A stretch of 64,000 bases of DNA from Lineus longissimus. Its lineage: Eukaryota; Nemertea; Pilidiophora; Heteronemertea; Lineidae. The position numbers and the translations under genes were made by a program. Below are positions 1 to 64,000 of the stretch, one piece after another. The stretch lies in the NCBI RefSeq assembly GCF_910592395.1, contig NC_088312.1:3534001-3598000 (forward strand). Reading direction: 5' to 3'. The notes below the pieces were generated by a model that saw only the letters and a list, made by a program, of their open reading frames with translations, was not told where the DNA came from and ran no database searches. Each line of letters opens with the position of its first letter. Position 1 is the stretch's first letter.

Positions 1-164
1 CCAGGTGAAAATATGGTATTTCGTTCCCCGGTTACGGATATTGGTCTGGGTCAACAAATTGGTGCTCGCTGTAAGAGCCTGGTCTATTATTGAGAAGAGC
101 TAAGAACGTGCATTTGTAGCTTAGAATGATCAGCATATTACGTAGTACTAACGTGTTTTTTCAG

Positions 165-12430
<12,266 letters not shown>

Positions 12431-12875
12431 TGTCTCCAGGTCGGAACATTGCTTGATAAGACAGACACCAGTGAATGACTACTTAGTAGCCTATTTTTTG
12501 AGCATATCGCCCACGATAAACAATGTATTGTGGCTATATAGGCGACAAATGGCAGTTTTCAAAAGCACATTGCTACATTTTCTCTCCACAGTTATCCTGG
12601 TTATCGGTTCCGAGATTCTAGCTCGGCCTATTTGAAAAACATGACGTTTTCGGGCTGATTTGATGACCGACCTATTTATCAACTTGGTCGATGAATCGAA
12701 AATATCAGAAATGATATTTAAGCATAATTAGAATAAGCCCGTCCTCTCTGCAGAGACCCGGATAGTGATCTCAGTCATGTCTGATCAAACGTCATCTTAA
12801 CTTCCTAGTACAAACTTCCTAGTTTACCATATCAATGCTGATTAAAATGTATATATCTTTTTTTGATGGTGCTTA

Positions 12876-12953
12876 TTACTCGAGATATGGACAACACTAC
12901 TATTTATTGACAAGTTACTCAAGATATGGACAACATTACTATTTATTGGCAGA
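12876..12953. repeat. 39-bp tandem duplication
   Basis: Two adjacent copies starting at 12876 and 12915 share the core ATATGGACAACA and TACTATTTATTG with few mismatches. They lie in the presumed 3' untranslated region of the phosphatase gene. Confidence 0.8.
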
Positions 12954-13210
12954 GACCTGGATGTATAGCTCCTTGGCAGAGATGCTGGAACATCAACTTG
13001 GCCCTGTCCATGGGTTCTTAAGGCCACTGTGTCACATGTAACATATTCATGTAGCGAGTGCTTGATTTAAGTATTTATCATTCAAGTGAAGGATACGTGT
13101 TCATTTATGTCATGTATCTATAAGTAAATGTATATAAGTGTGCATGTGTAGCCAATGTAAAAATTAACCCAAGAATACAGCAATTTAACACTATCTTAAC
13201 AAATAAGGTC

Positions 13211-13216
13211 AATAAA
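13211..13216 (+). terminator. Poly(A) signal AATAAA, probably of the phosphatase gene
   Basis: A canonical AATAAA lies about 780 bp after the inferred stop and before the convergent channel gene, making a plausible 3' end. The intervening 3' untranslated sequence contains a 39-bp tandem duplication at 12876-12953. Confidence 0.45.
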
Positions 13217-13480
13217 AGCTTTCACCAAATTGAACTACTTTTGATTAGTCATTTCATAAGGTTTTCAACCTCTTCAAGCATTTCCCAATCGTTTGATACG
13301 GCGTAGACCTGTTCCAACGATAAGTCTTTCCCCGCCATCAAGATAGCTCAAAAATCCTTTTGCATACTACGTAGATGTTTATAAGTCGAACCTGTCGTCA
13401 CGAGACAACTGTTATTCAGCCTCAAGGTTGTCCTCAGAGTTGTTGAGTTTGCAACCTCTCCATTAATCAAAATAGCCTTG

Positions 13481-16400
13481 CTATGGACTATCTATATCTA
13501 GAGAAGTCTTGTAACCGCCTTCTCCTGAGAGAGTGGACCACCCCTCTGGATCTGTCGTGGAACATTCCGACCCTGATGTTTCCGTCTCGTCTACCGCGCG
13601 GCTATCCATGTATGTCACAGGTTCGGGTTTCTTCTTTTTCTCTTGGCCAGCTTTCTGAACGGCATTGTAGACGAAGACATCTAAGATTTCAAAGATGCTG
13701 ATGACGCTGCCTCCTACGAGAAGTCCCATAGACCCTCCTATGTCACCTGATAACAAAAGGGAAGAAAAACATCGTCATGTCATGATCATTTAGAATGTAA
13801 ATGAACGGTTTTATAAAGTGACCATGACTTGTCACTACGGAGAAACAGAGAAAAACGTGTCAATCTATCTTTCAGCGTTTCCAAACAATGAGGGGAAACA
13901 CTCAAAATCGTTACGCCCAGGACCTCAGCGGCGATAGGCGCTGATATTTCCACTGCTAGTACCACTCTCTGACAGCTCTCGAGGAGTGTTCTTGTACAAT
14001 TAGCTAACCCAAAGGAGTTAGTTCTCCAAATTCATGATGTCCAGTTCCGAATACTTACTCAGTAAGCTGAAAATCGTGTAAGCTGTCTGCTGCTCAACGG
14101 ACTCGTAGTTCATCTCGCGGAGGAATATGACCATCGAAAGAAAGTTGTCTCTGAAAATATCCAATTGCTTGTAATGTGGTTTCTTTGGAGATCTGATTCA
14201 TGTTCATGTAGGCCTACATATCATATGCATGTATATTTCTCACAAGATTATTGAGCGTTTGTTATAACTCAGAATCATATAAGAATTCTGTTTGGATTTT
14301 CGACAATCTTCTTCCAAAAGCAAAATAGACTAATGTGATCGGATCATTATTGCTGACGCTGACGACACCTTTGCGTGCGATGAGGGATGTTACTTCGGAC
14401 TACAATTATTGTACTCTAATACCTACGTGAAGAACTTCCTTCCAATCTCGTCATCTCTCTTGTGTTTGCCCATCATAACCGCAACCGCTTGACAGGTCTC
14501 GAAAAACATGTCGGCATTTTGAGTCAAGTTCTGTCTAAGGTCCGCCCATTCTTTGGCCCTCTTCTTACTCTGAACTTGCTGATAGAGTGAGCTCTTTAGA
14601 AAACTTTCTTCGTCTGCTAGATCTGGGTGGTAACGCTTCATGTAAAGAAATATGTCACGGTCCGTCATAGTCCTGTTAAAGAGGAGATCCGACCAGAAGA
14701 CATTCTCTATCCAGTTCCATTGGGCTTCCATTGAAGTCGCCAGGGTGTTGACCAAGTCAAGGAAGTACAGCACCTCGTTAAGGTTATCCCTGGTGTCCGG
14801 AGAGGTGTGGAGATTTGCCAGTGTACTGAAGTTTACAATAGGATTTTCTATCGTATCCAAGTAGAGTCTCGTGATGTTCCGCACCCGTTTCAAGGTCTGT
14901 ACATTTTGGCTGACCGTTGCTACATGCTCTTCCAATGAGTTAATGTTCTTTTCTATGTTGTCTATACGTTCTGTTACTCTTTCCTTCATGTATTGAAGAT
15001 GTTCAGCCTTCTCCTTTAGATCCCGCTCGGGCAACCGGAAAATATCTGACATCATCACGCTGCGGTTCCCGTTGAAATTATCAACAGCCCTGAAATATCT
15101 TGTTTCCAGTATGGACAGGGCCTTTCTGTTATATTGCCTCGTTTTTGTCACGCGCCCAAGAATGGTCAAGAACTGGTTATTACAAAATAAAATCTCGTTA
15201 CACATATTAGATATCATATGATAAATCAACTGAATGTTGTAAGCAGATTTAGACGCTGTTGTGGCGTCCAGCGCCTTCCGGAGAAGACTCCTGGGCGTGA
15301 TCAGATTGTGGGCGAACTCATCCTTTCCCGGGTAGCGCGTATCCAATCTACCTTTGGCGTTCCGGTAACTGTCAATAATGTCTGTTATAGCCATTAAGGT
15401 TCCGTTAAGAGAGTTCCCCTTACTTCTGATTGAGGAATCTACTGCATCGAAAATGACCGTCCGACGATCATGATTCTTTTTTGTTATGACCGAAAGCCTC
15501 TCAACACTCTCGCGAAACATTGTCAAGAACGCCACCGGCTGCCCAACAACACCCTCGAAAAAAAGCTTATTGTTGTCCTCAACGTACTTAAGGAACCTTT
15601 CCTTGACTATAAACTCTTGAAATTCGTATGTCTCTTTGATATCCGACAGGATTTTGTTGGTTACCAGCTTAAGTATTTGCAACTCGTTTCTCTTTTGATG
15701 TAGGAATTGCTCAAATTCAAGTTGAAGAAAGTCACTCAGCATGTCCATGGCTTTCAAACATGGCGTCAAGACGTCTCGTGTCTCGTCGATCTTTGTCGTC
15801 ATTCGCCTGATATCACGTGCCTCTTTATATCTAAAGTTCAGCTCGTCTTTTCGGGAGTAATTATCTAGGATTTTCGCCCGATCGAATGCGGATTCTTTCA
15901 GGAAAGAGAAGAATGGATTGTATTGCGTTGTGTCGCAAGGTGGCTTGCAGTTACACAGGGATCGGCTGTGCTCATCAAATTCGGCTGAAAGGTAGAGAAG
16001 AGATTTGTACAAGTAGGCCTACTAAAGACTGTAATTGCTATATTTTAGCCATATTATTACATAGATCTTACGCTTAGTACTTTCATTATGAAAAAATGAC
16101 TTACCCTTAAATTTCTTGTAATGAACGGCATATTCGAACATAGTGCAAGTCGGACCATCGCCTGCAAGACAATAATACACAGAATGTGAATTTAGAAGTA
16201 AAAATGTTCGTGAGAAGATATCAAGCGTTTTCAGTTGATTAAGATTCGATCAGCAAAAGAATCAAAACTCATTGTGATTGGGTCCGAATATGAAACAAAT
16301 TCATTGTGAGAAAAAAAGATGCTGACACTCGGAACACTCTCCAAGCATGCAAGGAGCATGGTCGAAAGTTAAGTGTGCAAGTTTTTGTTCGCTCGCACTC

Positions 16401-19012
16401 GCCGACCCTGGACGCAGTTGTGGCTGTGGAAGGAGCCTGCAAATTAAGGGGTGACGCTTTTTGCGGATGGCTAGAATACAACATTGTACCTTTCATGTAG
16501 GGCAGCTTGCACCCAGTTTTCCCGAAGAAAAACCTGGTAAAACACTCCATGTAACAAGCGGTCTCTGAATATGTTGGGTAGTATTTAAGCTTGGCACTGT
16601 TGGTACAGTTGCCGTAAGGTGGAGGCAGTCGCTTGATCTGAGGAATGACATGAGAAATGTAAAGGATTATCGGTCAAAATACAGAAACCTCCTGCCATCA
16701 TTGCTTTATGTGGAACGGGCACGTGATCCAGTGTAGGCTGATTTCTTAGGATGTCGTGATTATTTGTTTTCCTGTATGATTTCATTACAAGTTAAAACTA
16801 CGCCAAATGGCAATCGATGTGTAATGATCAATGACGACAAGATGAGAAACAAACAGGAACTATAGCTACAATTACAGTAATAGCAGCATTATCAGTATAG
16901 CAACACGAGCATCAGTAGCCTTAGCATAATCTGTAGTAGAAGCAAGTGGAATATCAATGAATTGAAGAATAAAGAATTCTCTCCGCGGAATTATTTCGTT
17001 GGTGAAGATTTCTTTAACAGTGTATATCATGACGTTTTGTAGCAAATTTAAAGTTAACTACATGTTTAAGAATTCAGTTGGCTTACCACTTTCAGCTTTA
17101 TTGAAATAAAGGTATACGTCCCGGGAAGTACCCCGTCACCCTTTCCAGCGAAGAGTGGTACTTCACTGTGGTCAGCCAGCAGTAGGTAAAGCCCACTGGC
17201 CTGGTTCGGACCCACCATAGCCTCATAGGTCTCAACGTTGATGACCAGCTTCAGCGAAGCCTTGGTGCCTGCAAAGTAAACATCTCTTTCAGATACAAGG
17301 AAAGGGGGGCAAATGTGATAATTAAAGGAGCCGAAACAAAGTCTTTTGCGTAAAATAGGGTCCATTGCTCGTATCCTGCTCGGACACCATCCTGTTCAGG
17401 CACAGACCGTAGAAAGCATGTTTATTGAAAGATTCTGTTAAGGGCAAGTAGAATTGTTGTCGTCAATGAAAAGCTTCAGCCCTTGTTCTTTGTAATTGTG
17501 TGAAGTTTATGAATGTGAAGCGCTTTGAGCGACGAAACCACGTTTGATTTTGTCTCATCACTGTTATCATTATCAATAATATTTGCAGAATAAAGTCTAT
17601 TGAACCATCTTGAAAAATGTTCTATGTTTCAGAGCCTTATAGTTCCTCACTAGATAAGATCTTAAAGGAATGTCTAACCTGACTTGGAAGTGTGCAGTGG
17701 TTCCTCTGAAGATGCTGGATAGAAGTTGTTGAAAGAATAGCAAACACCGTGATCCGTGAAAATATGACTAAAGTTGGACGCACTGCATTTCAGGCCGAGC
17801 CAGTTACACCTAAAAACCAGAAAGAATCGAATAATAGAAGGGTGACAGTTATCATGACCGTTTAAAACTTTTGAGGTATAATGTAGTGCAGCATGCGCAT
17901 CCGTCGAAAAAAACTGATAATGTGAAAAGAAACTGTGGAAAGGCATGCATCGACGGTCTAGTTTTGGTGTAGTGCATTCATTCTGGAACGAATGGAAGAA
18001 GGGCTTAGTAGCTGACTCACCCCACAATCATGTCCTCAGCCTGATGAGCAGTAGAGAGGAAAACATCCTCCATCGAAAGATTGAGGAATCGTTCATCGAA
18101 TTGTGTGATATTCGGCCCCGTTACGTCATCAGACTTACTCGAACTGTAGAACGTGTTCAGTTGATCTTTGTAGCCGAGTCGATAAGCTTCACGAATTCTG
18201 TAAATGAGACTAAAAGCTTGTCTTCGCTGTGTTGATACACTCAAGCATGCTTGCTACAATTGATCTGTTGTGGCAACATGGCAAAGGATGTGATCGAGCT
18301 GGCATCTGGGTAAGATAAGATTTTGTACTCTAAGGAGGTATTGCAAATGCTGTAAGAAGTAGATGTAATCTCCAAACAATGAAGTTAAGACAGTCCAAAT
18401 GAGGATACTGCACTCATGATCATTGGAATCTGTTCATAACCTTCGGGACTTTACCTGAACGAGTTCTGGTTGCAGATGGCAATCGCAGGGAATCGCAGCG
18501 ATTCGTTCAAGTTGACATCGACCTTGACTGTGACCGGCCATTCCATATAGTGGATGACACTATTCACCAACAGGTTGACAAAGATACCCGTCGAAGCGAG
18601 GAAGATGAGGAGCCAGAGAATTCTGGAATCAATATATAATCTTATACATGTATCATTTGCATAAATTTCACACTGCACATTTTTTTTATCTTGCTTCTTC
18701 ACCTCTGTAATAACCAAATGGTATTAAGTACAGAATTAATGGAAATTGAAATTGATTTTGGCACTATAAAATTAATACAAAAAATATGTCGATCTACCCT
18801 CGATGTGCATATGTCCATGGGGGACACTTAAGGACTGATGTTCATCGCCGGTTAGTCAGCATACACGCATAAACCTACATCTTTTATTAAACTTACCTTC
18901 GAAGCGTCGAAAGGGATGATCTGTCCCAGACGTAACGAATGCCATGGAAAGTCGTATCCTGCGAAAACTGCTGCAGGATGTCGCGCCACGACTTCTCAGT
19001 CTCATCCTCCAT
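13481..19012 (-). CDS. DEG/ENaC-family sodium channel subunit with giant extracellular insertion
   Basis: An amiloride-sensitive/acid-sensing-type cation channel subunit. Exons (minus): 19012-18897, 18622-18455, 18221-18021, 17809-17679, 17268-17087, 16637-16490, 16161-16105, 15984-14427, 14150-14059, 13746-13481, giving about 972 residues. The sequence shows the N-terminal HGIRYV gating motif, TM1 at roughly residues 40-64, FPAIAICNQNSFR after TM1, CNWLGLKC and GVCYSFN, PPPYGNC, CTMFEYA, CNCKPPC, then the pre-TM2 segment NYESVEQQTAYTIFSLL and TM2 with DIGGSMGLLVGGS, where GGS replaces the usual GAS filter. Nearly every junction keeps phase; the start of the exon at 18221 is a weak acceptor chosen because it alone keeps the frame. 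Usual family length is 500-700; the excess is in the exon 15984-14427. It converges on the phosphatase gene. Confidence 0.92.
14427..15984 (-). other. 1.56-kb channel exon encoding a ~480-residue helical insertion
   Basis: The exon opens with SLCNCKPPCDTTQYNPFFSF, the cysteine motif at the base of the DEG/ENaC thumb, and its donor leads directly to the pre-TM2 exon. In ASIC and ENaC proteins only about 45-60 residues separate these points; here there are about 500. The extra segment is uninterrupted by introns or stops and rich in Glu, Lys, Arg, Leu and Asn with heptad-like spacing, so mostly alpha-helical. It has a few Asn-X-Thr/Ser sites, in keeping with an extracellular position, and only a handful of cysteines. 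I recognise no known domain in it. Open frame over this length and intact flanking motifs argue that it is translated, not a retained intron. Confidence 0.85.
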
Positions 19013-21032
19013 TTTGTTTAAACTATTCTTTCGCCGCCTTCTTCTTCCTCAGCAATACAACGTTTACATATGTACAGATATGTATTTTGATGTTATTTGA
19101 CTTTTCTTCATGTTTTAAGTAAATAATAATGGACTCGACTAAATGATTCTAATCCAAAATTAATTCCTGTAGCAGCAGTGCCAAGTTGGAGACTAATTAT
19201 GAAACCAAAACGAAAAAACGAAGCAGTGTCACATATCTAACACCCAAAGCCAACGAAGTTCCTGTGAATAAAATTTTCATACATACAGATTGGCCATGCA
19301 ACTTGACTGTACGGATATGGAATATTAGCTTTTCGTATACCAGCTACTGGGTGCGCTGAAAGGCCGAGACAGACCATCCTTTCTATGAAATTCTGTGTTA
19401 TCATAATTATGCTAGAGACCAATTAGCATGATTAGTTGACACAGACAAACTACTGTAAATTCACGATATTACTCTCTTTTCACTTATATAAGGTTTGCAA
19501 TACTTTTTGTTTCTGTGATTCACCGTGCAGGGAAGCAGGAGCCAAGTGGGAAAGATGAAGTTTCCCGAAGTCGCCAATAGGTGTGTCTCACAGTACATCG
19601 GCACCTCCATGCTTGGACGAGGAATGTTTAAAAAAAAACCTGAACTATGTTTCTTGACCTTGGCATGATACCGATATCATATCTAGCCATGTAGTCATGT
19701 AAGGTCATTAATGAATAGCAACATACCTAGCTTAGTATCATACTTGTATCATCTATTGAATAAGATTTCTATTTGACCCCAGGCTCCTTATTCCGTTAAT
19801 TGAATCCTAGATGTAATTCAAGGCAAACATTCCGTAGGCAGAGTGATTTCTGTATAAGTGACTCCGCGTCACCGTCTCCATTTGATAACCTAGGACACAT
19901 CTCATTCGAGAAATGCTGCATTTAATTGGAAAAGGTCAGGTCTGAAATGGTCACAAGTAGATGTACATGTATCAGGTCAGCAGCACTCAGACGAGGATAA
20001 ATGCGAGCTGTCGCCATATTCTGGCCCGCCCGCATTTTCGGCTACGCCACTTATCCCCAAGTCATGTCCGCCCTCCGTAGCGGGGCCGTGCTGTGGGGGG
20101 GGGGGGGGGTTGGTACTGCCCACAGACGTTTCCGAAAAACGTGTGGCCGCCAGGCGCTGATGTTCTTCATTTCGAACATCGGGCTTACCACTTCGCCACT
20201 CTGACAGAACTCCGAGTCTGACAGTATCAGGGTACGGCGCAGATGCTGTTGAGGTCTGGTGTGGCCTGCAGTTCGGAAGCAGAATATTTAGCTTTGATGG
20301 TTGCATTCATGATATATAAAAGCTGGTAAACTCGAAAACGAATCATTTCCGCCAGAAATTCACTGCCTAATGTAAATGAAAAAAATGATACGTACACCGG
20401 TCTTAAGCATGTAGGCATGAGATTCTAATCAAAGCTGTAAAGAAATCGGTACATTTACGATTCAGGTCTTGCCTCGAGGCCCTGGGGACCAGATCAACCG
20501 CTGCAAGTAGGAACGCGGTCGCTTATTAGGTAAGCGGGTTTTCTGACTATAGCATGGTGACTTCTATTGTCGAACTATTCGCGGAGGTGGTTAAGACAAG
20601 AACACAGACTACCATCGTCTTTAGTTCCCCATATGTCACATGGAGCGCAGGAGACTAGGGTTATATAAATCTTGTTAAGATGGATCGTGTTCTTTTAGTA
20701 ATGGTATTTTTATAACTACATTTCGGCCCAGATAGGTTTTAACAAACCAATTATTTCAGATATTACACGTGAATTCTCTTTCTTAAATCCCAAACAAGGG
20801 ACTCTAAACGTATCGTGCATAGACCGCAGATGATTCGGTCCCAGTTTTATTCTGAAAGGAAAGTAACTTTGACATATCAAAAGTAACGAATTAAGCCGAG
20901 ACCAACCCCAGCGATATCCTTAGACTTTCCAACGGTCCTGAACCGACAATCAGGAGGCTAAACTATACGTAAAAAGTACGGACATTGGTTCGGAGACTTA
21001 TTTTTTATATCAGCAATTTGTTTGTGTCAGCG
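19013..21032. other. Intergenic region between channel and insulin-like gene
   Basis: Divergent promoter interval. I see no supported exon. It holds a 15-nt poly-G run at 20095-20109 and two TATA-like strings on the plus strand, TATATAAAAG near 20310 and TATATAAA near 20663; either could serve the insulin-like gene. Short open frames here lack family motifs. Confidence 0.5.
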
Positions 21033-24000
21033 ATGTCGGCGCGGATTTGGAGTGGATATCCTAAACAGAAGGGAACAACTAAACGGAAGGAAGTTATATC
21101 GTCTGGCTGTGCCACGATGCTAAAAGGTGAGTGAAATTTATTCACTTCTTCCTGACCAAAGTATAGGTACTTCTACTCTAATAACTCATTGATTACATAC
21201 CTCATTGATATTTGAAACCGCTTAGTCTAAATCACCACTTAGAGTGAGCCACGCCCTCGGCTGCATCTGTAGATGGCTGCGAGTCGGGTATGTCGAGTTC
21301 GTTAATTGGCGAATCTGGCTGGTAAGTTTGACTCAAAAGTTTGTCAACAGACGAAAAGTTTGGTCACCAGCAGTTGACCAACCTTTAAAAACCTCAAATT
21401 TATCAATTCACCAATTTTTGGCTCGTGGAAATGTTCGATAATACGCGTAATCCGTCCGCCAAGTCAATGAAGCCATCATTTGATGCATGTTGCATAATGC
21501 ATGTACTATGCTTTTTCTTCGAGAATAAAATTATGCCAAAGGAGTCCACGTTTTCATCTTTTTTTGGAGGAGGGTGTGAGAGGGTCTGGAGAGATATGAA
21601 ATATTAGACTGCATACTTGTTATTCGTTCCGTCGAGTCAGTATAGTTGACGCCAAGCGGTCGTTACTCTTTTCAGTTGCAGATTCTGTTGTGTTAGCGTT
21701 CTCTGACGCGATACAATTTTTTTTGTTGAATGATCAAGCCAATGGTGTCTTTTTTAGGGGTGAGAGCTGGGTCCGGAGAGACATGAAACGGTTTCATCTC
21801 TCGTGACATTATCAGGTGATTATGACATGGTCCTGAGCCCTTTTCCTCTCCTTTTCTTCAAGGTCAATGATTATGATTACTAAGCAAGCTAAGCCTAACC
21901 ATTAATAGAAAGCTGTCGACGGTAAAATCACGTCTTTTCACCTTGAGCCACTCTCAATGTGGTAATCAATAAGTCTCTATTTAGTATATTCTTCTCCCAG
22001 CACATGGATCAGCATTAATATCAAAAGGTATATAACATGACGAAGTTGGGCCGAGCGCTTGACGCATATCACAAGTCATTGCCATCTGAAGAAGCCACAG
22101 AGATATATATGTGGATCTTTAGATCTCGCCCCGCTCGCGACAAAAAGAACAAGAAGAACTGTGGATAACATGATCCCAAGCCTTAACTTGACCGAAGCTT
22201 TGACATTGTAGAAAGGTCGTTGATACTGTACTGCGATACTGTACTTTCGGTATTCGAGCCATGTCTATATTTACTTTGACGTAGGCCCCATGCCCTGGAA
22301 AAAAATATACTAACCACTGGATGAGGCTATTTTGCAAATGATCATTGGGAATACTACTTGTGACTGAGGTTTAGGGAGTTTGCCTTGGGAACTGACACCG
22401 CGAACTGGAGGTATGGTTTTCTCACAAAACATCGTAAGGGTGAGCTAAATAGGGCGGCAGCAAAGGTTTTGGGGAAAATGACAGCTCGACTAGAGCGAGA
22501 CTGACAACTTGCTTATGACAGATTACAAGCATTACATAAGATTTGTCGAATACTTCATCATTGACGAGAAGCTATTTCTAAGAAAGCTTCTCGCTATACC
22601 GAATAATCACGGTGGAATAATAGATACGAAAACACAAACACACCTTCGCAAATAAAACGGAGGCCTTAAAGGGAGGCTATAGGTATAGACTGGAGACAGG
22701 TATAGACAAAATAGGCAAAACACACCATGCAGAGTCATGGTTTGGAATTGTCTGCACCCTAGAGGTTCTCCAGCGAAATAAAAGACCTTTGAAGCTTTTC
22801 AAACTCTCAAAAACCATGAGAGCTGTTTCATTTTACCGAAAAACCTCTCTGAGTACATGCATCTTCATTTGGTACACCATCATATTAAGGAAAATCTTTA
22901 CCAAAGTGTTGCAGTATGTCCTTGGATCAAGAATAAATAAACCCAATAGTCCTATCCTCGCTTGGATGAAATATCGAATACGAAACTATCACAACAATCG
23001 TATTTTCTTTACCAAACGAAATGAAATATAAATCCTAGTCTTTTCATATTCTTATGGCAAACATTCAATTGAAGATTTCAAAAGGCTTAGCATTCGAGCT
23101 TGACAATTATTCTAACTTTGGACTAATAAGTAAGCGCGTGTATATTCGTAGTTTTTCAAGTGAAAACACTCGAATAAAAAATGTATTTCATTTACCAAGT
23201 GTTCAAAGAAGATATTTCGTCTCTAACAAGCTTAGGCAAATAACACATTTATGTTTACTTCTGTGCATGATTATAAGAAGTGAACCTGACGTGAATCTTC
23301 ACGTCAGAATTTACCAGATACGACATTTTTTTCAAAACATATTCCTTAAAGGTCTTTATCTCGTTTAAAATGGTTAAACGGTGTTTTTGTCAAAAGATGT
23401 AATGGACGGCATAGGCTTCACCCGGCAATTTGGGCCAAATATCAGACGAGCCATGTCATTGTCACCCATTCCCTGTTCTGTTCCATGCTATAATAAATCA
23501 TCGTTGATCAGGACATGTAAGTACTTGTATATATACCCCAATATTTAAAAAATGACTCATTCAATGTGCCTATCCGCAAGTTTTAGGTCAACTTGACACT
23601 AATTTACAGGTCTTTGTAGACAGGAAACACATCGGAAACATTCAGCCACCGCGTTGGCGAAGTGATTTATGAGAAAAACTAGCTGATGCCGTGTTAATAC
23701 AGCCCCTTAGCCTTTCAGTGCCAATGCTGAAGCGATACCCAGGTTGGGCAGAAAGCTTATAGTTGATTAATGGTGCAGTGTGGCAATAATTTTCCACCAA
23801 ATAGCGTTTTTCTGCTGATGTTGGTCACTGAAGGCGCCTTTTGACTTACTCATTCGCCACTTTGATGATGTTTTTCCTAAGAGTTTCTGAACTGCTTCCA
23901 CGAATAGCAAACAAAAAAAATTAAGAAGGAAAAGACTACTTTTCGCCCGATGAAAGAAAAGTTGGAGGACCTATACCCAAGGTTTTTTTCTCTTTCTGGG

Positions 24001-27000
24001 CTGCAGTAACTAAATAGGCCTTCATGATGTTTCTTTTCTTGAGGAACATCGACAATCTTCCGGTCTGGGCATTCAACGGAGCGATCGACCAACCAAATAT
24101 CACGAGATCTCGCCGTCAGGTGCGTGGTTTACCAGGCTGTTGATTCAGTCATTTCATTTTAATACGTCAAGCATTGATGACGTCGACATTATACATGTTC
24201 ATCATCCGAAACTCGAAACAGAGTAATAACAGTACTTAAATACGAACATTTATGGTGTTCACCAGAATGTCGACAAAATGATATTCAGCCCATTATCACA
24301 TTAGTATGGTTCAATATCTGGAGGCACTAAAATTCTGCACGACCCGACGATTTTACGAAACCATCTTGTACTACATATCATATACATGTACAGGATAGGT
24401 CAACATAAAAAACGTCGCATTATATTGCGCGTGGGGCGTTTTAAGAAACAGAGAGAATACCAATTAAGGGTACTGACGCATACCTTTCAAATGCATAGCA
24501 ACTTGGAAGAAATATCTGGCCTCATCTCTCGAGACAAATCTACTGACTGATTACCATTTGCATTTAATTTACAATCAATTATACCATCATTTTCAGTGTA
24601 AGCAGATTTCAAGAGATTTTTTATCAAATAAATACCCAGTGACGCCATTTAAATGAATAACTGCATTTTAAATCGTCTTTTTTGTAACAAGTTGCTGATT
24701 TTTATCAAGGCAGTTACCAGTCTTCTCTATACGTAAGCTGAATTTATTCTTTGCTTAGTTCTTTAATGTTCAGGTTTTGAAACATGTGCATTTGAATACA
24801 TGTATGTGGCGGTTAGATTGGGACACCACTCTCTTCCCACGTCGAAGGTGGGTTATGCCAATGCCTCGTTTCTTAAATTATACTAACATAATTGTGTCTC
24901 ACATGCTTCCCGTTGGAAATTTACGCTTGCGACTGCAACACATGGTGACATGATTCAAAATCTCTGCACCCAAGACGCCGATTATACCATCGTTGCATAG
25001 GGGATTACAGCTGTATGACAACTGTTTTAGCAGCGCCTGGCCTGACGACATCCGGGATTTAGACCCAATCTGCTGGAATTGCAACACTTTTTTTCCCAGA
25101 AATCTTACGTCAATACTATTATAGTGTTCATTACATTTATCCAGTAACATCATTATATTCATTAAAAAAGAAATTGTATTGGTTTGTCGTGAAAAACAGA
25201 ACGCTTTGCAAATCAGTCTCTAATTACGTCGCAGACCTGTCAGACGCCATTCCATTGACTCTTCTATGAGGTTAGTCGGTAAAAAACGAGTGTATGAAAA
25301 ACCAGTGGCGAGAACAATTTTGAGAATACGCTAAATCCAAAAGGCTGAGTTTACATATAGAGCTGGACGGTACTAAGTGATACGGACGCCGGCCGGCGAG
25401 CAGTAGCTTCACGAAGGGTTCTAAAACACCTCGCCAAATTTGCAAGCACCTGTTATTGAGAGTGTGGTCCATTGATTCTCTATATTTCAGACACAGTTCA
25501 TTTGGTCCCATTGATTCTCCTCGCATGATATATATTTCAGACACAGTTAACTAGGTCCGTTGATTCTACTCTACACAGCCTCGTCCACGCGGCCTCTTGA
25601 TTTTTTTACGCATGTCAGAACGTTGAAGCTTAACGCATCATGTTTTGTGTTTCAGTCCGCAGTTCACATGGCTCATTGATTCTCTACGCCGCCCTCTTCA
25701 TTGTCATCACCTGCCTCGTCCACTGTACGGAAGCGGAGCGTTTCGACCACATGCTTGCCGATTTCTTACTAAGGTAAATTTTTATATTCCCCCTGATGAA
25801 AGGCTTTCTGACATCTTCTAGGGGCCCTCCCCGCCGTGCGGTACATTCTGCTCCAACTGATTATCGCTTTGTTATTACTTGTTTGTGAATACTGTGGACC
25901 TATAGGGTGAATTATTCCGCGGGTGCGCTTCCATATTGAAGGGGGCAAACTGGTTTATTTGAAAAACTCTGTAACCTTGATGAACAACGGAATATTCGCA
26001 ACACCAGCCAAGGCGACGGCAGGAGACAGCTTCGCTGTTGTACATTAAGGTTTCCCTTGCAGGTGTCTGTATTGTCACCGTACGGAAGGCATCATAGGTG
26101 CATAAACATACAAAAACATCCCAAAGAAAATATGACCAGATGAAGAATTATTTGGCAGTTTTCCCCCAAATGGAACTGTCAGCATAATATAGTAAAACGA
26201 TAGTTATTGTTAACGAAACCGTTCTGTATTTAAAATTTCTTACAGATCTGAAGACCAATGGCGCCAGGCTTGGCACACGGACTGCCATAGGCGATGCCGC
26301 CACGAGCTTGACTCGCAGATCCGACTAGCATGTGCCAAAGATATCTATAGAATCAGACGCGCGGCGGATGTCGATGCCAGCAATGTTACACTACCCCCAA
26401 TTCCAAAAAGTAAAGTATTCGTTTTAATTTTGTTTCTATACTGTTTGATTACATATTTCCGTTCATTCAAAATTGATATTTTGAGGACAAAATCACAATG
26501 ACCATAACCCGGGAGCAAGAAGTCCGGGTCATGCCCAGGATAAGTTAACTTTAAAATTGAGGACATCACGCCGAACCATGCATGCAGCAACGTTTTATGT
26601 CCGCTAAGCGATTCACTGCACCTCAAACTTCTCAGTGTGCGGCACCACAGGCAGTTGCACCTCAGGTGCAAAGAATCGCACCCCAGTTGCTATTAATCGC
26701 GTAAAGTGTGCAAAGCCTTTTCTAAACAAAAACAATGATGATTAATTGTCATTCATTGCAACTGATCCAACTACACTATTTGAGTTGCAATGAATGGGCG
26801 CTCAGTGTGTGGCGGCATTGAAGATAACGAAATAAGTTGCGGGTGAAAAAATCTTTTCAGTGCCCCTCCGTCTCCGCTGTCACCGGCACTGTTTTCTTTT
26901 CGTCATTATGTATCTTATTTCTTAATAAATAGCTATACAAGGATATTATATGGTATACTCCTCCATTCCCTTTAGCGAGAATTCCCATTTTATCACATTT

Positions 27001-27860
27001 CCTTTTGTTCCAAAACCTGCAAATAGAAACGCCACATACATGAAATGTTTTTATGAATTCGTGGATTGTGGCTCATATTTTTATCCTTTGTTATGATTGT
27101 TATCGCGCAGGAATGAAGTCGTTTTGCCTGGAATGTAATCCATATAATGTAGGGTCATTGGTGTTCTTTTCACCGAATTTTTCTTTTCCCCTTCCTAATA
27201 ATTTTAACAAAAGAAGACTCATTTGTTGTGACCTGCATACCTGGCTTTTATGTATTTATGCCTCCAACAATTACGGAGGTAATTGGCTTGAAGTCACACA
27301 TACAATTTGCCAGTTTCGTCTTTGGCTGGCTGTCGCAATCTTACTCATCAGTCAATTCTCAGTGGCACAAGATTCATTCCGTACTTGCTCATAGTAGGGA
27401 CACTACGCAGCTTATCTGACATCGCCTTCAACATTAACGAACAACAAAAAAATGTATGACTTGCAAATTTAATCTTGAATGATGTATTGAGTCGGAGTCG
27501 CATATGTATACAAATGTAGTTTGGTGACATTTTCGGTTTAACTGCTGGTTTTCAAATATATGAGCCACCTTCATGTAACAAGGTAGTTGAAGTCGTCGAC
27601 GGAATTCAGAATGGAGCTCAACCTGAGACTTTAACAAGCATGCACCAATACCTTCTCCCGTTTCAGACCAAATCTTCGACCGGAAGACAGCCACGGCGTT
27701 CCTTCATAAACTGCACCGGCAGCCCATCAGGATGAAAAGGGGTATCATGGAAGAGTGCTGCTACGCCAAGTCATGTAGCTGGGAGGAATACGCTGAGAGT
27801 TGCCATCACTACGGCCGCTCCGATGCGGACAGTTCGAACATCTGTGGGCCGTGGGATTAA
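21033..27860 (+). CDS. Insulin/relaxin-like peptide precursor
   Basis: A secreted peptide hormone precursor made of B chain, C peptide and A chain. Coding exons: 21117-21126 (or from the in-frame ATG at 21033), 25656-25773, 26246-26409, 27667-27860; phases 1, 2 and 1 all agree, giving 161 residues (189 with the upstream ATG). MLKVRSSHGSLILYAALFI starts a good signal peptide ending at CTEA. The B chain has TDCHRRC and CRHELDSQIRLAC, the family spacing C-x11-C. Basic sites RIRR and MKR bound the C peptide. The A chain GIMEECCYAKSCSWEEYAESC has C-x8-C as usual, but CC-x4-C instead of CC-x3-C. It continues 18 residues with one more Cys, giving eight cysteines and probably four disulfides, as in molluscan insulins. 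A phase-1 intron inside the C peptide is the conserved insulin-gene intron. Exon 1 is inferred from phase and signal-peptide fit. Confidence 0.88.
21127..25655. other. Large first intron of the insulin-like gene
   Basis: The donor GGTGAGTG follows AAAG at 21126 and the acceptor is ttcag at 25651-25655. The 4.5-kb interval contains no recognisable exon on either strand. It has small perfect palindromes, for example around 22564-22594 (CGAGAAGCT and its inverse) and 23285-23306 (CTGACGTGAA and its inverse), and ends in the pseudo-exon repeats described separately. Confidence 0.6.
25463..25600 (+). repeat. Degenerate tandem copies of the insulin-like exon 2 start
   Basis: Three units, roughly 50 bp apart, carry a pattern like GGTCC-ATTGATTCTC followed by TTTCAGACACAGTT. 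The real exon at 25656 begins with TTTCAGTCCGCAGTTCACATG and continues GGCTCATTGATTCTC, so its acceptor and first coding bases match the repeat. The last unit also carries GCCTCGTCCAC, found again in the exon. Two decoy acceptor AGs result, at 25490 and 25540. Confidence 0.65.
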
Positions 27861-28789
27861 CGACATCTTCGGAAGCAACATCGACTTGTGCCGGTGTGAA
27901 AGGTATCCAAGACCCCTCGTTAAAGATTCAATTGTACGATCAGATCCAAGGCCGTGGTCTCCTTAGCCATAAATACATAAACAATCATTGAATAGCAGGA
28001 CAGAACGCATGCAGGAAGAACTAAATTAATACGTTCACGCCGGTGTATAAGAGAACGCCATAAACTGAACTTACAGCGGTATTGCCTCCGTAGCCTCCGC
28101 TCGTTGTCTGCAGGCACATTGAGGCTGAAGATGGAGGACGCAGGCTGAAATTATGTTGAGTTCTTGCGAGGCAACCGTAACGCCAAAGCGAACGCCGTGG
28201 CCGACTTTGGCATGATGTAAACTATGAGATAGGCGTTCGCGTTGGGTGTTTTGCGAGCTTTGCAGAAGCTTTCCCTTCTCCATAAAAGGGCTTATTTTTT
28301 GCACGCGCCTGCTCTGCTGTCAATATGCAGTTTTAATAGACAATACATAATCCACCTCTCTCTCACTTTACAGGAAGTATGAATTCAAACATCAGATTCT
28401 CTATGTGAGGTGTTCCTGTTTGAGAGTTATACAACCATTGGAGGAAGTCTCCGACCTTGCATCATGATCAGCTGATTGGCACGCTGATGACTCTCAGATG
28501 TTACGCATGTATAAAATGTTGCTGACAACATTGTTTCAAACTGTAATTTAATTGTGCTTTCCTCCTACGTTTTCTTCAAAATCTTCAACATTCCAGTTGG
28601 GCACAGCGGTAAACTATCTAACTGTTGAGTTGAAGCACCGTGTCTCCAACTTCACATCAGCGTTTCCATGAGTGTTACCAACTGTTTGATAGAGTGATAC
28701 CACACTACCATATGCAGGAAATGTCCGAGTTTGCATAAGGGACGGTATATAATTCGGACCCCTTTAAACGTGGTTTGCCTTTATTAAAT
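27861..28789. other. Interval between insulin-like and PAN genes
   Basis: Both flanking genes end here (tail to tail), so it should hold their 3' untranslated regions. I see no clear AATAAA for either. The only structure is the hairpin repeat at 28163-28265. Confidence 0.5.
28163..28265. repeat. Diverged hairpin element related to the 60.5-kb MITE
   Basis: The arms at about 28163-28200 and 28227-28265 are imperfect inverses sharing GCGAACGCC. The right arm, read on the minus strand, matches the left arm of the element at 60481-60605 through AACGCGAACGCCTATCTCAT. It is an older copy of the same family with blurred ends. Confidence 0.6.
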
Positions 28790-31716
28790 CTATGGACCTG
28801 GAAGGACAGCTGGAAGAACCCAAACCATGCCTACGAATCCGAAAGATCCGGTCATCAAAACGTCCCCATTTTTCATGATGTCCAAGAGATGGCACGTCTG
28901 CTTGGCATTATTCTGTATGAAGCCGCTGCAATCCACACGTGTCAGACAGGTCTGCCCACATTCAAATCTCGATGTTATACCGATCTTGGTGTCGATTACT
29001 CCGCCAGTCACAGGTCCAGTCTTCCCTTCGAAGTAAGCATGGCTGGTAAAATCTGAAAGGAGTAAGGCCCGAAAGTGAAGCGGTATTCAAACCATGTGGT
29101 CAATGCAGCCAATGAACAAGACTAGCCATTCAACACGGAAAAGGGGCAATGGATGCTGGCAATACAACAGTTACTCTTACTATCAAGCAGGTAGGCCTAC
29201 CTATACATGAATGTGCCACTGGTATAGGCAAGCTCCTGCTATTAAAAATCCCTCAAAAGACTTGGTCAGAGTCAAATGCGTTGCAGAAGGAATATGTTGC
29301 TGTATTGTGAGTGGCGCATGCAGTGGAGGCTTGAAAACAGCTCGCCTTCTTATCAAAATTAGAGAGATTGTGAAAGAGAAACTGTGAACAACTTTAGTCA
29401 ACAACTGATACCTCTCTATACATAAACCACATGTCGAATTTCGCATAACTCGAATTGAAATTGCCCTCGTCTCGATGAATCCGACTTTTATAAGGTTAAA
29501 AAGAACACATTGCATAAAACTTCGCAAACTTCGCCTACCTTATGTTGGACTCAATATTGGTGAATTCTGGAAACAGTTGCTAACGCCAGAATCACTAAAC
29601 ATGAAAATTCCAACTTCCTTCCACATATCCACCATTGTTTCAGGTGTATCGAGAGCGTTTCTTTGCAAGGGATTTTTTATACCACTCAAGCGTTCTGTAT
29701 TTGTGCTAAAATATATAACTATTGAGAACAACACTGCGGACAGTGAAGCCGTGCAGATTTTCATGCAATTGTGTTCGGCAATCTTTTACCTTTAGTGCCC
29801 GGCTAAAGAGCCGCTCATATTTCAAGACTGGTACTTTGAGTTTTTGTTTTTAGTCTAAAACAGCTAGATTCTAGCCCGCAGGGTCCTAAATCATCCATAT
29901 CGAAGTATGAACTAGTTTTTGCAGACCAATCGCTATTAAGTTTTGATATCAGTATTGAAATACCAAGTAATTAACCTTAAATTGGTTATCTCACGAAAGC
30001 CGCACGACATATCTTGCAAGTTGACCTCCACACACTGATTCAAGGCGTTTTCGAATTAAATACCTATTCTCTCAAAGAAGTTGTAATTATCATTGGTGTG
30101 CGTCAATTCTCCAGTGACGTCCTTTACGGAACACTTGTTCTGGTAGTACTGGACACTCTTGCATGCTCGCCACTTGGAGCACAATGCCAGACACTGCACG
30201 TACGTGACATCCTTTGTTGATTTGTAAATCGGAGGCGTGCCCCCACAACAGTCCCCCTGCTTCCATATGTAGATGTTGTTAGGAACTGGAGACGGAAGAG
30301 ACTGATTACATCACATCTTGCAATTATAGATCTCAATAAGGTAGTTGATAAAGCTTGGAATCAGTGAAACCTTGGAACCAGTGATAAACCTTGGAATCAG
30401 TCCTAAAAATGCATAAAAACATGAAATAATGCCATTCGAACCTAACGTGGTTACGAATCAACATTTGGAGCTTATTCTTACATGATCAGATCGGAATTTT
30501 ATGGTAATTTAGAAATCTGTCGCATATCCGATTCAATAGTCTATATTTAAGAACAACCGAGTTGTACCTCGCCTCCAGTGTACAGTACTGATCTCCCAAA
30601 TATGGGAAGACACGCCCACCACACACCCATAATATGAACCAATAGCGCTCCGCTTATAAATACGCCACCACCACGCGGGGCCTATTTGAACTACGGATCG
30701 GTCTGTTCATACAGGGTGATACAGAGAAAATTGGGGGCCTGTCATGCATTATGCATGGATAAGGTTGACGACTATGTCTAGGCTTAATTGTCTATGATTG
30801 ACTGATATTTTATAACAAACGATGAATAAAAGAAGCCTAGTCATGTATGTTTATTACCGAAGTTTGCGGATGAAAATTTCCTTCGCCGTGAGCGATTTCT
30901 TACATCTTCCAGTACGCATCGAGGGATGCAGAGATCTTTGTGACGTCACCAGTTCTAAGCGGTTTTTTTATTCACGTGTGTGTTTGTCCTATGATCTCGT
31001 GCATCTAGTACCGAGCATAATACTTTATCGTCTATGGAATACAAAACAATCATAAAAACTAATTTTTGCTTCCATTGAAGAGAAATAAAATATTTTAACG
31101 ACCACAGCGCATTGCCAATTGATGACGTCATCCTCCACATTAAAAATGTTGGCTTCTGAACTAACTGGCAAATTGCTATCAATAAAGTCAGCTGGGACGA
31201 GACTGTCAGTTGGGAGGGTATAAATCGTGGAAGGAACGCACCCGATTTCCCGCGCTATTTGCACAGTGATTCCATGGTTTACATTGAATATTCCAAGGTT
31301 TATCAGTGTTTCCAAGGTTTCACTAATTCCATACTTTATCAACTACCTCTCAATAATCATTTTTTAACAAAATATTTAGAAGTTAGTCATCCCAGCCCTT
31401 AGCTTCGTTTTGTCTCAGCCGACAAAATGTCACAAAACAAAACATGCGTTTTTCAATTAATGATAAAAGGACATAACATCGCTGTCGGCTTTTAGCGCTT
31501 GCTTCAGAAGTGCTTCTTAGGCGCTACATATCAAAACTTGAAACATTCAAATTGGGAATTATACGTTAACCTAATACGAAAAGAAGAAAAACGCTCGACA
31601 AGATAACCAAGATTAAGAAACAAGAAGCACTTACCAAAAAGTGCGCCCATGGCTGTGGATGGTAAGTTCATGCATGTGGCAAGAATTGCGAGTAATGGCC
31701 GGAGTAGCATATTCAT
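28790..31716 (-). CDS. Small secreted protein with two PAN/apple-like modules
   Basis: Three exons on the minus strand: 31716-31635, 30285-30064, 29052-28790, both introns phase 1, giving 188 residues. MNMLLRPLLAILATCMNLP begins a signal peptide that ends near AMG. Module 1 has C-x3-C-x5-C-x9-C (VQCLALCSKWRAC then QNKC). Module 2 has C-x3-C-x5-C-x11-C (ECGQTCLTRVDC then QTC). These are the PAN/apple core spacings seen in carbohydrate- and protein-binding extracellular proteins. The first exon ends in a strong donor (GGTAAGTG) and the second starts after CTCCAG. Function is probably extracellular recognition; no named orthologue is evident. The last 25 residues are hydrophobic and end in a proline-rich stretch. 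Confidence 0.78.
30340..31347. mobile_element. 1,008-bp Mutator-like non-autonomous element
   Basis: Terminal inverted repeats of about 60 bp begin GGTAGTTGATAAAG at both ends. Each contains two or three repeats of a CCTTGGAA-type motif spaced 18-19 bp. A perfect 9-bp direct repeat TCTCAATAA lies at 30331-30339 and 31348-31356. The interior has no open frame resembling a transposase. Long inverted ends and a 9-bp target duplication are Mutator-superfamily traits. It sits inside intron 1 of the PAN gene. Confidence 0.88.
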
Positions 31717-32317
31717 TGAACAGCGTATTACCTCCGTTGTCAGGCTTGAAATGAAACTTAATCTCTACTAACCGAGCGCCAATCATCTTTGCGACTGTGG
31801 CACTTACAATAAAATCATTAATATTTACCTTACGTTTGTGTCCGTTGCCAATTATTTCTCAATTTGTAGTCAGCAAATCAATCCAGAATATCATTTCATA
31901 CAAAATTCATGATTCGTGATTTTTTTTCAGAAGGACCATTGGTATTATTATGGGCAATATTACCCAGCTGTCCGCTCCCCACTCACCTCCTATTACATAT
32001 AAGTATAGTTCCAATCAATATTTTACAGTCGTAAAGCAATCAAATTAATTAACTTCTCCCTGAACTATTTGCGATGGTTTAAATTGAAATATGAAATCAA
32101 TAAATTATGCAAAGTTTGCCTGGCCTGTGCTTAATTGTTACGGACAGGTTTCAATCCCAAATTGTTGTTCCCGAATTATTTCAATTAATATATGAAGTCA
32201 ATTCAAAGCAAAAAATTAATCCAGAACGTAACTGCATCTAAAATTCATGAGTCACTGTGTGGCAGAAACGGAATTAAAACTTGGATCAAAGCAATAGGTG
32301 ATAGCTCACCCAAGCGC
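31717..32317. other. AT-rich intergenic stretch
   Basis: Upstream of the PAN gene and bordering the satellite. I see no coding or structural feature I can support. Confidence 0.5.
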
Positions 32318-33027
32318 ATCAGAGTGGTTGCCTGTGATAGTGACCCACACTGCCCAGGTTGTGACATCAATGTGGTCGCCTGCGATATAGACCCTCACTG
32401 ACCAGGCTTTGACATTGGCATCAGAGAAATCTCGCCCGAGATATAGACCTACACCAACCAGGTTGTGACGTTGACCTCAGAGTGGTCGCCTGCGATATAG
32501 ACCCACACTGACCAGGCTTTGACATTGGCATCAGAGAAATCTCGCCTGAGATATAGACCTACACCAACCAGGTTGTGACGTTGACCTCAGAGTGGTCGCC
32601 TGCGATATAGACCCACACTGACTAGGCTTTGACATTGGCATCAGAGAAATCTCGCCTGAGATATAGACCCACACCAACCAGGTTTTGACGTTGACCTCAG
32701 AGTGGTCGCCTGCGATATAGACCCACACTGACTAGGCTTTGACATTGGCATCAGAGAAATCTCGCCCGAGATATAGACCCACACCAACCAGGTTGTGACG
32801 TTGACCTCAGAGTGGTCGCCTGCGATATAGACCCACACTGACTAGGCTTTGACATTGGCATCAGAGAAATCTCGCCGGAGATATAGACCCACACCAACCA
32901 GGTTGTGACATTGACATCAGAGTGGTCGCCTGCGTGTATAGACCCACACTGACTAGGCTTTGACATTGGCATCAGAGAAATCTCGCCCGAGATATAGACC
33001 CACACCAACCAGGTTGTGACATTGACC
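32318..33027. repeat. 110-bp tandem satellite array (2 x 55-bp higher order)
   Basis: The marker GTGGTCGCCTGC recurs at 32372, 32482, 32592, 32702, 32812 and 32922, exactly 110 bp apart, with partial units at both ends. Each unit consists of two related halves of 55 bp, one with CAGGCTTTGACATTGGCATC and one with CAGGTTGTGACGTTGACCTC. Both share ATATAGACC and ACACC/ACACTGAC. Copies differ at few positions, so the array is recently homogenised. Confidence 0.95.
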
Positions 33028-34159
33028 AAAGAAATGAAGTAATGTTTAGCGACACCACCATGCTTGGTCTCTTCAAAACGATATGTAATGGCTATATAAA
33101 CAACTACAAAACTGTCATCCTCCAAACTCATCTGATAGATAGTCATATGACAAACAAGATTTCTGTGATAACTGTTTTTTAATTGATGAATATGTACAGA
33201 GGCGAAACAATATACTATTTACAGAACAATTTGCATCAAACATGACTGCTGTCATGTTCAAATAATTTAAATGAGGGCAGCATTGCTACATTACATGAAA
33301 TAGAAATCAAATTTGACTGCGATGTGATCTTTCCAAGCTTATCTTCATACATCACCATCTCCCAAGGATCATAATTGACGGAATATGCAATGAGAAACTG
33401 CAGGGAGTTTGCCTGAACAGTAGAATGTTACAACCAAAGAACAACGAAAATTTCAATTTGACACAAATGTGAAAGCCCTTTTGGCACATGAAGTTTACAT
33501 TGTACATACTTATCCGTTACATAAAAGGTGAAGTTTACAGCTGACAGCAAACAGCCTCGTGGATTACAGACAACAAAATACCACAACTACATGATTTTAC
33601 TTCATTGTGAAAACTAGATAACTAAACAGTGCTCATTGAGGGGAGACGTACAGGCAGGAGTTTAGAGGCAGTATTCATCTGGCCTATCACCCAATACATC
33701 CTTATGAGCACTGAGGTTAGGAATAGTTTTACAGATTCCAGGTTCTCCCCAGGTTCCACATGAAAATAGATGCTGCTTAGTGCACTACAATCAACTGAGT
33801 AGACAGTGCAGCTCATAGCAGATCTACAGGTATAGGGCAGATAATGACTGCCTCTAAATATGACCATTTACAATCACCATTGTTTACAGTGCAGATACCT
33901 TACTTTAGGATTGACTGCAGCTGTTTGCAGTGAAATGTCATCACACAGCCCAATAGCACCTCCTCATATGCACAAATAAAATATTCCAATATTTATGATG
34001 CCATAGACTTCAGAGAGAGAACACATTATCAGAATATTCCCATAGCTGACAGAATGCATGGCATGGCATGGCATGGCATTAATGGGTCCTATCAAACAAA
34101 TATAGCACATTATATACATGAAAGTCCTTTTTCCGACAGTTACACATTACGAGTTATCC
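33028..34159. other. Probable 3' untranslated region of TSG101
   Basis: The minus-strand 3' flank of TSG101 down to the satellite. It includes a pure GGCAT microsatellite near 34057-34079. I see no coding exon. Confidence 0.45.
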
Positions 34160-37100
34160 TTATGCACTGACAACTTCAGGTAGTCCAGCTTTTTGTCGGC
34201 ATTTTGTTATTAGGGCACGGAGCATGAATTGTCGTCGGGATAATTCACGCACTTGCTGCAAAGGAAAAGTCGACCAAAGATTAGGAAAAGACCAACAATG
34301 ACGCAGCCAGCAGAAGCTGTAGGTTTCCTTCGGGGTTACTGGTTTCCTCCTACTTAACATTAGGAACCACCCAATGTCAATAGAGATAAGAATGTTCTTG
34401 TTGACACACACCTCTCAACTCGTCAGACTGATACATTTCACCTCAAGGATACACAACACAGGATTGCCCAATTCATTTCGGAGCTAAAGGTACCTGATCC
34501 AAGTTGTGCTGGCAACTATACATGTAAGCTCCATGAGGTTACAATTCAAGTATGGCAAACTTCAAAGAAGTTTTCATGGCCATTAACTAAAAACTTACTT
34601 TAAGGAACACATCAATGTCTATTACTTCTTTCCTTAGAGCTTCACCTAGGTAATAAATGGTATCTTCTATGGCCTGTTCTTCAGCAAATGAGTTGAGTAA
34701 TCTGGAATGTTGAGAGAGGGAGAGTATATCACATGAAGCTCTGTGATTCAATAATCTTCCAAAGGCAAGAATGTTTTCCATCTTAGAGGATGCCACCTGT
34801 GATATCACTAGTCGAGGACCCAATGACGTTTCCAATAGCAGCACCTTGCAAGAGTAAAATTCTGTTCTGTCACAACATTCACAGTTTGCAACATGGTTCT
34901 TCGAGGACTACAGCTGAACCTCTCTCAGCAGACACCACTCTATTGTCTACTCTACTTCTTGTACTGTTTTTGATACCAATTGGCACAAAAGACACTAGTG
35001 TTTCTTTTAGTACTCACTGTTTATAAAGAGGAGCTGTGGGAACCACGGCTTCATCAATATCAAACTCCTTCTGGTTATCCATGCTTTCCAATGCTTCTTG
35101 AATCTCAGCATTCTTAGTTGTCAAAGTCGAGACATTCTTTTCCACTTCTAATTGTTCATTCTCCAACCGCTGCACCATACTTTCTAACTTTGCTTTCCCT
35201 TTGTTTAGATCCTCTTGGGTCTTTTTCAGTGAGTCTATCTCAGCCTGGTAGAATAAAGTAGAGCTATAGGAACTGCTTCTTTTATAGAGAAATGTGAGGG
35301 CTAAGTCTGAAGTAATTAGTACCAAATAAATCTATATAAATATGAACAATAACTGCATTTTGAATAACAACTATTTGCAACTCCATCTTACAGATAAGAT
35401 GAAAACTCTTCACAACGCTAGCAAGTATGGCAAAGTGTTCCAGTCAGTAATAACCACAGCACCCATGCATCAGCAGGATGATGATGATGAAGATTATAGT
35501 CGAGCATTGACTTCTTTATGGCAGACATAGAAAGTTCACCTTTGCTTGGCTGAATATGTCCTTCAATCTTCTACGCATTTTGTCCTCAACTGCCGAGAGT
35601 AAAGAAGCCTTTATTTGATCTTCACTAAGAGAGGGTGTGGACTGTAGTTTTCCATGTGATGTAGCTGAGGAAAATTAAAACTTATTATCTACAATGTTTA
35701 AGTGCATTTTCTGAAATGACATGTACCTTGGATGAAATTCTCATACTTTGAATAAACAAAATGCATTATTGTCGAAGTTGGGGACCCACTGGTCAGTCCG
35801 TCCCAGTCAGTTGGTCTGTACCATGCAGAGGGAAGTGACAATGTCCCCCCAGAAATAGATTTTTCATTTTGTGGATTTTACAGGACTTCAGGTTTTTCTT
35901 AGATTGGCCAAATGGAGAACCTTAATCCAGGAACTTACATGTCTGAGTAACTGCTTGAGATCTATATCCTGCCCCTGATCCAGGATAAGGTGGTTGGGCC
36001 GAGCCTGGGTAAGGATAACCTCCTGTTGATGATGCTGATGATGATGGTGGTGGTGGGTATCCTGGGTATGAGCCACCTCCACTGCCATAACTTGACGGAG
36101 GGTAGCCTGGGTAGCTACTGGTTGGAGGTCGATATGATTGCTGATAACCCCCTGGTGGATTTGGGACGGGCATGGGCATACCTCCACCTGATATAAAAAA
36201 AGCATAGGTAAGACAATATTTCAGGCTAATATAATTCTGTACTATGAGCAGAAAACAGATACCTTGAAAATGGGATACAGGAAAATGTGTGAAGTGAGAA
36301 AAACCGAACATGATGTTCACAGTTTTGCCAAATGAGTGAGATTTTAATAGATCCAATAGATCTGACAGCACTCATCTTCACAACACACCTGGTGTCGGAT
36401 AAGGGGTGTGTGAACCAGTATGTGCCCCAGGATAGGGAGGACGGGCCGGCAGGGCAGCAGCTCGAGAAAATACAGGACACTCTTCACCAAACACTATAAT
36501 CATAATCTGCACCAGTCCAAACAGGTCTGAAGATGGCTGGAAAATAATGGAGAAAAGACAGAATTATTTTCAAGTAACAATAGAAATGGCACAGCAGGCA
36601 TAGAGCTATATTATGATGATCATCACACCACTTCTTAATTACTTGACCAACACCAAATCAGGTAGCAAATCGCCAGGCCCCAGATTGAGCAATAATCACT
36701 GACAATATGAAATTATGAAAATTTGGTCGACTTTTATTTAAAACGACGCAAGCTGCATAAACACTATGTATATCAGGGTGGCCTGTACTTACATGCTTCC
36801 ATTCATGAAGATAGGGCAAATAGACTCGCCCATTCGAGTCAACATGTTTGCCAGGCTTGATTTGCATGGTACTGGTTGGTTTGACAAAGGCCATTGGTGG
36901 ATTGTAAGGCTGAGTCTCCAGCAGCCACACACATATTGGGATATTGTAAATATTCCCTAAAGAAAGAGCAGAAAGATTTAACGACAAGCCCAAGACTCTT
37001 ATGCCTGGGAGGTTTGGGATGATTTGGACGGCACAGACAGTTGCTGCTAGCATCAAACCTGGTGTGGTACATGTTTTTGTAACTGGCACAAAATGTATAG

Positions 37101-38116
37101 GGTGTGGATAGGCAATGTATACTGCATCCCTATGTATTGTTCATTTGATGAAAGACAAAGGACAAAACAATGTAGGTTTTTGAATGTTTTGCTCAAGGAC
37201 ACAGAGGCCAACAGTTGCAACCCTTTAGAGCCAAGAACCTCCTAATTACGAGCACAGCAATTTAACCACTGATCTCCTTTGAAATATTACCTTTGTATGG
37301 CACAGGGATGGTCCCCTCCAAACAGATTAGTTCTCTTCTTTGCCCATCATTGAAAACTGAAAACAGACAGAAGTTGTTAATTTTGAAAAAAAAATTATTC
37401 ATGAAATTGAGAGCTTTCCCATTCAATTTCATTTCCAGCAAGACATGCAAGAAGAACTTACTCATGAGTGGGTTTACTTTCATCAGTTAGTAAAACGTTT
37501 TTCTTTCCTCAGCAATTCTAGTTTCATTCATTCTTGAAGATTGGTTTCAAATCGCTTAGGTCTGTAAACTGCAACATGAACTAACAGAATCGTATTGTTC
37601 CAATTGTATACGCATATACATGTACTGCGCTACACCAAAATTAAGTAAAAGTTCTGGCAGTTACGCACCAAAAAAGTCCGCCTTTGGGCGAAGATCAGAG
37701 TACTGATCAATCAGACTACAGATATCGCGTCTCACAGTATCATAGTGCTTGTACTGAAAAGGAAAGCACAATAATTTTACATTAGATATAAGAATCAATG
37801 TCAGTCAAGTTGTATTGCAAATTCTGAGACGTGAGACAGGTGAGAACTTGCGTCACAATCAGCCACCCAGATCAAATCGCTGTGGCAAAAAAACATGGCA
37901 GCCGGCCTAGGAATCATCTATCTTTACTGCAGTCTCTCACAGCATCAAAAATAATTGAATGGAATGTTCCTTTCGAAATAAGAGAACAAGCAGTAAGCAC
38001 TAACTTACTAAGCCGTTGTCCAGAATTATGAATTTCATGTGTCTTACTCTTAGTCTAGCAATGAACTTTACCTTAGGTATCAAGTGGCGAATCTGATTTT
38101 CAAAGGAATAAGACAT
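34160..38116 (-). CDS. TSG101: TSG101, ESCRT-I subunit
   Basis: Ubiquitin-binding ESCRT-I component that sorts cargo into multivesicular bodies and acts in cytokinesis. Exons (minus): 38116-38072, 37753-37669, 37356-37291, 36956-36793, 36536-36389, 36187-35939, 35664-35540, 35244-35018, 34701-34599, 34255-34160. The UEV domain runs from MSYSFENQIRHLIPKYK through VFNDGQRREL, YNIPICVWLLETQPYNPP and KHVDSNGRVYLPYLHEW to MIIVFGEECPVF. A Pro/Gly/Tyr/Ser-rich linker follows, then a coiled coil, an internal PTAP (VVPTAPLYKQ), and the steadiness box with AIEDTIYYLGEAL and VIDIDVFLK. The active-site Cys of E2 enzymes is absent, as in all UEVs. All junctions keep phase and the order matches human TSG101 throughout. 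Confidence 0.97.
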
Positions 38117-38435
38117 GGTGCATCAAAAATTTCAGTCAGTCAACCTGTGGCATGAACCTGAAAAATAAACAACCCACAAGTGAGTCTTCTTCTTCTGCAT
38201 GCGCCCCTGCTGGTCTTTATTTTGATGAACTGAAACCTTACTGGACGTCATATCATGCATACACCTAAAAGCCAAACGTCCCCGCTATACGGCAGTGAAC
38301 ATTCACATTGCTTAGCTTCTGCAACTGTCAACAGGACCAGGAGAAAACCTTCAACTATCTGAATCAATAAAAAATCATCAACATCATCCACATAGACATA
38401 TTCATTTGTGTAGTTCGAAATGACAAATACTTACA

Positions 38436-38582
38436 ACTTCTAACAGTTCACAGATCCTAAAGCAGACCGAGTGCTGATCAACTCGTTTTGCGTATGATCG
38501 TAGTTTATTGATAAAATCGATGAAATTTCAACACTTTTCTGAAGAATGACTTTCGTTTCCGCATTCCAAAGTGCGCATGCGT
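38436..38582 (-). promoter_or_regulatory. TSG101 5' leader exon and NRF1-like promoter site
   Basis: On the minus strand a strong donor (GTAAGTATTT) ends an apparent noncoding exon at 38436. About 135 bp upstream of it lies TGCGCATGCGT (38572-38582), an NRF1-type palindrome common in housekeeping promoters. The site is between TSG101 and the LicD-like gene, which diverge, so it may serve both. Confidence 0.5.
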
Positions 38583-39608
38583 ATCAAAATATTGATGAGT
38601 TTATGTGAATAGGTAATAAATTAGTTTCTTAATGATTACTTGCTAATTAACGCATATATGTTTTCAATATTGAGTGAATGTGTTAAAATTGAAAAATGAA
38701 CACAGAAAAATGCGTTAAAACAGCAAAAATACTGCTATATAGAAAAAACCCTCATCGATGTTTAGATGTTTAGAGTCAGTTGTAATACTTCTGGCAAATT
38801 TCAGAAAATGTCAAAATTCTGAGGATAAGTATCGATTTTAACTGAATCACGGAATCAAGTTGAAGAATTATTGTATATATTGGTAAATTATCTTGTGAAG
38901 AGATAACTTTGGTGTGTCTAGATAAGGACCACATCTATGCATGAGGTGTGTAGCTGACATAATTTGCCAAAGGATTACAAAATTTGAAAAGAAAAAAGAC
39001 TCATCGCAGTCACACTCTCAGACTCTGACTCCGACACTGTCACTTGTAAAGCCTGTCACTGGTGGTCTCAAAACCTGCAAACCAGTAGGTGAGGCAGGTC
39101 AGAAATCGGTCATGCGTGCATTCCTCTTGGCAGACTGCAGCAGCAGCTAAGGACAGGCAAAATGTTGCAAGGTAGGTCATGACTGAGGATCAGACATTGA
39201 GACAACACTTCCCCCTGCCAGAATCAACACACATCACTGGTCAGGATTGCCAGTCCTGTGAAAACTAAATTCTTTTTTCTTTTTCAGCAAGACTGTTCAA
39301 GCTTGATGACCTGAGAATGAGATGTCTGCTGCATTTTTCATGGTTGGTATAACCAAACCAAGATGAACTCATCAATTTAATGTTGATATGTTTCATGCGC
39401 GAATTTCATGGATTGTTCCTTGTTGGTACTCTGGTGTGGGGGCTGCACAACTAATACCTGGTGGGCATCACAAGAGGAATTGCGACACCTCTATGATTCC
39501 CTAAAGTTCTGATATGAGATCAGAAATCAGTTAAGCAGACATTGTAAGGCTAAGGGAGGCCTACTCTCGTTGCCTATTTTGATAGATGTGCCAGCTTATT
39601 CTTCCAGA
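38583..39608. other. Upstream region of the LicD-like gene
   Basis: No coding exon is evident. An acceptor-like pyrimidine tract ending ttttcag near 39285 suggests a spliced 5' leader for the gene at 39609. Confidence 0.4.
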
Positions 39609-40463
39609 ATGGGTAGAGTGTACAAGAAAAAACTGATTCGTATACCAGTAAGCCATTCATGTTCAGTGCATGCCGCTGCAGATTTGGTCACAAAGAAGCC
39701 ACATTTAACATTCCCTCAACTGAGGTCAATCTATAAGAAACTCGTGAAATTTGTTGTGTTTATCCTAGTGTTTGTGATGCTGCCCGTGGGTTTTGTTTAT
39801 GTTGCAACATGGGGGCGGACCTTTACACTGTCCCCAGGACTTACTGAACTGTTCAAATTTAACCAACCAAATCATATGAATACTGATCTAAATCGCCTGA
39901 AGTGCACAATGTCGGCACAGGAACGTACAGACATGGTCAAACTTCTGAAAGGTATTGATTCAGTTTTGGAAAAACATAGAGTGACGCATTGCCTTTGTTA
40001 CGGTAGTCTGTGGGGAATGCTTCGAAAGGGTGATGCTATTCCATGGGACCATACTGCTGACTTCTGCCTCCTGGAACGAGACTTAAAACATATAGACAAC
40101 GATCTGTTTTTCAAGGATTTCCTAGACTTGGATATGATCTTGCACTATGACCCACACTTTGGCCAGTATACAATAGACTTTGGCCATGCGAAAGCTCGAT
40201 TGGTGCTTTTCAAGGACTGGTCGAATAAACTTGGTTGGCTCATGTACCGTAGAATTGGATCGTGGATTAAATTCTGGAACTGGCAACATGAGACATTTCC
40301 TAGGATTCTAATGGAACCGCCTCTTAAGAAGGGAAAATTCATGGGCCTAGACTTGCCGGTGCCAAGAGAAAGTTTTGAGATTCAGAAGTACCTCTACCCC
40401 AATAGCTGGTGGGTAGAAATAGTGCCGTTTGAGTGCCAGAATGACCAAAAAAATTTCTTTTAA
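39609..40463 (+). CDS. LicD/fukutin-family type II membrane protein
   Basis: A single-exon frame of 284 residues from the ATG at 39609; the open frame extends upstream but only without ATG. A basic N-terminus precedes one hydrophobic helix (KFVVFILVFVMLPVGFVYVA), so type II topology in the Golgi or ER. The lumenal part has CLCYGSLWGMLRKGDAIPWD, the LicD/fukutin-related nucleotidyltransferase-like motif that starts the active site in phosphosugar or phosphocholine transferases. The acidic motif reads D-H-T-A-D where relatives usually have D-x-D-x-D, so the middle Asp is Thr. Substrate is unknown. AATAAA at 40779-40784 fits its 3' end. Confidence 0.82.
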   Translation: MGRVYKKKLIRIPVSHSCSVHAAADLVTKKPHLTFPQLRSIYKKLVKFVVFILVFVMLPVGFVYVATWGRTFTLSPGLTELFKFNQPNHMNTDLNRLKCTMSAQERTDMVKLLKGIDSVLEKHRVTHCLCYGSLWGMLRKGDAIPWDHTADFCLLERDLKHIDNDLFFKDFLDLDMILHYDPHFGQYTIDFGHAKARLVLFKDWSNKLGWLMYRRIGSWIKFWNWQHETFPRILMEPPLKKGKFMGLDLPVPRESFEIQKYLYPNSWWVEIVPFECQNDQKNFF

Positions 40464-40778
40464 AACCATGACATTAATTTTTATTATCATGGCTGGCCAT
40501 GTTGTACATGTACATGTGCATGAAATAGTCTGTCAGAGGTCCTGTGTGGTGTTTTCTACTTAAAATATTATATTTGAAAATGGATGTTGAATCTCAAGTG
40601 TTTGCATGATACTGGTATATATTAGGCCCACTTCTGCTACTAAATGTATTATCTCCTCTTCCAATGTGTGTATTTGGGGCTTATGAATGGTTTGGTGTTT
40701 TCAGATGTCCTTGGGTCAGAATGTATGAGCTGTTGTTAGTGTCAGTCACATTATATCATGGAATGTTTAATTATGATA

Positions 40779-40784
40779 AATAAA
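40779..40784 (+). terminator. Poly(A) signal AATAAA of the LicD-like gene
   Basis: Canonical hexamer about 315 bp after the stop codon, on the coding strand, in an AT-rich context. Confidence 0.6.
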
Positions 40785-41888
40785 TTCGTTTAAACCTTTC
40801 ATTAATCAACATCAGTTTAGTTAGTCTATCTCTGCAGCCATTCTTGCCTTTGTCTTGTTGATCAGAAGGGGCTCTAGATTATGTACAGTTAACTGGAGGA
40901 GGCAATCTTCTTTTATTCTTCTTATCCACACAACAGGGGTTTGTTTGAGACTGTTGTGTGTTTTAAATTACCCCCATCTTGCCCCTCCTTCCCTGTCCAA
41001 TTCTTGGAGACACCAAGACAATCATGTGATGAGAGGTGAGGGATGATAATCATCTGGGTAATTGGACAACTGGCCTATGAGACGAAATTGGTAGCTTCTT
41101 CGGTTCTGTACACCTGTGTGCAGAGCTGGCCAGAGAAGGGGACATTAATTCTTGATTTCCTAAGGATGACAATTGGCGGGACTACCCCCCCCCCCGCAAA
41201 GTGGGAAGGACTAAAAACTCGGGCACCAATTCGGCAACGAAGACAGTCTTGATCGCGGAGAGGTTAGCGGTAAGAGGAGAACGGAGCGATATGCGTTTGC
41301 GACAACAATGACACGTGCTTCCGGTTTTTCTGATGCAAACTTCAGAAATTTGCAGTGAGATATTATTACAGATTTTTTCGATATCTGAGGTAACTTTGCT
41401 TTAAAGACGTATACATACGCAATCATTTATACTATCCTAACATTACAAGGGGACATCTGTGGGGAGATCGTTTAGAGGTTAGTTGTATGTCGGAATTCGA
41501 AAGTACACAGGTCGGGGACTACCAGTCTACAGGGTGTGTCCCAAAAAAGGTTTAGGTCTCTATTTCATGGGTTGAAGAAAGCCCCAGCAACCAGCTGCAA
41601 ACTGAGGACTGAGTGGTCACATACCATTGACTTGTTCTTTGTTGTGTCTATGGTGTTTTTTTTGCTCTGTAGTCTGTGTTTGAGGGGGGGGGCAAGAAAT
41701 CTGCTGACTAGAGCTAGAGCCCAGACTGCCCTAGAGGTTAAGAGGCGCTTGGACAGAAGACGTTTACGTTACCCGCCTACCGTCACCGTATGGATTCTTT
41801 CTCCTCTTCTACCTTTTAACTCCTTGATTCTAGGTCCTATTTTCAAATATCCTATCATCTTTTTTTTATTCTTATATTTTCAGATACA
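40785..41888. other. Promoter and 5' leader region of tyrosyl-tRNA synthetase
   Basis: No coding exon. The start codon at 41889 lies five bases after an acceptor (TTTTCAG ending 41883), so at least one noncoding exon lies upstream, probably within 41200-41470. A short poly-C run lies near 41180. Confidence 0.45.
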
Positions 41889-46339
<4,451 letters not shown>

Positions 46340-46909
46340 GACACCACAGTCGAGATATGAAGGGCTTGATTCAAGTCTGTCTGTAACATTTTAGACATTC
46401 GTTATTGTGCTAATTTCAAATTGCCCGTCATTTTTGTCTTTAATAGGACTATTACTCAAGTGTCATATACTACTGGGACCGTCTTTGCAGTGGCCTGGTC
46501 ATGTCACATACTATACCACTACTTGCGCTCTACTCCATTTCATGTGGGGTTGGCGACAAATGATTGGCGGTGATTCACTTCATATTGCTTGTTATGGGCC
46601 CCAGACCCACAGTCTGGGGACCATATTGAGATTGCTGGAAGTTCTACATTCTTCTATCTGTTCACCCACAAACATTATTGTGAGTGTTCTCTAAAACACC
46701 TAAATAAACCAAAAATCTTTCTTCCGTATACCACCAAACATAACCCCAACCATTCAACGTCACCAAAGACTTTTCGAAATTTGGGTTCATTTTGATGCTT
46801 TTGAAGCGTTTTTATGCGCCGATTTTCTGATTTGCTTTCAAATCTCCGGCACGATTCTGTCAATCCATGCAATCACACGTACACTAGCATGAGCTCCGCC
46901 CCGTAATGG

Positions 46910-46940
46910 TGACGTCATATCCTCATGCATCATGGCGGCG
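46910..46940 (+). promoter_or_regulatory. CRE plus YY1-like core promoter elements
   Basis: A full cAMP response element TGACGTCA at 46910-46917 is followed by CATCATGGCGGCGG, which resembles the YY1 initiator-region motif of housekeeping promoters. A GGGGCGGAGC box lies just upstream on the minus strand. No gene is evident downstream, apart from a possible short first exon. Confidence 0.4.
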
Positions 46941-48386
46941 GTATCTCTTTGCCGAAGTGGGGGATCCCCCGAAGTGGCGAGCTGTCGAGTATTTTGAGCA
47001 AAGAACGACGGTTGAATGTAGGAATAAAATAAAGGAATAGCCTTAAATGCTTATCGATGATCCATCCTGCCCATCTGAAAAGGTTAGGGTGTTGTTTAAA
47101 TGTTATTGAGCGTGTGATTTTGAGAAAGCGCGAGCGTGTTTGTCCGGAAATAGATCATCCGCGAAACGGAATAGACTTCAATCCTCCATACGTGTACTGT
47201 GTGGGCCCGTGGGGGCTATCAAATTTGCTGACAAGCAAATTTCAATTAAATTTCTAGTAATCTCTTGTATCTTAGTTATTCATATTCTATCAAAAGTATA
47301 AAAAAGGATTTAATTGAATTGTCATCTCAAAACAAAACGTAGTACAGTAGACCTCACCTTAGTCGAACCTATTGGGACCATAGATTTTTCTTCGACTTAC
47401 ACAAAGTCTACTTAGGTGATGATTATTCAAAAGAAAAGCATGAAATTTGCTTCAGCGTAATCAGATCTCGGCATATGCAAGTTCAACTTTGGCAAGGTTG
47501 ACTGTATCTTCAATTTTCATGACACGGCATACCTTTTCAAATGACAACTCAATTATTCCTACATGGACCAAAGCAGTTGTGCCTGCCATGAAAACCACCA
47601 CCACTAGCCAATTCTGAGGAAAACCAGATGCTGCTACTATGTTAGTCCTATGGACAACTCCAAAATACAGAAGTACTTGATTTAATCCCACAAAGCAACT
47701 ACCTTCTTTGCTCTTCTACCCAGGTGCCTCCCTACCTCACAACTTCCATTGTACATCTTCACACCTCCCTCAACCCTAATTAGTGGGGACCATTCAATTT
47801 GCTGCCAAGCAAATTCATAGTTCTAGTTCTTGGAAATGCATTTAGTGAAGTGAGTGTTCTTAGATACATTGTACTTCTGACTTAGATATTTCACACGGAA
47901 GAATACACTTTGTTCAACTGTTATCCGTATGAAACCATTAAAAAACCTTTTGTCGTTAAATGGATCAAGTAGTGCATTGTGCCCATATATACATGTATGT
48001 TGTACTTGTGGTTTCTCAAATTGATCATAGAGGTCTCCCTAAATGCTTGGAGACTCAATGTTGGGCTTTCTTTTATGCAGAGTTCACCTACCCAGATACG
48101 CTGTACTTCTCATTTATCCTAGGCTGGCAAGAGCTTGGGCAACTCTCATCCTTTCATGCCACTCATATCAGTTCTTTGCTATAAAATCTATGATAGTTGA
48201 ATAAAGCTAACTTATTACATGTATGCTTCAGTGTTGTTTTCTTTTAATGTTGCACATCGGGTGTGTCACAAAAATTAGACGTTTCAGTTCGACCCCTATT
48301 AGTCAACACCTTGAGTTAGTGTTTACACTGACATTTATCATGAATGATATCAGCTTTAAAATGGTGTCAGTATCGGCAAGAATTAA

Positions 48387-48757
48387 TGCAAGTATCAATT
48401 CGTTTCTTGTCCCCCCCCCCCCCCCTCAAGGGTAGTTAAGCTATCACCACTAATCTTTGCCGATGCTCGAGTAGTATTTATTTTTCCTTTAGTGAAAATT
48501 TGGCGAAGCTGGAAAGAATAAGGATGCTAATGTGTCGATGTCTTGTCGAACATACAGCCTTACCCAGTAAAATTAGTTTGGTTACTTTATATGACGGTGA
48601 TAACTGATATATTGTTGATGGTGATGTCTTGACGAAAGAAAAAGTTGCATTGGTGAAAAAAGGGTGATGCTTGAGCCTCAAGATGTCGTTATAGGGTGAT
48701 AAGGTGTCGTACCCATGAGGAGGGGGGGGGGGTACAAGACACGAATTGATACTTGCA
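48387..48757. mobile_element. 371-bp MITE with TAA target duplication (PIF/Harbinger-like)
   Basis: The terminal inverted repeats begin TGCAAGTATCAATTCG at each end and continue through a C-run (15 C on the left, G-run on the right) to CTCA-GGGTA. TAA flanks both sides (48384-48386, 48758-48760), matching the TWA preference of PIF/Harbinger. There is no transposase. A 3-bp duplication alone is weak, so the class is tentative. Confidence 0.7.
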
Positions 48758-49607
48758 TAATACAGACTAGAATTTGGAACTTCAGAAAGCCCAGTTACTA
48801 GCTGTTATTCTTACTCTAATTGAAGATATAATAATCAAGTGCCTCATTTAGTTCTCAACTCCCACACATAAAGCAAATAGATGTTTGAAATCCTGCGCCA
48901 TGCTAGGGCATGATAATGGGTATACCTGCATGTCTGAGGGGTTTTCCTGGTTGGCTTGATACTTAATTTGTCAAACATTTTGTGACAAAAATCAAGCATT
49001 GTCCAACCAACAGGAGCAATGGCCATTTGATCAGACGCTGATGTAGCCTTTAAAAGCCCCCTATTGTCAGAATTTGGCATCTAGTACTGAGTAATACGCT
49101 GTTCAGTTTCTTGGTCTCAGTTAATTCTTGGGAAAATGAATAATTCTTGCATGCAGAACAACACTCTGATTCTTATAAATATGTATTTATCTGCTGGACG
49201 GGAGGTCTATGCCTATGGTACCGAATACATACAGTGCAAGATCAGACAGGCAAGATCCCCAAGGTCGTCTGATTAAGGCCCATCTCATCTGTGACAAACA
49301 AACCCTTATGTCAATCAACATATCGGGCAAGTTCTTGCCCGGTTCGGCCTTGAAAGCACATTAAATCGTTAGTTAGTCAGAAGCAATTAAAATGGCTTTT
49401 GTTCATGCTTGTCAGCTTTTTATCATCAGGTTCATGATTTCATATAGATCTAATAGTAATACGCACAATGGAGGTCCTGGGACTAAACTGTATCGGAGAG
49501 CGTCATTTACAAGTGTAATAATGGATGAAATTACCAATAAACGGCTGGTCATTAGAATCGGATAGTTTGGCCGATCTTACGACTGACGAGGACACAACCC
49601 CTGCCCC

Positions 49608-50720
49608 CTAATTCGCCTTGCAGATTGTTCGTATCTTGGGGTTCTTCAAGTCCTTCCATAATTTTATCAAATTACCAGGCGTCATATTCGTCATGACAAA
49701 TACTTTCTTCTTGATTAAATGACACACTTTATCATCTTTTGGCAAATACGCGTATTTCTGAAACTTCTCTCCCCTGTCTAATAACTTGACAGTCGTTCGT
49801 TTCTTCATCTGCCCAAGAATTTCTGGAAGTACCCCCATTGAGAAAAAGTCAGCTTTTTGGTGTTGCTTTACATTCTTGGAGGTTCTATACAGTGCCGCAG
49901 CAAGCCTGGGCGTAAAAATAAACCCATCTCTCTTTACGTAAAATGGCATCTTTCGAAATTGAAAAATTCTGTTATTGGTTGAGATTCCTTCAACTTTATT
50001 TACCAAAATTTCATCATCCTTGATGGGTTTCTTTTCGAGATAATGTGAAATGGCAGGAATATTTGGAAATGAGTTGTCAGTGATTATCAGAATGAAATTG
50101 ACGTCTTGGCATTGTTCCGATGTCCATAGGTACACTAGTAGAATTTTCTTCGCCTCATTTTCCAAAGTATCAATGAAATTTGCTTGAATGATGTCTTTGT
50201 GAGTTTCGCTTTCTTGAAAAACTTTGAATTGATTTTTCAATGTTTCATTCTTGTAATAGCCGAGAATGAAAAACACCTCAACGTGCACATTCTTTGAACC
50301 CCTGTTGAATGCTGGCCACACACCAGTTTTGGAATAAGATGCCCAAGTTCTCCTAATCACGTCTCTTTTATGATGGGCTCCCGGATCTGATAAAACCAAC
50401 ACCACTAGTTTACTTTCTATCTCGCATGGGCCAGGGTTGATGACGTATCGCATCTTTGGGAGGACATTCCTCCACTTTAACCTGTCAGAGCTACCATTGC
50501 TTCGGAAACAGACAATGACGAGAAATACCGCCGTTAAGGCTATAAAGAGAATCCGGTAGATACGTCTTGCATTGAGACTCACGGAGATGTTGAAGCATCG
50601 TGTCTGCATTGGCGTCCTGAAACAACTTTGGACGATTGGGTTCAGTGATGGATTTATGGATATGGTAGGCATCTTTCCCCTGCTCATGGAAGTTCTGCAA
50701 GTAGATGAACCAAGTCCCAT
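49608..50720 (-). CDS. Beta-1,3-galactosyltransferase-like (GT31) protein, probably inactive
   Basis: An intronless frame of 370 residues. A type II Golgi anchor lies at about residues 51-72 (RIYRILFIALTAVFLVIVCF). The stem and N-terminal catalytic half show GT31 features: PCEIESKLVVLVLSDP, RRDVIRRTW-like KRDVIRRTWASYSK, FILGYYKNETLKNQ. Where the family has K-x-DDDVFVN, this protein has IITDNSFPN, so the metal-binding DxD is lost. The later EDV motif reads ADF (KADFFSMGVLPEILG). The segment corresponding to PYCSGGGY is FYVKRDGF. Frame and hydrophobic core are intact over the full length, so it looks like a constrained protein that has lost transferase chemistry. Several in-frame Met near the start make the exact N-terminus uncertain. 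Confidence 0.82.
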   Translation of the reverse strand: MGLGSSTCRTSMSRGKMPTISINPSLNPIVQSCFRTPMQTRCFNISVSLNARRIYRILFIALTAVFLVIVCFRSNGSSDRLKWRNVLPKMRYVINPGPCEIESKLVVLVLSDPGAHHKRDVIRRTWASYSKTGVWPAFNRGSKNVHVEVFFILGYYKNETLKNQFKVFQESETHKDIIQANFIDTLENEAKKILLVYLWTSEQCQDVNFILIITDNSFPNIPAISHYLEKKPIKDDEILVNKVEGISTNNRIFQFRKMPFYVKRDGFIFTPRLAAALYRTSKNVKQHQKADFFSMGVLPEILGQMKKRTTVKLLDRGEKFQKYAYLPKDDKVCHLIKKKVFVMTNMTPGNLIKLWKDLKNPKIRTICKAN

Positions 50721-50875
50721 CAAAGTACAGGAACATGAAGATCAAAACTCAGCCCAACTGACACCCTCATACGATTATTTTACATGTAATGTACATAAGA
50801 TAATTTTACATGTACAGTACATGTATATTGATGAGTGGAGTCAGTTGGGGTGGAGTTATCGACATATAAACTATT

Positions 50876-51123
50876 GGAAGTGACTACTTGGCAAGCCCGG
50901 CTTACCAAACAGCGACTTTTTCTTGTCCTGAATGGAGAGCCGAACTCATTAATATTAAAGTAAAGTCTCCAGCTCGCCAAACAGGGTAGATTTTTTACCT
51001 GTTTGGCAAGCCCGGCTGGCCGAACAGGGTGGCTTTTTAGTGCTGTTTGGCAAGCGGCTCTCCAAACAGGCCAAGATGAAAAAGATGTCTGTTCGGCGAG
51101 CGGCTTGCCAAATAGACCCGGCC
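50876..51123 (-). mobile_element. 248-bp palindromic MITE, copy 3 (reverse orientation)
   Basis: Same family as 2744-2987, inverted. The perfect 9-bp target duplication TAAACTATT lies at 50867-50875 and 51124-51132. It is four bases longer than the others owing to a variant A-rich stretch. It lies about 155 bp upstream of the GT31 start codon, in its promoter or 5' leader. Confidence 0.88.
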
Positions 51124-51132
51124 TAAACTATT

Positions 51133-52134
51133 ACATCATACACGGCTGTCACAACGAATGTTGTTGACATGCGGTGTCCCGCCGTGATCCACTCTTTAAC
51201 CCGAATGTGACGACCGTCGTGGCCCCAACTCCCTGCCCCAGCTTAAGTAAATTCAGCCTACACTTACCACTTATCTACAAACTGCCTTGTCAAGGTCCTT
51301 TTCATGCCTGTGGAAGGAAAAGGCTGGGAGGAGATGAAGACTCGAGACCACTCTCATATAAGCGACTGCTGAGTGTCTTCTGATTGTGACTTCTCGGGAT
51401 CACAATTGAGATAAAGAGCCAAACTCGGTTCGACATTTCCTGCCAGTTTTTGAAATATTACAATGCTACGAGAAATTCAAATAGGCCTATGCCTGCTTAC
51501 AAATTCATCCATCCATGAACATTGAGGCATATATATATACATGAAATTGTTTGAAGAGATTTCATTATATCAAATACTTTCGAAGCTATTCAGCCTGTAC
51601 AAAAGGCCTATATCACGTGTAGTAGGCCTATTTTAAAAAAGACGCATCAAAACCGGCTAAAATAGCGTCTACACATTTGTATGCAAGGATATACATTGTC
51701 TGTTGACCGGTCTCGTCATAGATAGTCATTGGTATAATCAATCTCGTTATGGTGAGGGACGAGGCCGGCCTACTGCGTTAGGAGTGTACCTACTGCACTC
51801 GCCAAAGTGGTTCTTTTTTTGTTAAATGCTCAGCAAAACTTAAAAAATAAACCTTGAAGTGCCTTCGTGCACATACCTTTTCAAAAAAACTTGATAGAAT
51901 TAACCACCCTTTGCCGGCTTTTTCGGGGACATGAATGGGCAAACCCCTTTCTATCGAAGTGACCAACCGAGTTGATTACAAATTACAATTACATGTATTT
52001 GCGTAACTGACGAGTGGGCGGGGACATCACAAAATAAAAGGTCCCAGGCCTGAAGTCTTGTCGCACATCCCAGAATTTTCTCGTGAACGGAGGTATCAAC
52101 CGTCCTTCCCAGTAAAAAACATCCTTCGTCCGAA
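51133..52134. other. Divergent upstream region of GT31 and EF-hand genes
   Basis: No coding exon is supported. On the plus strand AAAATAAAAGG at 52031-52041 is a TATA-like element about 100 bp before the EF-hand start codon. Confidence 0.45.
52031..52041 (+). promoter_or_regulatory. TATA-like element of the EF-hand gene
   Basis: AAAATAAAAGG lies about 95 bp upstream of the ATG that ends exon 1. Its position fits a transcription start near 52065 and a short untranslated leader. Confidence 0.35.
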
Positions 52135-55100
52135 ATGGTAAGTTTTTTCAACACTTTTTGTGTTCGAATTTTTCCAATAGAGGCATACCAACTCTCTTCA
52201 TCACGGATAAGGATGAGCTGAAGGGATGGTTATAGATTGACCACAGGCTCCACCATTTCGGCCAGACCCGCTTAAAATCTAAAGCACTTAGAACTCTTTT
52301 AAAAAGTGAATGTCAATTGCAAGAGTGGAACTCTAGAGTCGGTTCCGGAGAATAGACTCCCACTCTTGAAATTGGCATTCACTTCAATTTGAAGAAGTTG
52401 CTTAGGATTTCAAGCTTGAGCCGAAATGATGATGCCTCGGACTCGGTTTTGAGAAGTGACACACTGTATATGTCAATCACCACAGTCTGGAGAAGAACAC
52501 TACGCTCGGCGAAATGGTACCCACTATGGCAGCTGCTGTCATGATCATTTATAACGCTGTCATTGTCTTCGGTAGTTCTTCATTTTTTTGTCTTCATTGC
52601 AGCCTAAGACTGTTGACAACATCCGTGAAACCATCCAAGGTGCTATCAAAAGTGATCTTGAGAGTAAGTAGCCTGTATAACGTAATATTCCCAGGTAACA
52701 CGTCCCGATGGGTGCAATCCATACACCCCCAAAAAATCAGTCTCCCGGTCTTCAGTTCTGGCACTTTCTAATTACTGATTTCGCCTTGTCGGTAAAAAGA
52801 GTTTACAGACGTCCTTAGCAACGATGCTTACATATGTGGATGCTTGGAGAATGACGAAATAAATTTCGAAAGAATTAACTTCGTTTTTAATGCTGTGCAG
52901 ATCTCCCTTCACACGCGTAGTGATCCTTCGCGTGCATCTAACTTCACACGCGTATAGTGATCCTTCGCGTACATCTAACTTCACACGCGTGGTGATTCTT
53001 AATGCGTCCACATCTCACTTCACACGTGTAGTGATCCTTCGCGTACATCTAACTTCACACGCGTGGTGATTCTTCATGCGTCCACAAATCCCTTTACACG
53101 CGTAGTGATCCTTCAATCATTGGACCCTAAAACTATCAAGCTCGGCAGGGTTTCAATCACAGTGACTTTATATCATCAAAACAAAGTGTTTAAAACATTT
53201 TGCGGAAGAAATGTTGTTCTTTAAATCGCTGATATTATTAAAATCATCAAACCACGGCAGAGATAATGGTTGCCAAGTGCGCGACACGCTCGTTACCCAT
53301 GAGTTACTGCATGGGTCAAGAATATTGCTCCAGGTCCGAAATGCTGACAAAAGGTAAGAGAAACGCCCCCTATATAGCTATACCAGTATTTCGTGACAAT
53401 GAACGTGACGTATGGTTTACCCTGTGTAATGATTTGACGTATACATATATATATATGCATATTATATCACTTTCTTTTTTTCAGGGGCCGAAAAAACTTT
53501 TAATAATTTAGATGCAATGGGGGATAAGAATGGTAAACTTTCCAAAGCTGACCATGAACAAGCATTCATTGGCCTCGGGAAGAAGTACCACATACCGAGT
53601 GAGTATGCTTCTACCCATATGGACCCCTTGTGATAACCAAAAAAGCTACCGACTATGATGTCATCTCGCCACTATCTTTATCTCCAGGTTATCCATTGTA
53701 TCATTAACATATAATGAGACCTGATGGTTTTTCTTTGAAAATAACTAGAAAAGGGCTGGCAGTATATGTAAAAAAGGAAAAAAGTTAAAGAAACTAAATA
53801 AACCGATGCACAAGTAATTATCTTCGTGCACGCGATCTCACCAATGCATAATCTTCAATAATTGTCCAAATAGGGCAGCTTGTTGGTACAATTATGACGA
53901 ATGGTAGACTTAAAATTTTCTGATGGTTATAGGCGACATATCAAAGCGTCTTGTCAACGAGAAATCTCCTATTCTGTCAGGATTTGAGTAGGCCAGAACA
54001 AGTTATTTTGACAACAGTTTCGAACCTCCTATTAACCTTTTCAGGCGATGCCGAAATCACCCTGGACGAATTCAAGGCCGCCTGTGCATCCAATGCTCTC
54101 GAGAAGAAACTAAATATCGAGGCGTACGATCAGGATGGCGTGATTGGTATGATTGATTGCTCCGACTTCAGACGCATGATTGAATGCGAGCTGGGCGAAA
54201 ACATTGAAAACGAGGATGATGGCGCACTCCGCACCATTATGGCGGCGATCAACACGTCCGGAAAGGAAGGCTTGTCATGCACTGGTGTGTTTTTAAAACT
54301 TCTTCTTTGCGTTCGCTGGACAGTCACTTCCAATCTGTTGATAAATTCAGTTGGTCTTTACAGTATACTGAATGTTCTTTGCAGTACTATACACCTGCAA
54401 GTGAATAGTTAATTGCAGTACTATACATGGACTCAGCTGCATTTACCGTTTTTAGGTACATGTATATCATACTCCAAAATCACTGGCCTAGAGAGCTTTT
54501 CAGGACATACCATTGGCCAAATAAGGGTGTTTTGTGGAGAACGACTCCCTCCGAGTCTGCTTCGCCTATTATCTCTGAACATATACATGTATAACGAATA
54601 TACAAAACTTTTGTTGCAGTTTTCAAGACAAAGTTATACGAAATGTACAGCAGCCCAGAATTATATGGGAGTGACGATGCATCAACGGTAGGATAACGAC
54701 AAACTAAGAATAGTGTTTCCATAAACATGGCACATTGGAACAATGTCATTTATGCTATATTTACTGGATGGATGTTGATTTGGAACAGAAATGATGCAAT
54801 CTTGCAACTGTACTATATTTTTTAAAGGCCGGGTCTATTTGGCAAGCCGCTCGCCGAACAGGCATCTTTTTTTGTCCTGTTTGGAGAGCCGCTTGCCAAA
54901 CAGCACTAAAAAGCCACCCTGTTCGGCCAGCCGGGCTTGCCAAACAGGTAAAAAATCTACCCTGTTTGGCGAGCTGGAGACTTTACTTTAATATTAATGA
55001 GTTCGGCTCTCCATTCAGGACAAGAAAAAGTCGCTGTTTGGTAAGCCGGGCTTGCCAAGTAGTCACTTCCTTTTTAAAACGCCCTGTCTACTCGGAACAA

Positions 55101-56966
55101 AAAAAGAAACTGTATATCATATTAGTTTAGCTATTTCCTTTTTAAGTAATTGGAAAAAATCTCCGATATAAAGTTTTCCTGATAGATCAATATCATCTGC
55201 AATAATGTTGTAACAACGCTCAACCTTTTATTTGTACTCCGTTATCTCGAAGTTCATAACACAATCACAAGTCCAATAAGAAGTTAAGTTGGCATTTTAT
55301 GTTCTGCCCCCTCTCGCCTCACACATTACACACACTCGACGCACACAAATCCCCCTTGGGTGTACATTGCATGTTTCACACTCGACGCACACAAATCCCC
55401 CTTGGGTGTACATTGCATGTTTCATGTTTCATTTTTCAGGCATTATTGAAGGCATGCCATGCTAAACTTGAACCCTCCGAAGAACAAACTGTGGGTATGT
55501 TGAAATTATTTATTATTTACAGTTTATATACGTGAATCAAAAACAGTCAAATTGGTAAATAATAAATTCGCGGTCTTCTGTGTCGCACCGATATAAAACT
55601 AATCTTTAACAGTCAGATATACCATTTACAGTTACGTGTATCGGCGGTTAGACAAGAGGACATAGATCTACATGTAGGTACTGAGATTGATTTCCTTGGA
55701 TTCTTCTTATAGGTTTTTATTGCTAACGGTCACATATGGGTTCTATTTTTCAGTGCATACAAAGAATTTTGAAGAAATTGATAAATCTGGGAACGGTCAA
55801 ATCGATGTGAAGGACTTTGAAAGTCAAGGAGAAATGACCCCCGAGTTCATTGCTGCTGTTAAAAAGATCCGAGTCGAAGACAAGGGAAAAGGTAGGTCAC
55901 ACTGCCAAATGAATCATAGGTCTGCTGTTCCTCCTAATCATTCTTCCTACGGACATGGCGAGTCCGATCCACGGCTTCCAGAGTGCCGTAAAAGCGATTC
56001 TTCATGTAAATAAACGGTACACTGTGGCTAGTGTATCGGCTAAATTTCATGTGACCCCACCAATCAGCAGGATCGGGAATATGTATACATGCAGTGAGGG
56101 ACAGCAGAGACATCGATATTGGTGACCTTTCGGAACATCAATATGAGCCACCGCACTCCTGTCTATATGAAGCCATTCAGTAATTTAAATCTTTAAAAAT
56201 TTGACTCATTTTTCAGTAAGCGTCGATACTTTCGTGTCCTTGAGGGAATACTTGCTGGCTTTGACGCTGTGCGGATGGGACAAAATCATGGAAAAGGCCA
56301 ATGGATCACTCCCTACAACAGTTACCAAGGACGTATTCCTGAAATTCCTAACCGAAGCCGGCGTGAGCGCTGACGCCGCAACTGTAAAGACCGTCTACAA
56401 CAAGATGCCTGTGGCGGAATATTCAGCCTCAATTGATGGTAAGATGCTTCGTGTTATTAGGAAGTGTTAAACATGAAGTTCTTGGGAAGGTTCCCAGCGT
56501 ATATAGCGCCCGCCCGGCCTCGGGATTTCCCTGGCTCGATTGCTGCGGGCGGGCTCTGCCTTCTCTGTGTCGGCTATACCTTGGGAGCGCTGCTCCGGTG
56601 TATAGCGTTTTTGTTTGTCCCTCACATTACAGTTTTGCCATACAATAGAATGCTAGAGAGACTATGACTTTTCAACATGAGGAATCGGATAAAAACGTGT
56701 CATTATTACTGTCAATCTGTCTTAGAGCGTACCAAAACGATGAGGATCAAACACTCGGAAACGAAACCACTCCCAAAACGTTGCTCCAGCTGGTATAAAC
56801 CGTTTCATGACCTCGATTTAACTGAATTGACAAACGTTTTCGAATAGAAATGCAAAACCAAGATGTGGACACGATGGTTAATTTTGTCTTTAAAATCTGT
56901 CAAATTCTGTTTTCAGATTTCTACCAAGGCATTGCAAACTTCGTCGTAAATAAACTGCTTGCCTAA
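52135..56966 (+). CDS. EF-hand calcium-binding protein
   Basis: Exons: 52135-52137 (ATG only), 52603-52663, 53485-53598, 54045-54284, 54620-54687, 55440-55494, 55754-55891, 56217-56438, 56917-56966; every junction keeps phase, giving 316 residues. EF-hand-like loops: a degenerate one around LDAMGDKNGKLSKADHEQAF, another with DAEITLDEF, one with YDQDGVIGMIDCSDF, and the best in FEEIDKSGNGQIDVKDF (D-x-S-x-N-G-x-I, with Asp at position 12). The C-terminal half has paired helices but no clear loop. No signal peptide or membrane segment, so cytosolic. It resembles invertebrate sarcoplasmic or calbindin-type buffers, but I cannot name an orthologue. Confidence 0.85.
52905..53114. repeat. 35-39-bp minisatellite in EF-hand intron 2
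   Basis: Six units begin CTTCACACGCGT or a close variant at about 52908, 52943, 52980, 53019, 53054 and 53093, each followed by GTGATCCTT or GTGATTCTT. Two alternating spacer types give a higher-order pattern. Confidence 0.88.
54827..55070 (+). mobile_element. 244-bp palindromic MITE, copy 4
   Basis: Nearly identical to copy 2. The flanking repeat is TTTTTAAA on both sides (54819-54826 and 55071-55078), with one extra T/A shift compared with the exact 9-bp duplications of the other copies. It lies in the EF-hand intron between exons ending 54687 and starting 55440. Confidence 0.88.
55331..55422. repeat. Perfect 46-bp tandem duplication before an acceptor
   Basis: Two identical units begin CACACTCGACGCACACAAAT at 55331 and 55377. 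The second ends 17 bp before the acceptor AG of the EF-hand exon at 55440. Identity implies a recent event, or a collapsed or expanded assembly. Confidence 0.9.
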
Positions 56967-57293
56967 AGCAACTACATGTAGACACTAACGACGCCGGGGA
57001 ACAGATAACTATCGCTTGATGGAAATTCAAGAGACTTCTTCTCGCACATGACAGCTGCTTAGGCATGTCCATTTCTTGTCGGAATGGAAGTCGCTACTAA
57101 ATGGCTGCCATTAAAAACTGTAAACATTTTGGAATATTTCAAAGATTTCCACGGATATTTCGTCCTCAGTAACAGTTTACCAACCCTATACCCCCTCCGC
57201 CGTTAACTTATATAGTGCAATCTTCTAGAGAAAGAAATCGATGACTCTATGTATAACATTTGAATATGCGTGGCGTCTCTATACGGACACGTG

Positions 57294-57299
57294 AATAAA
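57294..57299 (+). terminator. Poly(A) signal AATAAA of the EF-hand gene
   Basis: Canonical hexamer 330 bp after the stop, followed by AT-rich sequence and lying just before the convergent IAP gene. Confidence 0.55.
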
Positions 57300-57455
57300 T
57301 AATTATATTGTACACGAGTGGTTCAGTAATTTTTTCCAGTCTGCACACCCGGAGAATCACCGAATTTACCAAAGAGTGTTAGAAAATAAACGACTGTACC
57401 CAGTCAACTGTATCATTATCATGGTTATGTTGTTCTCCAATAAGATGGTAATTCA

Positions 57456-59111
57456 TTACTCGTTGACCGCAAGGCGGTCGGTAATCCGTACCCTGCATAT
57501 CGGACACTCTCTCAACCTGGCAGCGCAAGTGCGACAGCATATCAAGTGATGGCACGGGACGAACACGGTGTCTCGGTCCTTGTCGACACAGATGGAGCAC
57601 AGCTCTAGATCATGCAGACTCTCGTTCTCCTCATTGATCTCTCGAAGATCGCCGCTGCTGTTCACACGCGGACCAAAAGTGGGCGACACAACTGGCGTCT
57701 GCTCATATCCTTCCAATGGAAATTCTTCACTTGACCTGCTCTCCATTGGTAACGGGGTGGTTTGGCTGCTTGGTGTCCCAACAATGCTGTTATAGCGTAA
57801 TGATCCAGGATTTGAGACCACAGCACTGGTAGTACCTTCGGAGTTCGCGGGTCTGCGGTGAAACTGTACGCTTGGTGGCGGCCGGCTCTTATTTCTTATA
57901 CCGTCGAGGACCTTTACCATTTCTGTTGCGTTCTGGAAATCCGCGCCTGTCTGCATCAGTCTTTCCTGGATGACGCTCCCGACTTCGTCCTCCGAGTAGC
58001 CCATGCCTATGACATAGCGTGCCATGTCCATGTCCAGGCGGGCCATCACAACTCTCCCATCGACCAGGTATTGGTTGGCGATTTGAGATTCAGCGCCTCT
58101 CTCCTCCACGGAACCCTCCCTCCTCTGGCTCATCCGTTCGTCTCGGAAACCTGGCGCGCTCATCTCATTGCGAACAGAGGAAACAAAATCCTCTCCTTTC
58201 CGGAACAAGACATATTCACAATCAATGCTGTACTTTGCATGCTCCTTCCAAACGTTGTCGTTTTCTTGCCATTCATGAAGAATCAATTCGCAATTGAAAC
58301 ATTGGCACAAGTCGTCTGCAATGAAGATAAACCCACAGTCTGCAAGTTCTTCCTTTGTTGGCCATTTCCTTACAGGCCAGAGATCGAACGAGGAAAGCCT
58401 CGACTCGTAGGTTTCGAAATCTCTTATCTTAGCGTTTCGAGCATCAAAAATGGGTCGTTGAATTCTTTCCGTCGCAGCCGGTGATCTTAAAAAGGTCGAT
58501 ATCGGAACAGAGCATTCTCCCATTGCTGTTGCATTTGCAGGCTCGTCATTTGTCGATGTGATCATTCCGAATGGGCCCCTCTGCAGGTAGAGATCCAGCC
58601 TTGAGAGCTCCGGGTGGCTCCCGGATTTCTGGGGTCCACTGGCGTACATTTCATCATCGTTGATCGACTCCACTTCATCAAATAACTCATCGCCAGATGA
58701 ACTCAACCGCTGTGGATTTTGCCATCTTTTAATAACACCATTGCTCTGCTTTTCACCAGATTGACCATACATGTATCTCCCTACCTTCTGCTCCTCAGGC
58801 TTACACATGGGTGACTTTGCCCGATGTTGGTCAAACAAATCATTCATATGCTTCGGAATGTCAAAGCTAGATTCGCAATCAACACAGACAACCCTCTTTG
58901 TTATCTTGTCGTAGTAGAACCCCTTGTCAGCAAGGGTTATTGATGATAAGTTGATTGGAAGGGAAGAAGCCACGGAGAAAGAGGCTAGCCTTCTCATTAC
59001 GTCTTTCATCCTTGTGGCTGCCGCTCCTGCGTGTTCATTTGTTCCCGGGCCTTGGTTGTGACCAAATGGTTGTAATTTCGAGCTCCAGGATTGATTCAGG
59101 AAGGCTGCCAT
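57456..59111 (-). CDS. Inhibitor of apoptosis protein with two BIRs, UBA-like segment and RING
   Basis: An intronless 551-residue E3 ubiquitin ligase of the IAP family. BIR1 is at residues 36-103 with C-x2-C-x16-H-x6-C (CVDC, H, SPMC). BIR2 is at 232-299 with the same exact spacing (CFNC, HAKYSIDC). A UBA-like helical segment lies around 355-405 (MARYVIGMGYSEDEVG, with the MGY loop). The C-terminal C3HC4 RING at 505-541 is CSIC, CHH, CRTC, CPIC. All zinc ligands are present. The layout resembles BIRC2/3/4-type IAPs with one BIR fewer, and such genes are often expanded in marine invertebrates. A 5' acceptor (CTTTCAG) at 59139 shows a noncoding exon upstream. The region between BIR1 and BIR2 is long and probably disordered. 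Confidence 0.95.
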   Translation of the reverse strand: MAAFLNQSWSSKLQPFGHNQGPGTNEHAGAAATRMKDVMRRLASFSVASSLPINLSSITLADKGFYYDKITKRVVCVDCESSFDIPKHMNDLFDQHRAKSPMCKPEEQKVGRYMYGQSGEKQSNGVIKRWQNPQRLSSSGDELFDEVESINDDEMYASGPQKSGSHPELSRLDLYLQRGPFGMITSTNDEPANATAMGECSVPISTFLRSPAATERIQRPIFDARNAKIRDFETYESRLSSFDLWPVRKWPTKEELADCGFIFIADDLCQCFNCELILHEWQENDNVWKEHAKYSIDCEYVLFRKGEDFVSSVRNEMSAPGFRDERMSQRREGSVEERGAESQIANQYLVDGRVVMARLDMDMARYVIGMGYSEDEVGSVIQERLMQTGADFQNATEMVKVLDGIRNKSRPPPSVQFHRRPANSEGTTSAVVSNPGSLRYNSIVGTPSSQTTPLPMESRSSEEFPLEGYEQTPVVSPTFGPRVNSSGDLREINEENESLHDLELCSICVDKDRDTVFVPCHHLICCRTCAARLRECPICRVRITDRLAVNE

Positions 59112-59138
59112 GACCGACAGGGATTATCAAGTGATAAT

Positions 59139-60480
59139 CTGAAAGTTGAATTGAGAGACGTATGAGATGACTATAGGAACTTAGAAGTAACCAGCAGAGC
59201 GTACTGGAATTACATGTAGATTCCGAGAATTCGGGGGCCCTCCTCTTGAAAATGAAAGTATCCGTTTTTCGGGCATCTATTCCTTATATTATAAGTAGTT
59301 ACATGTATTTGCTTCTAATGGTGGAGAGGTGAAAAATATCTCGGCCGAAGGGGTAGGTGTCTCAAGCGCCTCCCCCTAAATCTGCCACTGCTTACCTTGC
59401 TTTGAACTGGCTAAAAATCCCAACATGAAAATGGCGACTTGTCTCACTATCGGTATCACTTCCTATAGAGGAGTAGGGTAAAATGTACATAGAACCGAGT
59501 TGCAATGGGGAAATCCCCCATCGTCATTGCTACTAGGTGTCAAAGTGAACACAATACACTTTTAAAATTGAATAGCATTATTCTCCTTTTTTACACTCAG
59601 TATAATTTTTAATCGGCTTCGACATATGGTAGATTCGTCATGAGAATAGAATTTATCAGTATACATCTTTATACCGAAAATGTATAAGGACAGGAGTGTT
59701 TGATGATATGCAGTGCAGCCATGTGGAGCCATGCCATACTATTCTCGGCGTGTTCTGCCATGAGCCACATTATTATTGATCGGTGACCTGACCTAAATTC
59801 CTAAAAGAACTAAAGATTATCATCCATCCCAGAATAACTTTGACATGACTTGATGATTACTGCCCGGGTTAGTAGCCAAATTCTCATGGCTAAACAGCGT
59901 CTCCACCGGTTGACGGGGATTATCGGAAGATTTTTTGATTCATAGAGGTATATCGGTGTGACAGAGCGTGGGGTAATCTGTCAGTGGTCAGTGTCGTGAA
60001 AAAACTACACCAAATCCAACAGTACTTGTATCTCTTTATTGCTTCAAATGAAAACGTGTTTGATAACTTCGGTATTCCCTATTTGTTCGTCTTTTTTCTG
60101 ACAAGTGTTTTTACCCAATAAAACATACTGAAATTACTCGCAATAGACAGGTTTCGCAACTCCGTCTGACGAACGACGAAGTATGCCAAGGTCTGAGGTG
60201 TCAAAGTCCTGCGTGATTTCATCTACGACTACGTGACACTCGTTAATCGGCTTTCATATACGTTGCACGAGGAATCAAAACACTCTTCAAAAACACATTT
60301 ACGTCGATAATATATATATACATCAACATACTTCGTACTTGATCGTTCGGAGGGGAGTTACATGTCAACGAGATCTGTGTCGGAGCCGTACAGTTAGCCT
60401 AGTCGTAACTGGTGGCGTTTCTGAACCTCTCTGTTAGGCACTTAAGCCACTTACAAGAGGAGAACGGAAGTCCGTCACTA
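59139..60480. other. Upstream region of the IAP gene
   Basis: Contains the acceptor of the 5' untranslated exon at 59138 and no further exon I can support. It borders the hairpin MITE at 60481. Confidence 0.45.
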
Positions 60481-60605
60481 GAGAGTTTTCGCAAATACCC
60501 CGAAACATCAACGCGAACGCCTATCTCATTGTTTGACTTCCTCAAAACGAGATCGAAAGGGATAGGCGTTCACGTTAAGGTTTCGGGGGCTTTGTGAAAA
60601 CTCTC
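60481..60605. mobile_element. 125-bp hairpin MITE with TA flanks (Tc1/mariner-like)
   Basis: The arms of about 47 bp begin GAGAGTTTTC and end GAAAACTCTC, with AACGCGAACGCCTATCTC inside the left arm and its near inverse in the right. TA dinucleotides flank both ends (60479-60480, 60606-60607), the target duplication of Tc1/mariner elements. It is almost entirely palindromic with a central loop of about 30 bp. A diverged relative is at 28163-28265. Confidence 0.78.
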
Positions 60606-60775
60606 TATTTTGCACTCCCCGAAACTCTTCATTAGAAAGTGGGCTAATGTAATATCTCGTCTTTTTTTGTGTGGGAACACAATTTCTTACGTGTTATGGG
60701 TTTTAAAATTGAGTTTTTGAGATACTCATAAAGCTATACAGACCGCTACATCTGATGGCGTTTCTTGTACCAGCC

Positions 60776-62476
60776 CTACATCGGGTCAAGGTCCTGGGGT
60801 CCATTGTCTGTGTCAGCATTCTCTAACTTGATTCGTACCTTGTTCATGATCACCTTGCTTAGCAAACCCTTCCATTTTTGCCGTACAGAAACAGAGTTAT
60901 TGACCAGCTCAGGATTCTGCTGTTCTTCTACAAGAACTGACGTACCTTCATTTGCGTCAGGATTCATGGCGTGGCTTTCTGGGCCCGCAATCTCGCCATT
61001 GTCACCAGCGTCAGTTTCCGTACTTATTTTACCATTCTTTGATTTTACCTCCTCCTCGTCGAGTGCTTTATTTGCATCGATTTCCTTTTCAGCCCACTCC
61101 GGAATCTCTTCTCCCTCCGCGAGATCAAGCTCAGGTTGTAGACCTTCTTCTGTTTGAACCGCATGAGGCCTATCATCGCTGCTCCCTTCCGAAATGACGT
61201 CTCCTGCGGAGAAAGCTGCATCGTCTGCTGCCGACAGAGTTGGGTCGTCTGCTTGCGGTTCCTCAACGTTTTCCACGGACCTTGCCTGTCCACCTCCTCT
61301 GTGATTAGACTTTGCCGTACTTGCCCTTGTATTAGATGGAGTTGTGCTAAGGCGAGGGTTTCTAGCGGAAGTGACTTCGGTACTTTTCTCTAAACCACGA
61401 GACATCGGTCTCGCCTGCCCAGGATTGTTGTCATCTGAAGCTCTGCGTTCACCTTTCTCCATCAATGGTGAACATAAGCGAGGCGTACTGATTTTGGTCC
61501 TCGAGACAGGTCTATATCGACCCCTTTCTCGCTTCAGTGGTCGTTCCAGACACACTGTTGGGTAATGTGGTGGCTCAGTCCCGGGGTCACTTTTTAACGC
61601 TGCCATGGAGTTCCTCAGCTGAGAATGGAGACAGCCAAAATCACCTTCGAGGCTTTCCCGTTGATCCACGCGCGGAGTTGTGCGGAGCTCGAAAAACGGT
61701 ATCTCACGAGCATTTGCCATACGGTTGAAGATATGACTTGCACTTACATCCATCTTGTTCGGTCGAAGATAGTTCCCATATTTCATCCTCTGGTATTTCT
61801 TAAAAGTTGGCAAGATCTCCATGTCGCCCGCGGATCGTGGACGTTTCGTTTCTGGAATAATTGGCGCTTGTACGGTCTCCATCTTTTTCTCCGACTGAAG
61901 GATGTAGGTGTTTGTGTAGGAGACATCGGGGGCCGATGGGACCACACCCTTCGTCTCGACCGAAGTCGTCCACTGGTAGCGCTGCAGACGTGGGGCGGCT
62001 GCCACATCCTTGATTTCAGTTTTGGACCGCTTCATGTCTCCGAGAAGAACAGGTTTGAGCACAGATTTTCCTCCCACGCCTTGCCTACCTAAAGCTACTT
62101 CCTTCTTCATAGTAATCGTCTCAACAAAACTCTTACCACGCTTACCGCCAAAGATTCCGCCGAGTTGCGTCCTCTGTCTATGTTTCATGATGGGCGAAGG
62201 GTGCGGCGCACGCTGGTTGTAGGCCGGTCCGAGTATAGTCCTCTCATCCTCCTCTGACAAGAGCTTCTGACGAACGCCATACCGGAACAGTTCCTTCAAG
62301 TCACTAGTCGTTGGCTGTACAGTTCTGAAGAGGTACGGGCGTTTGCTGATCTTAGCCTCTCCAGCTATAAGATTGGGCATGGGTTTTTCTGTACCCTTGC
62401 CGCGCAGTAACATGACTGGACCACTTAGATTCATGGTTCCGGAGATTTGAATCTTGTTAAGCTTGTTCTTCTTCAT
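60776..62476 (-). CDS. Unrecognised 566-residue charged protein
   Basis: One uninterrupted frame from ATG 62476 to the stop. The N-terminal 300 residues are basic, with Lys/Arg, Pro and Ser and a possible helix at DLKELFRYGVRQKLLSEEDE. The middle is Ser/Arg/Pro-rich. Residues from about 400 are strongly acidic (Glu/Asp runs such as LDLAEGEEIPEWAEKEID), and the last 40 are basic again. No signal peptide, membrane segment or catalytic motif is visible. It looks largely disordered, as in cytoskeletal, ciliary or nuclear scaffold proteins, but I do not recognise a family. Frame length makes chance unlikely. Exons upstream of 62476 cannot be excluded. Confidence 0.7.
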   Translation of the reverse strand: MKKNKLNKIQISGTMNLSGPVMLLRGKGTEKPMPNLIAGEAKISKRPYLFRTVQPTTSDLKELFRYGVRQKLLSEEDERTILGPAYNQRAPHPSPIMKHRQRTQLGGIFGGKRGKSFVETITMKKEVALGRQGVGGKSVLKPVLLGDMKRSKTEIKDVAAAPRLQRYQWTTSVETKGVVPSAPDVSYTNTYILQSEKKMETVQAPIIPETKRPRSAGDMEILPTFKKYQRMKYGNYLRPNKMDVSASHIFNRMANAREIPFFELRTTPRVDQRESLEGDFGCLHSQLRNSMAALKSDPGTEPPHYPTVCLERPLKRERGRYRPVSRTKISTPRLCSPLMEKGERRASDDNNPGQARPMSRGLEKSTEVTSARNPRLSTTPSNTRASTAKSNHRGGGQARSVENVEEPQADDPTLSAADDAAFSAGDVISEGSSDDRPHAVQTEEGLQPELDLAEGEEIPEWAEKEIDANKALDEEEVKSKNGKISTETDAGDNGEIAGPESHAMNPDANEGTSVLVEEQQNPELVNNSVSVRQKWKGLLSKVIMNKVRIKLENADTDNGPQDLDPM

Positions 62477-64000
62477 GTAAGCACCAACAATTAGTTTAGT
62501 TAGTTAGCAGTCTCTGCTTTTACCATATTCCATATCTTGTTTTCCAGGATATGGAGCTGTCTGAAGCGAAGACATCAATGAGTCGTCTCGGAACGGGCAC
62601 AAACTGTTTACGCCAGAAAAAGCCGCGCGCTTCCGGTTCTTCTAAACAGAAAGTCGGTGTTATCATGTACTTCTGTCCTCAAATTCTCCTCCACGTTATA
62701 CCGAAGTATTTCCCGGCAGCTTATCCTCTTGTGACTTTAAATTTGAAATTGAAAGTTGTTCCTCTTCTTGGCCAAATACGAAGTTTTCACGACTACTGTG
62801 TATTCGTAAATAGAACTTCCCCATATGGTCACGGACCTTCTACATCGTTGACGTTGAGCTGCCTGTGGGAGTCCTACGCCCTTCTGCCAACTTTGCCCAG
62901 TTTACCCTTGAACAGATAACATACTACTAAAACGAACGTCTCTCTAGCGCCCATTTGATCCTGTCTCTCCTGGTGGACGATTCAATGTTGGGTCTAGACT
63001 TCTTTTTTGCAACATTACTGACTTATGGCTGGAAGATTTTGACATTTCGGAACATGCTTGACATAATCTCTGACGGATTTGGATATAAAAACATTTTAAT
63101 CTAGCTTTTTAATTCCTCTGTGGCTTTCTAAGGGGCTTATATTGGTCTTAGCAACCGCGAGGCGTACGTAAACTCACTACAGGTCACTACATGGGGCTCT
63201 GTTCGATTTTTAAGATATTTTTTATATGAATTATATTGCCTCCAAAGGTGAATACTGTATCACGCTTCTGCTATTTCATGGCAATTTCATGGCAATTTCA
63301 TGGCGGATCCCGTCGATATACAGGCCTCGTTGTTAACGATTTAATCCTTTTAACAATGTTCAGAGACCAAGTCGGGCGTAACATATGCCAGCGGATATTT
63401 TCTTACACGAGCAGAGGATTAAGAAATGACTTTTTATAGCAAAAATATTTGTCAATTTTTTTGTAATAGCGTTTACACGACGACTCCACTGACATTGCAT
63501 TCGGCATTATTGTTTGCGTGACGATCTTTTTAATAATTTTATCACTTGGATTGGTGAAGCAGTCTTAAATAACCCCCTGGAAAAAGTGTCCTTCCTTATT
63601 GTATGATGACGGATTGAGGTATAGCTATATAGAGACCCTTTGACCTTCAATACCTATCTGGGATTAAAAGCATGCGTTGACTATATACCCTGCTATACAC
63701 CGCTCGAGTCGACCTCAAATTACGTCCCAAATCACCGGCTGGCGCCTCCGGTTCCAGCCTGCATTTTCGGTCAACCCGAGTGGTCTTGATTCCAACGACC
63801 GCCATCTCGGTTACACGGATGTAGAGCACAATAATTCAAAACAAACACTGTCAAAAAACCTTTATTTCTATTAAAAGAGTGTATGTAAAAATTTAATGTA
63901 GTCTTGATAAATTGATTTTGCAGCCCGAACTATATATAACATTGCATAGCCAACACCTCAGGCCTGTAATACCCCTATTATAACATCCGCCATCTCTCAT
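62477..64000. other. Window end without supported gene
   Basis: Presumed upstream region of the 566-residue gene. I see no exon with family motifs. A short triplicated CATGGCAATTT string lies near 63278-63302. Confidence 0.4.

Follow-up and report, generated by a model that had tools for sequence, protein, structure and literature searches.

Does the nemertean Lineus longissimus possess a DEG/ENaC channel whose ectodomain is enlarged by hundreds of residues, and if so, at which point of the channel architecture do these reside and what may they be for? The question arises from a window of 64,000 nucleotides (the whole stretch of DNA analysed), located on contig C5 of the genome examined (Lineus longissimus, 391 Mb, 30 contigs), for which a sequence-only reading had described an intact channel with a long extracellular insertion in its thumb region.

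Gene model

Positions 19012-13481 of the window (minus strand) were identified as a DEG/ENaC gene of ten exons encoding 964 residues with one terminal stop, whereby all introns are of the GT-AG type and the phases agree across the ten exons. The joined product was found to be LOC135488499 of Lineus longissimus (100% identity over the 541 residues scored, equal length), which is publicly annotated as uncharacterised; the other depositors of this identical gene model probably used the same assembly as was used here. The features are:

Exon 1: 18897..19012, minus strand; start codon, cytoplasmic N-terminus and HG motif (GT-AG, phase-consistent; HG alignment columns)
Exon 2: 18455..18622, minus strand; TM1 and first palm strand (exon joining, hydropathy)
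Exon 3: 18021..18197, minus strand; ectodomain, finger (ASIC alignment)
Exon 4: 17679..17809, minus strand; ectodomain, finger / beta-ball (ASIC alignment)
Exon 5: 17087..17268, minus strand; ectodomain, palm / beta-ball (ASIC alignment)
Exon 6: 16490..16637, minus strand; ectodomain, thumb with cysteines (ASIC alignment)
Exon 7: 16105..16161, minus strand; end of the thumb (ASIC alignment)
Exon 8: 14427..15984, minus strand; CNCKPPC palm strand, start of the knuckle helix and the entire helical insert
Insert proper, residues 375-840: about 15841-14444, minus strand; unaligned to ASIC2, with homologues and predicted helices
Exon 9: 14059..14150, minus strand; palm strand after the knuckle (NFLSMVIFLREMNYE) and pre-TM2 (ASIC alignment)
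Exon 10: 13481..13746, minus strand; TM2 with G-G-S filter, C-terminal tail and stop (filter alignment)

Several other features were observed in the window. Matches to fibronectin-III and tyrosine-phosphatase domains at 2980-3342 and 11505-11930 (plus strand) may belong to a gene for a receptor-type phosphatase lying next to the channel on the opposite strand. An open frame of 555 residues at 57459-59123 (minus strand) encodes BIR and RING domains, as found in inhibitor-of-apoptosis proteins, while one of 575 residues at 60779-62503 (minus strand) gave no Pfam match at E <= 0.001. Galactosyltransferase and LicD matches were obtained at 49611-50741 (minus strand) and 39513-40460 (plus strand), and parts of one peptide and its variants were recognised in four open frames (2655-2990, 6149-6628, 50783-51127 on the minus strand, and 54795-55127), which probably identifies a dispersed DNA repeat.

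Channel class and core features

The Pfam ASC profile matched LOC135488499 with an E-value of 1.6e-82 (278.4 bits, cut-off 23.6), hydropathy reached 1.2 or more solely at residues 34-65 and 869-909, corresponding to the two membrane segments, and both the H-G motif and the G-G-S filter are kept in the DEG/ENaC alignment columns. An intact channel, as described in the sequence-only reading, was thus recovered within the 964 residues. All 21 insert-bearing rows extending as far as the filter keep G-x-S. The available text of PMC6197857 gives seven conserved disulfides for the DEG/ENaC ectodomain. Twelve of the 14 ASIC2 cysteine columns are kept in LOC135488499, the other two reading T and H, and all 14 are kept in the three mollusc members and the one Lineus paralogue examined. 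The two columns missing in LOC135488499 presumably represent one bonded pair in ASIC1.

The closest solved structures were those of ASIC2 (E 1.3e-59) and ASIC1 (7.2e-58), followed by ASIC5, ENaC and FaNaC. H73, D78, E411 and E416, which according to the accessible part of PMC9949801 show fair conservation among ASICs and are required for their activation by protons, are represented in LOC135488499 by V, D, R and E (positions 73/78/411/416), and a histidine at ASIC position 73 was found in none of the 23 insert-bearing rows with data, a pattern that suits some input other than the proton gating of ASICs.

A tree of the channel core, calculated without the insert and without a FaNaC row and leaving out Lin_C3_6.85 (99 residues), P0003, P0005 and P0012, placed the 23 insert rows, with weak support, apart from ASIC1 and ASIC2 (58/41, 60% of 200 bootstrap trees) and separated insert rows plus ASICs from nine insert-free Lineus DEG/ENaCs at 99/98. 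These nine channels are all single-exon and distant. One gain of the insert is compatible with this tree but not proved by it, because the nearest insert-free spiralian relatives of the ASIC branch probably lie outside the sample. The nine channels (L037-L045) served as controls and were scored as free of the insert by their open frames of 563-677 residues and profile spans of 1.45-1.72 kb, as the motif-spacing measure worked in few of them. Their filter reads G-I-T in eight of nine and their HG motif R-G in eight of nine; judged from such sequence features, they are another, distinct DEG/ENaC group.

Exon 8 and the site of the insert

Exon 8 (15984..14427, minus strand) comprises 1558 bp between an acceptor ending in tcag and the donor gtaggt, is entered in phase 1 and left in phase 2, and holds 518 complete open codons, while the other five frames hold 12 to 39 stops; the earlier claim of one long open exon of 1,558 bp was hence borne out at identical coordinates. 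As this length is not a multiple of three, skipping of exon 8 would shift the frame.

When aligned to ASIC2 by phmmer, residues 13-374 and 841-906 found their counterparts, whereas residues 375-840 (466 residues, all of them in exon 8) did not, and zero ASIC residues were lost between the two aligned blocks; the roughly 500 extra residues formerly assigned to one exon were therefore confirmed in substance. The distance between the initial cysteine of CNCKPPC and DIGG is 541 residues in LOC135488499 versus 73 in ASIC2. The normal spacing of 45-60 residues given before proved fair, as the respective ASIC2 strand and pre-TM2 segment begin 43 and 55 residues after the CNCKPPC equivalent.

The insert begins once the first turns of alpha6, the helix that succeeds the CxCxxPC palm strand, have been completed. 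As described in the available parts of three structural papers (PMC6197857, PMC10178586, PMC2701601), alpha4 and alpha5 of ENaC and ASIC form the thumb, and alpha6, which comes after the strand following CxCxxPC, is the knuckle, a short helix adjoining the adjacent subunit's finger within the collar at the top of ENaC and ASIC1. Following the CxCxxPC palm strand and residing inside alpha6, the insert is therefore located in the knuckle. The thumb placement suggested earlier was wrong, being ruled out by the ASIC2 alignment together with the assignment of alpha6 as knuckle.

Homologous inserts in molluscs

The same domain was identified at the same point in 13 further proteins (P0002-P0014), which come from bivalves, gastropods, one cephalopod and, in two cases, from contigs. 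Where a source is labelled 'lgn', we take this to denote Logan read assemblies. A protein search with the insert alone had been proposed as a check on the sequence-only reading and, once carried out, yielded relatives in molluscs. With the Lineus insert region as query, at least three relatives were obtained, namely two proteins from Pecten maximus and one from Bulinus truncatus (four matches including self, 7991 scored). The Pecten insert as query returned at least 12 matches (7997 scored), two of which were the same Pecten maximus proteins; three scallop genera, Solemya, Saccostrea, Patella, Babylonia, the cephalopod Argonauta and two contig proteins are represented among them, and the Lineus and Bulinus proteins were absent among the matches listed. 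A four-sequence profile returned only the Lineus protein among the matches listed (7994 scored), with its three profile relatives absent, an outcome that we ascribe to the limited number of candidates scored. Throughout the insert-query searches, only nemertean and mollusc proteins and the two contig proteins were present among the matches listed. In the databases, the proteins go by names such as 'uncharacterized protein', 'degenerin-like protein del-10' and 'Acid-sensing ion channel'.

The length of the insert is 470-488 residues in 14 of 14 proteins and 475-478 in 12 of the 13 non-Lineus rows. When compared with the others, the Lineus insert shares 57-85 identical residues of 450-473 aligned, and the Lineus core preceding the insert 64-76 of 184-206 (P0012, with 13 of 42, aside). 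As both mollusc and nemertean members carry the domain, we infer from these sequences that the insert is a conserved, inherited domain older than the nemertean-mollusc split. The low identity of the Lineus insert relative to its core would suit a passive spacer or glycan shield, which raises the channel, or protects it, within mucus or a narrow space between cells and has no specific partner; this reading is considered unlikely, and the near-constant length exceeds what a spacer needs.

The homologues also bear on whether the insert is an artefact of annotation or assembly, or whether exon 8 is normally spliced out, either of which is regarded as extremely improbable. The joined gene models are predictions, TM1 is wholly or partly missing from P0003, P0004 and P0013, P0012 scarcely extends beyond the insert, and P0014 is flagged 'LOW QUALITY PROTEIN', all of which would be in line with such an error. 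However, open homologous insert exons recur at numerous loci and across many species, and skipping of exon 8 comes at the price of the frameshift described above. In the relative P0005, moreover, a single frame of 895 residues on a contig of 3656 bases runs from the HG motif to TM2 with the insert included, which suggests, but does not prove, that this contig represents a mature transcript. A frameshift, named beforehand as a sign that the exon is an assembly artefact, was not seen in exon 8, and other depositors arrived at this gene model too, probably from the same assembly. An artefact or frameshift of the assembly was rejected on the strength of the open exon, the deposited protein and the homologous inserts at other loci and in other species.

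Copies of the insert in the Lineus genome

When a single insert exon was searched against the genome, 18 matches at 14 places were obtained (E <= 0.01), and at each of these 14 places DEG/ENaC core exons were found on the same strand beside the insert. Among the 14 places matched by this query, no orphan copy outside channel genes was found, and for the Lineus genome a domain that also lives apart from channels was rejected on the ground that channel exons adjoin every one of them. A profile of the 13 non-Lineus inserts, built without the channel core, recognised all eight Lineus insert exons submitted (E 4e-95 to 9.2e-14), as compared with a best E-value of 0.14 for eight shuffled controls. 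Applied to open frames of at least 70 residues from 19 loci, the same profile recovered all but one of the 13 other Lineus places (E <= 1e-3), C19 only weakly (3.3e-4) and C17:9.82 Mb by way of a frame of 193 residues (5.1e-16). The place it missed, C4:6.22 Mb, was assigned by an E-value of 0.0065 in the insert-exon search and by its position.

At C4 about 6.22 Mb (L052:5418-8060), a diverged paralogue carries an open frame of 881 residues at the place of the insert, in the translation of which arginine-rich tandem repeats were recognised by eye. From this paralogue, the insert domain may tolerate further insertion.

The insert exons at C11:2.38 Mb and C5:22.78 Mb share 304 of 572 residues, with pN 0.29 and pS 0.76 (saturated), as determined on stop-to-stop frames, of which a few flanking codons may be intron. 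Since pN amounts to 29% as compared with 76% for pS, the sequences of this paralogue pair show the insert exon to be kept by selection at the protein level. In the other five Lineus paralogue pairs, pN (0.41-0.57) is likewise below pS (0.73-0.82), at values near or at saturation that are less informative.

Fold and sequence character of the insert

AlphaFold2, suggested at the outset as a further check, was run on single chains with 14 sequences, whereby the insert was folded as part of the whole protein and was predicted to be almost wholly helical. For Patella, residues 421-850 were modelled as a helical domain with block means of 77-96. The model of the Lineus protein reached a whole-model mean pLDDT of 63.1 and a pTM of 0.40, with a poor channel core and only 39-47 for insert residues 761-800. 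The helix-rich character claimed before is in line with the long helices predicted, which superpose on helical bundles; the coiled-coil character named alongside it stays putative. The lowest variability within the insert (19 of 23 rows, four near-copies dropped) was found at Patella residues 480-509, 555-569 and 585-599, within the part that superposes on four-helix bundles, while single conserved positions are spread along the whole length. These conserved patches may be merely the folding core.

Recognised domains were sought as well. Exon 8 gave zero Pfam matches over the curated cut-off, and seven Lineus insert exons matched only ASC (four) and HSBP1 (one, E 0.0028, below its cut-off) at E <= 0.01. 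Against PDB profiles, the best E-value was 0.0084, from partial HA2 matches that we take to be chance. In the fold comparison of the whole Patella chain, ASIC and other DEG/ENaC chains dominate the rows among the matches listed, and a family missing from that list means little because these chains fill most of it. A known domain was not recognised on this basis, neither in Pfam nor in the PDB, and the fold matches stay at the common level of helical bundles. Internal repeats were rejected, with profile windows compared with each other giving probabilities of at most 1.34% in ten comparisons.

An extracellular location, as stated in the sequence-only reading, agrees with two further properties. 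Firstly, the highest 19-residue hydropathy within any of the 14 inserts was 1.46, compared with 2.41 and 1.97 for Lineus TM1 and TM2, so that none of the 14 holds a membrane-type segment and a membrane or pore segment was ruled out. Secondly, 6-12 sequons per insert were counted versus shuffled means of 2.9-6.2, above the mean in 14 of 14; the excess is not significant for the seven sequons of the Lineus insert (246 of 2000 shuffles reach seven) nor for P0003 and P0004 (407 and 408 of 2000), and is marginal for P0013 (163). Three sequon columns common to 10-12 other members were not found in Lineus LOC135488499. By its sequons, the insert is probably glycosylated. The excess of sequons over the shuffled mean is what a glycan shield would lead one to expect, but the patches of low variability and a pN well below pS exceed the needs of a spacer.

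Proposed role as an extracellular arm

The reading put forward here, held tentatively and at slightly less than an even chance, is that of an extracellular sensing or tethering arm which gates an ASIC-like DEG/ENaC sodium pore, akin to the stalk or tether already suggested in the sequence-only reading. It proceeds from the position, frame, splice sites, homology, near-constant length and predicted helices of the insert, from the selection on its protein sequence in one Lineus paralogue pair and from its lack of membrane segments. DEG/ENaC subunits form trimers. In a subunit of the ASIC-like branch, the knuckle helix alpha6 would be opened to accommodate some 470 residues that form a helical extracellular domain of their own. 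This domain would rise from the top edge of the trimer, at the contact between the knuckle and the adjacent subunit's finger. The insert may form an arm, its head at the far end of a stalk being held by a ligand, a matrix component or a neighbouring cell, and movement of this arm would pass via the knuckle and the flanking palm strands to TM2, whereby the pore opens or shuts. We infer this gating step by analogy. In FaNaC1, FMRFamide was reported to occupy a site formed by the finger and alpha6 of the adjacent subunit, although alpha6 itself is described as relatively static during gating, which speaks against this step (PMC11026163, available in part), alpha-ENaC palm and knuckle glycans were implicated as tethers in shear sensing (PMC10178586, in its available part), and modelling of ASIC1 tied finger-knuckle motion to the palm (PMC2701601, likewise). 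Considering the FaNaC1 site, the tether glycans and the ASIC1 motions, an arm on alpha6 would therefore be well placed to let a ligand or a pull act on the palm strands and on TM2. Counting against the arm are the two cysteines and the three shared sequon columns missing from LOC135488499, the poor model of its channel core, and conserved patches that may represent no more than a folding core.

The main rival is an assembly role, in which three arms, or the arms of different paralogues, pack as a crown that decides on subunit partners or destination and has no part in gating; this was judged possible, though rather doubtful. DEG/ENaC channels assemble without such an insert, and the sequons along the mollusc inserts would hinder tight packing. 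The long helices predicted for most of the insert are in favour of a crown, 14 places with divergent inserts in one genome would suit a choice of heteromers, and, from the available text of the respective papers, the ENaC knuckle makes subunit contacts (PMC6197857) and the static alpha6 of FaNaC1 (PMC11026163) fits as well.

If the sensing arm is extended to all members, the insert-bearing channels would form an ancient class of receptor-type DEG/ENaCs, pre-dating the nemertean-mollusc split, in which a knuckle-borne helical receptor senses a ligand or a pull and gates the pore. This wider view is offered as a conjecture, with perhaps a modest chance of being correct. If it holds, the many diverged Lineus copies would constitute a sensory repertoire.

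Novelty and comparison with known systems

A published description of DEG/ENaC channels with a knuckle insert was not found in the open-licence literature (no preprints, few subscription journals), and the available parts of PMC9949801, PMC9822975, PMC10148893, PMC10178586, PMC11026163, PMC2701601, PMC6197857, PMC12919962 and PMC9234716 contain no such insert. The earlier statement that no family member of this build is described consequently stands as to papers, but not as to databases, where the protein and its relatives were already deposited, without a function. As far as the literature found goes, the DEG/ENaC channel is known, and the added domain and its place are undescribed.

The finding bears on how the outer domains of DEG/ENaC channels convert force or ligands into opening: the knuckle carries a domain that exceeds the remainder of the ectodomain in size and seems to have persisted since the nemertean-mollusc split. 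The insert may therefore be regarded as a natural, removable lever for asking whether the knuckle drives the gate, and the orphan channels of scallops, oysters, limpets and a cephalopod provide a set to try for the stimulus.

Long helical bundles (designed, ClyA-type, TTYH, chemoreceptor sensor domains and talin rods) resemble the insert at about the level of unrelated bundles, with identities of 2-12%, and no relationship is claimed; the insert adds a helical domain that we could not assign to a described family. From ASIC1 and ASIC2, LOC135488499 differs by its 466 extra knuckle residues, and H73 is missing in the insert-bearing rows. With the GRIP domain of ENaC, too, a DEG/ENaC subunit has a regulatory stretch added to its ectodomain, but one much smaller than the insert of about 470 residues. 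GRIP sits in the finger, between alpha1 and alpha2 (PMC10178586, in the part available), whereas the Lineus insert resides in the knuckle and is predicted to be helical. The peptide-gated FaNaC and MGIC channels are also spiralian DEG/ENaCs, whereby FaNaC is a weaker match to LOC135488499 (best E 7.4e-22) and its PDB sequences comprise 679 and 600 residues as compared with 964. The entries from scallop, oyster, Solemya, limpet, whelk, Bulinus and argonaut (within P0002-P0014), finally, carry the same domain at the same place.
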